From Bacillota bacterium (GTDB lineage Bacteria; Bacillota; Clostridia; Peptostreptococcales; Anaerovoracaceae), in assembly GCA_017436705.1 (NCBI GenBank), contig JAFSCP010000027.1, positions 1 through 64,000 of the forward strand: 64,000 nt of DNA. Direction: 5' to 3'. How positions within the stretch are numbered: position 1 is the stretch's first letter; the number at the start of each line of letters is the position of its first letter. Both the position numbers and the translations under genes were made by a program. The notes beneath the pieces were generated by a model, which saw only the letters and a program-made list of their open reading frames with translations, was not told the DNA's origin and searched no databases. Of the stretch, positions 1 through 64,000 are shown in pieces.

Positions 1-1
1 C

Positions 2-709
2 GGCATCTACACCGACATGAACGCTATCAGACGTGACGAAGACCTTGACAACCTTCACTCTGTTTACGTTGACCAGTGGGACTGGGAAAAGGTAATCACC
101 AGGGAGCAGAGAACTGAAGAATATCTTAAGGAAACTGTTACTACAATCTACAATGCCATGAAGAACCTTGGCGACTATGTAAACAGACTTTACAGAAATA
201 TCCAGACTGAGATTCCTAACGAAATTTTCTTCGTAACAACTCAGGAACTGGAAGATATGTATCCTGACAAGACACCGGAAGAAAGAGAAGACCTGATTAC
301 TAAGGAAAAGGGCGCTGTGTTTATCATGAAAATCGGTGATGTGCTGAAATCCGGCGAAAAGCACGGAGGACGCGCACCTGACTATGATGACTGGGAACTC
401 AACGGCGACATTATTCTGTGGGATGAAGTTCTTGACAGAGCTGTTGAACTTTCTTCCATGGGTATCAGAGTAGATGCGGAAGCTATGGACAGACAGCTGA
501 CCAAGGCGGGCTGTGATGACCGCAGACAGCTGGCATTCCACAAGGCAATTCTTGAAGACCGTCTGCCATACACCATCGGCGGCGGTATCGGACAGAGCAG
601 ACTTTGTATGTTCTTCCTCCGCAAGGCGCATATCGGAGAAGTACAGGTTTCCGTATGGCCGGAAGAAATGATAAGAATCTGCGAAGAAAACAACATTTAT
701 CTCCTGTAG
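2..709 (+). CDS. asnA: Aspartate--ammonia ligase AsnA (5' partial)
   Basis: AsnA makes asparagine from aspartate and ammonia with ATP, in the cytoplasm, and has a class II aminoacyl-tRNA-synthetase-like fold. The frame is open from base 2, so the first ~100 residues of the usual ~330 lie outside the window; the visible part is 235 residues. The in-window start reads [14 protein letters not shown], which matches the family core, followed by DQWDWEKVI. Near the C-terminus are [14 protein letters not shown] (the ATP-binding motif 3-like segment) and VSVWPEEM. The stop is followed 33 bp later by priA with no terminator, so the two may be co-transcribed. Identification is firm; the start cannot be seen. 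Confidence 0.96.
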
Positions 710-742
710 TGCAGAATCTGCGCGACAGGCAGAAGGAGCAGC

Positions 743-2776
743 ATGAAGTACGCAAACGTAATTATTGAAAACAAAAGCAGGCATACGGACAATTTTTTCA
801 CCTATCTGGCGGATGACGGCGTGCAGGTCGGTGACAAGGTTATGGTGCCTTTTGGCCCTAAGGACAGGGAAAAAGAAGGTTTTGTTTTTGGGTTTGCGGA
901 TGAGCCGGATTGCCCGGCTGACAAGTTGAAATCAATCGTCAGGGTCTGTCCTGCGCAGTCCCTGACTGAAGAAATAATCAGCACTGCAGGCTGGATGAAG
1001 CAGCGATACGCCATAAAATATTATGACGCAGTAAAATGTTTTGTCGCAGCAGGCAAGCCTGCTAAAGAAGGAAAAGAAAAAGAGCCATATAAAGGCATAG
1101 AAGGTAAGTATACGGCACCTGAAGCACTGACCGGCGAGCAGTCATCAGCCGTTGAAAAAATCTGCGGGGCCATTGATGAAGGCAGGCAGGAGAACTTCCT
1201 CATTCACGGAGTGACAGCCAGCGGCAAGACTCAGGTGTACATGGAGGCCATCGCAAGGTGTCTGGGACTGGGGCGCACCGCAATCATGCTGGTACCTGAA
1301 ATATCTCTGACCAGCCAGATTATAGAGCGCTTTGCCGGCAGGTTCGGCAAGGACATAATCGCGGTGATGCATAGCCGCCTTACGCCCAGGGAAAGATATG
1401 ACGAGTGGCAGAGAATCAGAAGCGGCAAGGCAAAGATTGTAATCGGAGCACGCATGGGTGTTTTCGCACCTCTTGAAAATATAGGCATTATCATCATGGA
1501 CGAGGAGCATGAAGCTACATACAAGGCGGATATGACGCCTAAGTATGACACAGTGGAAGTTGCCCTCAAACGCCTGAAATATTATGACGGTGTTCTGGTG
1601 ATGGGCAGCGCCACACCGTCGGTAACGTCTTATCAGAGAGCCCGTGAAGGAATTTACACTTTAATTGAACTTAAAGAAAGATATAACAAAACACCTCTTC
1701 CGAAGGTTCATGTCGCAGACATGCGTGAAGAACTGAGGGAAGGGAATACGACTATTTTCAGCCGTTTTCTGTTTACAGCAATGTCTGATGCACTTGAAAA
1801 AGGTCAGCAGGTAATTCTGCTGCAGAACAGGCGCGGCTATTCAAACTTTGTATCATGCAGAGAATGCGGCAAAGTAATGAAATGCCCGGAATGCGGTATA
1901 TCACTTACATATCACAAGAACGGTGACAATATGGTCTGTCACTACTGCGGCCGCAGCTTTGCTGTACCAAAGACCTGTCCTGAGTGCAGCAGCAGGTATA
2001 TCAAGTATTTCGGCATCGGAACCGAGCAGGTGGAAGAAGCAGTGAAGGAGTACTTCCCGCAGGCAGTGGTGGGCAGGCTGGATCTGGATTCAGTGAAGAA
2101 GCGGACAGACCTGGATAAAATCCTTAAGGATTTTGCAGACAAAAAGACTGACATCCTTGTGGGAACCCAGCTGGTGGCCAAAGGCCTGGATTTTGACAAT
2201 GTGGGAGTAGTCGGCGTTATTGCTGCAGATGTGACACTGAACATTCCAGACTACCGCTCGGCAGAAAGAACTTTCCAGCTTGTGACCCAGGTTGCCGGAA
2301 GGGCTGGCCGAGGCGGAGAGCAGGGTCTGGTGGTTGTGCAGACCTATGAGCCGAAGAATTATGCAATCAGAAGTGCTGCAAACCATGATTATGACGGATT
2401 TTTCAGTGAGGAAACAGGCCTGAGACAGTTCATGGATTATCCTCCTTTCGGGGATATCATCATGGTAAACTTTACATCCGAAGACGAAGAAACGGCAATG
2501 AAATGTGCTGAGCGCTGCAAAGTATACATGGAAAAAGCGCTGAAACAGGCCGCATCGGAAGGCTGTTCGGAAGCTGCCGGCGGAAAGGTGCTTTCTCCTA
2601 AAGTATCGCTTCATTTCAAGGGCCAGGACAGTTTCAGATACTATATAATTGTCAAGTGCCCTAAAGGCCAGCGCAGCCGTTATGTGTTCTATTTAGATAA
2701 TTTCAGCAGAATACTGCTTAAAGAAAAAACAGATTGCATCGTAAATATCGATGTGAACCCTTATAGTTTTGTATAA
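743..2776 (+). CDS. priA: Primosomal protein N' (replication restart helicase PriA)
   Basis: PriA recognises stalled forks and reloads the replicative helicase. The 677-residue protein is slightly shorter than the usual ~730-800. The Walker A segment HGVTASGKTQ is near residues 154-163, the DEEH box near 253-256 and the GSATPS motif follows. A zinc-binding cysteine cluster spans about 372-415 (CRECG, CPECG, CHYCG, CPEC), characteristic of PriA and needed for primosome assembly. Helicase motif V-VI residues (GTQLVAKGLDF, QVAGRAGRGG) are intact. It lies 24 bp before def, in the conserved Bacillota order priA-def-fmt. The ATG is preceded by AGGAGCAGC, an acceptable ribosome binding site. Confidence 0.97.
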   Translation: MKYANVIIENKSRHTDNFFTYLADDGVQVGDKVMVPFGPKDREKEGFVFGFADEPDCPADKLKSIVRVCPAQSLTEEIISTAGWMKQRYAIKYYDAVKCFVAAGKPAKEGKEKEPYKGIEGKYTAPEALTGEQSSAVEKICGAIDEGRQENFLIHGVTASGKTQVYMEAIARCLGLGRTAIMLVPEISLTSQIIERFAGRFGKDIIAVMHSRLTPRERYDEWQRIRSGKAKIVIGARMGVFAPLENIGIIIMDEEHEATYKADMTPKYDTVEVALKRLKYYDGVLVMGSATPSVTSYQRAREGIYTLIELKERYNKTPLPKVHVADMREELREGNTTIFSRFLFTAMSDALEKGQQVILLQNRRGYSNFVSCRECGKVMKCPECGISLTYHKNGDNMVCHYCGRSFAVPKTCPECSSRYIKYFGIGTEQVEEAVKEYFPQAVVGRLDLDSVKKRTDLDKILKDFADKKTDILVGTQLVAKGLDFDNVGVVGVIAADVTLNIPDYRSAERTFQLVTQVAGRAGRGGEQGLVVVQTYEPKNYAIRSAANHDYDGFFSEETGLRQFMDYPPFGDIIMVNFTSEDEETAMKCAERCKVYMEKALKQAASEGCSEAAGGKVLSPKVSLHFKGQDSFRYYIIVKCPKGQRSRYVFYLDNFSRILLKEKTDCIVNIDVNPYSFV

Positions 2777-2800
2777 AATCAGCGAATCGGAGGAATTATT

Positions 2801-3286
2801 ATGGCAATCAGAAACGTTGTAGTGGAAGGCGACGAAATTTTAAGAAAAAAATGCAGAGAAGTTACTGAAGTAAACGACAGAATCAGACAGACTATGGAAG
2901 ACATGCTGGAAACCATGAGAGATTCCATGGGTGTTGGCATTGCTGCACCTCAGGTTGGCATTATGAGAAGAATGTTCATTGCCGAACCTGAACCGGGCAG
3001 AGTATATTATATGATTAACCCTGTTATGCTTGAACAGAGCGGAAGCCAGATTGATAATGAAGGCTGCCTCAGCGTACCTGGCATGATGGGCGAAGTGGAA
3101 AGACCTGACTACATCAAAATTGAAGCGCTTGACCTGGATGGAAACAAGCAGGTTTACGAATTCCATGATTTTGATGCCAGAGTTATGTGTCACGAATATG
3201 ACCATCTGGACGGTATTCTTTACATTGACAAGGCAACAAACATCAGAGAAGCAGTTTACGAAGAAGACGAAGAGGATTTTGAATAA
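2801..3286 (+). CDS. def: Peptide deformylase
   Basis: This metallo-hydrolase removes the formyl group from nascent N-formylmethionine peptides at the ribosome. All three family motifs are present in the 161-residue protein: GIAAPQVG (about 46-54), EGCLSVPG with the metal-binding cysteine near 88, and HEYDHLDG with the two metal-binding histidines and catalytic glutamate near 131-135. The C-terminus is very acidic (EEDEEDFE). The start follows a clear CGGAGG site. Its stop codon shares one base with the start codon of fmt, so translation of the two formyl-cycle enzymes is likely coupled. Confidence 0.98.
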   Translation: MAIRNVVVEGDEILRKKCREVTEVNDRIRQTMEDMLETMRDSMGVGIAAPQVGIMRRMFIAEPEPGRVYYMINPVMLEQSGSQIDNEGCLSVPGMMGEVERPDYIKIEALDLDGNKQVYEFHDFDARVMCHEYDHLDGILYIDKATNIREAVYEEDEEDFE

Positions 3287-4215
3287 TGAAAACAGTTTTT
3301 ATGGGAACTCCTGATTTTTCGGTGCCTGTGCTTCAGGCAATGATTGACGCAGGACATCAGGTAGGTTATGTGGTTACTCAGCCTGACAAGGCCAAGGACC
3401 GCGGCAAAAAAATCCAGTATACGCCGGTAAAGGAAAAGGCTCTCGAACACGGCATCGAAGTGCTTCAGCCTGAGAGAGTACGCGGCAATAAAGAATTTTA
3501 TGAAATAATGAAGGCCTATGCGCCTGATATTATCGTGGTTGTGGCTTACGGCCAGATTCTTCCTAAGGAAATCCTGGATCTGCCTAAGTATGGCTGCGTA
3601 AATGTTCACGCTTCACTGCTTCCTAAGCTCCGTGGCGCAGCACCTATCCAGTATTCCATCGTCAGCGGCGAAAAGGAAACAGGTGTTACAATCATGCAGA
3701 TGGGCGAAGGCCTTGATACAGGCGATATGCTTATCAAGGATTCTGTGGAAATCGGCACTATGAACTACAGCCAGCTCCACGACTGCCTCTGTGATATGGG
3801 TGCAAAGCTTCTGGTAAAGGCGCTGGAACTCATCGAAGCAGGAAAGATTACACCTGAACCTCAGGATGACAGTCTTTCTTCATACGCAAAGATGATTTCC
3901 AAGGCAGACGGCAAGCTTGATTTCAGCAAGAGCCCTGAAGAACTGGAAAGACTCATCAGAGGGTTTGACCCATGGCCGGGCGCTTTCTGCCAGTATGGTG
4001 ATATTGTTATGAAGTTCTGGAAGGCAGAGCCGCTTGCGGAAACTGTTGATGCAGCGGCAGGAACAATTCTTGAAGTGAGCGATGCGGGCATCAGGGTTGC
4101 ATGCGGCGGCAGAGCAATGCTGGTAACTGAAATTCAGGTACCTGGCAAAAAACGTGTAAGCGTAAAAGATTATCTCAGGGGAAATAAAATAGAAAAAGGG
4201 ACAGTTTTACAATAA
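3286..4215 (+). CDS. fmt: Methionyl-tRNA formyltransferase
   Basis: Fmt formylates initiator Met-tRNA with 10-formyltetrahydrofolate. The 309-residue length is normal. The N-terminal Rossmann start MKTVFMGTPDFSVPVL and the catalytic-region motif HASLLPKLRGAAPI (about 108-121) are typical, followed by GVTIMQMGEGLDTGDML. The C-terminal OB-like tRNA-binding domain begins near residue 205. The gene overlaps def by one base. The last codons and stop (about 4204-4215) form the 5' arm of a long AT-rich hairpin, see the terminator entry. Confidence 0.98.
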   Translation: MKTVFMGTPDFSVPVLQAMIDAGHQVGYVVTQPDKAKDRGKKIQYTPVKEKALEHGIEVLQPERVRGNKEFYEIMKAYAPDIIVVVAYGQILPKEILDLPKYGCVNVHASLLPKLRGAAPIQYSIVSGEKETGVTIMQMGEGLDTGDMLIKDSVEIGTMNYSQLHDCLCDMGAKLLVKALELIEAGKITPEPQDDSLSSYAKMISKADGKLDFSKSPEELERLIRGFDPWPGAFCQYGDIVMKFWKAEPLAETVDAAAGTILEVSDAGIRVACGGRAMLVTEIQVPGKKRVSVKDYLRGNKIEKGTVLQ

Positions 4216-4260
4216 TTAAAATTTATCTCCAGTAGAATAAATTTTAATTGTAAAACTTTT
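4204..4260 (+). terminator. AT-rich hairpin over the fmt stop codon, likely terminator
   Basis: The arm GTTTTACAAT plus TAAAATTTAT (4204-4226, with a 3-base bulge) pairs with ATAAATTTTAATTGTAAAAC (4237-4256), loop about 10 bases, then TTTT. This is a ~20 bp, almost entirely AU stem spanning the fmt stop codon. It could end the priA-def-fmt transcript, although AU stems are weak terminators. The 3' segment GTAAAAC at 4250-4256 is also the outer 5' arm of the structured element that follows, so the two foldings exclude each other. Confidence 0.55.
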
Positions 4261-4490
4261 AAGAAAGAATAATTCTTTCAGAGGTTTTGAACGATTTCCG
4301 CAGGAGTAGATGAAACAGCCAATTAAGCAGCGAATATGCGCAGCTAAGAGTGCGGCACTGTTTGAGCAATACAGAATTGTAAAGGCGAGTTTGCCGGACT
4401 CTCTGCAAATAGAGCCGTGTATTGCTGCTGTTTCCTGCGACGAGGACTTAGTGAAAAAGCTGCTGAAAGATATTATTCTTAAAAGTTTAC
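4250..4490. ncRNA. Structured element copy 1 (leader of yugP-like gene)
   Basis: A ~241 nt element whose ends pair: 4250-4281 with 4463-4490 (about 28 pairs with small bulges). Inside, CGCAGGA pairs with TCCTGCG, GAAACAG with CTGTTTC, and GAGTGCGGC with GCCGGACTC around an apical part. A second copy at 39712-39900 shares the unpaired or core blocks (GCAGCTAAGA, AAGGCGAGTTTG, CTGCGACGAGGAC) while the stems differ in sequence yet still pair. It ends about 9 nt before the ribosome binding site of the following gene, so it could act in that gene's leader, or it may be a dispersed non-coding repeat. The ATG at 4310 opens a frame that runs through it, but that is not considered coding. Confidence 0.7.
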
Positions 4491-4510
4491 AATATAACGG
4501 AGGTTATGAG

Positions 4511-5215
4511 ATGTTTTGGTATGATGCAACTTATGTCATTCTGATTCCGGCAATCATTTTTACATTTATTGCGCAGGGAAAGGTGACATCCAATTTTAAC
4601 AAATTTTCAAAAGTAAGAACAAGACGTGGTATGACAGGAGCTGAGGCTGCAAGACTGATGCTGGATGCTAATGGTCTGCGTGATGTTGATATTGAAATGG
4701 TAAGAGGCAGTCTGACTGACCACTATGACCCAAGAACCAGAGTGCTCAGATTATCTGAATCTGTGTGCAATGTTACTTCAGTGGCTGCGGTAAGCGTGGC
4801 ATGCCACGAAGCCGGTCATGCTGTTCAGCATGCAGAAGGATATACACCGCTTCAGGTGAGAAACTCAATTGTGCCTGTTGTAAACTTCGCATCAAGTCTC
4901 AGCTGGCCAGTAGCGATTCTGGGTATTATTCTGCTGGGAAATGGTTCATATATCGGCAATACGCTCTTTAATATCGGTATAATCGCAATGCTGGCGGTGA
5001 TTTTCTTCCACACAATCACTCTGCCTGTGGAATACAATGCAAGCCGCAGAGCCAAGGACCAGATGGAAGAACTGGGCATCGTTTCAGGGAGTGAAGAAGC
5101 TGCAGGCGCACGCAAAGTTCTCAACGCAGCGGCTATGACTTATGTTGCTGCTCTGGCAGCAGCAATTGCAAACCTTTTAAGAATTCTGGCAATCAGAGGA
5201 AGAAGAGAAAATTAA
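4511..5215 (+). CDS. YugP-family membrane zinc metallopeptidase
   Basis: Predicted membrane protease of the YugP family (substrates not known to me). The 234-residue protein has a hydrophobic N-terminus (residues 5-20), two central membrane segments (about 120-175) and a C-terminal hydrophobic stretch. The zinc-protease motif HEAGHAVQH is at about 99-107. I chose ATG 4511 because it follows CGGAGG with normal spacing and gives the family's typical N-terminus MFWYDATYVILIP; the longer reading from 4310 would translate the structured element. The stop shares a base with the start of rsmB. YugP is not part of the usual B. subtilis def-fmt-rsmB cluster, so it is an insertion relative to that order. 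Confidence 0.88.
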   Translation: MFWYDATYVILIPAIIFTFIAQGKVTSNFNKFSKVRTRRGMTGAEAARLMLDANGLRDVDIEMVRGSLTDHYDPRTRVLRLSESVCNVTSVAAVSVACHEAGHAVQHAEGYTPLQVRNSIVPVVNFASSLSWPVAILGIILLGNGSYIGNTLFNIGIIAMLAVIFFHTITLPVEYNASRRAKDQMEELGIVSGSEEAAGARKVLNAAAMTYVAALAAAIANLLRILAIRGRREN

Positions 5216-6495
5216 TGGATTTAAACAGAAAAACGGCCTATGAGGTTCTCCTTGATGTGGAAAAGAACCAGGCCTATTCAAACCTTTCTTTGAACAATTT
5301 TATAGAAAAGAATAAGCCGGACAGTCCGGCATTTGTCCGTGAGCTTGTATACGGTGTTCTGGAAAACAAGATTCTTCTGGACCACATTCTCAGTCAGCTG
5401 GTTCCGTCCGGGCTTAAAAAAGTTAAAAAGCAGGACCTGACACTTCTGCGCATGGGCGTTTATCAGCTTATGTCAATGAACTCTGTGCCTGAGTATGCAG
5501 CGGTTAATGAAACTGTGAACATGGCCAAGATCTTTGCCCGCGGCCGTGAACGTTTCGTCAACGGTGTGCTGAGAGGGTATACCAAGAAACGTGACCAGCT
5601 GGTCATGCCGGACAAAGAAGCAGATCTGGCAGAGTATCTTTCAGTGATGTATTCTGCGGAAAAGTGGATCGTGAAGCTCTGGCTTGATGCTTATGGTGCG
5701 GAAGATACTGAAGCAATTCTTGAGGCCTCCAACAGAACTCCGGAGCTTACTGTACGTACCAATCTGCTGAAGACAGGCAGAACTGAACTGAAGAGCATGC
5801 TGGAAGGACAGGGCTTTGAGGTTTCAGAAACTCTGGAAAGCCCGCGAGGTCTTATAGTAAAAGGCAGCGGACTTCTCAACACCGATGCATACAGAGATGG
5901 GCTGTTTTCTGTGCAGGACGAAGCATCCATGCTGGCATCTGAAGCACTTGATGCAAAGCCTGGTGACTTTGTTATCGATGTCTGTGCAGCACCTGGCGGC
6001 AAGAGTTTTGCCACAGCAGAAATGATGTCCGACGAAGGCAAAGTATGTTCCATGGATATCTACGAACACAAGCTCAAGCTGATGGAAACTCAGGCCAAGC
6101 GTACCGGCATAACCAACATAGAGCTTATCTGCCATGACAGTACCGAAGCCCTTGCAGAATTTGCAGAAAAGGCTGACAAGGTGCTGGCAGATGTGCCGTG
6201 TTCAGGTCTTGGTGTAATAAGGCGCAAACCTGAGATAAAATACAAAGGAAATGAAGAACTTCAGGAACTGATTGAACGCCAGGCAAAGATTCTTGCCGCA
6301 GCATCAACTTATGTGAAGCCGAGCGGAACTCTGGTTTACAGCACATGTACCATCAATCCGGCGGAAAATCAGTTACAGACTGAAAAGTTTTTATACAGCA
6401 ACGGTGATTTTGAAAAGGTTGAGGAAAGACAGCTGTTTCCGACCATGGGAATTGACGGATTCTATATCTGCAAAATGGTCAGAAAACAGGTGTAG
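5215..6495 (+). CDS. rsmB: 16S rRNA (cytosine-967-C5)-methyltransferase
   Basis: RsmB (Sun) methylates C967 of 16S rRNA with S-adenosylmethionine. The 426-residue protein has an N-terminal NusB-like RNA-binding domain (residues 1-140, RELVYGVLEN, VPEYAAVNETV) and a C-terminal Rossmann methyltransferase. The SAM motif AAPGGKSF is near 256-263, the PCSGLGVIRRKPEI motif near 327, and the STCTINPAENQ motif with the second conserved cysteine near 376. Both cysteines needed for m5C chemistry are present. The ATG overlaps the preceding stop codon. In B. subtilis rlmN follows rsmB; here prpC follows directly. Confidence 0.96.
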   Translation: MDLNRKTAYEVLLDVEKNQAYSNLSLNNFIEKNKPDSPAFVRELVYGVLENKILLDHILSQLVPSGLKKVKKQDLTLLRMGVYQLMSMNSVPEYAAVNETVNMAKIFARGRERFVNGVLRGYTKKRDQLVMPDKEADLAEYLSVMYSAEKWIVKLWLDAYGAEDTEAILEASNRTPELTVRTNLLKTGRTELKSMLEGQGFEVSETLESPRGLIVKGSGLLNTDAYRDGLFSVQDEASMLASEALDAKPGDFVIDVCAAPGGKSFATAEMMSDEGKVCSMDIYEHKLKLMETQAKRTGITNIELICHDSTEALAEFAEKADKVLADVPCSGLGVIRRKPEIKYKGNEELQELIERQAKILAAASTYVKPSGTLVYSTCTINPAENQLQTEKFLYSNGDFEKVEERQLFPTMGIDGFYICKMVRKQV

Positions 6496-6516
6496 CTTTC
6501 CTGAAAGGAGGACAGG

Positions 6517-7266
6517 ATGCAGGTCGGTTTCAAATCCGATAAAGGACTCAGACGCAGCAATAACGAAGATGCTTGTTTCGTACTGCTGCCTGATAAAGTT
6601 TATGTAGTAGCCGATGGTGTCGGCGGCGGCAATGCAGGGGAAATTGCCAGCAGAACTGCAGTAAATGAAATTGCAAACTATGTGGTTGATCATCCTATTT
6701 CACAGATGAACAACAAGTATGCTATAGTTAATTATCTTCAGGACTGTATTGATAAGGCCAATGAAAAGATTTTTAATCTGGCTCACACATATCAGGAAAA
6801 CAGCGGTATGGCAACTACTCTTGCTCTTGTTTATATTTCAGGAGGCAAAGCTTTTATTGCCAATGTGGGCGACAGCAGAGTCTATCTTTTCCGCGGCGGA
6901 CAGCTGGTTCAGCTGACGGAAGACCATACATATGTAAATACCCTTGTCAAAGCAGGAATACTTTCTGCCCAAGAGGCAGCAGTGGATGAACGTAAAAACG
7001 TAATCACAAAGGCTCTTGGGGCAGACAAAACTGTAGAACCTGACTTTTTCCAGGTTGAAATATTCAAGGATGATATTTTTATCATCTGTACAGACGGACT
7101 TTATGATGAGGTTGATGCCGGAGAAATAACTCTGGTACTTAAAACTATCTGGTCCATGTCAGATGTCTGCACTGAACTTGTAAGCAGAGCGAACAAGAAT
7201 GGCGGACACGACAATATTACGATTATAAGCATGAGAGTAACGGAGGAAGATATCAATGAGCAATAA
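6517..7266 (+). CDS. prpC: PP2C-type serine/threonine phosphatase
   Basis: PrpC (Stp) dephosphorylates targets of the neighbouring PrkC kinase and the kinase itself. The 249-residue protein keeps the metal-binding PP2C motifs: DGVGGGNAGE near residues 31-40, GDSRVYLFRGGQ near 115, CTDGLYDEV near 193 and GGHDNIT near 229. The start ATG at 6517 follows GAAAGGAGG. It is cytoplasmic, with no membrane segment. The 3' end overlaps the start of prkC by 11 bases, which fits tight co-expression of the kinase-phosphatase pair. Confidence 0.96.
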   Translation: MQVGFKSDKGLRRSNNEDACFVLLPDKVYVVADGVGGGNAGEIASRTAVNEIANYVVDHPISQMNNKYAIVNYLQDCIDKANEKIFNLAHTYQENSGMATTLALVYISGGKAFIANVGDSRVYLFRGGQLVQLTEDHTYVNTLVKAGILSAQEAAVDERKNVITKALGADKTVEPDFFQVEIFKDDIFIICTDGLYDEVDAGEITLVLKTIWSMSDVCTELVSRANKNGGHDNITIISMRVTEEDINEQ

Positions 7267-9028
7267 ATTATTAGCTGGGAGATATGAACTGATTGAGAAA
7301 ATAGGCGACGGCGGCATGGCCGTGGTTTATAAAGGAAAGGACCGTCTTCTCAACAGATATGTTGCGATTAAGATTCTTCGCCCTGAATTTACCAAAGATG
7401 AGCAGTTCATAGAAAATTTCAGAAGAGAGTCCCAGGCTGCAGCCGGACTTTCACACCCTAATATTGTAGGCGTTTATGATGTAGGCAAGGAAGGCAATAT
7501 TTACTATATTGTCATGGAACTAATTGATGGCAAGGTCCTCAGCCAGATTATCAAAGAAAAAGGAAAACTGGACTACAAAGAGGCAATTCATATCATACGT
7601 CAGGTTGCTTCAGCACTCAGTCTTGCACATAAAAATCAGATTGTACATAGAGACATAAAACCTCACAACATTCTGATTACAAGCACAGGCGTGGCAAAGC
7701 TCGCAGACTTCGGTATTGCCAAGGCTGTGAGTGCTGCAACTATCGTAGGCGGCAGCAACAAAGTCATGGGATCAGTCCACTACTTCTCACCTGAACAGGC
7801 AAGAGGTGCTTATGTGGATGAAAGATCAGACATTTATTCACTGGGTATTGTGCTTTATGAAATGCTTACAGGCAAAGTTCCTTTTGACGGGGACAACCCT
7901 GTGTCCATTGCGCTTATGCACATCAACGATGATGTACCGTCAGTAACTGAAGAAGTTCCGGGACTTCCGCCGCAGCTTGAAAAGATTATCCGGAAAGCAA
8001 CAGCCAAGTACCAGAGCAGCAGATACAAGGTAATTGATGATATGATCAGCGACCTTGATGATATTGAGTTTATCACCAAGGTTATGGGCAAGAAGGCTTT
8101 TGTGGACGGCGGCACATCTGTCAATGTTAAGGAAGAGCCTGCAGTACATGTAAAGGAACCTGAAAAGCATCACGAAAAGAAGAAGTTTAAACCAAATGAA
8201 CATAAGATGACAATTTTTATCATTGCTGCATTTCTGCTTCTGGCAGTGGCAGGAGTCTTTGGTCTGGGTTCAATGCTGGGCTGGTTCGGTGAAAGTGTAG
8301 AGGAAATCCAGCTTCCTGATTTTGCCGGCAAGACTTTCGAACAGGCACAGGAAGAAGGTAGACTACTCGGAATTACCGTTGTTATGGGCCAGGAAAGTTA
8401 TCACCATATTTACGAACCGGGCCAGATCATTTCCTCAGTGCCAAGTGCAGGTTCAACTATAATGGAAGGACAGGAAGTAAAGGTAAATATCAGCCGCGGC
8501 AAGAATAAAGGCGTGGCTCCGACACTTGTAGGTAAAGATGTCAATGAAGCAATAGCTTATGCCGAAGAATATGGTTTTAAGGTAAATGTAACTGTAATCG
8601 AAAGCCATCTGCCTAAAGACACAGTAATTACACAGGACCCTGAAGGCGGAAAGGAAGTTAAGAGCGGTACTTCAATTGAAATCGAAGTCAGTGACGGAAA
8701 AGGTAAAGAAAAAGTAAAAGTTCCGAGCCTTATCGGCAAAACGCCTGATGAAGCTAATGCTCTTATTGCAGAGGCAGGCCTCAAATTAGGCAATGTGGGT
8801 TACGAAGAAACTGATGAAGTTGCTCAGAATCTTGTTTTCTGGCAGGAAATTGAAGCAGGAACAGAAGTAGAAAAGAATACGCCAATAGGATATCTGATCA
8901 GCAAGGGCGAGCAGCCAGAAGGCAGCGGAAGCGGTGACTTTGATATGGATCTTGATATTGATGGAGAGCAGGTGACTGACAAATTCGTTGATCCGGATAC
9001 TCCGACAAGTGCCGAATCTGATGAATAG
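7256..9028 (+). CDS. prkC: PASTA-domain serine/threonine protein kinase
   Basis: Membrane Hanks-type kinase that senses muropeptides or lipid II through extracellular PASTA domains and controls wall growth and germination in relatives. In the 590-residue protein the kinase domain covers about 5-265: glycine loop IGDGGMAVVYKG, AIKIL lysine, HRDIKPHN near 131, DFGIAKA. A basic linker precedes one membrane helix (about 318-340). Outside are three PASTA repeats (about 350-415, 417-481, 486-553) and an acidic Gly/Ser/Asp tail. It overlaps prpC by 11 bases. The presence of a muropeptide-sensing kinase is of interest given the peptide-salvage locus further on. Confidence 0.97.
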   Translation: MSNKLLAGRYELIEKIGDGGMAVVYKGKDRLLNRYVAIKILRPEFTKDEQFIENFRRESQAAAGLSHPNIVGVYDVGKEGNIYYIVMELIDGKVLSQIIKEKGKLDYKEAIHIIRQVASALSLAHKNQIVHRDIKPHNILITSTGVAKLADFGIAKAVSAATIVGGSNKVMGSVHYFSPEQARGAYVDERSDIYSLGIVLYEMLTGKVPFDGDNPVSIALMHINDDVPSVTEEVPGLPPQLEKIIRKATAKYQSSRYKVIDDMISDLDDIEFITKVMGKKAFVDGGTSVNVKEEPAVHVKEPEKHHEKKKFKPNEHKMTIFIIAAFLLLAVAGVFGLGSMLGWFGESVEEIQLPDFAGKTFEQAQEEGRLLGITVVMGQESYHHIYEPGQIISSVPSAGSTIMEGQEVKVNISRGKNKGVAPTLVGKDVNEAIAYAEEYGFKVNVTVIESHLPKDTVITQDPEGGKEVKSGTSIEIEVSDGKGKEKVKVPSLIGKTPDEANALIAEAGLKLGNVGYEETDEVAQNLVFWQEIEAGTEVEKNTPIGYLISKGEQPEGSGSGDFDMDLDIDGEQVTDKFVDPDTPTSAESDE

Positions 9029-9046
9029 TACCGGAGAAGACAGTTT

Positions 9047-9919
9047 ATGAAGGGATTAATAATTAAAGGCATCGGTGGATTTTACTATGTTGATACCGAA
9101 GCCGGAATCATAGAGGCCAAGGGCAGAGGTATTTTCAAAAAAGATGGAATTACTCTGGCTGTAGGTGACATGGTTGATATCGAAATAATCGATGAAGAAG
9201 AAAAGAAGGGCGTAATCAATTCTATTGAGCCGCGCAAAAATCAGTTTATAAGGCCGCCAATTGTCAATGTGGATACATTTGTTGTTACCTTTGCAGCAAC
9301 CCGTCCAAAGCCCAATTTTGTACTTGTGGACAAGTTTCTGGTAATGGCGGAGATGAACAATGTGGACGCAATTATCTGCATAAACAAGTGTGACCTGGTG
9401 GATGAAGAAACACTGGCGCAGTATATAGCAATATACGAAGACACTTATCCTGTAATCGCTGTAAGTGCAGTAACAGGGCAGGGAATTGATGAACTGGAAG
9501 AAGCAATAGCAGGTAAAACTGCTGCGCTTGCCGGTCCTTCAGGGGTCGGAAAATCAACCATTCTCAATGCAATCATTCCTCATGCCAATATGGAAACAGG
9601 CAACATAAGTGAAAAGACCAAGCGCGGCAAACATACGACACGCCATGTTGAAATCTTTGAAGCAAAGGGCGGAGGAAGGGTATACGATACACCGGGATTT
9701 ACTTCCTTTGAGATTCTTGAGGCCGAAGAAGATAATCTGGAAATGTATTATCCTGATATCGCTCATTTCAAGGGGCAGTGTTACTATGATGACTGCCGCC
9801 ACCTTAAAGAGCCTGACTGCAGTGTCCGTGCCGCAGTAAAGGCCGGCAGGATTCACAAGCTCAGATATGAGTCTTATGTGGCCAATATGGAAGAAATCAG
9901 AAACCGCAGAAAGTATTAG
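9047..9919 (+). CDS. rsgA: Small ribosomal subunit biogenesis GTPase RsgA
   Basis: RsgA (YloQ/CpgA) is a circularly permuted GTPase that checks late 30S assembly. In the 290 residues an OB-fold comes first, then the permuted G motifs in the expected order: NKCD (G4) near 113, GPSGVGKST (G1) near 162-170, and DTPGF (G3) near 214. A C-terminal zinc site is formed by Cys/His residues in QCYYDDCRHLKEPDC (about 243-257). The order prpC-prkC-rsgA-rpe is conserved in Bacillota. The ATG at 9047 is preceded by only a weak purine stretch (GGAGAAGAC). Confidence 0.97.
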   Translation: MKGLIIKGIGGFYYVDTEAGIIEAKGRGIFKKDGITLAVGDMVDIEIIDEEEKKGVINSIEPRKNQFIRPPIVNVDTFVVTFAATRPKPNFVLVDKFLVMAEMNNVDAIICINKCDLVDEETLAQYIAIYEDTYPVIAVSAVTGQGIDELEEAIAGKTAALAGPSGVGKSTILNAIIPHANMETGNISEKTKRGKHTTRHVEIFEAKGGGRVYDTPGFTSFEILEAEEDNLEMYYPDIAHFKGQCYYDDCRHLKEPDCSVRAAVKAGRIHKLRYESYVANMEEIRNRRKY

Positions 9920-9932
9920 AAAGGACTTAAAA

Positions 9933-10580
9933 ATGTTTAAACTTGCACCATCAATTTTATCAGCAGATTTCGGACATCTCGCAGAAGATGTTAAAAAAAT
10001 CGAAGAAGGCGGAGCAGATATTATTCACGTTGACGTTATGGACGGACATTTTGTGCCTAACATCAGCTTCGGTGCTCCTGTAATGAAAGGCCTCAACGGT
10101 AAAACAGGCCTGAACTATGATGTTCACCTTATGATTGAAAATCCTGATCAGTACATAGAGGATTTTATTACTCCTCAGACTGAGTATATAACAGTACATC
10201 AGGAAGCGTGTGTGCATCTTCACAGAACAATCCAGAATATCAAGTCAAAAGGTATCAAAGCAGGTGTTTCCATCAATCCGGCCACACCGGTAAGCACTCT
10301 TGAGTGCATCCTTGAAGATGTGGACCTTGTTCTGGTTATGTCAGTAAATCCTGGTTTTGGCGGACAGAAGTTCATTCCTGGTGCGCTGGAAAAAGTAAGA
10401 CAACTGGCAGAAATAAAAAAAGCTAAAGGTCTGGATTTCATTATCGAAATTGACGGCGGCATTACTCTCAATAACATACAGGAAGTTCTCGAAGCCGGAG
10501 TTGAAATGGCAGTTGCAGGTTCAGCAGTTTTCGGTGCTGAAGATGTGGTGCAGAGAGTAAAGGATTTTAAAAAGTTTTAA
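9933..10580 (+). CDS. rpe: Ribulose-phosphate 3-epimerase
   Basis: Interconverts ribulose 5-phosphate and xylulose 5-phosphate in the pentose phosphate pathway. The 215-residue TIM barrel begins MFKLAPSILSADFGHL and has the metal-binding HVDVMDGHFVPN segment near 35, MSVNPGFGGQKF near 140 and EIDGGI near 175. I start it at 9933 (preceded by AAAGGACTT) because residues upstream of this in the same frame would lie inside rsgA and do not resemble the family. It ends the rightward cluster, 16 bp before a bidirectional terminator. Confidence 0.97.
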   Translation: MFKLAPSILSADFGHLAEDVKKIEEGGADIIHVDVMDGHFVPNISFGAPVMKGLNGKTGLNYDVHLMIENPDQYIEDFITPQTEYITVHQEACVHLHRTIQNIKSKGIKAGVSINPATPVSTLECILEDVDLVLVMSVNPGFGGQKFIPGALEKVRQLAEIKKAKGLDFIIEIDGGITLNNIQEVLEAGVEMAVAGSAVFGAEDVVQRVKDFKKF

Positions 10581-10595
10581 TAATAAATTGAACTG

Positions 10596-10626
10596 AAAAA
10601 GCAGAGGTCTTGCGGCCTCTGCTTTT
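10596..10626. terminator. Bidirectional rho-independent terminator, rpe / pbp
   Basis: AAAAAGCAGAGG (10596-10607) pairs with CCTCTGCTTTT (10616-10626) around TCTTGCGG. The A run on one side and T run on the other let it end the rightward rpe transcript and the leftward penicillin-binding protein transcript. Confidence 0.9.
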
Positions 10627-10650
10627 AAGCTTTTTGAGTATTGATTCTGT

Positions 10651-13600
10651 TTATGCCAGTTCCACTTCATCTGGTTCCGGATTTTCATCACTTTCCCATT
10701 CATCAGGGTCGTCAGAAATAACAGGACCTGATGGTGGTATTACCGGATCAGTTGGGTTGAGTGGATCTTCAGGATTAAACGGATTATCCGGATTCAGTGG
10801 ATCAAACAGATCTGGTTCTTCAGGGATAGGATCAACGATTGTTATATCATCCTCAACTTCAGGATCTACAGGATATACTTCCGGATTTGTATTATGTTCG
10901 TTACAGTAGTAATGTGGAAGTTCATTCTTGATATCCTTGACTTTTTCATGAGGAACGTATGGTCTCATAACTCCAGATTCTGATTCTGTTGAAGGACAGC
11001 CAGGAGTTGCAAGGTATCCGGAATCGGTACATACATCCACAGTTGTATTCAGTGTTCCTGCTTCTGTAGGTTCTGTACCGACTGTGAAGTATTCACCTCT
11101 TGTGGAAGTGCTGTCTTCTGTTGCAAGGAGACCGCTCTTGGTATCAATTTCAACCTGGATAACGTTTTCTGGTCTCTTGGAATAGCTGCCATCCTTTGCA
11201 TCATCAATCTGACCCATGATGTTGCTCCAGAGAGATGCTGCCTTACCGGACATTGATGAAAGCTTGATGTTTACGTCGTTGCCGATCCACACAGCTGCGG
11301 AGTAGTTTGCAGTGAAACCGTCAAACCAGATATCGTAACTATCGGATGTGGTACCTGTTTTACCACCGACTTTTTCACCTTTGACCTTGGCATTTCCTGC
11401 GATACCTTCACTTACTACTGTCTGGAGTACGTCTCTCATAATCCATGCAACGCCAGGATCGAGGACTTCTTCTTCAGTGATTACAGGTTCGAGAAGGATA
11501 TCACCATTTCTTGTTGTTACTTTTGTATAACAGCTGTAGTTTTTGTGAACACCATCGTTTACGAAAGTGGAGTACGCGCTGGCCATTTCAAGAGTTGATA
11601 CACCGTTTGTCATACCGCCCATACCAAGGGCAGCCAGGTTAACGTCATTGACTTCACCTTCACCTACAAGAGTTGTAAGACCGAATTTTTCAGCCATGTC
11701 GAAGGAATAATCTACGCCGACCTGAGTCAGTAATTTTACAGCACATACGTTTACAGACTGCTGAAGGGCAGTTCTGAAGGTGTAAAGACCTTTATATGAA
11801 CGGTAAGAGTTAACCGGCCATTTATCACCATTGATTGTTGTCGGTTCGTCGTCGATAATTGAGCCGGCAGTGAGATAGTTCCCCCATAATGTTGTTCCCT
11901 GCTGGTCAATTTCGGCATCGTAGTAAGTTGACATTTCGCCTTCCTTCTGAAGTTCGAAGCTCTGCTGAAGGGCAGCTGCATAAACTGCAATAGGCTTGAT
12001 AGAGGAACCAGGCTGACGTGTCGCAGTTGCTCTGTTAAAGAGCATTCTGCCGGAAGTCTTACGGCCACCGATCATTGCCTTGATTGCACCTGTGTTATTA
12101 TCTATGATTGTCATTGCTGCCTGAGGCTGAATAACTTTCTGCTTCAGGGAGAAATCGTGTGTGGAAAGCTTCTTTCCGTCTTCTGTAAAGAAATTAGGAT
12201 ACTTCTCAAAGAATTCTGCGGAAACTACCAGATTGTTATCTTTGTCTCTGGATTTATACTGCTGCGGAATATTTACATAGCCGCCAGGAATGGAGTAGAA
12301 GTGTCCGTCTTCAATATTGTACATGCTCTTGAATTCAACACTGTAGTCGGTCTGTCCCTGAACAGTAGTGTTGTAAATTGCAAGTCTCTTGCCCTTGAAG
12401 ATTGTCAGGGAACCATCATCATTCCATTCATATTCACTGGATTTCAGTTTGAATGAGCCATCGTCTTCAATGTAGTAGGAGTACTTGTAGAGCATTACTC
12501 CGCCACCTTCATTGAGGATGTTTCCGTCTGAATCTTTTCTGTAGCTGATTGGTTCAGGGAAGTTGTCGTCTTCGCTGAATTCCTGTTCGATTACTGCCTG
12601 AGCCTGGGAGTCCATGGTGGTGTAGATGTTAAGACCGCCATTGTAGACCATATCGTGAGCCTTGGAATAATCGTAACCATATTCGGACTGTAAGTCTGCA
12701 ATTACCTGCTTGATAACATAGTCAGCAAAGTAGTTGGAAACTGTGTTAAGAGAATCCAGGGAAGGGTTGATGATATCCTTCAGTTCTGTGGCCTTGGCTT
12801 CTTCGTATTCAGTATCGTTGATGTAACCCTGCTCGTGCATCAGGTAGAGGCAGGTTTCCATTCTTCCTTTTGCCTTGTCATTCCATACATAAGCTCTGTC
12901 GCCGCTGACTGTGATAATGTTTTCAGCATCTTCCGGAAGAGAAGTTTTGGCTACAGAGTATACCAGAGCATAGTCTGTTGGTCTCTGGGGCATAGCAGCC
13001 AGCCATGCTGCTTCAGCTATACTGATATCTTCGATGTCTTTTGAAAAATATGCCTGAGCCGCTGCCTGAACACCGTAACCGTCACCGAAATAAATTGTGT
13101 TTAAGTATGCTTCAAGAATCTGGTCTTTGTTAAGCTTCTTTTCAAGTATTACAGAATAGTATGCTTCAGTAAGCTTACGGTCAAGAGAACGCTCAGTCAT
13201 ACGGTCGTCAAGGTAAAGGTTTCTTGCAAGCTGCTGAGTAATGGTACTTGTACCGCTGATACCATTGCCATGAATGATGGCGTCCTTGATTGCACCGAAG
13301 ATTCGGATAATATTGAAACCATTGTGAGTTTTGAAAGTCTTGTCTTCCAACGCAATGAAAGCATACTGCACATGGTCAGGAATCTGATGGATTTCAACCA
13401 GGGTTCGCTTCTGGTCAGCGAAAATGTTGTCAATTATTTCGCCCTCATCGTCATATAATACTGAGCTCTGTGAAAGGAGACTGTAGATATTATTTGTCTC
13501 AATTTCAGGAGCCTTGGAAATTACTGATGCAACGTAGGCAACAACAGCCAGTGCGCAGATGAGGCAGATGCAGATTGAAAACTTCAGGAACTGCTTGAAA

Positions 13601-13800
13601 TTCAGGCGGTATTTCTTACCTGATTTCCTTGATTTTTTTGCTTTTTTAGTCTTGGCTCCAGTTGCAGTTGTATCAGCTGTCACCGCTTCACGAGCATGGG
13701 ACTGTTCTTCCTGTTTCTTCTTTGCACGCCTTGATCTGTGAACTTCCTGTTCACCATCGCTGCGTGATTTGTAGTCGTCATAATTACTCAAATAAATCAC
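10651..13800 (-). CDS. Class A penicillin-binding protein (PBP1A-like)
   Basis: Bifunctional peptidoglycan glycosyltransferase and transpeptidase. The 1049 residues hold a basic cytoplasmic N-tail, one membrane helix (about 72-92), a GT51 domain with the catalytic-region ALEDKTFKTHNG near 148 and TSTITQQLARNLY, then a transpeptidase domain with SSIK near 598, the SVN triad and KTGT near 811. The C-terminal ~110 residues are a Pro/Asp/Asn-rich tail with imperfect DPLNP-type repeats. The frame opens at GTG 13800; a TTG at 13791, giving M-SNYDDYKSRS and placed behind GGGTGAT, is an equally plausible start. It is transcribed alone, divergently from comEC, from a clear promoter. Confidence 0.95.
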   Translation of the reverse strand: MIYLSNYDDYKSRSDGEQEVHRSRRAKKKQEEQSHAREAVTADTTATGAKTKKAKKSRKSGKKYRLNFKQFLKFSICICLICALAVVAYVASVISKAPEIETNNIYSLLSQSSVLYDDEGEIIDNIFADQKRTLVEIHQIPDHVQYAFIALEDKTFKTHNGFNIIRIFGAIKDAIIHGNGISGTSTITQQLARNLYLDDRMTERSLDRKLTEAYYSVILEKKLNKDQILEAYLNTIYFGDGYGVQAAAQAYFSKDIEDISIAEAAWLAAMPQRPTDYALVYSVAKTSLPEDAENIITVSGDRAYVWNDKAKGRMETCLYLMHEQGYINDTEYEEAKATELKDIINPSLDSLNTVSNYFADYVIKQVIADLQSEYGYDYSKAHDMVYNGGLNIYTTMDSQAQAVIEQEFSEDDNFPEPISYRKDSDGNILNEGGGVMLYKYSYYIEDDGSFKLKSSEYEWNDDGSLTIFKGKRLAIYNTTVQGQTDYSVEFKSMYNIEDGHFYSIPGGYVNIPQQYKSRDKDNNLVVSAEFFEKYPNFFTEDGKKLSTHDFSLKQKVIQPQAAMTIIDNNTGAIKAMIGGRKTSGRMLFNRATATRQPGSSIKPIAVYAAALQQSFELQKEGEMSTYYDAEIDQQGTTLWGNYLTAGSIIDDEPTTINGDKWPVNSYRSYKGLYTFRTALQQSVNVCAVKLLTQVGVDYSFDMAEKFGLTTLVGEGEVNDVNLAALGMGGMTNGVSTLEMASAYSTFVNDGVHKNYSCYTKVTTRNGDILLEPVITEEEVLDPGVAWIMRDVLQTVVSEGIAGNAKVKGEKVGGKTGTTSDSYDIWFDGFTANYSAAVWIGNDVNIKLSSMSGKAASLWSNIMGQIDDAKDGSYSKRPENVIQVEIDTKSGLLATEDSTSTRGEYFTVGTEPTEAGTLNTTVDVCTDSGYLATPGCPSTESESGVMRPYVPHEKVKDIKNELPHYYCNEHNTNPEVYPVDPEVEDDITIVDPIPEEPDLFDPLNPDNPFNPEDPLNPTDPVIPPSGPVISDDPDEWESDENPEPDEVELA

Positions 13801-13851
13801 CCGCTTTCTTGTATAGGTAAAAGTATTTTATTACATAGATAATCAGCATAA

Positions 13852-13880
13852 ATTATACCATAACATTTACTCTTTGCCAA
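13852..13880 (-). promoter_or_regulatory. Sigma-A promoter of the penicillin-binding protein gene
   Basis: On the minus strand TTGGCA (13880-13875), a 17-base spacer and TATAAT (13857-13852), about 50 bases before the gene start. Confidence 0.75.
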
Positions 13881-13902
13881 CTATTTTTGCCATTTTATAC
13901 AG

Positions 13903-13931
13903 TTGTCATACATATGTAAATGTAATATAAT
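13903..13931 (+). promoter_or_regulatory. Sigma-A promoter of comEC
   Basis: TTGTCA at 13903-13908, 17-base spacer, TATAAT at 13926-13931, 45 bases before the comEC start. The two divergent promoters are separated by only 22 bases between their -35 boxes. Confidence 0.78.
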
Positions 13932-13975
13932 GGAAATGATTTGGGCGCCGTCACCTTTGAGAGGAGGAACATGAG

Positions 13976-16066
13976 GTGAGGCGGAAACTATTTTGTACAT
14001 TGCTTGCAGTTATGGCAGCATTATTTTTTATGGACATGGCCGGTATGACGCTGCGTCCGGATCAGCTGCAGGGTTATACCGGAAGTTCACGCAGATATAT
14101 TGCAGATGTTGAAAAGGTTCAGTACAAGGATGAAGAAAGCTGGTATCTTGAAGCAAAAATTATTTCGGCAGACGGACGCAGAGTAAAGATACAGGAGAAA
14201 GTGCTGCTCAGCTATTATGAAAACCTGGAAAAACCATGGGAACTTCTTCACAGCAGGATTGAATTTGTGTGCAGTCTGGAAAAACCGTCCGGGCAGCGAA
14301 ATCCATATTGCTTCGATTTCAGCAGATATCTGAAAAGCAGGGGAATAGGTGCTGTAGCTGCCATTGATAGTTTTTCAGAAGGCACAGGACATTTTACTGT
14401 TAAAGAAAAGTATGAAAGGTGGCTGTATGAAAAGCGATGCCTGTTTGAAAACCAGCTCAGCTCTGGAACAAAAGGGATAATCATGGGCGTACTTTTCGGA
14501 GAGACTGGTTTTCTGGATGAAGATGTATATGAAGACTTCAGAAATAACGGTACAGCACATGTGCTGGCGGTCAGCGGACTTCATGTAGGAATTCTTTATG
14601 GAGTTTATAAAAAGATTGCAGGAAACAGAAATAATCCTGCAGCCTTGGTATTACTTGCAGTTTTACTGTTTACTTACGGGGTTCTTTCCATGTGGAGTCC
14701 CTCTGTGATAAGGGCAGTTCTTATGATTATAATGAGCGTCCTTGCAAGGATACTGGACCTGAGGTACGACATGCTTACTGCAATGAGTGCAGTGGGGCTG
14801 ATACTGATTGCAGCAAATCCCTATGTTATTTTCGGTGCAGGATTTCAGATGTCATTTCTGGCAATTACATCTATTGCATTTATTCAGCCGGTAATTCCGG
14901 ACAGAATACCTGATTTTCTGGCCACAGCCATGGCAGTCAATATAGGTCTGATGATGTATCAGATATATCAGTTCAATTATATTTCTCTTGTTTCACTGGC
15001 AGCCAATATTCCTGTTATCTTTCTTGCAGGTTATTTCGTCCCTGTTGCAATCGCAGCTTTCTGCCTGTTCTGTGCGGCAGGAAATTATGAGCTTATAAGG
15101 CCGGCAGTGGATGGAATGGCAATGGTTATTACCTGGGTCAATGAATTTTCAACACTGGACGGGTATGGTGCGGTTGAAGTGGTAAGACCTCCTCTGTGGT
15201 GCGTGCTGATTGGCGGAGGACTGATTTTTTTCATGGCTTCGGAAACTTTTACCGTGATGAAACTGAGGGCACAATATAAAAAAATCGCAGCATGCGTACT
15301 GGCAATATGCCTCGGAGCAGGACTTTGCAGCGTGCTTACATATTGTCCTGTCACTGATGATGACATTGTCTTCGTGGATGTGGGGCAGGGAGACTGCATA
15401 CATATAAGGGATGGAAACAAAGATGTTCTCATAGATGGCGGAGGCAGCATGAATTACAATGTGGGAAAGAATATTCTCAAACCATATCTTCTGCGCAACG
15501 GTGCCTGGAATCTGGACATGGCTCTGGTAACCCATGAGCACATGGATCATTATAAAGGTATTCAGGAACTGAAAGAAATTTTTCCGGTGAACAGAGTCAT
15601 TAAGAGAATGACAGCTGGTCAGAATGTGACAGTATCAGAAGATGTGTATATTGAAACTCTGTGGCCGGAAACCATTGATCCGGAAAAAGGACAGGATGCA
15701 AACGACCAGTGTTCTGCATTCATGGTTCACTATAAAGAATACAGAATACTTGTGACAGGCGATCTGGATGAAACCGGTGAAAAGTCAATGCTTAAAAAAT
15801 ACGCAGGAACGGACAAACTGAGGGCAGACATATTGAAAATAGGCCATCATGGCTCAGCGACAAGTACTTGTCAGGAGTTTCTGGATGCTATAAAACCATC
15901 CTATGCAGTTATTCAGGTGGGCAAAAATAACTATGGACATCCGACCCCTAAAGTTATTGAAAAGTTAAAAAATTCATGTATAATAATACTCAGAAATGAT
16001 TATAATGGGGCGGTAGGTTTTTCTTTTGATAAGGAAGAAATTAACTGCCATTTTATGTTGGAGTGA
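13976..16066 (+). CDS. comEC: ComEC/Rec2-type DNA uptake channel
   Basis: ComEC moves single-stranded DNA across the membrane during natural transformation. The 696-residue protein has an N-terminal soluble OB-like part, the polytopic competence domain (about 160-460; hallmark HVLAVSGLHVGILYG near 192) and a C-terminal metallo-beta-lactamase-like domain (about 460-690) with DVGQGDC, THEHMDH near 519-525 and GHHGSATS. The GTG start at 13976 is chosen because the ATG at 13971 runs into TGA two codons later; GAGGAGG is well placed for the GTG. The next gene is holA, the usual neighbour. No other competence genes are in the window, so transformability cannot be judged. Confidence 0.94.
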   Translation: MRRKLFCTLLAVMAALFFMDMAGMTLRPDQLQGYTGSSRRYIADVEKVQYKDEESWYLEAKIISADGRRVKIQEKVLLSYYENLEKPWELLHSRIEFVCSLEKPSGQRNPYCFDFSRYLKSRGIGAVAAIDSFSEGTGHFTVKEKYERWLYEKRCLFENQLSSGTKGIIMGVLFGETGFLDEDVYEDFRNNGTAHVLAVSGLHVGILYGVYKKIAGNRNNPAALVLLAVLLFTYGVLSMWSPSVIRAVLMIIMSVLARILDLRYDMLTAMSAVGLILIAANPYVIFGAGFQMSFLAITSIAFIQPVIPDRIPDFLATAMAVNIGLMMYQIYQFNYISLVSLAANIPVIFLAGYFVPVAIAAFCLFCAAGNYELIRPAVDGMAMVITWVNEFSTLDGYGAVEVVRPPLWCVLIGGGLIFFMASETFTVMKLRAQYKKIAACVLAICLGAGLCSVLTYCPVTDDDIVFVDVGQGDCIHIRDGNKDVLIDGGGSMNYNVGKNILKPYLLRNGAWNLDMALVTHEHMDHYKGIQELKEIFPVNRVIKRMTAGQNVTVSEDVYIETLWPETIDPEKGQDANDQCSAFMVHYKEYRILVTGDLDETGEKSMLKKYAGTDKLRADILKIGHHGSATSTCQEFLDAIKPSYAVIQVGKNNYGHPTPKVIEKLKNSCIIILRNDYNGAVGFSFDKEEINCHFMLE

Positions 16067-16080
16067 AAGGCTGAAAAAAT

Positions 16081-17133
16081 ATGGCTGGCAGTTTCGGTAA
16101 AAAAGAACATGCTTTTAAAACTTTTAATAATGACCTTAAAACAGATAATTTTCCTGCGGTGATTCTGATGTATGGCTGCGAGGATTATCTGGTGGACTGG
16201 GCCGCAAGCTCTCTTGTAAAGCGTTTTGTTAATCCTGGCGCTTTGTCGCTTGACTATGTTAAACTAGGTGACGAAGTGCAGGGTGCGGATATGGTTCTTG
16301 AAGCCTGCAATACTTTCTCCATTTTTTCAGAAAGAAGGGTGGTCTGGGCCAAGGACTTTCCGGCTCTTAAATCAGCCAGCCCAAAAGGCTTTGCTGCATC
16401 AGACAGAGATAAACTGATAGAATATGTTAAAAATCCCAATGAGGGTACACTGCTTATTCTTTCTGCAGAAATGCTGGAGGAAAAGAGCGAGCTTGTAAAG
16501 GAACTGAAAAAAACCTGCAGAACTTACGAATTTGACAAACTGGACCAGAGTACGCTGGCAGGCTTTGCAGAGAAACGGTTTAAGGCGGCAGGTGTGCAGA
16601 TCAGCCGTGATACTCTCAGATATATGATTGATGAAACCGGTTACTTCAATAAAGAAACCGAATACAGGATTTTCAATCTTGAAAATGATATAAAAAAGAT
16701 AATAGCACACAGTGACGGCAATGTGATAAGGGAAGAGGATGTTTCGGCAACTCTTAACGGCGACATGGATACATTCGTTTTCAATTTTCTGGATGCTGTG
16801 AGCAATAACATGAAAGAGCAGGCTTTCGGCCTTCTGCATAATATTCTGGCATCGGGCAGCGATGTATTTTCAATCGTTGGTCTGCTTGTAAACCACTTTG
16901 AGCTTATTCTTGAAGTGAAAGAGTTCAAGCAGGACGGTATGAACCTTGCGGCCATAACCGGAGCTATGAAAATGCACGAGTTCAGAATCAAAAAGGCTAT
17001 GTCATTTGCTGATAAATTCACAGTAGAAAAATTAAAATCAATTCTCAGTCAGCTTTACGAAATCGACAGGAACATCAAAACAGGAGTACTGGAACAGAAT
17101 CTGGCTCTGGAGTTGTTAGTCGGGAGGATTTAG
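16081..17133 (+). CDS. holA: DNA polymerase III delta subunit
   Basis: Delta opens the sliding clamp within the clamp loader. The 350-residue protein has the expected length and N-terminal pattern (FPAVILMYGCEDYLVDWAA) and ends with the collar-domain segment EQNLALELLVGRI. It lies 15 bp after comEC, the common arrangement in Bacillota. The ribosome binding site GAAAGG is modest. Sequence divergence is normal for this subunit; identification rests on overall pattern, length and context. Confidence 0.9.
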   Translation: MAGSFGKKEHAFKTFNNDLKTDNFPAVILMYGCEDYLVDWAASSLVKRFVNPGALSLDYVKLGDEVQGADMVLEACNTFSIFSERRVVWAKDFPALKSASPKGFAASDRDKLIEYVKNPNEGTLLILSAEMLEEKSELVKELKKTCRTYEFDKLDQSTLAGFAEKRFKAAGVQISRDTLRYMIDETGYFNKETEYRIFNLENDIKKIIAHSDGNVIREEDVSATLNGDMDTFVFNFLDAVSNNMKEQAFGLLHNILASGSDVFSIVGLLVNHFELILEVKEFKQDGMNLAAITGAMKMHEFRIKKAMSFADKFTVEKLKSILSQLYEIDRNIKTGVLEQNLALELLVGRI

Positions 17134-17135
17134 AA

Positions 17136-18053
17136 ATGGAACATAACATGATTGACAGCAGGAAACAATTTCAGGCCGACCTGATGCTTATGCTGGTAAC
17201 GCTTTGCTGGGGAGTTTCATACTATCTTATGGATCTGTGCCTTGTGGAAATGGACCCTTTTACCCTTAATGCTTATCGCTTCCTGGTGGCCTTCTTTATT
17301 GCAGTGGCCCTTTCCTGGAACAAAGTAAAGACAGTAAATAAAACAACGCTTAAGTACAGCGTGATGGTGGGGATTGCGCTTGTATTCGTTTATATGGGGG
17401 CTACTTTCGGTGTGAAGTACACTTCACTTTCAAATTCGGGTTTCCTGTGTGCACTTACAGTTGTGTTTACACCGGTTTTCGGAAGTCTTTTCCTGAAGCA
17501 GAAGCAGGACCGCAAAGTAGTGTTTGCAGTGATTCTGTGCCTCATAGGTATTGCGCTGCTTACTCTTAAGGATGATTTTTCAATCAATAAGGAAAACCTT
17601 AAAGGGGACCTTCTTTGTATCATGTGTGCCATGGCTTATGCCATTGACCTGCTGCTCACAGAAAAAGCGGTTTCACACGAAGAAGTAAATGCGTATCAGC
17701 TGGGTGTTTTCCAGCTTGGTGTGACAGGGGTATGTAATTTATTTTTAGCCATTATAACGGAAGAGCCGCATTTGCCTGGCACGACTACAGTGTGGGCATC
17801 TATGCTTTTCCTTGCTATATTCTGCACCGGGGTTGCTTTTGTGGTACAACCGATTGCCCAACAGTATACCACAGCATCACATACAGGGGTTATATATGCC
17901 CTTGAGCCGGTCTTTGCGACCATCGTTGCAGTAATTTTTGCCAATGAGATACTTTCCACGAAATCATATCTTGGAGCGTTTATCATGATGGCAAGCATTT
18001 TTGTAATGGAACTGGACTTAAAAGGGATTTTAAGCAAGGTAAAAACCCGGTAA
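17136..18053 (+). CDS. DMT-superfamily (EamA) transporter
   Basis: A 305-residue integral membrane protein with about ten hydrophobic helices arranged as two EamA repeats (residues 15-150 and 160-300), typical of drug/metabolite exporters. Markers include MLVTLCWGVSYYLMD at the start, GVKYTSLSNSGFLCAL and a second-repeat VIYALEPVFATIVAVIF. The substrate cannot be read from sequence. It begins 3 bp after holA behind GGGAGG, so it is probably translated from the same message. Confidence 0.9.
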   Translation: MEHNMIDSRKQFQADLMLMLVTLCWGVSYYLMDLCLVEMDPFTLNAYRFLVAFFIAVALSWNKVKTVNKTTLKYSVMVGIALVFVYMGATFGVKYTSLSNSGFLCALTVVFTPVFGSLFLKQKQDRKVVFAVILCLIGIALLTLKDDFSINKENLKGDLLCIMCAMAYAIDLLLTEKAVSHEEVNAYQLGVFQLGVTGVCNLFLAIITEEPHLPGTTTVWASMLFLAIFCTGVAFVVQPIAQQYTTASHTGVIYALEPVFATIVAVIFANEILSTKSYLGAFIMMASIFVMELDLKGILSKVKTR

Positions 18054-18108
18054 GTCAAAAAAAGATGTAAAGATGAATTAGTAAAAAGTAAAGTTAGGAG
18101 GAGAAACG

Positions 18109-19959
18109 GTGAACAGACTTTATATCAAATCTCCTGACGCTGCTCAGAGAACAGTAGAAGGACTCTACAAAGACCTGGAAAGAAGAATTATCGCCAGCCC
18201 GCCGGGACAGTGTCCGGTGGACATGACTGCTTCTTTCCTCAGACTCTGTCATTCACAGAGCTGCGGTAAATGTGCTCCATGCCGTGTAGGCCTGGGACAG
18301 CTGCAGAATATCATTGATGACATTTTAAACACTGACACAGAAACACCGATGAGCAAAATTGCTCTGCTTGAAAAAACAGCAGCGGCAATCAGCATGACTG
18401 CTGACTGCGCTATCGGTACGGAAGCTGCAAATATGGTTTTAAGAGGCATTGCAGGCTACCGTGAAGACTTTGAATCTCACATAAAGATTCACACATGTTC
18501 TGAAAGTATCAACAACAACAGCCAGCCGGTTCCTTGCGTGGCAATGTGTCCTGCAGGCGTTGACGTTCCCGGTTATGTGGCTCTGCTCAAAGCCGGCAGA
18601 TACGATGATGCAGTCAGACTTATCAGAAAGGACAACCCATTCCCTACTGTATGCGCACTTATCTGTGAACATCCTTGCGAAGTCCGCTGCAGAAGAAAAC
18701 TTATCGATGCACCAATCAACATCAGAGGTCTCAAGCGTTTTGCTGTAGATAACTGCAGCAATGTTCCGGTTCCTCAGAAGATGGACGACACAGGCAAAAA
18801 AATTGCTGTTATCGGCGGTGGACCTTCCGGCCTGAGCTGTGCTTATTTCCTTGCAATCATGGGCCACAAGGTTACAGTTTTTGAAAAGAGAGCACAGCTT
18901 GGCGGTATGCTGCGTTACGGTATTCCAAATTACAGACTTCCAAGAGAAAGACTGCAGTGGGATATCGATGCAATTTTATCAGCTGGCGTTGAAGTCAAGT
19001 GTGACTACGATGTTTCCACACCTGAGGCGATTGCAGAAATCAGAGACAATTACGATGCTACATACATTTCAATAGGTTCCCATAATGCCAAGGGTATAGG
19101 CATTCCTGGTGAATATGCCAAGGGCGTAATCCCTGCGGTTGAAATGCTCAGAGGTATCGGCGACGATGCAATGCCTGACTTTGCAGGCAAAGCGGTAGTA
19201 GTTATCGGCGGCGGCAATGTAGCAATGGACGTTGCAAGAACTGCCAAAAGACTTGGTGCTACTGATGTAAGCATTGTTTACAGAAGAAGACGTGATGATA
19301 TGACTGCACTTCCTGATGAAATCGGCGGTGCTATTGCAGAAGGCTGCGACCTGCTCCAGCTCAAGGCGCCTTCAAGAATTGAAACTGACAAGCACGGTGA
19401 AGTGAAGGCCCTCTGGGTACAGCCTCAGATTGCAGGTCAGGCAGACAGTGCCGGCAGACCTAAGCCTATGCCATCATCTGAACCTGAAGAAAAAATTCCT
19501 TGCGATATTATCATTTCTGCCATCGGACAGGCAACTGACATCGGATTCTTCGAACAGTTCGGTATTCCTGTTTTCCGCGGAAATATCAAGGCTGCAAAGA
19601 GCAGCGTAGTTGACAGCGTTCTCGGAACTTATGCAGGTGGTGACTGCGTAACTGGTCCGTCAACAGTAATCAACGCTATTGCTGCAGGAAAGGTAGCAGC
19701 AGCCAACATAGACTCTTTCCTCGGCTTCAATCATGAAATTGAAGTTGATGTAGATATCCCTGAACCGGACCCATCAGACAATCTGCCATGTGGCCGTGTT
19801 GAAATGAAAGAAAGATTTGCTAAGCACAGAGGCAACGACTTCGACGAAGTTGAACAAGGCATGAACCTTGAAGAAGCAATGCTTGAAGCTTCAAGATGCC
19901 TGCGCTGCGATTACCATGGCTTTGGCTCTTTCAGAGGAGGGAGGGATACTAAATGGTAA
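18109..19959 (+). CDS. NuoF/GltD-like iron-sulfur flavoprotein, hydrogenase partner
   Basis: A 616-residue fusion. Residues 1-130 match the C-terminal [4Fe-4S] domain of NuoF-type NADH oxidoreductases (SCGKCAPCRVG, about 50-60). Residues 140-600 match the GltD/NfnB family: cysteine clusters CVAMCPAG and CALICEHPCEVRC, FAD site VIGGGPSGLSC near 233, NAD(P) site VVVIGGGNVAMD near 363, and CLRC near 597. It lacks the FMN- and NADH-binding part of NuoF. Overlap of 7 bases with the [FeFe]-hydrogenase gene suggests it passes electrons between NAD(P)H and that enzyme. The GTG start follows AGGAGG at 18096-18102. Confidence 0.88.
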   Translation: MNRLYIKSPDAAQRTVEGLYKDLERRIIASPPGQCPVDMTASFLRLCHSQSCGKCAPCRVGLGQLQNIIDDILNTDTETPMSKIALLEKTAAAISMTADCAIGTEAANMVLRGIAGYREDFESHIKIHTCSESINNNSQPVPCVAMCPAGVDVPGYVALLKAGRYDDAVRLIRKDNPFPTVCALICEHPCEVRCRRKLIDAPINIRGLKRFAVDNCSNVPVPQKMDDTGKKIAVIGGGPSGLSCAYFLAIMGHKVTVFEKRAQLGGMLRYGIPNYRLPRERLQWDIDAILSAGVEVKCDYDVSTPEAIAEIRDNYDATYISIGSHNAKGIGIPGEYAKGVIPAVEMLRGIGDDAMPDFAGKAVVVIGGGNVAMDVARTAKRLGATDVSIVYRRRRDDMTALPDEIGGAIAEGCDLLQLKAPSRIETDKHGEVKALWVQPQIAGQADSAGRPKPMPSSEPEEKIPCDIIISAIGQATDIGFFEQFGIPVFRGNIKAAKSSVVDSVLGTYAGGDCVTGPSTVINAIAAGKVAAANIDSFLGFNHEIEVDVDIPEPDPSDNLPCGRVEMKERFAKHRGNDFDEVEQGMNLEEAMLEASRCLRCDYHGFGSFRGGRDTKW

Positions 19960-21710
19960 AGAACATTAAACTTATGATTAACGGTCAGGAAGTAACCGTA
20001 AAAGAAGGTACTACCATTATGGATGCTGCAAAGAAAGTAGGTATTGACATTCCTCATCTTTGCTATCTGAAAGAAATCAACGAGATCGGTGCATGCAGAG
20101 TATGCCTGGTTGAAATCGTGGGCATGAAGAAACTTGTGACCGCCTGCAATACTCTTTGCCAGGAAGGTATGGAAATCCTCACCAGCAGTCCGAGAGTAAG
20201 AAGAATGAGAAGAATCAATGTGGAACTGATTCTTTCCGACCATAATACAAACTGCGCAAGCTGCATAAGAAGCGGCAACTGCACACTTCAGACAATTGCA
20301 AATGATATCGGTATTATTGCGTCTGATTATCAGAACATCGCAGAAAAGAGCAGATGGGATACTAAGCTTCCTCTAATCAGAGACGCTTCCAAGTGCGTAA
20401 AATGTATGCGATGCGTGCAGGTATGTGAAAAAATTCAGGGACTCAGTATCTGGAACCTGGTGGGCTCAGGTTACAGAACATCCATCGGTGTAAAAGACAA
20501 TAAGAGCATCAACGAAGTGGACTGTGCCCTCTGTGGTCAGTGTGTAACACACTGTCCCGTAGGAGCTCTTCGTGAAAGAGATGACAGAATTCCTCTCAAT
20601 GAAGCTCTCGACAACCCTGAAATCATTACAATGGTTCAGATTGCTCCGGCAGTAAGAACTGCATGGGGAGAACAGATCGGCCTTAAAGATAAGGACGCAA
20701 CACTGGGTAAGCTTGTATGTGCACTCAAGAAGATCGGCATTGACTATGTATTCGACACAAACTACTCAGCAGACCTTACAATCATGGAAGAAGGCAGTGA
20801 ATTCCTGGAAAGACTGGCCAACAGAAACAGACATAAGTGGCCTATGTACACATCCTGCTGTCCTGGATGGGTGAGATTCATGAAGACTCAGCACAAAGAT
20901 ATGGTAGGTGATTTATCAACTGCCAAATCACCTCAGCAGATGTTCGGTGCAATGTCCAAGACCTATATCGCTCACAAGCTGGGTATTGACCCTGACAAGA
21001 TTTTCTCGATTTCCATCATGCCTTGTATTGCAAAGAAGTACGAAAGAAACGTTGCTCAGGTGAACAGTGCTGAACACGGTCACGACGTGGACCTGGTTCT
21101 CACAACAAGAGAACTTGTGAGAATGATCAAGGCTGACAGTATCAAGCCTCAGGACCTTGTGGATATGCCGTTTGATGATATCTTCGGTGAAAGTACCGGT
21201 GCTGCAGTAATCTTCGGCGCAACAGGCGGTGTAATGGAAGCTGCTCTCAGAAGTGCATACTTCCTCGTAACAGGGCAGAATCCTGAACCGGATTCGTTCA
21301 AGGAAGTAAGAGGTATGGACGGCTGGAAGGAAGCTAAGTTCAATCTGGCAGGAACAGAACTGAAAGTTGCGGTTGCCAGCGGCCTCGGAAATGCAAGAAA
21401 ACTGGTTGACGCAGTTAACAGCGGAAAGGTTGCCTACGACTTTGTTGAAATCATGGCATGCCCTGGCGGCTGCGTAGGCGGCGGCGGACAGCCTTTCAGA
21501 GACGGTGAAGAAAAGGCTGCAGAACGTGCAAAGAAACTTTATGGCCTTGATAAAGTAAATAACCTGAGATTCTCTCACGAAAACCCTGCAGTACAGCTTA
21601 CATACAAAGAATTCTTAGGCAAGCCTCTGTCCAACAGAGCTCATGAACTGCTGCATACAGACCTCCAGAGCTGGGATCTGGATATGCTGCAGAGCACATA
21701 TGATGAATAA
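19953..21710 (+). CDS. [FeFe]-hydrogenase, multi-cluster soluble type
   Basis: Catalyses reversible proton reduction to H2. The 585 residues carry an N-terminal [2Fe-2S] domain (Cys 37, 48, 51, 65), a His-ligated [4Fe-4S] cluster (His 97, Cys 101, 104, 110), two ferredoxin-like clusters (CVKCMRCVQVC near 148; CALCGQCVTHC near 190) and the H-cluster domain with the three signatures TSCCPGW near 299, MPCIAKK near 355 and ACPGGCVGGGG near 501. All H-cluster cysteines are present. No signal sequence, so cytoplasmic. Co-encoded with the flavoprotein upstream; the maturases HydE, HydF and HydG are not in the window. It ends before a bidirectional terminator. Confidence 0.96.
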   Translation: MVKNIKLMINGQEVTVKEGTTIMDAAKKVGIDIPHLCYLKEINEIGACRVCLVEIVGMKKLVTACNTLCQEGMEILTSSPRVRRMRRINVELILSDHNTNCASCIRSGNCTLQTIANDIGIIASDYQNIAEKSRWDTKLPLIRDASKCVKCMRCVQVCEKIQGLSIWNLVGSGYRTSIGVKDNKSINEVDCALCGQCVTHCPVGALRERDDRIPLNEALDNPEIITMVQIAPAVRTAWGEQIGLKDKDATLGKLVCALKKIGIDYVFDTNYSADLTIMEEGSEFLERLANRNRHKWPMYTSCCPGWVRFMKTQHKDMVGDLSTAKSPQQMFGAMSKTYIAHKLGIDPDKIFSISIMPCIAKKYERNVAQVNSAEHGHDVDLVLTTRELVRMIKADSIKPQDLVDMPFDDIFGESTGAAVIFGATGGVMEAALRSAYFLVTGQNPEPDSFKEVRGMDGWKEAKFNLAGTELKVAVASGLGNARKLVDAVNSGKVAYDFVEIMACPGGCVGGGGQPFRDGEEKAAERAKKLYGLDKVNNLRFSHENPAVQLTYKEFLGKPLSNRAHELLHTDLQSWDLDMLQSTYDE

Positions 21711-21734
21711 GAATTTATAAAGGGAATAAAATAG

Positions 21735-21766
21735 CCGGCAGAATCAGCTTGATTCTGCCGGTTTTG
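21735..21766. terminator. Bidirectional terminator, hydrogenase / recN
   Basis: CCGGCAGAATC (21735-21745) pairs perfectly with GATTCTGCCGG (21751-21761), loop AGCTT, with a short T run to the right and an AT-rich tail to the left. Confidence 0.88.
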
Positions 21767-21779
21767 TCGTTTCTGTAAG

Positions 21780-23402
21780 TTATTTTATGCTGCCAGCAAT
21801 AAGTTCTCGGGCACTCTGAAGAGTGGTTTCTGTAATATTGGTTCCTCCGAGAAGGCGGGCGATTTCGGAAACTTTTTCCTCATCAGTTAGTTTTTCAACG
21901 GTTGTAAAAGTTTTTTCGTCGTCAGATTCTTTGTAAATTCTGTAGTTGTAATTACCGCAGGCCGCAATCTGAGGAAGGTGTGTGATGCAGAGAATCTGGT
22001 GCTCGCGTGAGATTTCCTTAAGTTTCCTGCCGACTATGCTGGCTGTGATGCCGCTGATACCGTTGTCGATTTCGTCGAAAATAAGTGTCGGAATCATGTC
22101 GTAGGAGCTGATTATATTCTTGAAAGCAAGCATTATTCTGGACATTTCACCACCGGAAGCGATTTTGTAAAGCGGTTTCAGTGGTTCGCCCTTGTTGGTT
22201 GAAATGAGAATTTCGACCTTGTCCAGACCTTCGGCAGTAGGTACTGACAGAGGCTCAATGGAGATGCTGATGCGGGCATCGTGGAAGTTAAGATCCACAA
22301 GCTCTTTCTGGATTTTTGATTCCAGCTCGGCAGCAACTTCCCTGCGGACTGATGTAAGTACAGCACAGGCAGAAATAAGCTCTTTTTTCAGAACTATAAG
22401 TTCCTTTTCCAGTTTCAGCTTAACATCGTCAAAGTTTTCGATTAGGCTGAGCTGGGAAGCAATATTGTCACGGTACTCCAGAATTTCTGAAATTGTGTTA
22501 CCGTATTTTTTCTTGAGATTGTCAATCAGGTCCATGCGGGCGATGGCAGAATCAAGCTCGGAAGGGGAGAATGTAATTCCATCCTTGACGCTGCGCAGCT
22601 CGCTGCAGAGATCCTGCAGGCGGTAGTAAATATCGCTGAATTCCTGTGAAAGAGCTTCCAGATCTTTTGAAAAAACTGAAATTTCTTCTACAGCACGGAC
22701 CGCACTGCCCATACCATCGAGTACGGAAGGCGCTTCGCCGGCCATGACTGCGTAGGATTTCTCGATATTTGCAAAGATTTTTTCGCTGTTCTGGAGCAGG
22801 CTGATACGGTCAGTAAGCTCGTCGTCTTCGCCTGGAATTAAATCGGCCTTATCTATTTCCGCCACTTCGTATTGATAAAAGTCTTTTTTGCGTGCATTTT
22901 CCTTTTCGAGGGAAAGGAGGGATGCCAGTTCGCTGCGGCATTTAGAGAACTTTTCAAAAATACAGGCAACCTGTTCCTTGGCAGGCGAAATAAGGTCAGT
23001 TTTGTATGTGTCCAGCAGAACCTGATGGTAGTCAGGATTGAGCAGGGACTGGTTGTCATACTGACCGTGAATGTCGGCGAGTCTGGTGCAGACTTTGTTA
23101 AGCTGGGCGAGGGTAACAATCTCTCCGTTAAGTTTGCAGAGATTCTTACCGGATGATGAAACCTCACGTGTTATGACGATTTCTTCGCCGTCAAGGGTAC
23201 CGAGAAGCTGAACTACTGCCTTGTCAGTGCCTGTCCTTATGGCAGAAGTATCTGCACGGCTTCCCAGTGCCAGACTTATGGCTTCAATAACAATGGACTT
23301 ACCACTGCCCGTTTCCCCGGTGATAATGTTAAGTCCATTTTCAAAGTCTACTTCAGTATTTTCGATTATAGCAAAATTTTTAATGCTGATATGATTAATC
23401 AT
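21780..23402 (-). CDS. recN: DNA repair protein RecN
   Basis: SMC-like ATPase acting in double-strand break repair. The 540-residue protein opens MINHISIKNFAIIE, with Walker A ITGETGSGKSIV near 31-42, two coiled-coil arms (about 150-360), the SGGEMSR signature near 427 and Walker B PTLIFDEIDNGISG near 450. I chose ATG at 23402, preceded by GAGGG, instead of the in-frame ATG ten codons upstream, because MINHISIKNF is the family N-terminus. It overlaps the 3' end of argR by 8 bases; argR-recN adjacency is classic in Bacillota. Confidence 0.97.
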   Translation of the reverse strand: MINHISIKNFAIIENTEVDFENGLNIITGETGSGKSIVIEAISLALGSRADTSAIRTGTDKAVVQLLGTLDGEEIVITREVSSSGKNLCKLNGEIVTLAQLNKVCTRLADIHGQYDNQSLLNPDYHQVLLDTYKTDLISPAKEQVACIFEKFSKCRSELASLLSLEKENARKKDFYQYEVAEIDKADLIPGEDDELTDRISLLQNSEKIFANIEKSYAVMAGEAPSVLDGMGSAVRAVEEISVFSKDLEALSQEFSDIYYRLQDLCSELRSVKDGITFSPSELDSAIARMDLIDNLKKKYGNTISEILEYRDNIASQLSLIENFDDVKLKLEKELIVLKKELISACAVLTSVRREVAAELESKIQKELVDLNFHDARISISIEPLSVPTAEGLDKVEILISTNKGEPLKPLYKIASGGEMSRIMLAFKNIISSYDMIPTLIFDEIDNGISGITASIVGRKLKEISREHQILCITHLPQIAACGNYNYRIYKESDDEKTFTTVEKLTDEEKVSEIARLLGGTNITETTLQSARELIAGSIK

Positions 23403-23862
23403 TTTTTGCCCTCGTATAAAGCATTTCGTCAAATGCAGCCATTACTTCAGGAACGCTTTCTTTGCAGTCAACGATGAGGATAAATGTGTTGTCACCGGCA
23501 ATGGAACCCACAATGTGAGGCATACCATAGCTGTCAACCGCTTCTGCAGCAGCATTGGCGCAGCCGGAAAGGGTTTTTACTACAATAATATTCTCAGCAT
23601 CTTTAAAGGAAGTTATTGTTTCACGGAAAATTTTAATGAATCTGTCGGAAACAGGGGAATCCTTGGAAGCACTGGTTGCATATTTATACTTGCCGGAAGA
23701 GGACAGGGTCTTAACCAGCTGAAGCTCCTTGATGTCCCTGGAAATGGTAGCCTGTGTAACCTCGTAGCCGCTTTCACGTAAAAGTGCTGCGAGTTTTTCC
23801 TGCGTATCAACTTCATTATTGTTGATAATTTCAATAATCTTGTTCTGTCTTGAATATCTCAT
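23395..23862 (-). CDS. argR: Arginine repressor ArgR
   Basis: Hexameric arginine-responsive DNA-binding regulator. The 155 residues comprise the winged helix (residues 1-70; EVTQATISRDIKELQLVK) and the C-terminal arginine-binding oligomerisation domain (GNCANAAAEAVD-type segment reading SGCANAAAEAVD and GTIAGDNTF-type VGSIAGDNTFILIV). The ATG at 23862 follows GGGGAGG; a longer frame from 23982 has no ribosome binding site and no similarity upstream. It is expressed leftward from its own promoter with recN. Confidence 0.96.
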   Translation of the reverse strand: MRYSRQNKIIEIINNNEVDTQEKLAALLRESGYEVTQATISRDIKELQLVKTLSSSGKYKYATSASKDSPVSDRFIKIFRETITSFKDAENIIVVKTLSGCANAAAEAVDSYGMPHIVGSIAGDNTFILIVDCKESVPEVMAAFDEMLYTRAKND

Positions 23863-23917
23863 GTTGACCTCCCCAGCATTAAATAAATATGTGAAGTAAT
23901 GGTATAAAATTAAGTTC

Positions 23918-23946
23918 ATCTTACCACATAAAATGTTTCTTTTCAA
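23918..23946 (-). promoter_or_regulatory. Sigma-A promoter of argR-recN
   Basis: Minus strand TTGAAA (23946-23941), 17-base spacer, TAAGAT (23923-23918), about 55 bases before argR. Confidence 0.65.
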
Positions 23947-23971
23947 GAGCAATCCGTGAATAAAATATTTA

Positions 23972-24000
23972 TAGACAAACAAATGTTTGTGTAGTATAAT
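23972..24000 (+). promoter_or_regulatory. Promoter of ruvCAB with LexA/DinR box
   Basis: TAGACA (23972-23977), 17-base spacer, TATAAT (23995-24000). Between the two elements lies CAAAC-AAAT-GTTTG (23976-23989), an inverted repeat matching the Gram-positive LexA box CGAAC-N4-GTTCG at all but the two symmetrical second positions. A repressor bound there would block RNA polymerase. The ruv genes are SOS-induced in many bacteria, so SOS control is the natural reading. Confidence 0.75.
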
Positions 24001-24032
24001 AAAAACAAGAACAAGGACGAACGGAGACTTTT

Positions 24033-24542
24033 ATGAGAATTCTGGGAATTGACCCCGGTTATGCTATTCTGGGGTATGGTGTGCTGGATATGACCGGCAA
24101 CCATTTTTCTGTGGTGACATATGGTTCCATTCTTACAGACGCTAAAATGGACATGCCGTCCAGGCTGGAGGTACTGTATGATGGACTTACAGATATAATT
24201 GAAAAATACAGGCCGGAAGAGGCGTCCATCGAAGAACTGTTCTTCAATAATAATGCAAAGACAGCTATTCTGGTAGGTGAAGCCAGAGGTGTTGCTGTGC
24301 TGGCCTGTGCCAAGCAGGGCCTGAGAATCAGTGAATACACGCCGCTCCAGATCAAGCAGGCTCTGGTAGGATACGGACGTGCGGATAAGAAACAGGTGCA
24401 GGCTATGGTTAAGGCAATTCTCAATCTGGAAGCGGTGCCTAAACCTGACGATACAGCCGATGCTCTGGCTGCGGCAATATGCCACGGACATTCTGCAGGA
24501 AGCAGAGGGCGCAGGCAGCTTAGAATCAAGGAGGGAATATAG
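24033..24542 (+). CDS. ruvC: Holliday junction resolvase RuvC
   Basis: Endonuclease that cuts Holliday junctions within the RuvABC complex. The 169 residues show the RNase H-like acidic catalytic residues: Asp in [16 protein letters not shown] (residue 7), Glu in SIEELFF near 68, and the Asp pair in [12 protein letters not shown] near 141. First gene behind the LexA-box promoter; the ATG follows CGGAGA. The next gene starts 3 bp after its stop. Confidence 0.97.
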
Positions 24543-24544
24543 AG

Positions 24545-25168
24545 TTGATCAAGTACATACGAGGATATTATGCAATGACACTGCCGTCAGGAATCGTGGT
24601 TGAAACACCGTCTGGCATAGGTTTTGAAATCAATGTTCCTGCAGGTTCCCCGCTTTATAAATACGGTGAAGGGGAAGAAGTCAAAGTTTTTACAGCAATG
24701 ATTGTCAAGGAAGACGATGTGAGCCTGTACGGTTTTCATAACCGTGAGAGCCTTGATTTTTTCCGCATGCTTATTACGGTCAGCGGCATCGGCGCTAAGG
24801 GTGCAATGGCAATTATGGGTTCCATGTCTGTGGATGAACTGCGCCGTGCAATCATGTTTGAAGATGTGAAGGAAATCAGTAAGGCCAATGGCGTGGGCAA
24901 GAAGACCGCTGAGCGTCTTATACTGGAGCTTAAAGATAAAGTCGGCAAGCTGGATATTGAGGGTGTATCTGCTGCTGATATGACTGGAATTACAGTTTCC
25001 GGAGGCACCGGGGCAGAGGATTCCGGTGACAGCCGTACAGAAGCTATTCAGGCACTTGTTGCTCTGGGATACAGCAAGGCAGAGGCTTTCGGTGCAGTTG
25101 CAAAGGTTCCGGAAGACAATCTTACCAGTGAAGAATATATTAAAAAGGCACTTAAGAGCCTGTTTTAA
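24545..25168 (+). CDS. ruvA: Holliday junction branch migration protein RuvA
   Basis: RuvA tetramers bind four-way junctions and recruit RuvB. The 207 residues include an OB-fold N-terminus (IKYIRGYYAMTLPSGIVVETPSGIGFEI), helix-hairpin-helix motifs (SGIGAKGAMAIM; NGVGKKTAERLILELKDK) and the C-terminal RuvB-binding domain (EAIQALVALGYSKAEA). The start is TTG at 24545 with AAGGAGGG about 9 bases upstream; no ATG in a sensible place gives the full OB-fold. Confidence 0.96.
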   Translation: MIKYIRGYYAMTLPSGIVVETPSGIGFEINVPAGSPLYKYGEGEEVKVFTAMIVKEDDVSLYGFHNRESLDFFRMLITVSGIGAKGAMAIMGSMSVDELRRAIMFEDVKEISKANGVGKKTAERLILELKDKVGKLDIEGVSAADMTGITVSGGTGAEDSGDSRTEAIQALVALGYSKAEAFGAVAKVPEDNLTSEEYIKKALKSLF

Positions 25169-25188
25169 AGGATAAAGAGGGACATTAA

Positions 25189-26226
25189 ATGGACAACGAA
25201 AGAATTACATCTGCCAATATAAATGCCGGTGAACTGCGCAGCGAGGTTAATCTGAGACCGCAGTATCTGGACGATTACATAGGACAGCAGGGTGTTAAAC
25301 AGAATCTTAAAATATTTATAGAGGCTGCCAAAATGAGGGGTGAGCCTCTTGACCATGTGCTTTTTTACGGACCTCCGGGACTTGGTAAAACAACACTGGC
25401 AGGAATTATCGCCAATGAACTGGGAGTTGACATTAAGATTACTTCCGGACCTGCTATCGAAAGAGCAGGGGACCTGGCAGCAATCCTGACCAATCTCAAC
25501 GACAACGATGTACTTTTCATAGATGAAATTCACAGACTGAACCGTTCTGTAGAAGAAGTTCTTTACTCGGCCATGGAAGACTATGCGCTTGATATTATCA
25601 TAGGTAAAGGACCGTCGGCACGTTCCATCAGACTTGATCTGGCCAAGTTTACTCTGATAGGAGCAACCACAAGGGCCGGCAGTCTGTCTGCACCGCTCCG
25701 TGACCGTTTCGGCGTGCTGGGTAAGTTTGAAATGTATACTTCTGACGAACTTAAAAAAATACTCGGACGTACTGCGCATATTCTGGGGGTGGAGATAGAT
25801 GAAGCCTCCCTCAATGAAATGGCCAAGCGTTCCAGAGGAACGCCGCGTGTGGCAAACAGAATGTTAAAACGAATCAGGGACTTTTCACAGGTCAAAGGAA
25901 ATGGTATAATAGATATCGACATCACCAGAGAAGGGCTTACCGCCCTCGGTGTTGATGGCCTGGGTCTTGAAAGACTTGACCGTGAAATTCTTACGACTAT
26001 TATCGAAAGATTCAACGGCGGACCTGTTGGCATTGACACAATTGCTGCGTCAATCGGGGAAGAACGTGTAACCATTGAAGACGTAAATGAACCTTATCTT
26101 ATTCAGGCAGGACTTCTTTACAGAACTCCCAAGGGAAGAATGGTTTCCAAGTCGGGTTACAAGCATCTGGGCCTGGATTACGGCGGTGATGACGACGATA
26201 CTGAAGAAAGACAGGTTACATTCTAA
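25189..26226 (+). CDS. ruvB: Holliday junction branch migration ATPase RuvB
   Basis: Hexameric AAA+ motor that drives branch migration. The 345 residues have the RuvB N-terminus ([19 protein letters not shown]), Walker [12 protein letters not shown] near 65-75, Walker [11 protein letters not shown] near 110, sensor 1 GATTRAG and the C-terminal winged helix. The typical Ruv order CAB is complete. It ends 2 bp before queA. Confidence 0.98.
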
Positions 26227-26228
26227 AT

Positions 26229-27278
26229 ATGCATATTAATGATTTTGACTACGAATTACCAAAAGAGCTGATTGCCCAGACTCCTGCAGAGAAACGTGAC
26301 AGTTCCAGACTGCTGGTCGTGCACAGAGAAACAGGTGAAGTTGAGCATAAGCACTTTTACGATATCATTGATTACCTTAAGCCTACGGACTGCCTTGTAC
26401 TTAATAACTCCAAGGTACTGCCCGCAAGGCTTTTTGGCGTTAAAGAAGGCACTGGCGCTAAGGTTGAGTTCCTTCTTATCAAGAGAATTGAAGGGGATAC
26501 ATGGGAAACCATGGTAAAGCCGGGTAAGCGCCTCAAGGTCGGTGACAGCGTATCATTCTCTGATGAGAAACTTTTCCGTGCTGTGATTAAGGATTACGGC
26601 GAAGATGGTACAAGAATTGTTGAGTTTGAGTATGAGGGGATTTTCCTGGAAAGACTGGAGGAACTGGGACAGATGCCTCTGCCGCCATATATCGAACGTG
26701 AAAATAACAAGGATGACCGTGACAGATACCAGACTGTGTACTGCAAAAACGAAGGTTCAGTTGCCGCACCTACAGCGGGACTTCATTTCACAAAAGAACT
26801 TCTCGAAAAAGCCCGTGAAAAAGGTGTGAAGATTGCTTATGTTACTCTCCATGTTGGTATCGGTACTTTCAGACCGGTAAAGGTTGAAAAAATCGAAGAC
26901 CATCATATGCATTTCGAAGAGTATTTTGTGGATGAAGAAAATGCTGCGCTTATAAATGAAACTATCAAAGACGGTGGCAGAATTATTTCTGTAGGAACAA
27001 CATCAACACGTACTGTTGAAAGTGCGGCGGAATTCGACGAAGAATCAGGAAAATGGCTCGTAAAGCCGGGCAGCGGTTCCACAGGAATCTTTATCTACCC
27101 TGGCTATGAATTTAAGATTATAAAATCGCTTATCACAAATTTCCATCTGCCGAAGTCTACACTGCTCATGCTGATTTCTGCACTTTATAACAGGGAAGAT
27201 ATACTCAGAGTGTATGAAATTGCTGTGAAGGAGCAGTACAGGTTCTTCAGCTATGGCGACGCCATGTTTATTGAATAG
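26229..27278 (+). CDS. queA: S-adenosylmethionine:tRNA ribosyltransferase-isomerase
   Basis: QueA transfers the ribosyl part of SAM to 7-aminomethyl-7-deazaguanine in tRNA, giving epoxyqueuosine. The 349-residue protein matches the family throughout: [24 protein letters not shown] at the start, [10 protein letters not shown] near 214, [11 protein letters not shown] near 256 and [16 protein letters not shown] near 305. No clear independent ribosome binding site is seen (AAATAT precedes the ATG), so translation probably follows from ruvB. The ruvAB-queA order is common in Bacillota. Confidence 0.98.
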
Positions 27279-27312
27279 CTGCAAAGCTGTATCATAGAAA
27301 GGAGATTGCTTT

Positions 27313-28278
27313 ATGATTTTTGAAAAACATGTCATTAAAATGTACAAAGCAATGGCCTACACAAGATGCGACGATAATGGAACTGCTTTTTACTTTTCTG
27401 CAGAGGATTTCCCGGGACTGCATAAGGAATCTTATGTGTTTGAATCTTCCATGGGACATAAGCTGCAGGGCTATATTTACAACTATGATGAGCCGAAGGA
27501 GGGCAGGCTTATTGTATTTGACCATGGCTTCGGCGGCGGGCACCGTTCATACATGAAAGAAATTGAACTGCTGGCAAGACACGGCTACCGGGTTTTTGCC
27601 TATGACCACACAGGCTGTATGGAATCAGGCGGTGAAACGCCTAACGGTATGTCTCAGTCACTTCACGACCTGGACGATTGTATCAGGGCGGTTAAATCAG
27701 ACCCGCAGTTTGCAGGTACTGATATTTCTGTGGTGGGACACAGCTGGGGCGGTTTTTCAACGCTGAATATTTCTGCGCTGCACCCTGAAATTTCAAAGAT
27801 TGTGGTTATGGCGGGCTTTGTTTCAGTAGAAAGGTTGATTAATTCATATTTCGGCGGTATTATGAAACTTTACCGCAAGGCAATCATGGATCTGGAAAAT
27901 AAGGCTAATCCTGAATATGTGAACTTTGATGCTGCCTGCAGCCTTAAAAAATCACAGGCAAAAGCACTGCTTATTTATTCTGACAACGACCAGCGCTGCC
28001 ACAAGGATGCGAGCTACGATGTTCTGAAGACTGAGCTTGAAGGCCGTCCTGACACTGAATTTATGCTGGTTTCAGGCAGGGACCATAACCCTAATTATAC
28101 AGAGGACGCGGTAAAATATTTAGGTGAATACCTGGCTGACCTGGCTGCGAAGAATAAAAAGAAGCTTCTGGAAACCAAGGAACAGAAGGATGCTTTTCTG
28201 GCTTCATTTGACTGGGATCGTATGACTATGCAGGATGAAACTGTGTGGAAAACCATTTTCAGATTTCTTGATAATTAA
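27313..28278 (+). CDS. Alpha/beta hydrolase
   Basis: A 321-residue cytoplasmic hydrolase of the alpha/beta fold. Visible features are an oxyanion-type loop FDHGFGGGHRSYM near 72, YDHTGCMESGG near 97 and the nucleophile elbow VVGHSWGGFS with serine near 144; DNDQRCHKDA and GRDHNPNY supply candidate acid and histidine of the triad near 225 and 258. Substrate cannot be read; it may act on esters, lipids or acylated amino acids. It starts 34 bp after queA behind AAAGGAGA and is followed 10 bp later by another hydrolase of a different subfamily. Confidence 0.85.
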   Translation: MIFEKHVIKMYKAMAYTRCDDNGTAFYFSAEDFPGLHKESYVFESSMGHKLQGYIYNYDEPKEGRLIVFDHGFGGGHRSYMKEIELLARHGYRVFAYDHTGCMESGGETPNGMSQSLHDLDDCIRAVKSDPQFAGTDISVVGHSWGGFSTLNISALHPEISKIVVMAGFVSVERLINSYFGGIMKLYRKAIMDLENKANPEYVNFDAACSLKKSQAKALLIYSDNDQRCHKDASYDVLKTELEGRPDTEFMLVSGRDHNPNYTEDAVKYLGEYLADLAAKNKKKLLETKEQKDAFLASFDWDRMTMQDETVWKTIFRFLDN

Positions 28279-28288
28279 GAGGTGAAAA

Positions 28289-29209
28289 ATGGCTAAGTAT
28301 CCTATAAAAAAAGAATTCTTTCCTTTCAGCATGTTTGCACCGCCAATCAGAAGTCCTGAAATGGCAGGCAGAATGGGCGAGATGATGAAACCGCCGAAGT
28401 GGCTCTGGAAGGATAAAGAGATGGCTGTATGCAGAGAAACTATCTGCGGCTATAAAGACGAGCCAATTGAAATTTTTATCATGGAACCACGGAGAAAAAA
28501 TACAGATAACTGCCTGGTATATTTTCATGGCGGAGGGTTTTTCTTCGAAGGGGCAGGGTATCACTACAGCAATGCAAAGGCATATGCGCTTGCAACTCCT
28601 TGCAAAGTGATATTCGTCCAGTACCGTCTGGCTCCGAAGAATCCTTTCCCAGTACCGCCGGAAGACTGCCTGGCTGCTCTTCAATGGACCTGGGACAATG
28701 CTGATAATCTGGGCATTTCCAGAGAAAAAATCGCCCTTGGAGGCGACAGCGCAGGAGGAAACCTGACTGCGGCAGTAACGCAGATGGTCAGAGACAGAGG
28801 TCTGGGCATTAATATTAAATTCCAGCTTCTGATTTATCCTTTTGTGGATCAGAGCATGGACACTGAAAGCAACCGCAAGTATACGGATACGCCTATGTGG
28901 AACAGCAGCCTGTCAAAATATATGGCGGGTGGATATCTGCAGGGCAGCGATATAGAAAATTACGTGTACGCTTCTCCGATAGAAGGGGACTGCAGCGGAC
29001 TGCCGCCTGCATATATTGAAACAGCAGAGTTTGACTGTCTCCATGATGACGGTATAAACTATGGCAGGAAGCTTGCAGAAGCAGGAGTGCCTGTGGAGCT
29101 GAACGAAACCCGCGGCACCATGCATGGTTTCGACATTGTGCAGAAAGCACCTACTACAAGAGCAGCAGTTGCCGCAAGAATTGAATATATGAAAAAAATG
29201 TTTGGATAA
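28289..29209 (+). CDS. Alpha/beta hydrolase, hormone-sensitive lipase (acetyl-esterase) type
   Basis: A 306-residue esterase-like protein. The oxyanion motif FHGGGFFFEG is near residues 77-86, the nucleophile GGDSAGGN near 152-159, and the acid and histidine appear in ETAEFDCLHDDG near 245 and GTMHGF near 274. These define the HSL/acetyl-esterase subfamily, usually acting on short acyl esters. It is tightly linked (10 bp, ribosome binding site AGAGGTG) to the preceding hydrolase, suggesting a joint, unknown substrate. Confidence 0.9.
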   Translation: MAKYPIKKEFFPFSMFAPPIRSPEMAGRMGEMMKPPKWLWKDKEMAVCRETICGYKDEPIEIFIMEPRRKNTDNCLVYFHGGGFFFEGAGYHYSNAKAYALATPCKVIFVQYRLAPKNPFPVPPEDCLAALQWTWDNADNLGISREKIALGGDSAGGNLTAAVTQMVRDRGLGINIKFQLLIYPFVDQSMDTESNRKYTDTPMWNSSLSKYMAGGYLQGSDIENYVYASPIEGDCSGLPPAYIETAEFDCLHDDGINYGRKLAEAGVPVELNETRGTMHGFDIVQKAPTTRAAVAARIEYMKKMFG

Positions 29210-29218
29210 TTCCAATAA

Positions 29219-29257
29219 AAAACCTCCTGAGGAGCTGTTCCCCGGGAGGTTTTGTTT
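29219..29257. terminator. Bidirectional terminator, hydrolase / SEC-C gene
   Basis: AAAACCTCC (29219-29227) pairs with GGAGGTTTT (29245-29253); flanking A and T runs serve both strands. Confidence 0.85.
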
Positions 29258-29266
29258 TGTACTTGA

Positions 29267-29767
29267 TTATTTGTTAGCGCCGCAGCACTTCTTGTACTTC
29301 TTGCCGGAACCGCAAGGACATGGGTCATTTCTGCCGGGTTCTTTTTCCTTAACTACGATTCTGGAACGGTTATAGTCCTTGAGGATGGAGAGTCTCTTTT
29401 CTTCGGAGAGAACGCCGTCCCACTGTGGCAGAGTGTATAAGTAGTCTGCATCAGCTTTGAGCATATTGAAGAAGAGCTTTTCCATGTCGATGTCAAGGTC
29501 TATTTCAGTTTCTTCTGTGATTGTTTCCAGGTCGTTTGCAGTAACAAGGCTTGTGTTGATACCATCGAGGAAGCCCATGAAGATTACTGGTCTTACTTCG
29601 AATTTTGCTGCCAGTTCGCCAACCTTGCCTGTGAAGTGCTGGTCAGCGTTTTCCAGAATGTGTGCGTAAAGCTTGGATTCTGCTCCGCTGTACTCTTCCC
29701 AGAATTCTTCAAAAGATTCGTCTGTCTGGCTTTCCATTAATTCAACCCACTGTTTGTATAAAGTCAT
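29267..29767 (-). CDS. SEC-C zinc-motif protein
   Basis: A 166-residue acidic protein ending in a SEC-C zinc motif, [17 protein letters not shown] (about 147-163), the same module found at the SecA C-terminus. The remaining ~140 residues are alpha-helical in character with no recognised domain. SEC-C proteins bind zinc and often associate with ribosomes or SecB, but no specific role can be assigned. The ATG follows AAGGAGAAAATAA on the minus strand. It sits 35 bp downstream of the homoserine dehydrogenase gene and may share its transcript. Confidence 0.85.
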
Positions 29768-29802
29768 TTTATTTTCTCCTTTGTATTGTGTTTTTTGATT
29801 AT

Positions 29803-30759
29803 TTATTTAACTTCTTTAGCTACGCTGATGATGTCGCCTACGATTGCGCTGCCTGTAGGAAGGGCACCTGCGCCTTTGCCGTAGAGCATTACTTCGTCAA
29901 CCATATCACCGGTGATGTAGACTGCATTGAATTCGTTGCTTACGCCTGCGAGAGGGTGGCTTTCTGGAATTCTTTCAGGGCCTACGCTTGCAATCACCTT
30001 GCCGTCTTCAATTTTTGCATGAGCGATGAGCTTGATCTTGCAGCCTTCTGCCTTAGCGGCTGTGATATCTTCGCCTGTAATCTTTGAAATACCTGTTGTA
30101 GGGATTTCACCCGGAGCGATATACTGGCCGAAAAGAAGGGCGATGAGGATGCAGAGCTTGTTTGCAACGTCGATACCTTCAACGTCTGCAGTAGGGTCAG
30201 CTTCTGCGAAACCTTTGGCCTGTGCATCTTTGAGAACTTCGGCATAATCAGCACCGTCTTCAGTCATCTTGGTGAGAATATAGTTGGTAGTACCGTTTAC
30301 GATACCCATAACTTCAAGGAAGTTGTTGCCTGAAAGGTTGCCCTGAATTGCTGTGAGCACAGGGATACCGCCGCCTACGCTGGCCTCAAAGAGGAATTTC
30401 ACTCCATTGGCTGCAGCAGTTTCCTGTAATTCCACGTAAGTTGCTGCAACGGCTGCTTTGTTGGCAGTTACAACGTGCTTGCCGTTTTTCATTGCCTGAA
30501 CCATGAAAGAGGATGCAGGCTGGATGCCGCCAAGAGTTTCAACAATCAGATCGACATCAGGATTGTTTAGAACTTCATCAGGATCAGTGGTAAAAAGTGA
30601 TTCGTCAACGCCGGGACGTTTTCTTAAATCAAGAATTTTTACAACTTCGATTGATACGCCTGTTCTCTGCTGGATCAGATCGTGATTTTTTACCAGAATG
30701 TCATATGTTCCGCCGCCTACAGTGCCGAGGCCTAAGATGCCAACATTAAGCTTTTTCAT
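29803..30759 (-). CDS. hom: Homoserine dehydrogenase, short form without ACT domain
   Basis: Reduces aspartate semialdehyde to homoserine, the branch point to threonine and methionine. The start [22 protein letters not shown] is the NAD(P)-binding Rossmann motif; [10 protein letters not shown] near 100, [11 protein letters not shown] near 168 and [11 protein letters not shown] near 205 are the catalytic-domain signatures. At 318 residues it lacks the C-terminal ACT domain that gives threonine feedback in the usual ~400-430 residue enzyme. ATG 30759 was preferred to 30795 because GGAGG lies just upstream of it. Confidence 0.94.
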
Positions 30760-30899
30760 ATGTGAACCTCCAAAAGTTTTGCTGTTAAATTTCAACTTTC
30801 AAAATTATATAACAAATCTGCAACTTTGTCTTTATTTTTTTAAAAAATTTGGTAAGATATTTGATGGAAAGAAAATTTTTTTGAAAAAGGAGACGTACC

Positions 30900-31376
30900 A
30901 TGTCATTACATATAGTATTTGTAGAACCTGAAATTCCGCCTAACACAGGCAATATTGCAAGAACATGCGCAGCGACAGGCACAGTGCTTCATCTTGTAGA
31001 ACCGCTGGGTTTTAAAATTGACGACAAGAGCCTGAAGCGTGCAGGCCTTGATTACTGGCCTTTTGTCAAGCTGGAAGTTCACGAAAGTCTGGATGCTCTC
31101 ATGGAAAAGTATGGTCAGGGCGACCACAGACTTTTCCTGGCTACAACCAAGGGGGGCCACATTTATGCAGATGTGGAATACAGGGACGGGGACATGTTCC
31201 TGTTCGGTAAGGAAACAGCCGGACTGCCGCGCGACTTTATTGAAGAACATAAAGAAACTGCAATAAGAATTCCGATGAGCGAGGACACAAGACTGCGCTC
31301 ATTTAACCTGGCAAACTCCGCAAATATAATTTTATTCGAAGCTTTACGACAATTAAACTTCCCGGGGTTGAAATAA
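30900..31376 (+). CDS. trmL: tRNA (cytidine/uridine-34-2'-O)-methyltransferase TrmL
   Basis: SPOUT-class methyltransferase acting on the wobble base of tRNA-Leu. The 158 residues show LHIVFVEPEIPPNTGNIARTCAATG at the start, FLFGKETAGLP near 100 and the knot signature RIPMSEDTRLRSFNLANSANIILFEALRQ. The ATG is preceded by AAAAAGGAGA. It is divergent from hom, with 140 bp of AT-rich sequence between them; several weak TATAAT-like boxes are there but none has a convincing partner. Its tail contains the rpoN promoter. Confidence 0.95.
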   Translation: MSLHIVFVEPEIPPNTGNIARTCAATGTVLHLVEPLGFKIDDKSLKRAGLDYWPFVKLEVHESLDALMEKYGQGDHRLFLATTKGGHIYADVEYRDGDMFLFGKETAGLPRDFIEEHKETAIRIPMSEDTRLRSFNLANSANIILFEALRQLNFPGLK

Positions 31377-31396
31377 AGAAATAATTTTGGTATAAT
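31368..31396 (+). promoter_or_regulatory. Sigma-A promoter of rpoN
   Basis: TTGAAA (31368-31373, overlapping the trmL stop), 17-base spacer, TATAAT (31391-31396), 45 bases before rpoN. Confidence 0.8.
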
Positions 31397-31440
31397 ATTT
31401 GCATACGTTATTGCTCCGCTGGAAAATGCCGAGGTGAAGG

Positions 31441-32853
31441 ATGAGATTAGGCTACGACCTGACAATTGAACAGACCCAAAAACTGACTATGACTCCCGAG
31501 CTTATTCAGGCTATCCAGATTCTGCAGTTCAACACGCAGGAGCTGGAGACATTCGTACAGGACGAGCTTATGCAGAACCCTGTGCTTGAGTATGACGCAT
31601 CTGAAGGGAAAAAAGAAATTGAGGTTTCCAAGACAGAAACTCTTGAAAAGAAAGAGTCTGAGGAGGCCGATTTTGACCTGCGCGAAAAGGTCAAGGAAGC
31701 GGAGTATGATGATATCAGTTACAAGCAGTGGGAATATAATAAAGACCACGATGAAACTTCCTTTGAACAGTTTGTAAGTAAAGACGAAACGCTTGAAGAT
31801 TCACTTTTGCTTCAGCTTACTTTCTCAAGTCTCAGAGGAAATGATATGAAAATCGGAAGATTTCTCATTGAAGCAATCGATGACAACGGTTATCTTACTG
31901 TTGAAACAGAGAAAGTTGCCAAGGCTTTCGGTGTATGCGAGGAAACTGTTGAAAGAGTTCTGGACGTAATCCAGACTTTCGAACCAAGTGGTGTGGGTGC
32001 CCGCAGCCTTGAAGAATGTCTGATTATCCAGCTGGCAGCCAAAGGGCTTCTGGAAGATTCAGTTGAGTACATAATTCTTAATCATATGCAGGACCTTGGC
32101 GAAAACAAGCTGACCAAGGTTTCCAAAGCGACAGGGCTTACAGTGGAGCAGGTCCAGCTTGTGGCAGACCTTATCAGAACACTGGAACCGAAACCAGGTC
32201 GCAGATTCTCATCAGGAGATACTGTGAAGTACCTGATTCCTGATGTAATCGTTGAAAAAATCAATGATGAGTACGAAGTACTTACCAATGAAGGAACAAT
32301 TCCTCACCTTATGGTAAGCCCGTATTATATGAATCTGGCCAAACAGGCACCTGGGGATGAAGAACTTTCCAGATACCTCAATGACAGATACAATGCTGCG
32401 ATGTGGCTCATTAAAAGCATCGAACAGCGCAGACAGACCATATACAATGTAGTTTCATCAGTAATCAGCCACCAGAAGGAATTCCTGGATAATGGCCCTA
32501 AATATCTGAAGACACTTACACTGAAACAGGTGGCAGAGGATCTGAATATCCACGAATCCACCGTAAGCCGTTCAATAAACGGCAAATACATGCAGACCCC
32601 GAGAGGAGTCTTTGAAATCAAATATTTCTTCTCCAGCGGTGTAACAGACAGCTCCGGCGAAGGAATGTCCTCAAACAGTATAAAGACTTTCATAAAGGAA
32701 ATCATAGACAATGAGGACCCTAAAAAACCTTACAGCGACCAGGATATGGTTGAGATACTCGGCAGCAAAGGTATTGAAATTTCAAGACGTACAGTTGCCA
32801 AGTACAGAGAAGGTATGAATATCCTTTCTTCCTCAAAGAGAAGAAGATATTAG
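31441..32853 (+). CDS. rpoN: RNA polymerase sigma-54 factor
   Basis: Sigma-54 directs polymerase to GG/GC (-24/-12) promoters and needs an AAA+ activator. The 470-residue protein has the glutamine/leucine-rich region I (LTIEQTQKLTMTPELIQAIQILQFN), an acidic linker, the core-binding region, a helix-turn-helix (LKQVAEDLNIHESTVSRSI) and the C-terminal RpoN box SRRTVAKYREGMNI. It is relevant here: the window also holds a sigma-54 activator (43654-45072) and a consensus sigma-54 promoter (50358-50374). In relatives the gene often sits before cggR-gap; cggR is absent here. Confidence 0.98.
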   Translation: MRLGYDLTIEQTQKLTMTPELIQAIQILQFNTQELETFVQDELMQNPVLEYDASEGKKEIEVSKTETLEKKESEEADFDLREKVKEAEYDDISYKQWEYNKDHDETSFEQFVSKDETLEDSLLLQLTFSSLRGNDMKIGRFLIEAIDDNGYLTVETEKVAKAFGVCEETVERVLDVIQTFEPSGVGARSLEECLIIQLAAKGLLEDSVEYIILNHMQDLGENKLTKVSKATGLTVEQVQLVADLIRTLEPKPGRRFSSGDTVKYLIPDVIVEKINDEYEVLTNEGTIPHLMVSPYYMNLAKQAPGDEELSRYLNDRYNAAMWLIKSIEQRRQTIYNVVSSVISHQKEFLDNGPKYLKTLTLKQVAEDLNIHESTVSRSINGKYMQTPRGVFEIKYFFSSGVTDSSGEGMSSNSIKTFIKEIIDNEDPKKPYSDQDMVEILGSKGIEISRRTVAKYREGMNILSSSKRRRY

Positions 32854-32916
32854 GATATTGATATATATTACAGTTTAAATTATCGTTATTTATAGAGATT
32901 TTAGGAGGAAAATAAA

Positions 32917-33933
32917 ATGGCGATTAAAGTTGGTATTAGCGGTTTTGGCAGAATCGGCAGAGTTGTGATCAGAGCAGCAATGGACATGCCTGAAATTGAA
33001 ATTGCAGGTATTAATGTAAGAAATGCAGATCTTGAGTATCTGGAATACATGCTCAGATATGACTCAACTTTTGGCAGATTTCCAAAGGAACTTGGACGTT
33101 ACGAAAATGGCCTTATCATCAATGGAAAGAAAGTTCCTGTCTACAGCGAGTCCGAAGCAGTTAATATTCCTTGGGCTGAATGCGGTGTAGAATACGTTGT
33201 TGAAGCAACAGGCGCATACGTAACAACAGAAAAAGCAATGGATCACATCAAGGCAGGCGCAAAGAAGGTTATCATTTCCGCACCTGCAAAGGACAAGGTA
33301 ACACCGACATTCGTTTTCGGCGTAAACCACGAAAACTACACAACAGATATGCACGTAGTTTCCAACGCTTCCTGTACTACTAACTGTCTCGCACCTTTAG
33401 CAAAGGTTATCGAAGACAATTTCGGTATCAAGGAAGGTTTAATGTCCACAATCCATGCAGCAACTGCAAAGCAGAAAGTAGTTGACGCACGTTCCATGAA
33501 GGACTGGAGAACAGGCAGATCTGTATTCGGCAATGTTATTCCTTCCACAACAGGTGCTGCTAAGGCAGTAGGTCTTGTAATTCCTTCACTTCAGGGTAAG
33601 CTGACAGGTATTTCCTACAGAGTACCTACAGCAAATGTTTCTGTAATCGACCTTAACGTAGTTCTTGAAACTCCTGCTACATATCAGGAACTTTGCGCTA
33701 AGATCAAGGAAGCATCCGAAACATACATGAAGGGTGTTCTTGAATATGTTGATGATGAAGTAGTATCCGGAGACTTCGTTGGTGACCCTTGCACATCAAT
33801 CTTCGACGCAAGAGAAACTATCGAATTAAACGACCACTTCTTCAAGCTCATTGCGTACTACGACAACGAATTTGGTTACTCAAGCAAGATTCTTGAGTTA
33901 ATCAAGCACATGTACAGCGTAGATAATAAATAA
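32917..33933 (+). CDS. gap: Glyceraldehyde-3-phosphate dehydrogenase, copy 1
   Basis: Type I GAPDH, 338 residues, catalytic [16 protein letters not shown] with cysteine near 153 and histidine in STIHAATAKQK near 179. It resembles the E. coli GapA branch (DSTFGRF, RSMKDWRTGR). At the end of the second Rossmann strand it reads GINVRNAD where NAD-dependent enzymes have IND: the aspartate that contacts the adenosine ribose is missing, so cofactor preference may differ from copy 2 at 35209. It is followed by a 9 bp hairpin and pgk. AGGAGG precedes the start. Confidence 0.96.
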   Translation: MAIKVGISGFGRIGRVVIRAAMDMPEIEIAGINVRNADLEYLEYMLRYDSTFGRFPKELGRYENGLIINGKKVPVYSESEAVNIPWAECGVEYVVEATGAYVTTEKAMDHIKAGAKKVIISAPAKDKVTPTFVFGVNHENYTTDMHVVSNASCTTNCLAPLAKVIEDNFGIKEGLMSTIHAATAKQKVVDARSMKDWRTGRSVFGNVIPSTTGAAKAVGLVIPSLQGKLTGISYRVPTANVSVIDLNVVLETPATYQELCAKIKEASETYMKGVLEYVDDEVVSGDFVGDPCTSIFDARETIELNDHFFKLIAYYDNEFGYSSKILELIKHMYSVDNK

Positions 33934-33945
33934 GTTCTTGTACTA

Positions 33946-33972
33946 TGCCTTTGCTGGTTTCCGGCAAAGGCA
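33946..33972 (+). promoter_or_regulatory. Intercistronic hairpin between gap and pgk
   Basis: TGCCTTTGC (33946-33954) pairs with GCAAAGGCA (33964-33972). There is no T run after it, so it more likely protects or processes the gap message than terminates it. Confidence 0.65.
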
Positions 33973-34002
33973 AAGTTACTATTTAAAGGAAGGTTTCCAA
34001 TC

Positions 34003-35187
34003 ATGAAAAAAACTGTCAAAGACATTGAAATCAAGGGCAGAAGAGCCCTCGTAAGATGTGACTTCAACGTTCCTCTTAAAGAAGGAAAAATCACTGACGA
34101 TATCAGAATTGTTTCCGCACTGCCTACAATCAAGTATCTCCTTGACGGCGGCGCTAAGGTAATCCTCATGTCCCATCTGGGCAGACCTGAAGGAGAGCCT
34201 AACCCTAAATACACTCTTGCACCTGTGGCTGAAAGACTGGCTGAACTTCTCGGACAGGAAATCGTTTTTATCAGCGCAGATACAGTAGTTGACGAAAAAG
34301 TCAGGGAAGCAGCAGCTGCCCTTGAAGAAGGTCAGGTAATGCTTCTTGAAAACGTAAGATACAGAAAAGAAGAAACCAAGAACGGCGCTGAGTTTGCAAA
34401 AGAACTTGCAGGCCTGGGTGATTTCTTCGTAAACGATGCTTTCGGAACTGCTCACAGAGCACATTCCTCCACAGCAGGCGTTGCAGATTATCTTCCTGCA
34501 GTTTCCGGCTTCCTCATTGAAAAGGAAGTAGAATTCCTCGGAAATGCAGTTGAAAACCCTGAAAGACCTTTCGTTGCAATCATGGGCGGCGCTAAGGTAG
34601 GTGACAAGATTCCTGTAATCGAAAACCTGATTAAGAAGGTTGATACACTGATTATCGGCGGCGGAATGTCATATACTTTCTTCAAGGCGCGTGGTCTTGA
34701 AATCGGCACATCAATCCTTGACGAAGCAAACATTGAACTTGCGGCTGAACTTGAAAAGAAGGCAGCAGAAGCAGGAGTCAAGTTACTTCTTCCTGTTGAC
34801 TGCGTATGTGCAAAGGAATTCAAAAATGATACAGAATACGGCGTATATTCCAAAGATGCAATGCCTGCTGACATGATGGGCATGGACATCGGACCTGAAA
34901 CTGTAGAATTATATAAGGCAGCAGTAGCAGAAGCTAAGACTGTAGTATGGAACGGTCCTATGGGCGTTTTCGAAATGGAAAACTTCGCAAAGGGCACCAG
35001 GGCAGTGGCGGAAGCTCTTGCACAGTCAAGCGCAGTAACTGTACTCGGCGGCGGCGACTCTGCTGCAGCAGTTGAACAGTTCGGCCTGGCAGATAAGATG
35101 ACTCATATCTCCACAGGCGGCGGCGCTTCTCTGGAATTCCTTGAAGGTAAGGTCCTTCCTGGAATTGCAGTAATCGAAGACAAATAA
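34003..35187 (+). CDS. pgk: Phosphoglycerate kinase
   Basis: Makes ATP from 1,3-bisphosphoglycerate. The 394 residues include the substrate-binding [11 protein letters not shown] near 21, HLGRPEG near 62, the hinge/nucleotide segments [10 protein letters not shown] near 194 and [13 protein letters not shown] near 347. Length and all motifs are normal. Ribosome binding site AAAGGAAGG. Placed between the two gap genes. Confidence 0.99.
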
Positions 35188-35208
35188 TTAAATTTTGGAG
35201 GTATTGTA

Positions 35209-36222
35209 ATGAAGGTTGCAATTAATGGATTTGGCAGAATCGGAAGATTGGCTTTCAGAAAAATTTTTGATGACCCGGCTCTTGAAGTAGTAGCAATCAA
35301 TGACCTGACAGAGCCAAGGATGCTGGCTCATCTGTTAAAGTACGACTCTGTACAGGGTGGTTACTATGGACATGAAGTTACATGGGACGACTATTCTCTT
35401 ATCGTGGACGGGAAGGATATTCCTATCTTTTCAGAGGCAGACGCAAGCAACCTGCCATGGGGACAGCTGGATGTCGATGTAGTGCTTGAATGTACTGGTT
35501 TTTACACATCAAAGGTAAAATCCCAGGCACACATTGATGCCGGTGCCAAGAAGGTACTGATTTCTGCTCCTGCAGGAAATGACCTGCCGACAATAGTTTA
35601 TGGCGTAAACCATGAAACTCTTACAGCTGATGACAATATCATCTCCGGAGCTTCCTGCACCACAAACTGTCTGGCACCTATGGCCAAAGTGCTCAACGAG
35701 TACAGAGAAGTGCGTACAGGCTTCATGACAACAATCCACGCGTATACAGGTGACCAGATGATTCTGGACGGACCGCACAAAAAAGGAGACCTGAGAAGAG
35801 CAAGAGCAGGTGCAATCAACATTGTACCTAACTCAACAGGAGCAGCCAAGGCTATAGGTCTTGTAATTCCTGAACTTGACGGTAAGCTCATCGGCTCAGC
35901 CCAGAGAGTTCCTGTGCCTTCAGGTTCCATAACAATTCTGGACGCCACAGTAAAAGATATGACTGACACAGTTTCCGTTGAAGGAATCAATGCAGCTATG
36001 AAAGCAGCTGCAAGTGAATCTTTCGGATATACTGAAGAAGAACTGGTATCATCCGACATAATCGGTATGAGCTATGGTTCACTTTTTGACGCAACACAGA
36101 CTCTGGCACAGCAGTGCGGAACCAACATCTTTGAGGTAAGAGTCGTTGCATGGTATGACAACGAAATGAGCTACACCTGTCAGTTAGTAAGAACCCTTAA
36201 ATATCTGGAGAAATTTATATGA
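35209..36222 (+). CDS. gap: Glyceraldehyde-3-phosphate dehydrogenase, copy 2
   Basis: Type I GAPDH, 337 residues, of the Bacillus/clostridial branch: [37 protein letters not shown], catalytic [16 protein letters not shown] near 146-161 and [10 protein letters not shown] near 172. It keeps IND, the NAD-type aspartate. The sequence is clearly different from copy 1, so the two are not a recent duplication and probably serve different cofactors or flux directions. Its stop codon overlaps the ATG of tpiA. Confidence 0.97.
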
Positions 36223-36965
36223 GACTTCCATTCATAGCAGGAAACTGGAAAATGTACAAAACCATGGCAGAGGCAAAGGCCTTTGCTGAGGAATTTAAAA
36301 AATTATATGGAAACACTGATGTAAAGGCCGCAATCTGCGCGCCTTTCCCTCAGCTTTCTTTGCTTGTTGAAGCTTTTAAAGGCACCGGTATCGGTGTGGG
36401 CGCCCAGAACGTTCATTTTGAAAAGGAAGGGGCTTTCACCGGAGAAGTATCAATTCCGATGCTTCAGGAAATCGGTGTGAACTATTGCATTATCGGACAC
36501 TCCGAAAGAAGACAGTATTTCAATGAAAGCGACGAAACAGTAAACCTTAAGCTGAAAGCTTTGCTGGAAACTGACATCACACCGATTGTCTGCGTGGGCG
36601 AAGATCTGGCGCAGAGAGAAAAAGGTTATCAGGACCAGCTTGTAAGCGAACAGGTTGAAAATGCTTTCAGGGATATCCCCGCAGAAAAGGCAGAAAAAGC
36701 AGTAATCGCTTACGAACCTATCTGGGCCATCGGCACAGGCCGCACTGCAACACCTGTACAGGCAAATATGATGTGTACATTAATCAGAAAAACTCTGATT
36801 GAAATGTACGGTGATGAGACCGCAGATAAGGTGATTATCCAGTATGGCGGAAGCGTAAAACCTGAAAATGCAAGCGACATTATGAACATGGAAGAAATTG
36901 ACGGTGCGCTTGTAGGCGGGGCCAGTCTGGAACCGTTAAAATTTATTGAAATTATCAACTTTTAA
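36219..36965 (+). CDS. tpiA: Triosephosphate isomerase
   Basis: Interconverts dihydroxyacetone phosphate and glyceraldehyde 3-phosphate. 248 residues: [11 protein letters not shown] at the start with the catalytic lysine, [11 protein letters not shown] with the catalytic histidine near 93, [14 protein letters not shown] with the catalytic glutamate near 166 and the phosphate-loop GGSVKPENA near 208. It overlaps copy 2 of gap by 4 bases (ATGA). gpmI and eno, which commonly follow, are not here. Confidence 0.99.
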
Positions 36966-36966
36966 C

Positions 36967-36996
36967 TTGATTTTAATACATATAGTATGGTATACT
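36967..36996 (+). promoter_or_regulatory. Sigma-A promoter of secG
   Basis: TTGATT (36967-36972), 18-base spacer, TATACT (36991-36996), directly after the tpiA stop. Confidence 0.6.
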
Positions 36997-37025
36997 TATT
37001 AAGTTAAAATATAAGGAGGTACGAG

Positions 37026-37259
37026 ATGAAGATTTTCTTAATGGTTTTACTCGCAATTGCAAGTTTAATCCTTATTGCAAGCGTGTTACTTCAGTCCGGA
37101 AATTCTGCTGGTTTATCTGGTTCCATCGCTGGTGGCGCAGAACAGCTTTTCGGTAAGAAGAAGAGTAAAGGTTATGAAGCACTTTTAGAAAAAGTTACTG
37201 CAATCGGTGCAGTTGCGTTCATTGTTCTTTCTATTGTCATCGTAGCAATGTTCGAATAA
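37026..37259 (+). CDS. secG: Preprotein translocase subunit SecG
   Basis: Small auxiliary subunit of the SecYEG channel. 77 residues with two membrane helices (about 1-21 and 55-76) separated by the family loop LQSGNSAGLSGSIAGGAEQLFGKKKSKG. Start preceded by AAGGAGG. It usually lies before rnr-smpB; here hppA follows. Confidence 0.95.
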   Translation: MKIFLMVLLAIASLILIASVLLQSGNSAGLSGSIAGGAEQLFGKKKSKGYEALLEKVTAIGAVAFIVLSIVIVAMFE

Positions 37260-37306
37260 TCATATAGTGCGTATAAATTAGTTTTTAATTATTTTTTATT
37301 TATATT

Positions 37307-37354
37307 TCACTTCCTGAGGGGTACAAGCTTTGTACCTCTAGATGTGCGAAGTGA
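37307..37354 (+). promoter_or_regulatory. Nested hairpin in the hppA leader
   Basis: GGTACAA (37320-37326) pairs with TTGTACC (37330-37336) and, outside it, TCACTTC (37307-37313) with GAAGTGA (37348-37354). The structure ends 2 bases before the AGGAGG of hppA (37357-37362), so it could influence its translation. No T run, so not a terminator of secG. Confidence 0.5.
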
Positions 37355-37371
37355 GTAGGAGGTATTATATC

Positions 37372-39387
37372 ATGGTGCAGTTTTTACCTGTAATCGCAGC
37401 TGCATTCGGTCTGATCGTAGCATTCTGCTTAGCATCCTGGATCGGTAAGGCTGACGAAGGTACAGACAGAATGAAGGAAATTGCCGGCTACATCAGAGAA
37501 GGTGCTATGGCGTTCCTCACAAGAGAGTACAAGACAATGATCATCGTAATCGCTCTCTTATTCGTATTAATCGGTTTCGGCTTAAAGAGCTGGACTACAG
37601 CTATCCTCTACGTTTGCGGTGCTTTACTTTCCGTATTAGCAGGTTACTTCGGTATGAAGGTTGCTACACTCGGTAACGTAAGAACAGCAAACGCTGCAAG
37701 AGAATCCGGTATGAACAAGGCGCTCAAGATCGCTTTCAGATCCGGTGCTGTTATGGGTCTTTGCGTATCCGGCCTTGGTCTTTTAGGTCTTGGTATCGTA
37801 ATCTGTGTATTAGACCTTGCTACAGTAGTTGAATGTGTAACAGGCTTCGGTCTCGGTGCATCTTCAATGGCTCTCTTCGGAAGAGTAGGCGGTGGTATCT
37901 ACACTAAGGCAGCTGACGTTGGTGCTGACCTTGTAGGTAAAGTTGAAGCTGGTATCCCAGAAGACGACCCTCGTAACCCTGCAGTAATCGCTGACAACGT
38001 TGGTGACAACGTAGGTGACGTAGCTGGTATGGGTTCCGACTTATTCGAATCCTATGTTGGTTCAATCATTTCCGCAGTTACATTAGCATCAGTTGCAGTT
38101 CAGACTGCAGCAGAAACTGCTACTTTCACAGAAGCTACAGCAGCTATCTTCCCTATGATTATCTCTGCAATCGGTATCGTTGCTTCCGTAATCGGTATCA
38201 TGATGGTAAGAGGTAAGGAAGGCGGCAACCCAGCAGCAGCTCTTAACATGGGTACATATGTATCCGGTGCAATCGTAATCGTTGCAACAGTTATTCTTTC
38301 CAAGTCAATGCTCGGTGACTACACTTATGCATGGGCTATCATCGCTGGTCTTATCGTAGGTATCGCAATCGGTAAGATTACAGAAGTTTACACTTCCGGC
38401 GACTTCAAGCACGTTAAGAAAATCGCAGAACAGTCCCAGACTGGTGCTGCTACTACAATCATCAGCGGTCTCGGCGTAGGTATGATGTCCACAATGTGGC
38501 CAATCCTTCTTATCTGCGTTGGCGTATTCGTAGCTTACGAATTTGCTGGTTTATACGGTATCGCTCTTGCTGCAGTAGGTATGCTTTCCACAGCTGGTAT
38601 GACAGTTGCAGTTGACGCTTACGGTCCTGTATCCGACAACGCTGGTGGTATCGCAGAAATGTCCGAATTACCACACTCCGTAAGAGAAATCACTGACAAG
38701 CTCGACGCTGTTGGTAACACTACAGCTGCTATCGGTAAGGGCTTCGCTATCGGTTCCGCTGCTTTAACAGCATTAGCATTATTCGCTTCCTATGCTGCAG
38801 TAACTGGTCTTGAAGCAATCAGCATTCTTGAACCAATCGTAATCATCGGTCTTTTCATCGGTGCAATGCTTCCATTCGTATTCTCCGCTATGACTATGAA
38901 CTCTGTTGGTGAATCTGCTAACCACATGATCGAAGAAGTTAGAAGACAGTTCAGAGAAAACCCTGGTATCATGGAAGGTACAGCTAAGCCTGACTATGCA
39001 AGATGCGTAGACATCTCCACAAAGGCTGCTCTCAGACAGATGGTAGCTCCTGGTGTAATGGCAGTAGTTGCTCCTCTTGCTGTAGGTATCATCCTTGGCG
39101 CTGAAGCTCTCGGCGGTATGCTTGCTGGTGCTCTTGCATCCGGTGTTATGATGGCAGTTATGATGTCCAACGCTGGTGGTGCATGGGACAACGCTAAGAA
39201 GTATATCGAAGAAGGTTACTACGGTGGTAAGGGTTCCGAACCTCATAAGGCTGCAGTTGTTGGTGACACAGTAGGTGACCCATTCAAGGATACATCCGGT
39301 CCATCCATCAACATCCTTATCAAGTTAATGACTATCGTTGCAGTAGTATTTGCTCCTCTGTTCGTACAGATCGGTGGTTTACTGTAA
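37372..39387 (+). CDS. hppA: Membrane-bound ion-translocating pyrophosphatase
   Basis: Hydrolyses pyrophosphate to pump H+ or Na+. 671 residues with about 16 membrane helices. Substrate motifs [21 protein letters not shown] (near 182) and [16 protein letters not shown] follow, and [15 protein letters not shown] is near the C-terminus. The segment [18 protein letters not shown] has alanine where K+-independent enzymes carry lysine, pointing to the K+-dependent class, many of which pump sodium. Codon use is strongly biased, as for highly expressed genes. I start at 37372 behind AGGAGG, not at the frame-extending ATG 37342. A terminator follows. Confidence 0.96.
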
Positions 39388-39404
39388 TAGTTAAATAAGC
39401 TTTC

Positions 39405-39439
39405 AAATGCAGGTGGCATATGCTGCCTGCATTTTTTTT
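39405..39439 (+). terminator. Terminator of hppA
   Basis: AAATGCAGG (39405-39413) pairs with CCTGCATTT (39426-39434), continuing in an eight-T run. Confidence 0.92.
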
Positions 39440-39450
39440 ATGTTCAGATT

Positions 39451-39656
39451 GCTGCAAGTGGTGCTGATGGGCATATGCTCGCTGGTTGACTTCGCTGCTC
39501 ATGCTAAGACCAGTCGCACACTTTGGGTAAATTTGAAAACGCGCCCTGCGGGCTTGAACGGTTCAAATTTACAGCCAAAGTGCATGCTCCTTTGCGTCTT
39601 GCATGAAGCCACGCTCAGCCAAAGGCAAGCCTACACCCACCAGCACCACACGCAGC
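39451..39656. repeat. Long imperfect palindrome (structured element copy 3)
   Basis: The ends GCTGC-AA-GTGGTGCTG (39451-39466) pair with CAGCACCAC-AC-GCAGC (39641-39656), and the arms remain similar for ~85 bases inwards. The centre has CACTTTGG pairing CCAAAGTG and AAATTTGAA (39529-39537) pairing TTCAAATTT (39562-39570). The apical loop AACGCGCCCTGCGGGCTTG resembles the apical loop of copies 1 and 2 read on the minus strand (AACTCGCCTTCGGCTCG). A 92-residue open frame through it is judged accidental. Confidence 0.72.
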
Positions 39657-39711
39657 ATTCAAAACAAAAAATACAGGTAACATAATGCTTTTTTAATTAA
39701 ATTTTTTTGTG

Positions 39712-39900
39712 TGACCCGTCAGTGGCTCCGAATGATTTCGCAGGAGCAGCAAAAGTGATAAATGGGCTTGCGCATATGAGCAGCTAAGAATTAAACACTG
39801 TCCGAGCCGAAGGCGAGTTTGTTTAATTCTCTGCGAATAAAGCAAACCATTTTAATCACTTTCTGCGACGAGGACAAAATGAGGAGTTACTGACGGGTCA
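39712..39900. ncRNA. Structured element copy 2
   Basis: A 189 nt element closed by a perfect 12 bp inverted repeat, TGACCCGTCAGT (39712-39723) with ACTGACGGGTCA (39889-39900). Inner stems: TCGCAG with CTGCGA, AAAGTGAT with ATCACTTT, and GAATTAAAC (39788-39796) with GTTTAATTC (39821-39829). Core blocks GCAGCTAAGA, AAGGCGAGTTTG and CTGCGACGAGGAC are shared with copy 1 (4250-4490), while the stem sequences differ and still pair. Together with the preceding palindrome and the pepD promoter it accounts for the whole 39.4-40.0 kb gene-free stretch. Confidence 0.72.
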
Positions 39901-39919
39901 TACAAAGAGAAAGCTTTTA

Positions 39920-39947
39920 TTGAAAAAAATATTATTTGTGGTACAAT
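39920..39947 (+). promoter_or_regulatory. Sigma-A promoter of pepD copy 1
   Basis: TTGAAA (39920-39925), 16-base spacer, TACAAT (39942-39947), about 30 bases before the start region. Confidence 0.65.
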
Positions 39948-39978
39948 GTGCCTATAACCTGAATACAGGAGGATGGAT

Positions 39979-41463
39979 ATGATGTACGAATACAAATATG
40001 ATTTACTTGAAGGTCTGGAGCCGGCGGAGTTTTTTTACTGGTTCGGTGAAATCACTGCGATTCCAAGGGAAAGCGGCAACGAAGCAGGAATGATTGAGTT
40101 TCTGAAGGGCTTTGCCAAGGAGCGCGGCTTTAAGTGCGATGTGGATGAGGCTGGCAATGTATTTATGAATGTGCCGGCAACAGAGGGGTATGAAGAGCAG
40201 CCTGCAGTGCTTTTTCAGGCCCACATGGATGTGGTCGCTGCGGTCGATGATGGTGTGGAATTCAATTACGATACAGATCCGATTCAGATGCGCCGCCAAG
40301 GTGATGAAATTTATGCCTGTGGTACAACTCTTGGCGCTGACAACGGTGTGGGCATCGCAACCATGCTGGCACTGGCAGACGGAAGATTCGGGCAGCCGAT
40401 TCCTCATCCGCCGCTGGAACTGCTTTTTACTGTAGAAGAAGAAATCGGCCTTATCGGCAGCCGCAAATTTGACTGTTCTAAGATTAAGGCCCGCAGAATG
40501 ATAAATATGGACTGCGGCGACAGCCACCTGCTCTGTACAAGTACAGCGGGCAAAATCGCAGGTAAAATTGAAAAGACATACGAAATGAAACCTGTTGCGC
40601 CAGGAAGCAATCTTCTTAAAATAAAGCTTTTTGGCGGTCTTGGCGGACATTCCGGCATGATGATAAACAAAAATCGTGCCTGTGCAATAAACACCATGGG
40701 TGAGCTGATTGTGAGCATTTTTGAGGAAGGCCTGCAGGCACAGCTTTGCTCCATGACAAGTGTGGGTAAGTCCATCTGCAAAGAAGCAAATGCTGTAATT
40801 GCAGTATCTGAAGGCAGCGGTGAGGCAGTAAAAGCAGCGCTGGATAAGCGTTTTGATATGATTAAAAAGATCTTTGCTGCATATGATCCTGACCTGGCAA
40901 TGTCCGTGGAAGAAGTGACTGCAGAGCAGGGCATGAGTGCAGCCACACCGGAAGATACGGAAAAAATGGGCAGGATTATGAGCCTTATCCGCACCGGCCA
41001 GCACAGAAACGATACCGTGAATTTTGCTACAGTAATTTCATCGGGAGCAATCCATGAGGCCTGGTTTAATGAAAACGGAGAATTTTTCCTTGACTATTCC
41101 ACACGTTCATCCAGCGACCCTGACCAGGAACTGATGTTTGAAAAATATGTGTTTATGGCGAAGATGCTTGGAATGGAACTGAAAGAATACGACCGCTATT
41201 CCGGATGGCCTGAACGACAGGATTCCACTTTTATCCCTAAATTCGCCAGAGCATATAAGGAGCTTTTCGGCAAGGATATGTGCGTGCAGAAGACCCATGG
41301 CTGCGTGGAAGCAGGGGTTATTGTCGGCAGGATTCCTGACATGGATGCAGCAGGATACGCACCGACGGCAACAGGTGCACACACTACCAGGGAGCATCTG
41401 TTTATCAATGAAGTTGCTCCGTACTGGGCAGTGATGAAGAAAGTAATGGCCGCAAAAGAATAA
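39979..41463 (+). CDS. pepD: Aminoacyl-histidine dipeptidase PepD-like (M20), copy 1
   Basis: Cytosolic metallo-dipeptidase of the M20C group with broad dipeptide specificity (often called carnosinase or Xaa-His dipeptidase). About 494 residues. Metal ligands lie in QAHMDVV near 79, TLGADNGVGIA near 116, TVEEEIGLIG near 149 and DCGDSH near 176; the lid domain is in the middle. Three ATGs (39973, 39979, 39982) follow AGGAGG; 39979 has the best spacing, and alignment with the other two copies allows 39979 or 39982. It is clearly more diverged from copies 2 and 3 (58929, 62279) than they are from each other. Transcribed alone from its own promoter to its own terminator. Confidence 0.94.
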   Translation: MMYEYKYDLLEGLEPAEFFYWFGEITAIPRESGNEAGMIEFLKGFAKERGFKCDVDEAGNVFMNVPATEGYEEQPAVLFQAHMDVVAAVDDGVEFNYDTDPIQMRRQGDEIYACGTTLGADNGVGIATMLALADGRFGQPIPHPPLELLFTVEEEIGLIGSRKFDCSKIKARRMINMDCGDSHLLCTSTAGKIAGKIEKTYEMKPVAPGSNLLKIKLFGGLGGHSGMMINKNRACAINTMGELIVSIFEEGLQAQLCSMTSVGKSICKEANAVIAVSEGSGEAVKAALDKRFDMIKKIFAAYDPDLAMSVEEVTAEQGMSAATPEDTEKMGRIMSLIRTGQHRNDTVNFATVISSGAIHEAWFNENGEFFLDYSTRSSSDPDQELMFEKYVFMAKMLGMELKEYDRYSGWPERQDSTFIPKFARAYKELFGKDMCVQKTHGCVEAGVIVGRIPDMDAAGYAPTATGAHTTREHLFINEVAPYWAVMKKVMAAKE

Positions 41464-41479
41464 GTAACAATCAGACAGC

Positions 41480-41516
41480 AATGCCGCCTGAAATTACCTC
41501 AGGTGGCATTTTTTTC
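41480..41516 (+). terminator. Terminator of pepD copy 1
   Basis: AATGCCGCCTGA (41480-41491) pairs with TCAGGTGGCATT (41499-41510), 12 pairs with one G-T, then T7. Confidence 0.92.
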
Positions 41517-41526
41517 ATGCACAAAA

Positions 41527-41562
41527 CTGCAAAATTTGCATACAAAACTGCAAAATTTGCAG
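41527..41562. promoter_or_regulatory. Tandem TGCA-N5-TGCA palindromes before the kinase gene
   Basis: Two copies of CTGCA-AAATT-TGCAK (41527-41541 and 41548-41562), inside a 21-base direct repeat, centres 21 bp apart. Directly after the second is TATAAT (41563-41568), so a protein bound here would touch a sigma-A promoter. The same palindrome in the same tandem form recurs at 47138-47173 and 50135-50194. Confidence 0.65.
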
Positions 41563-41635
41563 TATAATATATAAAGAAGGGAATGGATAATTTCTGCAAT
41601 CATTGGAATCAAGCCATTCTTAAAAAAAGGTTCTG

Positions 41636-41650
41636 CGGCATATTTTTTGC
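41636..41650 (+). promoter_or_regulatory. Possible sigma-54 promoter of the kinase-activator pair
   Basis: CGGCAT-ATTTT-TTGC has GG and GC at exactly the sigma-54 spacing and five of the flanking consensus bases. It lies 60 bases before the kinase start and ~75-110 bases downstream of the tandem palindromes, a normal activator distance. It would give autoregulation. The consensus match is moderate. Confidence 0.4.
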
Positions 41651-41709
41651 ATTGGTTAGAAGCAGAATAGTTTGTATAAATGTTTTTTTTGCGAAAGGAG
41701 GCAGCTTGA

Positions 41710-43653
41710 ATGAAGCGGATTTTTACATTACTGTTTACAATAATTATTATTACATCTTCCTTCGCAGGTTTAAGCTGCGAAAAAGCAGAAGCGCTGACGA
41801 CTAACATCAAGGTTGGTTATTGTGCATATTTTTCACCTTTTCAGTTTGTTGACAGCAATGAAGAACCCGATGGTTTCAATGTAGATATTCTGAATCTTAT
41901 TGCATCCAGGACAGACCTTGTTCTTGAATATATTCCTTTCGGAACTACCAATGAAGCTATGGAAAAACTTGAAAAGGGTGAAATTGACATGGTTCTCGGT
42001 GTTATTGAAGACAACATATTTGATTACAATGTACTTCTTACCGACCCACTTTCAACAACTAATATCTGCATGGTTGCATCCAACAATGCGGCAGAAAAAT
42101 ACCATAGTACAAACATTCTCAGAGGAAGTATTATAGTTGAATTTGACTTTATCCGCAGAAGTTCATTAACTAAGATGGGTAAAACAATTATTTCAGCTGG
42201 TAATCAGGAAAGAAGTATTGAAATGCTCCTTGACGGACGAGCTGAACTGCTTGCAGGCATCAAGGAAGGTATTTTGTGGAATCTTGAAGAAGCAGGCCGT
42301 ACCGATGAGTTTGAAATAATAAATAATTATATTGATTCTGCTGATATTGTAATTGCTGTAAGAGAAGGAGACCGTCAGCTTTGTAATAATGTAAATGAAA
42401 CTCTGTCCAGTCTGCGTACATCATCTGTTTATGACGATTTATACAATAAATGGTTCAGTTTCGCCACTGTCGATTATCGCCAGCTGTTCAGAATTGCCAT
42501 GGCTGTAATTATCGGTGTACTGATAGCAGTTGCTGTATATATGCTCATCAGTTTCCGGAAAAGAGCGGCACAGGCTGAAGCTGAGAGCAGGCTCCGTTAT
42601 TCAATCATTGAATCATCACCGGCAGCTATGGTGCTCATAGACCAGAAGAATTCCATAGAATATATGAACCGCAAGGCCATGAATATGGCTGGAATCAGGG
42701 AGTACAGCATCGGAGATGAACTTACGGGCATGAAGATTTTCAGCGAAATTATCGAAAAAAACGGCGGCAATATTTTCGAAAATGACTGGGAAACAAAGGC
42801 CGGAACCATTGATTACTACAAAAAACGCGGCAGAACGGGTAAGGAAAAATACCGCTACAACATTCAGAAAATGACACCTTTCGGCAATCAGACGGGGGCC
42901 CTTCTGACAGTTGAAAATATCACATCAGAAGAACGTGAACGTGAGGCTGCATTCGAAAAAGAAAAGAATGAAACACTCAATAACCTGATAGCCGGCATTG
43001 CACACGAAATCAAAAATCCTCTCACAGCAATCAATGCATCTGCTGCAATGATGGAGAAGAAAGGCCACAATGAAAAGTTCAGACAGGCTTTTACAGAGCA
43101 TATACCGCAGGAAATTGACAGAATAACGCGCCTTATAGATAATCTGCTGGACTATGCACGTCCCGGAGTCTCCAAAATTGAGGAAGTATCACTGCCGGAA
43201 GTAATCCGCTCAGTTTACGAACTCAGTAAGGTGACAGCCAAGAAGACCCAGATTATCCTGAACATTGAAGAAGAAGCCGGTATTACTGTCCGCGGAGACA
43301 AGGATAAACTGAAGCAGACGCTTCTGAACCTGATGATTAACAGTATTGAAGCCACCAAGAATATGGCGGCCAGAGATAATAAAATTCATAATATTACAAT
43401 TGACTGTTATACAGAAAACGATAGTGCAGTCATCAGAATCACCGACGATGGTATAGGAATGACTGAGCAGGAACTGGAACGCTGTACTACACCGTTCTGG
43501 ACCACTAAGAAAGCAGGAACGGGCATAGGGCTGGCTCTTGCAAAACAGTATATCGAAGAAGCCGGAGGACGTATGACTATAGATAGTGCAAAGAACCAGT
43601 TTACCTGTGTGGAAATACAACTTCCTGTTTCAGGCGGCGAGGAGGGAAACTAA
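41710..43653 (+). CDS. Sensor histidine kinase with solute-binding-type sensor domain
   Basis: 647 residues: signal/anchor segment (1-25), an extracellular SBP family 3 domain (about 30-250; IKVGYCAYFSPFQF, DGFNVDILNLIASR, GEIDMVLGVI) of the kind that binds amino acids, a membrane helix (about 259-281), a PAS domain (about 295-400), HisKA with phosphorylated His near 432 (IAHEIKNPLTAI) and an ATPase domain (NLMINSIEA, DDGIGM, GTGIGLALAKQ). It should sense an amino acid or small peptide outside and phosphorylate the sigma-54 activator encoded next. ATG 41710 follows AAAGGAGG. The kinase and regulator genes abut with no spacer. Confidence 0.93.
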   Translation: MKRIFTLLFTIIIITSSFAGLSCEKAEALTTNIKVGYCAYFSPFQFVDSNEEPDGFNVDILNLIASRTDLVLEYIPFGTTNEAMEKLEKGEIDMVLGVIEDNIFDYNVLLTDPLSTTNICMVASNNAAEKYHSTNILRGSIIVEFDFIRRSSLTKMGKTIISAGNQERSIEMLLDGRAELLAGIKEGILWNLEEAGRTDEFEIINNYIDSADIVIAVREGDRQLCNNVNETLSSLRTSSVYDDLYNKWFSFATVDYRQLFRIAMAVIIGVLIAVAVYMLISFRKRAAQAEAESRLRYSIIESSPAAMVLIDQKNSIEYMNRKAMNMAGIREYSIGDELTGMKIFSEIIEKNGGNIFENDWETKAGTIDYYKKRGRTGKEKYRYNIQKMTPFGNQTGALLTVENITSEEREREAAFEKEKNETLNNLIAGIAHEIKNPLTAINASAAMMEKKGHNEKFRQAFTEHIPQEIDRITRLIDNLLDYARPGVSKIEEVSLPEVIRSVYELSKVTAKKTQIILNIEEEAGITVRGDKDKLKQTLLNLMINSIEATKNMAARDNKIHNITIDCYTENDSAVIRITDDGIGMTEQELERCTTPFWTTKKAGTGIGLALAKQYIEEAGGRMTIDSAKNQFTCVEIQLPVSGGEEGN

Positions 43654-45072
43654 ATGAAAAAGAACATACTCATAGTAGACGATGAAAAAAGTATATGTAC
43701 CTTCCTGGCTCTGGCCCTGGAGGATGAATACGAAGTTTACACTGCAGATTCACCGGAGCAGGCCTATGAACTGCTGGAAAAAGAAAAAGTCAGTCTGGTA
43801 ATACTTGATCTGATGCTGGGTGAAGCCAGCGGAATGGATGTGCTCAGAGAAATCAAAGCCAAAGACGCTGATATTGCAGTAATAATGATGACTGCATATG
43901 GTGATATCAAGACCTCCGTAGAGGCAATCAAACAGGGTGCTTTCCATTATCTGAGCAAGCCGGTTGATATTGATGAGCTACAGCACTACATCCGCCAGGC
44001 TCTGGAAATGCAGCATCTTTCCCGCCGGGTTGAAAGCCTCAGTGCTGCCCTGGAAGAACTGGAGCAGCGTACTTACTACGGAGATATAGTAGGCAAGAGC
44101 GAGCCTATGCAGAAGATATATCAGCTCATTGAAAAAGTAAAAGATATCGATACAAGCGTTATCATCACCGGTGAAAGTGGTACAGGCAAGGAGCTTGTTG
44201 CCCGTGCGATTCACCATGATGGTGCCCGCAGAAACGAAAACTTTGTTTCTATAAACTGTGCAGCAATTCCTGAAGGACTGCTGGAAGAAGAATTTTTCGG
44301 CCACGCCAAAGGAACTTTCACAGGTGCTATTGCAGATAAAAAAGGTAAACTTGAACTTGCTGATCACGGGACTTTGTTTCTTGATGAAATCGGAGACATG
44401 CCGCTGGCACTGCAGGGGAAACTTCTGCGAGTGCTGCAGGAAAAGGAAATGATGCCTGTGGGCGGCGTTGAATACAAAAAGATTGATGTCCGTGTAATCT
44501 GTGCAACCAACCGTAATCTGATGGCCATGGTGCAGGAAGGAACTTTCAGACAGGACCTTTATTACAGGCTTCATGTTGTAAACATCCATGTACCGCCACT
44601 TAAAGAACGTAAACAGGACATTCCTGACCTCTGTGAGACAATTCTGGCACGTCTGGGCAAGGAAATGAAGCGCCCGGCAGCAACGCTCACACCTGAGGCA
44701 GAAAGGTTCCTTCTTGAATACAATTACCCGGGCAATGTCCGTGAGCTGATCAACATTCTGGAATACGCCTGCATCGTCTGCACCGATGGTAAGATTGATA
44801 TTAAAGATTTCCCTGGCGAAATGCTTGGAAACCAGCGTATCAATGCTGCTATGGCAGGCGGTATGCCGATTGAGGGCAGCATTGTTCCGGAAGAACTGAC
44901 ACCTGCCGAAGCAGTAAACAGATACCTGAGCGGCATGGCAATTAAAGATGTGGAACGTCTGCTTATTGAAAACGCTCTAATGAAAAATCCTCAGAGCAAG
45001 CGCGCGGCCGCCAAGGAACTGGGCATAAGCGACAGAAGCTTATTCTACAAGATTCAGGAATACGGGCTGTAA
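43654..45072 (+). CDS. NtrC-family sigma-54 response regulator
   Basis: 472 residues: receiver domain with phospho-acceptor Asp 52 (LVILDLMLG), AAA+ domain with Walker A GESGTGKEL near 173, the sigma-54-contacting loop as GTFTGA near 220 (canonical GAFTGA, alanine replaced by threonine but the key Phe-Thr kept), Walker B LFLDEIGDMPL, and a C-terminal Fis-type helix-turn-helix (KRAAAKELGISDRSLFYKI). Partner of the kinase immediately upstream. The consensus sigma-54 promoter 5.3 kb downstream, ahead of the peptide transporter, is its most obvious target in the window. Confidence 0.95.
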   Translation: MKKNILIVDDEKSICTFLALALEDEYEVYTADSPEQAYELLEKEKVSLVILDLMLGEASGMDVLREIKAKDADIAVIMMTAYGDIKTSVEAIKQGAFHYLSKPVDIDELQHYIRQALEMQHLSRRVESLSAALEELEQRTYYGDIVGKSEPMQKIYQLIEKVKDIDTSVIITGESGTGKELVARAIHHDGARRNENFVSINCAAIPEGLLEEEFFGHAKGTFTGAIADKKGKLELADHGTLFLDEIGDMPLALQGKLLRVLQEKEMMPVGGVEYKKIDVRVICATNRNLMAMVQEGTFRQDLYYRLHVVNIHVPPLKERKQDIPDLCETILARLGKEMKRPAATLTPEAERFLLEYNYPGNVRELINILEYACIVCTDGKIDIKDFPGEMLGNQRINAAMAGGMPIEGSIVPEELTPAEAVNRYLSGMAIKDVERLLIENALMKNPQSKRAAAKELGISDRSLFYKIQEYGL

Positions 45073-45117
45073 GCGTGTAGGGGTGCTATTTCGACAAAAT
45101 CTTACAAAAAAAGGCTA

Positions 45118-45146
45118 TTGACCTGATATCATAAAAATGTTACCAT
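45118..45146 (+). promoter_or_regulatory. Candidate promoter with Spo0A-like box upstream
   Basis: TTGACC (45118-45123), 17-base spacer, TACCAT (45141-45146). TTCGACA, the complement of the Spo0A box TGTCGAA, is at 45090-45096. The upstream segment resembles that of the promoter at 47230. Confidence 0.45.
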
Positions 45147-45152
45147 TTACAT

Positions 45153-45236
45153 AGAATATAACTGTAGTAGCTATTGCAGTTTGGGCTGGTCTTTTGACCC
45201 GGGTCCACCATTGGCGGGGAAGTGCCCCGCCTTTTT
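45153..45236 (+). ncRNA. Candidate small RNA ending in a strong terminator
   Basis: The putative promoter at 45118-45146 would start a transcript near 45153 that ends at the terminator 45213-45236, giving a ~85 nt RNA with internal short stems (GGTC-TTTT-GACC; the 10-base palindrome GACCCGGGTC). It has no open reading frame of note. Alternatively this is simply the 3' untranslated end of the response-regulator message. Confidence 0.35.
45213..45236 (+). terminator. Terminator after the response regulator
   Basis: GGCGGGG (45213-45219) pairs with CCCCGCC (45225-45231), then T5. Confidence 0.9.
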
Positions 45237-45270
45237 AATTAGTGTGTTGTATTTTGCAGATGGTAGTCAG

Positions 45271-45948
45271 ATGAAAGAATTGAGCATTTTTATTGATGAG
45301 TCAGGAGATTTTGGGGAGTATAGTTATCATTCTCCTTATTACATAATTACAATGGTTTTCCATGATCAGGATGTATCTGTGGAAAGTGATATAATTCATT
45401 TGAATAATGCTTTGGCTGAAATTGGACTTAAAAATCATTGTGTACATTCAGGCCCATTGATCAGACGTGAAGAAGAATATCGCAATATGGATATAAAAAC
45501 ACGCCAGGCAATATTAAACAAAATGATTGCTTTTGTCCGAAGAATTGATATTCAGTATAAAAGTTTTTATATTGAAAAAAAGCATATTGAAAGCAGAGTT
45601 GAAGTTGCAGGGAAACTCGCAAAAAAGATTGGTAATTTTATCCGTGAAAACTATGAGAAATTTACAACTTATGATGTTATCAAGGTATATTACGATAATG
45701 GTCAGGTAGAAGTAAGCAAGATTCTTTCATCAGTATTTAACGCATTATTACAAAATGTTGAGTTTAAAAGGGTTATGCCATCAGAATATAAACTATTTCA
45801 AGTAGCTGATTTGTTTTGTACATTAGAATTACTCAAACTAAAGCTGGAGGCTTCTGAAATATCTCAGTCAGAAAAGATAATTTTAGGAAATGAAAAAAAT
45901 ATTAAAAAGAATTATCTGAAAGTATTGAATAAAAAAGAAATTAACTAA
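45271..45948 (+). CDS. DUF3800 protein
   Basis: A 225-residue protein of the DUF3800 family: N-terminal SIFIDESGDFG with the conserved aspartates and C-terminal FQVADLFCTLELLK, features of an RNase H-like fold. Function is unknown; relatives are often found in mobile or defence regions. ATG 45271 is taken because the family starts just before FIDESG; no strong ribosome binding site precedes it. The gene is visibly AT-richer than its neighbours, with many AAA, ATA and TTA codons, a sign of recent acquisition. It lies 34 bp after a terminator and ends before a convergent hairpin. Confidence 0.85.
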   Translation: MKELSIFIDESGDFGEYSYHSPYYIITMVFHDQDVSVESDIIHLNNALAEIGLKNHCVHSGPLIRREEEYRNMDIKTRQAILNKMIAFVRRIDIQYKSFYIEKKHIESRVEVAGKLAKKIGNFIRENYEKFTTYDVIKVYYDNGQVEVSKILSSVFNALLQNVEFKRVMPSEYKLFQVADLFCTLELLKLKLEASEISQSEKIILGNEKNIKKNYLKVLNKKEIN

Positions 45949-45958
45949 TAACAAATAT

Positions 45959-45988
45959 CTACCCCCGATGCCATGCCTTCGGGGGTAG
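45959..45988. terminator. Hairpin between DUF3800 and epimerase genes
   Basis: CTACCCCCGA (45959-45968) pairs perfectly with TCGGGGGTAG (45979-45988) between convergent genes. T runs are short, so termination efficiency is uncertain. Confidence 0.7.
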
Positions 45989-46000
45989 TGTGTATTATGA

Positions 46001-47080
46001 TTAGAATTCGTAATCATCAAAACCGAAACCAGGTTTTTCAGAAAGAGTGATTTTATCACCATCAACTGTGAAGCCGCCGGTAACTCCGCCTTCACCTTCA
46101 ACAAAAGACATGAAAGAGTCAAGGTCTACAACAGGTTCCATATTGTCGTAGCAGGCGGCAACCACTGCAGCACCTGCTGCCAGACCCAGCTTGGTTTCAG
46201 ACATACAGCCAACTATACAGGTCTTACCGTTTGCTTTGGCAATTTCATTAATCTGAAGAGCAGGCCATATACCGCCGCATTTCATCAGCTTGATGTTTAT
46301 TGCTTCGCCGGAGTCTTTTTCGCAGGCCCAGCGTGCGTGAACAGGGGAGTGTACGCCTTCGTCAATGAGAAGGGGAACAGGGGAAAGTTTCTTGAGTTCG
46401 GCCATTCCGTCAAGGTCCCAGGAAACGAGCGGCTGTTCAGCTTCAGAAATACCAAGTTCAGGGAACTTTTTAAGGACTTCTGCAGCTGTTTCAATGTCAT
46501 ATCCCTGATTTGCATCGACACGGATATCAATATCAGGGCCTACAGCCTGACGGATTGCGGCAAGATGTTCAAGGTCTTCTTCAGGGTTGATACCGGCTTT
46601 GATTTTAAGACAATGGAAACCCTGAGATACTCTTTCCAGCGCGTCCTCAACCATTTTCTCTGTGGTATCGATACCGATGGTCATATCAGTTGTGAGAACT
46701 GTCTGTGTGGCTCCGAGAAGGCGGTGGACAGGAAGGCCCTTTGCCTTGCCCATAATATCGTAGCAGGCAATGTCGATTGCGGCCTTTGCGGAGGTGTTTC
46801 CTGCAAGCTTGCTGTCCATGATTTTATGAATGGTTTCAGGGTCTTCAGGGTCAGCGCCGATGAGAGCAGGCTTCATAAATTCAACAGCAGCGATTACACC
46901 ATCTATGGTTTCTCCTGTAACGAAAGCAGCAGGACTGGCTTCGCCCATACCATAAATACCTTCGTCTGTGACTATTTTTACATAAACACCTTCAGAATAC
47001 ATGCTTTCAGAAAAAGCGATTCTGAATACTTTACGGCGTTTGAATTTAGTTTTTTTTGTAATGATGTCGGTGATTTTCAT
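46001..47080 (-). CDS. Dipeptide epimerase (L-Ala-D/L-Glu type)
   Basis: Enolase-superfamily enzyme that inverts the second residue of a dipeptide, in relatives L-Ala-D-Glu to L-Ala-L-Glu during murein recycling. In 359 residues all functional positions are seen: catalytic KIK (Lys 159 and 161), metal ligands Asp 189 (VDANQGY), Glu 215 (AEQP), Asp 240 (IDEG), second base Lys 264 (NIKLMKCGG), and the dipeptide-binding DLD (319-321). The segment CMSETKLGLAA closely parallels B. subtilis YkfB. ATG 47080 follows GGAGG. It is monocistronic, leftward, inside the accessory patch. Confidence 0.9.
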   Translation of the reverse strand: MKITDIITKKTKFKRRKVFRIAFSESMYSEGVYVKIVTDEGIYGMGEASPAAFVTGETIDGVIAAVEFMKPALIGADPEDPETIHKIMDSKLAGNTSAKAAIDIACYDIMGKAKGLPVHRLLGATQTVLTTDMTIGIDTTEKMVEDALERVSQGFHCLKIKAGINPEEDLEHLAAIRQAVGPDIDIRVDANQGYDIETAAEVLKKFPELGISEAEQPLVSWDLDGMAELKKLSPVPLLIDEGVHSPVHARWACEKDSGEAINIKLMKCGGIWPALQINEIAKANGKTCIVGCMSETKLGLAAGAAVVAACYDNMEPVVDLDSFMSFVEGEGGVTGGFTVDGDKITLSEKPGFGFDDYEF

Positions 47081-47108
47081 AAAGTAAATTCCTCCTTTAT
47101 ATACGATG

Positions 47109-47136
47109 ATTATAGCACCAGTAACCGGGTTTTAAA
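47109..47136 (-). promoter_or_regulatory. Promoter of the dipeptide epimerase
   Basis: Minus strand TTTAAA (47136-47131), 16-base spacer ending in TGC, TATAAT (47114-47109): an extended -10 promoter. The palindrome at 47138-47152 lies directly upstream of its -35 box. Confidence 0.6.
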
Positions 47137-47137
47137 A

Positions 47138-47173
47138 CTGCAAATCTTGCGGTTGACAGCGCAAAGTTTGCAT
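47138..47173. promoter_or_regulatory. Tandem TGCA-N5-TGCA palindromes before the epimerase gene
   Basis: CTGCA-AATCT-TGCGG (47138-47152) and GCGCA-AAGTT-TGCAT (47159-47173), centres 21 bp apart, each with one deviation from perfect symmetry. Between them is TTGACA. Same arrangement as at 41527-41562. Confidence 0.6.
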
Positions 47174-47229
47174 TATACAAAATTATTCGTTTTCGACAAA
47201 ACTAGACAATTTATGACAAAAAAAGCCCG

Positions 47230-47258
47230 TTGACCCTCACACATGGCAATGTTAAAAT
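47230..47258 (+). promoter_or_regulatory. Promoter of the AlbA-type regulator gene
   Basis: TTGACC (47230-47235), 17-base spacer, TAAAAT (47253-47258), 33 bases before the gene. A Spo0A-like box (TTCGACA, 47192-47198) lies upstream. Confidence 0.65.
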
Positions 47259-47291
47259 ATGGTAAAATGAAATGTGTGGTGGTGAAATACT

Positions 47292-48746
47292 ATGATTGAT
47301 TTTGGGAAAATCAGTTTATACAGAGAGAACAATCGTATAGAAGCAAAAAAGGCTCTCGGTGGGATGCCTCAGAGCATCTGGGAAACTTACTCAGCTTTTG
47401 CGAATACTTATGGCGGAGTAATTTTGCTGGGTGTGGAAGAGTCAGCGGATAAATCTTTGTATACAGTGAACCTGCCTGATCCTGATAAACTGATAAGAGA
47501 ATTCTGGAATATTGTCAATAATCCAAACAAAGTCAGTGTTAATATATTATCTTCCAAAGATGTTTTTGTTCAGAATGTGGATGGGAACAACATAGTTGTT
47601 ATCAATGTTCCGCGTGCTGAGCGTGCCTATAAGCCTGTTTACGTAGATGGGAATCCCCTCTGCACATACCGCCGCAATGGCGAAGGGGATTATCGATGCA
47701 CGAAGGAAGAATATCAGGCGATGGTCCGTGACGCTTCCGTCAGAACGCAGGACATGCTTGTTCTTGAAGAAATGGATATAGGTGTTTTTAACAAAGAAAG
47801 CGTGCGGAGCTACCGGCAGAGAATGAAACTTTCCCGTCCCGGGCATGTGTGGGAAACATTGACTGATGAGGAATTTTTGCTGAAACTTGGTGCTTTAGGT
47901 ATAGGTTCTGATGGAAAGAAACATCCTACAGCGGCAGGCCTTCTTATGTTCGGTAACGAGTATGAAATTGTAAGAGAATTTAATACTTTTTTCCTTGATT
48001 ATCAGGAACAGATTGATGCAGATATACGATGGACTGACCGTATTATTTCCTCGTCAGGTGACTGGAGCGGCAATGTTTATGATTTTTATTTCAGGGTATA
48101 TAACAAGCTAGTTCAGGATATTAAAGTACCATTTAAAATGGAAGGCGGAAGCCGGGTTGATGATACGCCGGTACATCAGGCACTTCGTGAAGCTCTGGCA
48201 AATTGCCTTGTTAATGCAGATTACTACGGCAGGCAGGGAATTGTTGTTGTCAAAAAACGTGAGTGTATTACACTGTCCAATCCGGGAAGTTTCCGTATTG
48301 AAATAAATGCGGCTAAAAGCGGCGGTATTTCGGACCCGCGTAATTGGGCAATGATGAAAATGTTCAACCTTATCGATATAGGTGAACGTGCAGGAAGCGG
48401 TGTACCGAATATATTCGGTGTTTGGAAACAGCAGGGCTGGAAAGAGCCTGTTATCAATGAAGATTTTGAGCCTGAGAGGATAACACTCCTGCTGCCATTC
48501 GCAAAAAATGACGATAAAAAAGTGACGATAAAAAGTGACGATAAAAAAGTGACGATAAAATCGCAGCAGCAGAAAAAAGAAATGATTAATTATCTTTTAA
48601 ACAATGAAACTGCAAAAAACAGTGATTTTGCAGAGCTTCTCGGTGTAAAGAGCACCCGTGTAAAACAGCTTCTTAAAGAACTGGTTGATGCGGAAATGGT
48701 TGTGGCAGAGGGCGGCAACAGAAACAGAAGCTACAGGCTGAAATAG
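47292..48746 (+). CDS. AlbA/Schlafen-type DNA-binding ATPase, putative regulator
   Basis: 484 residues: an N-terminal AlbA_2/Schlafen-like domain (about 10-130; NRIEAKKALGGMP, FANTYGGVILLGVEES, YRRNGEGDYRC), a middle ATPase-like domain of the RecG-C-terminus/HATPase_c_4 type (about 255-400; ALREALANCLVNADYYGRQG, AGSGVPNIFGVWKQQGW) and a C-terminal winged helix (about 430-480). Such proteins are widespread, poorly characterised transcription or defence-related factors. Between the ATPase and winged helix is the repeat DDKKVTIKS twice, encoded by a direct DNA repeat (48509-48562). Ribosome binding site is weak (GGTGG). Confidence 0.85.
   Translation: MIDFGKISLYRENNRIEAKKALGGMPQSIWETYSAFANTYGGVILLGVEESADKSLYTVNLPDPDKLIREFWNIVNNPNKVSVNILSSKDVFVQNVDGNNIVVINVPRAERAYKPVYVDGNPLCTYRRNGEGDYRCTKEEYQAMVRDASVRTQDMLVLEEMDIGVFNKESVRSYRQRMKLSRPGHVWETLTDEEFLLKLGALGIGSDGKKHPTAAGLLMFGNEYEIVREFNTFFLDYQEQIDADIRWTDRIISSSGDWSGNVYDFYFRVYNKLVQDIKVPFKMEGGSRVDDTPVHQALREALANCLVNADYYGRQGIVVVKKRECITLSNPGSFRIEINAAKSGGISDPRNWAMMKMFNLIDIGERAGSGVPNIFGVWKQQGWKEPVINEDFEPERITLLLPFAKNDDKKVTIKSDDKKVTIKSQQQKKEMINYLLNNETAKNSDFAELLGVKSTRVKQLLKELVDAEMVVAEGGNRNRSYRLK
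48509..48562 (+). repeat. Short tandem repeat inside the AlbA-type gene
   Basis: Four units of TGACGATAAAA plus 2-3 bases (unit lengths 14, 13, 14, 13), equal to two copies of a 27-base repeat. Unequal copying of one 13-14 base unit would shift the frame and remove the winged helix. Confidence 0.85.
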
Positions 48747-48773
48747 GAAGCTATTGAGGTAATACTGTGGGTT

Positions 48774-48837
48774 TGTCGAATAGCGTCGGAATTTGACGAA
48801 CGATTCTGCTTGAAACCGTCGAAAAAAATGGTAAAAT
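48774..48837 (+). promoter_or_regulatory. Promoter of the Rpn-type gene with three Spo0A-like boxes
   Basis: TTGAAA (48810-48815), 16-base spacer, TAAAAT (48832-48837). TGTCGAA at 48774, TGACGAA at 48794 and CGTCGAA at 48817 follow each other at 20-23 base intervals, the last one inside the spacer. Confidence 0.55.
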
Positions 48838-48894
48838 TTTATATAAGAAAACGTTTTCTTTCCGTTACAACCCAAGTGATTTACGGGAGAAAAA

Positions 48895-49752
48895 ATGAAG
48901 AGCAGTAAAAAATATACTTTAAAGAACCCTATTATGTTCAGTGTTATCATGCAGGACAGGAACAGGTGCATCGGGTTGCTTGAGAGGATTTTTCCAGGAC
49001 GCAAGGTACAGGAACTGAATTATGTGCATCAGGAGAAAGATAAGCTGGCGGAACCTGAGATTGAACGTACATATATTGTAGGCATTGATGTGAAGGCTAT
49101 CCGTATGGATGTGCTTTTTGAGGACAGCAACGCTTGGTATGATATTGAGATGCAGATATATGACATGGGCAATCTGCCGAAGCGAAGCAGGTATTATCAT
49201 GCTGTAAAAACAGTCGATTCCTTGCAAAGGGGCACCGAATATACTAAACTCAAGGAAGGCTATGTTATCTTTATCAATGACTTTGACATATTCGGATTTG
49301 ATGAACCGGTATATTCGTTTGAGATGTTTGACAAAAATTTACAGTTGAATCTGAACGACGGACAGCATACAATATTCTTAAACAGCAAGTGCAGAAATAA
49401 TGTACCTGCAGAACTTGAAGGATTCTACCACTATCTGCAGACTGGAGAGGTCAAGTCGGGAGACGACTGGCTGACAGAGATGGCAGTCGCGGTAGAAGAT
49501 GTAAACAGCAGGAAGGAGGTCTTGGACAATATGACAGTATACGAAGAAATAAAAATGTTAGAAAATATAGTAGAAGAAAAGGACCAGGAAATTGCAGCAA
49601 ATAAGCGGCAACTCGAAGCAAAAGACCAGGAACTCGCCAGGTCTAAGCAGCTTACGCTTATTCTTGCACAGCAAGGACGTACAGATGACCTTGTGCGTGC
49701 ATCGGAGGATGAAGCTTACCGCGACAAACTGTTTGCTGAATTTAATATTTAA
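48895..49752 (+). CDS. Rpn-family PD-(D/E)XK nuclease (transposase-like)
   Basis: 285-residue member of the Rpn/PDDEXK_2 family of recombination-promoting nucleases, common as multicopy accessory genes. The nuclease core is visible: GIDVKAIRMDVLFED then WYDIEMQ near 83-90, with the catalytic Asp and Glu-x-Gln. Residues 215-260 form a charged coiled coil (EEKDQEIAANKRQLEAKDQE). The tail ends DKLFAEFNI. ATG 48895 follows GGGAGA. A terminator lies 32 bp after the stop, and a degraded relative follows. Confidence 0.85.
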   Translation: MKSSKKYTLKNPIMFSVIMQDRNRCIGLLERIFPGRKVQELNYVHQEKDKLAEPEIERTYIVGIDVKAIRMDVLFEDSNAWYDIEMQIYDMGNLPKRSRYYHAVKTVDSLQRGTEYTKLKEGYVIFINDFDIFGFDEPVYSFEMFDKNLQLNLNDGQHTIFLNSKCRNNVPAELEGFYHYLQTGEVKSGDDWLTEMAVAVEDVNSRKEVLDNMTVYEEIKMLENIVEEKDQEIAANKRQLEAKDQELARSKQLTLILAQQGRTDDLVRASEDEAYRDKLFAEFNI

Positions 49753-49783
49753 AATTCAACGGGCAGGACAGGTGAATTGCTAT

Positions 49784-49814
49784 AAACAGGTGTGTGTATG
49801 CATACCTGTTTTTT
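49784..49814 (+). terminator. Terminator of the Rpn-type gene
   Basis: AAACAGGT (49784-49791) pairs with ACCTGTTT (49804-49811), then more T. Confidence 0.85.
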
Positions 49815-49843
49815 GCATAAAAAGTGTCGAACATTTGCCATGC

Positions 49844-50131
49844 GGCGACGGTTCGTATATTATAATATTGAATACAAAATGTGCGCGGGAGAAGGTACCA
49901 CCTGAGCTCCAAGGATTATTCCACTACATAAATACCGAGGAAGTTGATGAAGGTGACTGGTTTGTGGAAATGATACATCAGGTGGTTCTCAGGTACCAGA
50001 GCGACGAGGAGGTGGCAAACATGGCTACACTTGAAGAAGAATATTTGAGAAAGAATACGCTGGCAGAACGTAGGGGTCGCGAGGAAGGCCGCGAGGAAGA
50101 ACGTGAGAAACTGGATGAGTTTAATATTTAA
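49844..50131 (+). pseudogene. C-terminal remnant of a second Rpn-family nuclease
   Basis: The frame reads GDGSYIIILNTKC, VPPELQGLFHYINTEEV, GDWFVEMIHQ and ends EKLDEFNI, which aligns with the region following the nuclease core of the intact gene at 48895 (GQHTIFLNSKC, VPAELEGFYHYLQTGEV, DDWLTEM). About 95 residues remain. The nuclease core and a start codon with ribosome binding site are missing; the open frame upstream (from 49592) overlaps the intact gene and its terminator and is not coding. It is a decayed or recombined paralog. Confidence 0.75.
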
Positions 50132-50134
50132 ATT

Positions 50135-50194
50135 GTGCAAAAAATGCACATTGTATGGAGTGCAAAGATTGCACTGGGAGTGCAAATTTTGCGC
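50135..50194. promoter_or_regulatory. Three TGCA-N5-TGCA palindromes upstream of the transporter
   Basis: GTGCA-AAAAA-TGCAC (50135-50149), GTGCA-AAGAT-TGCAC (50160-50174) and GTGCA-AATTT-TGCGC (50180-50194), centres 25 and 20 bp apart. They lie about 165-225 bases upstream of the sigma-54 promoter, the usual distance for activator binding sites. Confidence 0.65.
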
Positions 50195-50224
50195 AGTTTA
50201 TGTGGGAAATAAGGAGAATTGGTG

Positions 50225-50261
50225 AGCGGTGTCGGAAGGTGGCACCGCTTATAGTTTTTTT
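50225..50261 (+). terminator. Terminator-like hairpin upstream of the transporter operon
   Basis: AGCGGTG (50225-50231) pairs with CACCGCT (50243-50249), then a seven-T run at 50255-50261. It would stop read-through into the transporter operon. Confidence 0.75.
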
Positions 50262-50357
50262 GCATTACTTGGCAAATGGTTGAATCTTGCGGGTTTGGGG
50301 GGATGGCGGACGAATGGGTACAGCGGCAGGGCAAAAGTTTAAAGAAATTGTACTATT

Positions 50358-50374
50358 TTGGCACGGACTTTGCT
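50358..50374 (+). promoter_or_regulatory. Consensus sigma-54 promoter of the oligopeptide transporter operon
   Basis: TTGGCACGGACTTTGCT has GG and GC in exact -24/-12 spacing and matches the TTGGCACG-N4-TTGCT consensus at essentially every position. It is 69 bases before the first transporter gene. With rpoN and an activator in the same window, control by that activator is the simplest model. Confidence 0.85.
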
Positions 50375-50442
50375 ATATATGAGAATGTACTAATTATTTC
50401 ATTAAACGTACAAATTTTCAAATTGAAATAGGAGGAGAAAAA

Positions 50443-51948
50443 ATGAAAAAGAATTGGTTACGTACACTTTCTTTAGTTCTTTGCTTAGCACTTTGCTTTG
50501 GCCTTATCGGCTGCGGCGGTCCTGGTGAGGCAGAAGAAGGAAATCCAGAACAGATCGTTATTGCTACAGACGTAGACCTTAAGGCTCTCGACCCAATGGG
50601 TAACTGGTCCGGTGCATGCTACTACATTTACTGGACTTGCTATGACAGATTATTAGGATACGACTATGAAACTGGTGAATTCTTACCAGAACTGGCTACT
50701 TCCTGGGAAGTTTCCGAAGATGGTATGGAATACATCTTCCATTTAAGAGATGACGTTAAGTGGCATGATGGAACTCAGTTCACAGCTAAGGACGTTGTTT
50801 ACACAGTTAAGAGAGGTATCGAAACTCAGTGCGGTAACTATCCAAGTGTAAGCCATGCAGAAGCAATTGACGATTTCACAGTTAAGTATATCATGAACGA
50901 ACCTAACTCCTTAGTACTCGACAAGCAGTGGATCGGCGACGCAGCTATCATCCAGGACGGCTGCGGCGATGACGTTGCGACTAACATCATGGGTACAGGT
51001 GCTTATAAGGTTAAAGAATGGCACATCGGTGAACACCTCATCATCGAAGCTAACCCTGATTACTGGGGCGAACAGCCAGCAATAAAGGAAATCAAATATG
51101 TTACAATGCCTGAAGCTAATGCTAGATTAATGGCTGTACAGGCTGGCGACGTTCACGTTGCTTCCATCCCTGCGGCAAACATCAAAGCTGCTCAGGAAGA
51201 CGAAAACCTTACAATTTACACTAACCAGTCCACATCCTTAAACTACTTAGGTATGAACCACTCTAACGAATACTTATCCAACAAACTGGTTAGACAGGCT
51301 ATCTACCACGCAATCAACAAGCAGGACATCATTGATGCTGCTCTTGAAGGCTATGCAGTTCAGGCTGACGTATTAGTTCCACCTTCAATTCAGGGTCACG
51401 CCAAGGATATCAAGGGTTACGAATACGATGTAGAAAAGGCTAAAGCATTACTTGCTGAAGCAGGTTATGCAGATGGTTTCGACCTTGAGCTTACTTACAG
51501 AACTGGTATGTACGACGTTCAGGCTCAGATCATCCAGGCTCAGTTAAAGGAAATCGGTATCAATGTAACTCTCGACGGCAGAGAATCTGCTGCTGCATCT
51601 GAAAAGATCAATGCAGGTCAGTCTCAGCTCAACTTAGGTTACAGAGGTTCTTCCAATGCAGACTACTACCTCAGCATTATGCATTCAGACAGAATGACTG
51701 ACGGACGTAACATCCTCAACCTCAGCAACGAAGGTATTGATGCTGCTCTCGACAAGGCTAAGACTACAATCGATACAGATGCTCGTACTCAGGAATACAT
51801 CAAGTGCCAGCAGATTGCACACGATGAAGTTGTAGTAGTTCCTCTTTACAGCGGTACTGTATTCAACATTTCACCTAAGAACTTAGCAGGCGTACAGCTT
51901 CTTCCTACATCCGGTTCTGATCACAGACAGATTCACTGGGTTGAATAA
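50443..51948 (+). CDS. Oligopeptide/dipeptide ABC transporter substrate-binding lipoprotein
   Basis: Extracellular SBP family 5 protein, 501 residues. The signal peptide ends in the lipobox LIGC with lipidated Cys 24. The mature part has family markers: LLGYDYETGEFLPELATSWEVSEDGMEYIFHLRDDVKWHDGT (read in parts), NPDYWGEQP and KLVRQAIYHAINKQDI. It captures peptides for the permease encoded next. Codon use is strongly biased, as expected for an abundant binding protein. Ribosome binding site AGGAGG. First gene behind the sigma-54 promoter. Confidence 0.95.
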   Translation: MKKNWLRTLSLVLCLALCFGLIGCGGPGEAEEGNPEQIVIATDVDLKALDPMGNWSGACYYIYWTCYDRLLGYDYETGEFLPELATSWEVSEDGMEYIFHLRDDVKWHDGTQFTAKDVVYTVKRGIETQCGNYPSVSHAEAIDDFTVKYIMNEPNSLVLDKQWIGDAAIIQDGCGDDVATNIMGTGAYKVKEWHIGEHLIIEANPDYWGEQPAIKEIKYVTMPEANARLMAVQAGDVHVASIPAANIKAAQEDENLTIYTNQSTSLNYLGMNHSNEYLSNKLVRQAIYHAINKQDIIDAALEGYAVQADVLVPPSIQGHAKDIKGYEYDVEKAKALLAEAGYADGFDLELTYRTGMYDVQAQIIQAQLKEIGINVTLDGRESAAASEKINAGQSQLNLGYRGSSNADYYLSIMHSDRMTDGRNILNLSNEGIDAALDKAKTTIDTDARTQEYIKCQQIAHDEVVVVPLYSGTVFNISPKNLAGVQLLPTSGSDHRQIHWVE

Positions 51949-51993
51949 TTTAAACCTGTACTAAAAATTAACACGATTTAATTTTAAAAATGA

Positions 51994-52021
51994 TGCCAGA
52001 TGAGGGAAACCTCATCTGGCA
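51994..52021 (+). promoter_or_regulatory. Intercistronic hairpin after the binding-protein gene
   Basis: TGCCAGATGAGG (51994-52005) pairs perfectly with CCTCATCTGGCA (52010-52021) around a GAAA tetraloop. No T run follows. Such hairpins protect the binding-protein mRNA so that it exceeds the permease mRNA. Confidence 0.8.
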
Positions 52022-52044
52022 ATCTTACGAAAGGAGTAGTAAAA

Positions 52045-52977
52045 ATGCTTAAATATATAATCAAGCGATTGTTACTTCTCATTCCGGTAATTCTCGGTGT
52101 AACCGCAATTGTATTCTTCATCATGTCACTGGCTCCGGGTGATCCGGCTCTCTCAATTCTGGGTCCTGACGCTGAACCTGAGGCTGTAGAGCATCTCAGA
52201 GAAGAACTCGGTCTTAACGACCCTGTTATCGTGCAGTATGCTAATTACATGTGGGATTTCATCCATGGTGACCTCGGTACATCATATAATTCGGGAAGAC
52301 CGGTTTTAGAAGAATACCTGTACTTCTTCCCTGCGACATTCAAGCTGGCCTTCTGGTCCATGTTCGTTGCAGTTATTATTTCGATTCCAATCGGTATTAT
52401 CTCTGCTGTTAAGCAGTATTCATTAATCGACAATATTGGTATGGTGGGCGCTCTTGCAGGCCTTTCCATTCCTAACTTCTGGCTCGGACTTATGCTTATC
52501 ATGGTATTCTCACTTAATCTGGGCATCCTGCCATCAGGCGGTGCCACAGCACCGGGTGCAGTAATACTTCCTGCTATTACAATCGGGACAGGACTCACTG
52601 CTACTATTACAAGAATGATGCGTTCATCCATGCTTGAAACAATCCGTCAGGACTATATCCGTACAGCCAGAGCTAAAGGTGTAAACAGTAAGAAGGTTAT
52701 TACAGGCCATGCCCTGAGAAACGCACTTATCCCTGTAGTTACAGTTATCTGTATGGACTTCGGTTACTGCCTTGCAGGTGCATCCACTACAGAAATCGTA
52801 TTCTCCTGGCCGGGCATCGGCAGACTTACCGTTAATGCAATCAACTCTCAGGACAGACCGCTTGCCATCGGCTGCCTGATTATGACTGCTATTGCAATCT
52901 GCGTATCCAACATGGTAATGGATATTCTGTACGCAATCATTGACCCTAGAATCAAACTGACAGGGGGGAGCAAGTAA
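52045..52977 (+). CDS. Oligopeptide ABC transporter permease (DppB/OppB type)
   Basis: 310-residue inner permease subunit with six membrane helices. The start MLKYIIKRLLLLIPVILGVT is typical; the EAA loop that contacts the ATPases reads IRTARAKGVNSKKVITGHALRNALIP in parts near 205-230. ATG 52045 follows AAGGAG; the longer frame from 52000 would translate the hairpin. Overlaps the next permease gene by one base. Confidence 0.95.
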   Translation: MLKYIIKRLLLLIPVILGVTAIVFFIMSLAPGDPALSILGPDAEPEAVEHLREELGLNDPVIVQYANYMWDFIHGDLGTSYNSGRPVLEEYLYFFPATFKLAFWSMFVAVIISIPIGIISAVKQYSLIDNIGMVGALAGLSIPNFWLGLMLIMVFSLNLGILPSGGATAPGAVILPAITIGTGLTATITRMMRSSMLETIRQDYIRTARAKGVNSKKVITGHALRNALIPVVTVICMDFGYCLAGASTTEIVFSWPGIGRLTVNAINSQDRPLAIGCLIMTAIAICVSNMVMDILYAIIDPRIKLTGGSK

Positions 52978-53876
52978 TGAGTAAGAAAAAGAAAAATCAG
53001 GCCCAGTCAACAGGCCGTAAAAATATATCCAAGGGACAGGATATCAGAAGACGTTTCATGCGTAACAGAAACTCTGTAATCGGCCTTGTCCTTACAGCAA
53101 TCTTCGTTTTCGTAGCGCTTGCGGCACCAATCCTTGTTGACTACGATACGCAGGTAATCCAGCAGAGCATTCCTGACAGACTGCTTCAGCCCGGCGAAAA
53201 TCCTGAACATCCTCTCGGTACAGACGAAATCGGCCGTGACGTAATGGCCAGACTTATTTACGCAGCTAAGATGTCACTGTCAATCGGTGCCATGTCCGTA
53301 GTAATAGCCATAGCCATCGGTGTTTTCATCGGTTCCGTTGCAGGGTACTTCGGCGGCAAGGTTGATACAGTTCTCATGCGTTTAATGGAAGTTCTCGACG
53401 GCGTACCGTCCTTCCTTATGGCCCTTACAATCTGTGCAGCTCTCGGTGCCAGCGTTTATACGCTGATGATTGCCATCGCTGTAGGTTCCATTGCAGCACA
53501 GTCCCGTATGGTACGAAGCGCAGTATTAACTGTTAAAAACAACGAATATGTAGAAGCTGCCAAGGCAATGGGCGCAACCGATATGCAGATTATCTTCTAC
53601 CACATCATTCCTAACTGTGTAGGTACTATCATCGTACAGTTCTCAGTTAAGATTGCAGGCGGTATTCTTTCCGCATCATCACTCAGCTTCCTGGGTCTGG
53701 GCGTACAGCCGCCTGATCCTGAATGGGGTGCAATGCTTTCCGGCGGACGTACATACATGCTGGACAACCCAACATTAACATTATTCCCTGGATTATGTAT
53801 TATGATCGTAATCCTGGCATTAAATATGCTGGGCGATGGTCTCCGTGACTCACTCGACCCAAGACTTAAAGGATAG
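52977..53876 (+). CDS. Oligopeptide ABC transporter permease (DppC/OppC type)
   Basis: 299-residue second permease. A basic cytoplasmic N-tail (RRRFMRNRNSVIGLVL) precedes the first helix; HPLGTDEIGRDVMARLIYAAKMSL near 80 and the EAA loop VEAAKAMGATDMQIIFYHIIPN near 190 are the family signatures. It pairs with the preceding permease. The ATG overlaps the upstream TAA. Confidence 0.95.
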   Translation: MSKKKKNQAQSTGRKNISKGQDIRRRFMRNRNSVIGLVLTAIFVFVALAAPILVDYDTQVIQQSIPDRLLQPGENPEHPLGTDEIGRDVMARLIYAAKMSLSIGAMSVVIAIAIGVFIGSVAGYFGGKVDTVLMRLMEVLDGVPSFLMALTICAALGASVYTLMIAIAVGSIAAQSRMVRSAVLTVKNNEYVEAAKAMGATDMQIIFYHIIPNCVGTIIVQFSVKIAGGILSASSLSFLGLGVQPPDPEWGAMLSGGRTYMLDNPTLTLFPGLCIMIVILALNMLGDGLRDSLDPRLKG

Positions 53877-53887
53877 GAGGGGAGAAT

Positions 53888-54880
53888 ATGGATAAACATT
53901 ATGACGACGAAGTTTTACGCGTAGAGGATCTGACCGTTTACTACGAAACTGATGAAGGTACTGCCAAGGCAGTAAACAATCTTGACCTGGTTGTCCGTAA
54001 GGGTAAAACTGTAGGTCTTGTAGGTGAAACAGGCTCCGGTAAGACAACAACAGCACTTTCAATTCTCCGCCTTGTACCTGACCCACCTGGGGTTATCAAA
54101 AGCGGTAAAGTAATCCTGGACGGCATGGACATTTACTCCCTCACAGAAGGTGAAATGGACATGGTAAGAGGCTATCACGCTTCTATGATTTTCCAGGACC
54201 CTATGACAGCGCTTAACCCTGTAATGACAGTTGGCGACCAGATTGCAGAAACATTAAGAATCCATGAAGGTTTAGATAAGAAGGCTTCCTGGGAAAAGGC
54301 AGAAGAAATGCTGAAGGTAGTAGGTATTCCTCCTGAAAGAGCCAAGGAATTCCCTCACCAGTTCTCCGGTGGTATGAAGCAGCGTGTAGTTATTGCGATT
54401 GCACTTGCCTGCAGCCCTAAGCTGATGATTGCAGACGAACCAACAACAGCGCTGGACGTAACAATTCAGGCACAGGTTCTCCGCGAAATGAAGGAACTCA
54501 GAGACAAGTACGAAATGTCAATGATTATGATTACCCATGACCTGGGAATCATTGCTCAGATGTGCGACGAAGTTGCAGTAATCTATGCGGGCAGAATCAT
54601 TGAATTCGGTGAACTCAGAGAAATCTTCAAGGATACCAAGCATCCGTATACACAGGGACTTTTCGATTCACTGCCAAAGATCAACGACGGCAGAGACATG
54701 CTTCAGCCAATTCCTGGACTTATGCCGGACCCTATGGAACTTCCTGAAGGCTGTGCATTCGCACCACGCTGCAAGTATGCGACAGAAAAATGTAATCAGG
54801 GAATTCCGCCTAAGCACTATTTCAGTGATTCACACTATGTTGCTTGCTGGCGTTATGATGAACCTGAATTCAAGTTATAG
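53888..54880 (+). CDS. Oligopeptide ABC transporter ATPase (DppD/OppD type)
   Basis: 330-residue ATPase. Walker A GETGSGKTTT near 45-54, signature FSGGMKQRV near 158, Walker B LMIADEPTTALD near 180 and the H-loop ITHDLGI are intact. The C-terminal oligopeptide extension with CAFAPRCKYATEKC (a cysteine motif that can hold an iron-sulfur cluster in this family) is present. Ribosome binding site AGGAGGGGAG. Forms a heterodimer with the next gene product. Confidence 0.95.
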   Translation: MDKHYDDEVLRVEDLTVYYETDEGTAKAVNNLDLVVRKGKTVGLVGETGSGKTTTALSILRLVPDPPGVIKSGKVILDGMDIYSLTEGEMDMVRGYHASMIFQDPMTALNPVMTVGDQIAETLRIHEGLDKKASWEKAEEMLKVVGIPPERAKEFPHQFSGGMKQRVVIAIALACSPKLMIADEPTTALDVTIQAQVLREMKELRDKYEMSMIMITHDLGIIAQMCDEVAVIYAGRIIEFGELREIFKDTKHPYTQGLFDSLPKINDGRDMLQPIPGLMPDPMELPEGCAFAPRCKYATEKCNQGIPPKHYFSDSHYVACWRYDEPEFKL

Positions 54881-54891
54881 GAGGTGGCGAT

Positions 54892-55839
54892 ATGAGTGAA
54901 CATTTACTTGAAGTCAACCATCTTAAAAAATATTTCAAAACAGGAAAGGGAACAGTACAGGCTGTAGACGATGTTTCTTTCACACTGGACGCAGGTAAAA
55001 CACTTGGTCTTGTAGGGGAATCCGGCTGCGGTAAATCCACAACAGGAAGAACTGTACTGAGACTTCTGGAACCAACTGACGGACAGGTAATTTTCGAAGG
55101 CAAGGATATCGCCAAACTCAGTGCCAGAGAAATGCGCCACATGCGTAAAGATATGCAGATGATCTTCCAGGATCCGTTCTCATCCCTTAATCCTCGTAAA
55201 ACAGTAGAAGAACTTATTGCGGAACCGTTAAAATGGTTCAAAGTACATAAAACAAAAGCAGAAACAAAGGCACACGTAGCCAAGCTCATGGAAACTGTAG
55301 GTCTGGCACCTCGTCTTGCAAACGTATACCCACACGAACTTGACGGCGGCCGTCGTCAGAGAATCGGTATCGCAAGAGCTCTTGCCCTTGACCCTAAGCT
55401 TATTGTGTGCGACGAACCTGTATCAGCCCTGGACGTATCAATTCAGGCACAGGTTCTGAACCTGCTTAAAGAACTGCAGAGAGAGTACAACATTGCGTAT
55501 ATCTTCATTACCCATGACCTTTCTGTAGTAAACCACTTCTCCGATGATATCGCGGTAATGTATCTGGGACAGATTGTAGAAAAAGCACCTGCAAAGGAAC
55601 TTTTCACCAACCCTGTACATCCTTATACAAAGGCGCTCCTGTCAGCGATTCCAATTCCTGACCCTGATGCCCAGGTGGAACAGATTCCGCTCAAAGGGGA
55701 AATTTCATCACCTATCAATATGGCAAGAGACTGCCACTTCGCAGCCCGCTGCCCATATGCGACAGAAGCTTGCCATGCAAGCACACCAGAACTTGTGAAC
55801 AGAGGAAACGAACATTTCGTAGCCTGTCACCTGTTTTAA
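54892..55839 (+). CDS. Oligopeptide ABC transporter ATPase (DppF/OppF type)
   Basis: 315-residue ATPase. Walker A GESGCGKSTTG near 43, Walker B LIVCDEPVSALD near 168, H-loop ITHDLSVV, and C-terminal CHFAARCPYATEAC. The ABC signature reads ELDGGRRQR near 149-157 where the canonical form is LSGGQRQR: the serine is aspartate. I believe this variant is common in clostridial OppF proteins, but cannot check. Ribosome binding site AGGAGGTG. Completes the transporter. Confidence 0.94.
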   Translation: MSEHLLEVNHLKKYFKTGKGTVQAVDDVSFTLDAGKTLGLVGESGCGKSTTGRTVLRLLEPTDGQVIFEGKDIAKLSAREMRHMRKDMQMIFQDPFSSLNPRKTVEELIAEPLKWFKVHKTKAETKAHVAKLMETVGLAPRLANVYPHELDGGRRQRIGIARALALDPKLIVCDEPVSALDVSIQAQVLNLLKELQREYNIAYIFITHDLSVVNHFSDDIAVMYLGQIVEKAPAKELFTNPVHPYTKALLSAIPIPDPDAQVEQIPLKGEISSPINMARDCHFAARCPYATEACHASTPELVNRGNEHFVACHLF

Positions 55840-55852
55840 TCAGAATATTGAG

Positions 55853-55876
55853 GAGGGCTGATTTATATCAGCCCTC
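55853..55876 (+). promoter_or_regulatory. Intercistronic hairpin after the transporter genes
   Basis: GAGGGCTGAT (55853-55862) pairs perfectly with ATCAGCCCTC (55867-55876). No T run, so it probably stabilises or partly attenuates the message between the transporter and the downstream peptidase genes. Confidence 0.7.
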
Positions 55877-55916
55877 GTCGGTAAATTGTATTTAATATAA
55901 GAAGGAAGCGGAAAGA

Positions 55917-57452
55917 ATGGACATCAGACAAGAAGCGCTGCTTGCAGCAGCTTATGACTATTATAATCATAACGAATACATTCAGTATGACCAGCTGAGC
56001 ATGGACCGTTTTTTACAAATAACACCACGGCGGAGAAAGTATTTTCCTCCGGAAGCGGGCACCTCACAGCATACCCACCATCTGGACTGTTCCGGTTTCT
56101 GTTTCGCGGTGTATTACCAGGCGTTGGGCCTGGAACTGCCTTATGATATCACCTGGCACATGTATGAAAATATGGCGCCGCTGGTCTATAAGTACGAAAA
56201 AACCTTCGATGAAACCCTGGAGGAAAAGCAGAAGATTGCCGATGAATTCACGGCAGCCTTGCAGCCGGGGGATCTGATTACCTTACTGCACCAGGGCAAG
56301 TCCGGACATATTGTGCTCTATGTGGGAGACGGCAAGTTTATGCACTGCTGCCCGGTCACACTTGGTAAAGATGATAGTTACAACTATACAGCAAAATCCG
56401 AATCGAAGTGCAGAAATAATATTTTGCTGAACAATATTGCTGATATCACCCGTATCATTACCGGTGAGGATGCAGGAATGCTCGGTGGATATTGCCGCTA
56501 TAACCTGTTTTCTCCGAGGGAGCGGATGATTGCCATCCATCGTCCATGGTTACAGGCCGATGGACCGACAGAGCAGGCCATGATTCGCATGGGTGCTCAT
56601 AAGGGGCTTGTCTCCTGTCTGGAATCCTCCCATCCGGGCGGCCGGCAGGCGGTTTGCGGTGACGTGGTGGAATACCGTGTACATGTAAAAAATGCAGGCG
56701 GTACGGCAAAATCCGTTACTGTGGACTTCACCGCTCCGGCAGGAACTTCCTTTGGCGGTGAGACAGTCTGTGAAGCAAAGCTTGAGGCAGGAGAAGAAAG
56801 AAATTTCACATTCGGCGTCATCGTGGAAGCGGAAGATGAAATCTATCTGGAAGCGCCGCAGGTGCATGTCAATGGCCTCACCATCCCGGGACGAAAAGTG
56901 CTTCTGGCACCGGCTGTCAATCCGGAAGACAAGGAAAAAGTTGTAAATGAAATAAGAGAAAAACTGGCAGAAGGCATGGAAGTGATGAAAGCTGCCGCGG
57001 AAGTTTACGGCCGACATGGTATCACCATGAGCGGAGAAAAGAAGACTTACATACGCGGTCTCTTCCACCATTTTGATACCTGCGCCAGAGAAAATAATAA
57101 TATACTGGTGCGAAAAAGCCAAAACCCATTTGAAGATATGGCCGTATACAGCCTCTTCGGCGGCAAAGGCGTAGTGACCGGAGATATTGTAAACAATCCG
57201 GATCAGCGCACCACAGAAATTATGCAGAGGGATCTGCAGGCAGGGGATATCATTCTCTGCGGCAATGATCCGTATGCAGTACAGACCCATGCACTCTTTT
57301 ATACAGGAGACAGCCTGATTGGGGCTGCAGAGCAGGGGCTGACCAATCGTGAGCTGAAAGACGACGAATTGGAAGCGTTTATGAGAAGTCTGTTCGGCAG
57401 ATTCTGCTTCGTGGTTCTTCGTCCATGGCAGATGCGATGTATGAAGTCATGA
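55917..57452 (+). CDS. Double NlpC/P60 cysteine peptidase, cytoplasmic
   Basis: 511 residues without a signal peptide. Residues ~20-215 form an NlpC/P60 domain with catalytic Cys 58 (HLDCSGFCF) and His near 130 (SGHIVLYVGDGKF). A beta-rich CARDB-like segment follows (about 230-340; VEYRVHVKNAGGTAKSVTV). Residues ~370-500 look like a second NlpC/P60 domain (LQAGDIILC, THALFYTGD) whose cysteine position is methionine (FEDMAVYSLFGG), so probably inactive. NlpC/P60 enzymes cleave the gamma-D-Glu to diamino-acid bond; a cytoplasmic one after a peptide transporter resembles B. subtilis YkfC in role. Ribosome binding site GAAGGAAG. Confidence 0.82.
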   Translation: MDIRQEALLAAAYDYYNHNEYIQYDQLSMDRFLQITPRRRKYFPPEAGTSQHTHHLDCSGFCFAVYYQALGLELPYDITWHMYENMAPLVYKYEKTFDETLEEKQKIADEFTAALQPGDLITLLHQGKSGHIVLYVGDGKFMHCCPVTLGKDDSYNYTAKSESKCRNNILLNNIADITRIITGEDAGMLGGYCRYNLFSPRERMIAIHRPWLQADGPTEQAMIRMGAHKGLVSCLESSHPGGRQAVCGDVVEYRVHVKNAGGTAKSVTVDFTAPAGTSFGGETVCEAKLEAGEERNFTFGVIVEAEDEIYLEAPQVHVNGLTIPGRKVLLAPAVNPEDKEKVVNEIREKLAEGMEVMKAAAEVYGRHGITMSGEKKTYIRGLFHHFDTCARENNNILVRKSQNPFEDMAVYSLFGGKGVVTGDIVNNPDQRTTEIMQRDLQAGDIILCGNDPYAVQTHALFYTGDSLIGAAEQGLTNRELKDDELEAFMRSLFGRFCFVVLRPWQMRCMKS

Positions 57453-57493
57453 AGTAGTCGGATTCAGTCATTTCGTTTATAAGGAGGTTGTTT

Positions 57494-58912
57494 ATGGACA
57501 AGGAATTATTACAGAAGATAGACTTATGTATTGATGCATGTCGTAGTGAACTTGCAAAAACCACCATTGAACTTGTAAATATCAGGAGTGTACAGGGTGA
57601 ACCTCTTCCGGGTGCACCTTTTGGCAAAGGTCCGCGCAGAATGCTTGACAAAACCCTTGAAATGGGCCGTGATGCCGGATTTTATCCTGTTGATTATAAC
57701 GTGGGCGTGGTAAGTATTGCACTTAAAGATTCTGCCCCTGATGTCGGAATCTGGATTCACGGGGATGTGGTTCCGGAAGGAATAGGATGGAACTTCGAAC
57801 CATACAATGCAGTGGAATACAAAGGCTGCATTATCGGACGAGGTGCTACCGACAACAAAGGCCAGATGGCTGCAATTTACCACCTGCTCAGAATTTTCAA
57901 AGAACTTGACATCGAACTGAAATACAATCCGGCACTCTATGTCGGCAGCAACGAAGAAACCGGCATGAGAGATCTTAACGGTGTTCCCGGAAACGAAGAT
58001 GCCAGAGGATTTTTAAATGTATGCGAGGCACCGAAGCTGAGCCTTGTACCTGACAGCAGTTTTCCTGTGGGATACGGCGGCAAAGGTTCAGTAAAAGCTC
58101 TGCTCCGCAGCAGGACTCCTCTTGAAGGATTTGTCCTGACAGCAGGGCAGGACGAAGCTCCGGCCCGTGCAACTGCAGTATTTCCGCCGCAGGAAAATTT
58201 CCCGCAGGAATTACCGGGCGCTGTGATTACAAAAGATTCCGAAGGAAATATTACCGTGACTTGTGATACAGCACAGGTTCACGGAAACAGCAGCAAATCA
58301 GGCGGCAACGCAGTTGTAAAAATGTGTGAAGCACTGAAGAGCATCGGAACACTGAGCGAAAATGACCTTAAGATTATTGAGGCATTTAAACTTATAGCAG
58401 AAGATACTACTGGTGCATGCCTGAACGTTGCAGGTGCAGAAGATAATATTATGGGACCGATGTCCACACTGACAAGACGCATTGACTGGAAAGACGGTTA
58501 TCCTGAAATCCAGACTATCGTATATTATCCGACAGGTATCGAATACGACTGGATTGTTGAAAACATGACAGCTGCAGCAGCTGATCTGGGGCTGGAGGTA
58601 ACAGGCATTCCTTATACCAAGAAACCTTATCTTCTTGACCCTGAAAGTGAAACAGCAGAAATGCTGCACCGCGTTGCAAACGAAGTTACCGGTGAAGATA
58701 AACCGATGTATATTGTAAAGGGCGGAACTTATGCTCACTTCCTTCCGAACGCTTATGCTTTCGGCATGGACGGAAGCCTGCCTCCTGAAGATTTCGCGGA
58801 GGGAAGGGGCGGCGCCCACGGTGTGGATGAAGCAGTATCTCTGGACAGACTCCAGAGAGCAATGAGAATTTATGCCCGCGTTCTGCTTGAATTAAATGAA
58901 ATGTGTATATAA
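57494..58912 (+). CDS. M20 metallopeptidase, PepV-type dipeptidase
   Basis: 472-residue zinc dipeptidase of the PepV/Sapep group. Metal-binding and catalytic motifs: IHGDVVPEG near 90, GATDNKGQMAA near 118, SNEETGMRD near 152, plus HGNSSKSGGNAV in the lid region near 262 and HGVDEAV near 445. It would split unblocked dipeptides after import. ATG 57494 is chosen over the in-frame TTG 57488 because AAGGAGG is at 57481-57487. Sixteen bases separate it from the next pepD. Confidence 0.92.
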   Translation: MDKELLQKIDLCIDACRSELAKTTIELVNIRSVQGEPLPGAPFGKGPRRMLDKTLEMGRDAGFYPVDYNVGVVSIALKDSAPDVGIWIHGDVVPEGIGWNFEPYNAVEYKGCIIGRGATDNKGQMAAIYHLLRIFKELDIELKYNPALYVGSNEETGMRDLNGVPGNEDARGFLNVCEAPKLSLVPDSSFPVGYGGKGSVKALLRSRTPLEGFVLTAGQDEAPARATAVFPPQENFPQELPGAVITKDSEGNITVTCDTAQVHGNSSKSGGNAVVKMCEALKSIGTLSENDLKIIEAFKLIAEDTTGACLNVAGAEDNIMGPMSTLTRRIDWKDGYPEIQTIVYYPTGIEYDWIVENMTAAAADLGLEVTGIPYTKKPYLLDPESETAEMLHRVANEVTGEDKPMYIVKGGTYAHFLPNAYAFGMDGSLPPEDFAEGRGGAHGVDEAVSLDRLQRAMRIYARVLLELNEMCI

Positions 58913-58928
58913 GAAGGAGATTGTAGAG

Positions 58929-60416
58929 ATGAAATACAATCATAAGTACGAAGCAACTAAAGGATTGCAGCCAGAACCATTCTTTTACTGGTTCGGTGAA
59001 GTGTCTGCATGTCCTCGTCCGTCAGGCAATGAAAAAGCTCTGATTGACTATATTAAAAATTACTGTGAAGAAAGAAATTTACCTTGTGATATTGATGAAG
59101 CGGGCAATGTTTTCGTTAAAGTACCGGGAACTGCAGGGTACGAAGATTATCCGGCTTTCCTCATTCAGGGACACATGGACATCGTGCCTGTGAAGGATGA
59201 AGGTGTGGATTTCGACTTCGACAAAGACCCATACAACCTTCAGATTGATGGGGATAAGATTTACGCTCCGGGAACTACTCTGGGGGCAGACAACGGCGTT
59301 GGTATTGCAACCATGCTGGCCTTTGCAGATACTCTGGCAGAGGAACCTATTCCTCATCCTCCACTTGAACTTTTATTCACTGTTGAAGAAGAAACAGGCA
59401 TGAAGGGAATCAAACGTTTCGACTGCTCCAAGATTACTGCCCGCAGAATGCTCAACTGTGACAGTGGCGACCCTCACAGAGTTGCTGTATGCTGCGGCGG
59501 AAACAGCAAATCCAAAATTGAAAAAGAATTTGAAACTGAGCCTGTTGGCGAAGGCTGGACTGTTCTTGAAATCAGCCTGACAGGAGGCCAGGGCGGCCAC
59601 AGCGGCGGCATGATAAACAAAGGCCGTGCATGTGCAGCCAACAATATGGGCGAACTTCTCACTGCACTCATGGCTGATGAAAAGGTTTCTGAATTCAGAA
59701 TCTGCAGTTTAAAGACCAGTACACCATCTATTATCAAAACCTGTGATGCAATAATTGCAGTTCCAACAGCAGATGCAAAGGCAGCAGAGGGCTGCATGAA
59801 TGAAAGATTTGCTTTAATCAAGGGAATATATAAGAACAGCGACCCTGACCTGGCTCTCGCAATTACTGAGGCTGGCTGCGGTGCAGATAGCACAGCGATT
59901 TCTTCAGAAGATTCTGAAAAAGTTGCACAGTGCCTGTTGTACCTTGAAACTGCAATGTACCGCTCACATTATGAGTTTACACAGTCACCTGTGACTGGCG
60001 GTTCTATTTATTTGGCAGAACTTACAGCAGATGGCCAGTTCAGTGTGGATTTCTCAGTGCGCTCTTCAATCAATGAAGACCTGAGACTTAAATTTAAAAA
60101 ATATGTGCTGCAAATGAAGATGCTGGGTCTTGACCTTGTGGAATACGACTCCTGGCTGGGATGGGTGGAAGAACCTGCTTCTCCGCTGCGTGATGCTTTA
60201 CTTGCTGCTCATAATGAGTTATTCGGATACGACATGGCGATCGGCAGAGGTATCGGCGGAATTGAAGTAGGTGCCATTAAAACTGCAATTCCTGAAATGG
60301 ACGCAGTAGCTTTCGCACCATTCTCAAAAGGCGCACATACAACAAGCGAATATCTGTCAGTAAGCCAGGTACAGCCATTCTGGGATCTGCTGAAAAAGCT
60401 TGTTTTAATAAAATAG
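58929..60416 (+). CDS. pepD: Aminoacyl-histidine dipeptidase PepD-like (M20), copy 2
   Basis: 495-residue M20C dipeptidase with the same motifs as copy 1: QGHMDIVPV near 80, TLGADNGVGIA near 117, TVEEETGMKG near 150, DSGDPH near 178. It starts MKYNHKYEATKGL; ATG 58929 follows AAGGAGA, and the upstream in-frame ATG 58896 lies inside the previous gene. It is closely related to copy 3 (62279) along its whole length and into the 3' flank, so the two arose by a fairly recent duplication, perhaps to broaden dipeptide range. Confidence 0.94.
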   Translation: MKYNHKYEATKGLQPEPFFYWFGEVSACPRPSGNEKALIDYIKNYCEERNLPCDIDEAGNVFVKVPGTAGYEDYPAFLIQGHMDIVPVKDEGVDFDFDKDPYNLQIDGDKIYAPGTTLGADNGVGIATMLAFADTLAEEPIPHPPLELLFTVEEETGMKGIKRFDCSKITARRMLNCDSGDPHRVAVCCGGNSKSKIEKEFETEPVGEGWTVLEISLTGGQGGHSGGMINKGRACAANNMGELLTALMADEKVSEFRICSLKTSTPSIIKTCDAIIAVPTADAKAAEGCMNERFALIKGIYKNSDPDLALAITEAGCGADSTAISSEDSEKVAQCLLYLETAMYRSHYEFTQSPVTGGSIYLAELTADGQFSVDFSVRSSINEDLRLKFKKYVLQMKMLGLDLVEYDSWLGWVEEPASPLRDALLAAHNELFGYDMAIGRGIGGIEVGAIKTAIPEMDAVAFAPFSKGAHTTSEYLSVSQVQPFWDLLKKLVLIK

Positions 60417-60493
60417 GGTAACCAAGGGGTTTGCGGGAGGTTTTCATTTTCTCCTCTGACTACATAAAAAAGATAATAAAGAACATTCTCTCA

Positions 60494-60549
60494 AATTATT
60501 TAAACGCAAATCCCTCCTAATAACTGGCGCAGGCGCAAGTCTGCGCCTT
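60494..60549 (+). repeat. Repeat downstream of pepD copy 2, with hairpin
   Basis: Near-identical to 63763-63819 downstream of pepD copy 3 (shared TAAACGCAAAT, CTAATAACTGG and GCAAGTCTGCGCC). It contains the hairpin GGCGCAG (60526-60532) with CTGCGCC (60541-60547), lacking the T run that copy 3's hairpin has. The 154-base gap 60417-60570 otherwise shows only AT-rich sequence. Confidence 0.8.
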
Positions 60550-60569
60550 CTGTATAAAGGAGTTTAACA

Positions 60570-62255
60570 ATGAATAAGACATTATCAATTGTATTTACAG
60601 GTGATATCGGTTTCGACCGCTATATGGCAGGAAAATGGACTGATGAAGAACTGCTTTCTCAGGAAATTCTTGAATTTTTCCACAGTGCAGATCATGTGGT
60701 TCCGAATGTTGAAGGGGCAATTGTAGATGAAAGCGAGTTTTCTTCATCTGCGGAATTCTGTCATTACATGACGCCGGAAGTTACTGACTTCCTGCAGAAA
60801 ATTCACGCTGATATCTGGTGTATAGGAAATAACCACATTATGGACGCAGGAATTGAAGGACTGAACAGCACGCGCAGAATCGCAGCAAGCCTTGGATGTC
60901 AGACAATCGGTGCCGGTGTTGATCAGGAAGATGCCAGCCAGCCTGTGTACTTTGATGAAGCAGGGGGCGTTGGTATTTTCAGCGTAAACTATATTTCTGA
61001 AGCACGCGAACTGAAAGGTGAGCCTTTTAACTGCTGCCGCTGGGACAATCTTGAGCTGATCAGCAAGCGTATTGCAGAGATAAAAGCAAAGTGCAGATGG
61101 TGCGTAGTGGTGGTTCACGGCGGTGAAGAATTCGCAACTATGCCTAGCCCATACACACGCGAACTTTATATAAAATATCTTGAAGCTGGTGCAGATGCAG
61201 TAGTAGGCCATCATCCGCATGTACCTGAAAATTACGAAACATTTGAAGGTGGTAAGGTGATATTCTACTCCCTTGGTAACTTCATCTTCGATACTGATTA
61301 TCAGCGTGCCCATCCATATACAGAGAAAGGCGCTCTGCTGAAACTCAGCTTCACTGAAGAAAAGATGGACTTCGAAGCATTGGGCTACGAAATTGTCCGC
61401 GGAAGCGAAAGACTTGTAAAAAGTGATCTTCCGTGCATTTTCACAGACATTCCGGCAGAAGAGTATGAACTGCTCATTCCGCTTGGCGCGAAAGTTTTCC
61501 TGGAAGAAGAGCGCAGAAGGATGATTTATCTGGAACCTGAAAATTACAAAGATCTGGACGAAGCTGGCTGGCTTGAATACTTCAACGGCAAGCCTGAAGG
61601 TTACTACAAAGGCCAGCACATGGACCTTAGCCTGATTGTTCCTCTGGCTGAGAAGGCAAAAGAAGGTCAGTGGAGAGCAAGTAAGCTGGAACAGGTAAAA
61701 GCATATATGGTGGAAGAGCTGGGTATGGAATACTTTGTACCTACTGCTCAGGGACTGGTGGATTACTGCAGAAGAATGATGACCACACCGCACCTGTATG
61801 TATGGGCCGCAGAAGGAGAATATGTCACAACCGAAATCATAAACTACTTCGCGGAAAAGTATCCTTCAGGATATACACCGGAGAAAAAAGCAATCCGTCT
61901 GGCACTTGCCAACAGAGGCATCCGCGGCTGGGACTGTTTCGGACTGATTAAGTCATATATTTTCAACGATTACCATCAGAACAATACGGACTGGTACATC
62001 AAGTCATTCGACAGAACTACAACGCAGCTTTTCGAATGGGCAGAGGAAAAGGGCACTATCGATACGATTCCTGAGATTCCTGGGCTGTGTGTATGGAAGC
62101 CGGGTCATGTGGGTGTCTATACAGGCAACGGAATGGCCATTGAATCGACATGCAAATGGCATGTGCTTGACACAACAATAGGCGGTATTCAGGAACTGCC
62201 TCTGGAAGCCGGTGAATGGACTCACTGGCTCAAGTGCCCGTACATAAAATATTAA
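60570..62255 (+). CDS. CapA-type hydrolase fused to an NlpC/P60 domain
   Basis: 561 residues. The N-terminal half (1-300) is a CapA/PgsA metallophosphatase-like domain: FTGDIGFDRYM near 10, PNVEGAIVDE near 50, IGNNHIMDAG near 91, VVVHGGEEF near 184, GHHPHVPENYE near 212 and YSLGNFIFD near 233. CapA proteins are linked to poly-gamma-glutamate. The C-terminal part (about 390-560) is NlpC/P60-like: GWDCFGLIKSYIF with cysteine near 455 and KPGHVGVYTGNG with histidine near 513. No signal peptide. The fusion joins a gamma-glutamyl polymer module with a gamma-glutamyl peptidase module. Ribosome binding site AAAGGAG. Confidence 0.85.
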   Translation: MNKTLSIVFTGDIGFDRYMAGKWTDEELLSQEILEFFHSADHVVPNVEGAIVDESEFSSSAEFCHYMTPEVTDFLQKIHADIWCIGNNHIMDAGIEGLNSTRRIAASLGCQTIGAGVDQEDASQPVYFDEAGGVGIFSVNYISEARELKGEPFNCCRWDNLELISKRIAEIKAKCRWCVVVVHGGEEFATMPSPYTRELYIKYLEAGADAVVGHHPHVPENYETFEGGKVIFYSLGNFIFDTDYQRAHPYTEKGALLKLSFTEEKMDFEALGYEIVRGSERLVKSDLPCIFTDIPAEEYELLIPLGAKVFLEEERRRMIYLEPENYKDLDEAGWLEYFNGKPEGYYKGQHMDLSLIVPLAEKAKEGQWRASKLEQVKAYMVEELGMEYFVPTAQGLVDYCRRMMTTPHLYVWAAEGEYVTTEIINYFAEKYPSGYTPEKKAIRLALANRGIRGWDCFGLIKSYIFNDYHQNNTDWYIKSFDRTTTQLFEWAEEKGTIDTIPEIPGLCVWKPGHVGVYTGNGMAIESTCKWHVLDTTIGGIQELPLEAGEWTHWLKCPYIKY

Positions 62256-62278
62256 TTAATGGGAAGGAGAATGCAGAT

Positions 62279-63790
62279 ATGAAATATGTTCATAAGTACG
62301 AAGCGACAAAAGGACTGGAGCCTGAGCCGTTCTTTTACTGGTTCGGCGAAGTGTCTGCATGTCCTCGTCCATCAGGCAACGAAAAAGCGCTGATTGAATA
62401 CATCAAGGCTTTTGCAGAAACGCGCAGCCTGGAATATGATGTGGACGAAGCAGGTAATGTGTTCGTCAAAGTTCCGGGAACTGCAGGATACGAAGATTAT
62501 CCGCCTTTCCTAATTCAGGCTCACATGGACATGGTGGCTGTAAAGGATGAAGGTGTGGATTTTGACTTTGACACTAAGCCAATCAACCTTCAGATTGACG
62601 GAGATAAGCTTTATGCGCCGGGTACTACTCTCGGTGCTGACAACGGTGTTGGTATTGCTGCAATGCTGGCACTGGGTGATACTCTGACAGAAGAACCGAT
62701 TCCGCATCCGCCTCTTGAACTTTTATTTACAGTGGATGAAGAAAGCGGTATGAAGGGAATCAAGCGCTTCGACTGCTCGAAGATCACTGCCCGGAGAATG
62801 CTCAACTGTGACGGCGGCGCTCCTCATAGAGTGACAGTCTGTTGCGGCGGCAGCATCCAGTCAAAGATTGAAAAAGAATTTGAAATTTTTGCTGTTGAAG
62901 AAGATTGGACTGTGCTGAATGTAAGCCTGACAGGAGGTCAGGGAGGACACAGTGCTGTTATGCTCAACAGGGGCCGTGCATGTGCTGCAAACAATATGGG
63001 CGAGCTTCTTACAGCACTTATGGCTGACGATATTGAGTTCAGAATCAGCAGCCTCAAGACAAGCAAGCCTGCAATCATTAAGGGCTGTGATGCTGTAATT
63101 GCAGTACCTGCAGTTTCTGCAGAGACGGCGGTTTTATCCATGAATGAGCGCTTCGCACTGATTAAGGGTGTTTACAAAAACAGTGACCCTGACCTGGAAC
63201 TTTCAATTAGCGAAGCAGGATGCACAGCTGAATGTACAGCCATTTCTGCGGCAGATTCTGAAAAGGTTGTACAGTGCCTCTTATATCTGGAAACTGCTAT
63301 GTACCGTTCACATTATGAGTTCACACAGTTTCAGGTTTCGGGCGGATCAATCGGAGAAGTAAGTCTTACACATGGAAAGTTCAATGCAGACTTCGTTGTG
63401 CTTTCTTCCATAAACGAAGATCTGAGACTTAAATTTAAAAAATACGAGCTTAAGATGAAAATGCTGGGATTCGACCTGACAGAATACGATTCATGGTCAG
63501 GCTGGGCAGAAGACACTGTTTCTCCTCTCCGTGATGCATTACTGGAGGCTCACAAGGAACTGTTCGGATACGAAATGATAATTGGCAGAGGCATCGGTGG
63601 CATCGAAGTTGGTGAAATCAAGACTGCTATTCCTGAAATGGATGCTGTAGCATTCGCACCATTCTCTCAGGATGCCCACACAACAGGAGAATGCCTGTCT
63701 GTAAGTCAGGTGCAGCCTTTCTGGGATCTGCTGAAGAAACTTATTATAATAAATTTTCTGAGAAATAATATAAACGCAAATACCATCTAA
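62279..63790 (+). CDS. pepD: Aminoacyl-histidine dipeptidase PepD-like (M20), copy 3
   Basis: 503-residue M20C dipeptidase, closest to copy 2. Motifs QAHMDMVAV, TLGADNGVGIA, TVDEESGMKG (Asp in place of the first Glu of EEE) and DGGAPH (where copies 1 and 2 have DCGDSH/DSGDPH, an Asp-to-Ala change near the metal site). ATG 62279 follows AAGGAGA. After KKLIIIN it continues 11 residues beyond the end of copy 2, into what is intergenic repeat there. Terminator follows directly. Confidence 0.92.
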   Translation: MKYVHKYEATKGLEPEPFFYWFGEVSACPRPSGNEKALIEYIKAFAETRSLEYDVDEAGNVFVKVPGTAGYEDYPPFLIQAHMDMVAVKDEGVDFDFDTKPINLQIDGDKLYAPGTTLGADNGVGIAAMLALGDTLTEEPIPHPPLELLFTVDEESGMKGIKRFDCSKITARRMLNCDGGAPHRVTVCCGGSIQSKIEKEFEIFAVEEDWTVLNVSLTGGQGGHSAVMLNRGRACAANNMGELLTALMADDIEFRISSLKTSKPAIIKGCDAVIAVPAVSAETAVLSMNERFALIKGVYKNSDPDLELSISEAGCTAECTAISAADSEKVVQCLLYLETAMYRSHYEFTQFQVSGGSIGEVSLTHGKFNADFVVLSSINEDLRLKFKKYELKMKMLGFDLTEYDSWSGWAEDTVSPLRDALLEAHKELFGYEMIIGRGIGGIEVGEIKTAIPEMDAVAFAPFSQDAHTTGECLSVSQVQPFWDLLKKLIIINFLRNNINANTI

Positions 63791-63819
63791 TAACTGGTGC
63801 AGACGCAAGTCTGCGCCTT
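63763..63819 (+). repeat. Repeat downstream of / overlapping pepD copy 3
   Basis: Counterpart of 60494-60549. Here its first part is read as the last codons of pepD copy 3, including its stop codon. Confidence 0.8.
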
Positions 63820-63835
63820 TTGCTTTTTGCTTTTT
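63796..63835 (+). terminator. Terminator of the peptidase operon
   Basis: GGTGCAG (63796-63802) pairs with CTGCGCC (63811-63817), one G-T pair, then T4, T5 and T5 runs interrupted by GC. Confidence 0.85.
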
Positions 63836-63858
63836 GAGATACAAGCGTATGGTAGTAA

Positions 63859-63933
63859 TATCGAATTTTGACGAATGTTGCCGGAACTTGCGATGAAAAC
63901 CCTCTTAAATACCCACGAACTGTGCTGTATAAT
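63859..63933 (+). promoter_or_regulatory. Promoter region of the last, partial gene
   Basis: TATAAT at 63928-63933 with a weak TTAAAT at 17 bases upstream (63905-63910). Spo0A-like boxes TATCGAA (63859-63865) and TGACGAA (63869-63875) precede it. Confidence 0.5.
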
Positions 63934-63971
63934 GTTGAAAAAAGCGTGTATTTTCAACAGGAGGAAAGATT

Positions 63972-64000
63972 ATGACGAAAAATAATGAGATCCGTTATCC
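63972..64000 (+). CDS. Start of an unidentified gene (3' partial)
   Basis: ATG at 63972 follows AGGAGG (63959-63964) and opens a frame reading MTKNNEIRY to the window edge. The product cannot be identified from nine residues. It stands after the peptidase-operon terminator with its own promoter, so it is a separate unit. Confidence 0.6.

Follow-up and report, generated by a model that had tools for sequence, protein, structure and literature searches.

A rare fusion of CapA-like and NlpC/P60 domains in a plausible peptide-scavenging operon of a Clostridia bacterium

Little is understood of what most CapA (PGA_cap) proteins do, and the locus described here raises the question of what such a domain does when it is joined to an NlpC/P60 peptidase domain among genes for peptide uptake and dipeptide cleavage. 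We have analyzed a stretch of 64,000 nucleotides (contig JAFSCP010000027.1, from a gut-type bacterium of the Anaerovoracaceae), called the window below. A first-pass annotation of this DNA had described a cytoplasmic CapA-NlpC/P60 fusion in a peptidase operon, with both catalytic sets intact, and had suggested that it acts on a gamma-glutamyl polymer or peptide. Our analysis indicates that the fusion is a real, rare architecture made of known families, and that the protein probably helps the bacterium to use cell-wall peptides.

The fused gene (Table 1) starts with ATG, is preceded by a Shine-Dalgarno-like AAAGGAG and has no internal stops, and it links, within one reading frame, a CapA/PGA_cap domain and a divergent NlpC/P60 domain. 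Neither a signal peptide nor a hydrophobic N-terminus or membrane anchor was seen in its sequence, and the protein is apparently cytoplasmic, as had been proposed.

Table 1. Features of the fused gene and its surroundings in the window.
Feature	Position	Strand	Details
Fused CapA-NlpC/P60 gene	60570..62255	+	single intact ORF, 561 aa
CapA (PGA_cap) half	60570..61721	+	residues 1-384; D12, E48, N88, H89, D92, H183, H214, H217 invariant
NlpC/P60 half	61722..62252	+	residues about 385-561 (C-terminal 177 residues)
NlpC/P60 half, key codons	Cys456 61935-61937; His513 62106-62108; Glu525 62142-62144	+	
Opp/Dpp-type peptide ABC transporter	50443..55839	+	binding protein and 2 permeases (all three named from sequence), 2 ATPases (profile matches)
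NlpC/P60 protein	55917..57452	+	511 aa, signal peptide not seen; PF00877 E 1.4e-13, residues 53-144
M20 dipeptidase, Sapep/PepV-like	57494..58912	+	TIGR01887 206.4 bits (cut-off 207.95)
M20 dipeptidase, PepD-like, first copy	58896..60416	+	TIGR01893 317.1 bits (cut-off 343.75)
M20 dipeptidase, PepD-like, second copy	62276..63790	+	TIGR01893 308.3 bits (cut-off 343.75)
Enolase-superfamily dipeptide epimerase	46001..47080	-	3jva E 2.6e-69; B. subtilis 1jpm E 4.7e-60

The peptidase operon of the first-pass annotation is evident from the gene order. On one strand, the Opp genes are followed by the gene of an NlpC/P60 protein, a PepV/Sapep-like M20 dipeptidase, a PepD-like one, the fused gene and a second PepD-like M20 gene. 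The two PepD-like genes on either side of the fused gene are closely similar, an arrangement that a tandem duplication could leave behind, and a third PepD-like gene is found at 39973-41463. Near-identical G+C-rich stem-loops, which may be terminators or attenuators, lie at 60526-60547 and 63796-63817, the latter followed by a run of T. Since one precedes the fused gene and its near copy follows the last gene, the fused gene and the second PepD gene may be a separate unit. The 511-aa protein combines its N-terminal NlpC domain with a weak DUF11/CARDB-like middle, and its C-terminal part may be a degenerate second NlpC copy. About 13 kb upstream of the fused gene, on the opposite strand, is the gene of a canonical dipeptide epimerase, an enzyme that might either cooperate or compete with the CapA half. 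The remainder of the window consists for the most part of housekeeping genes.

Searches of 350 genomes from the same family and 394 from the order showed the C-terminal domain alone or in other contexts, and the fusion was seen in the window and in one related MAG (L047, the same sequence as L067). Its contig stops 38 residues into the NlpC half, but the junction and the gene order are the same, so an assembly accident is unlikely and we rejected this explanation. A scan of 84,980 species provided 125 relatives, and among the best 80 of these 125 loci this MAG was again the only fused one. The scan was seeded with the CapA motifs of this subfamily only (alignment A2, used because A1 had no sufficiently conserved stretch), and it could miss fusions with other CapA types. 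We found no description of a CapA-NlpC fusion in the literature, a weak absence given that the queried terms seldom occur in text. The architecture appears uncommon, and the first-pass annotation likewise knew of no description of it in this setting.

Versions of the two domains in separate genes were found as well. The genome of the window codes for another CapA with an NlpC gene 22 bases upstream (L003), and for a standalone CapA (L002) with 62% identity whose C-terminus coincides with the end of the fused CapA half, so that the fused gene appears to be two genes linked end to end. In another locus (L068) a single gene run contains an AAT-type hydrolase, NlpC, an M81 peptidase and CapA as separate genes. 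The combination of an AAT-type N-terminal hydrolase with a standalone NlpC/P60 recurs in L005, L043 and L068, with an M81 (MlrC-like) peptidase added in the last two, and is possibly another peptide-degrading module.

The first-pass annotation had made its reading depend on the NlpC/P60 fold of the C-terminal half. This half scores 13.7 bits against the PF00877 cut-off of 23, although membership of the fold family does not hinge on passing this cut-off, and a relative of it (L009, 36% identical, E 2.9e-22) passes the same profile with 30.4 bits. The two halves were modelled separately because a joint alignment of both domains (A5) misaligned the NlpC rows. The AlphaFold2 model of the NlpC/P60 half, made with 29 sequences, reached a pLDDT of 87, and its best matches were NlpC/P60 enzymes (VIA Z 13.0 for LytE and 12.8 for YkfC), with weaker values in Foldseek (best E 2.9e-3). 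At the level of the predicted structure, the papain-like NlpC/P60 fold is confirmed. Cys456, His513 and Glu525 are invariant in the 29 sequences, which provides the Cys-His dyad. The third triad position, twelve residues after the His, is Glu throughout this subfamily and His in YkfC, a difference that may count against the reading favored below. By sequence, the C-terminal half is related to NlpC/P60 enzymes of phage type and to secreted ones, for example with 44-46% identity in L060 and L173. One relative, L044:1480-2349, has a lipoprotein-like N-terminus, and the next gene downstream codes for a peptide-binding protein.

The CapA half is matched by PGA_cap (PF09587) at residues 7-241 of the protein, with E 5.3e-47 and 160.9 bits versus a Pfam cut-off of 27. 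Its model (pLDDT 89.7) was closest to MslH (E 1.3e-19), followed by purple acid phosphatase (5.9e-8) and 5'-nucleotidase. MslH epimerizes, in a Ca-dependent reaction, the C-terminal Trp of a lasso peptide (PMC10406935). The CapA half retains seven of the eight key residues of MslH. Among the Ca ligands Glu44, Asn87, His259 and His261, the first three correspond to E48, N88 and H183, while His261 is replaced by Gly185, a difference that, judged from the alignment, counts against an epimerase. The His/Asp dyads of MslH (His88/Asp91 and His295/Asp11) are present as H89/D92 and H217/D12, invariant in 22 relatives, with D12 equated to Asp11 by motif. Apart from the one Ca ligand, the key residues of both halves are intact, in line with the first-pass annotation. 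The fused protein scored 60.5 bits against the MslH equivalog model NF038314, with its cut-off of 700. MslH was the sole PGA_cap protein returned by PDB searches, and since it is the only solved structure of the family, nearness to it says little about the reaction of CapA. We take the usual two-metal motif of the fold to be altered here in the same way as in MslH, with Asp-Ile-Gly in place of Asp-x-His and Glu48 instead of the bridging Asp.

Given this conservation, it is quite unlikely that the CapA half does no more than bind murein peptides, or act as a scaffold, and hand them to the NlpC/P60 half. Enzymes of the YkfC type do form their substrate pocket with an additional SH3b domain, whose Tyr118 makes the S2 site (PMC2954226), but the catalytic-type residues of CapA are invariant in 22 sequences that are mostly standalone proteins.

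Of the substrates suggested by the first-pass annotation, the gamma-glutamyl peptide is likely for the NlpC/P60 half, and the polymer has been dropped. Some NlpC/P60-type enzymes, such as PgdS, hydrolyze poly-gamma-glutamate, and the name of the CapA family also points to this polymer. Nevertheless, no synthase for it was recognised by eye among the ORFs of the window, the protein has neither membrane anchor nor export signal, the operon consists of a peptide importer and dipeptidases, and MslH, the one solved relative, is a peptide epimerase. With nothing linking the locus to the polymer, a role in its metabolism is very improbable.

The distribution of CapA relatives points to peptides as well. 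Among the best 80 of the 125 loci, a standalone CapA gene immediately follows an M20 dipeptidase gene in 21, and lies near an M19-type dipeptidase gene, named from sequence, in three (L071, L092 and L097). Upstream of the dipeptidase-CapA pair there is a membrane protein family with no NCBIfam name (L079:626-1810, relatives in 14 loci) that could be a transporter. In the CapA tree, group I is the clade that holds the window and group II is its sister group, about 50-54% identical. Group I CapA occurs in two to three tandem copies in L071, L092 and L094, and also in a MAG named Fretibacterium (Synergistota; L093), either by transfer or through a misplaced contig.

Neighbors that are mostly peptidases would also fit a CapA half that is a hydrolase (a metal-dependent amidase, isopeptidase or phosphoesterase) working in sequence with the NlpC/P60 half in the catabolism of murein or other peptides. 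The calcineurin-like fold is mostly hydrolytic, as the phosphatase and nucleotidase matches next after MslH illustrate, and the window already encodes a canonical epimerase. Still, a hydrolase sits poorly with the altered metal motif and leaves unexplained the group II pattern described below; we regard it as possible but rather unlikely.

In seven of the best 80 of the 125 loci (L113, L117, L118, L122, L125, L131 and L142) a MurD gene was found upstream of group II CapA, directly adjacent in all except L142, where one ORF lies between. In L125 the MurD gene is split by a stop codon. The neighboring MurD passes the MurD cut-off in L118 and L122, each scanned alone, and a search of the seven genomes (G535-G541) found MurD over the cut-off in all of them, the CapA-adjacent copy being the only one in five. 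Glutamate racemase MurI over its cut-off was found in none of the seven. The marker residues of MurD2 (Glu197 and Arg358 in Xanthomonas oryzae) gave a mixed picture: the Arg is present in all seven CapA-linked MurDs, the Glu in two, and hence both markers of L-Glu use together in two; the D-Glu-using MurD of S. mutans also has the Arg.

We extended the search to 50 further CapA genomes, where the presence or absence of MurI follows the CapA tree. In group I, MurI was present in 20 genomes and absent in 11, two of them borderline (131-134 bits); the genome of the window has MurI. In group II it was absent in 39 of 39 genomes, 28 of them from the seven murD-linked and the further CapA genomes and 11 more from two family surveys. 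The genomes are mostly MAGs, and incompleteness could explain single absences, hardly all. Lack of MurI is not the rule in these families, since 126/150 and 105/150 of the surveyed genomes have it. Group II CapA was carried by 6 of 24 and 8 of 45 MurI-less genomes in the two surveys and by none of the MurI-positive ones. Each survey has a single MurI-positive CapA carrier; one (L171) is placed beside group I, the other (L261, 83% identical to L071) within it. The association of group II with MurI absence has one-sided p values of 9e-6 and 4e-5, which are indications only because kinship was ignored and the group split had been seen before computing; without the split, CapA against MurI absence gave 6e-5 and 3e-4.

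The carriers are related Clostridia, and genomes with and without MurI cluster on the CapA tree (9 changes versus 18 in shuffles), so shared ancestry could lie behind the link, with D-Glu coming from a DapF-type racemase, a transaminase or an Asp/Glu racemase. DapF of Chlamydia makes D-Glu (PMC5885031), and a D-amino-acid transaminase, over its cut-off in no genome, had matches of 182-233 bits in five. The pattern recurs, however, in two bacterial families, the MurI-positive exceptions fall at group I and the adjacency to murD is a separate support. Descent alone is for us a serious possibility that falls somewhat short of probable. The literature offered no paper tying CapA to D-Glu, and on MurI-less organisms only off-topic ones; both are weak absences.

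The reading that we favor, tentatively and with confidence somewhat below even, is that the fused protein breaks down murein peptides in the cytoplasm as a bifunctional enzyme whose CapA half is an MslH-type epimerase. From the gene order, the Opp transporter would import stem peptides. The NlpC/P60 half, by its family and fold, would cleave these after gamma-D-Glu, in front of the diamino acid, leaving L-Ala-gamma-D-Glu. The CapA half, judging from its fold, its residues and the distribution of its relatives, would be a metal-dependent peptide epimerase that inverts the C-terminal glutamate to give L-Ala-L-Glu. From this the M20 dipeptidases of the operon would then release L-Ala and L-Glu, an activity known for the family. 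The operon content and the closest folds (LytE and YkfC on one side, MslH on the other) speak for this proposal, as do the linked separate genes (L068, L003), the position of CapA after M20 genes, the murD adjacency and the consistent lack of MurI in group II. On the other side, a second dipeptide epimerase would be redundant next to the one encoded at 46001-47080; this gene and the MurI of the same genome weaken the epimerase case for the fused protein, and group I, the window included, has no link to MurI absence.

Links of the CapA subfamily to murD, to M20 dipeptidases and to MurI absence point to glutamate stereochemistry rather than polymer hydrolysis. By analogy, group II would make D-Glu at the peptide level, like MurL, and group I would use the reaction for catabolism. 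We consider it possible, but doubtful on balance, that a CapA subfamily found in gut Clostridia acts as peptide-level glutamate epimerase and supplies D-Glu for peptidoglycan without MurI, in some cases with a neighboring MurD, and has a catabolic, NlpC/P60-fused cousin in the window. The source of D-glutamate is not evident in most of the MurI-less Clostridia examined. If the epimerase reading is true, gut bacteria would have a further peptidoglycan route beside racemase or transaminase and MurD2/MurL, and the joining of a CapA domain to a murein peptidase would be explained. Should the fusion alone hold up, what is left is an uncommon architecture in a plausible peptide-scavenging operon. 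Of most interest is the CapA subfamily; its function can now be probed by complementation.

Several known systems resemble parts of this locus. PgsA/CapA of poly-gamma-glutamate synthesis shares the family, and neither its synthase genes (by eye, in the window) nor its membrane anchor accompany the fused gene. Phage endolysins and secreted wall hydrolases (L009, L060, L173-L252) are sequence relatives of the NlpC/P60 half but are found in phage-borne or wall-hydrolase contexts, whereas the fused protein is joined to CapA, has no export signal and belongs to a peptide-uptake operon. Among solved structures, MslH (PMC10406935) comes nearest to the CapA half; it differs at His261, and no lasso peptide genes accompany the fused gene. 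In Bacillus subtilis, YkfC and YkfB, encoded beside the dpp transporter (PMC2954226), likewise combine peptide transport, an NlpC/P60 endopeptidase and a glutamate epimerase acting on murein peptides, the epimerase being only predicted in our case. YkfC and YkfB are separate genes, the latter coding for an enolase-fold protein. Where the fused protein has CapA and Cys-His-Glu, YkfC carries SH3b domains and a Cys-His-His triad; with CapA as the other domain and no match to SH3b, we did not file the fused protein as a YkfC. By analogy it would be a fused counterpart of YkfC plus YkfB in which a CapA fold replaces the enolase-fold epimerase. Finally, there is MurD2 with MurL in Xanthomonas (PMC8788868). 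MurL lacks any known domain and requires ATP, while CapA is a calcineurin-like protein, and the CapA of the window is in group I, in a genome with MurI. The arrangement is nevertheless similar, with MurL adjoining MurD2 as group II CapA lies at murD in MurI-less genomes.
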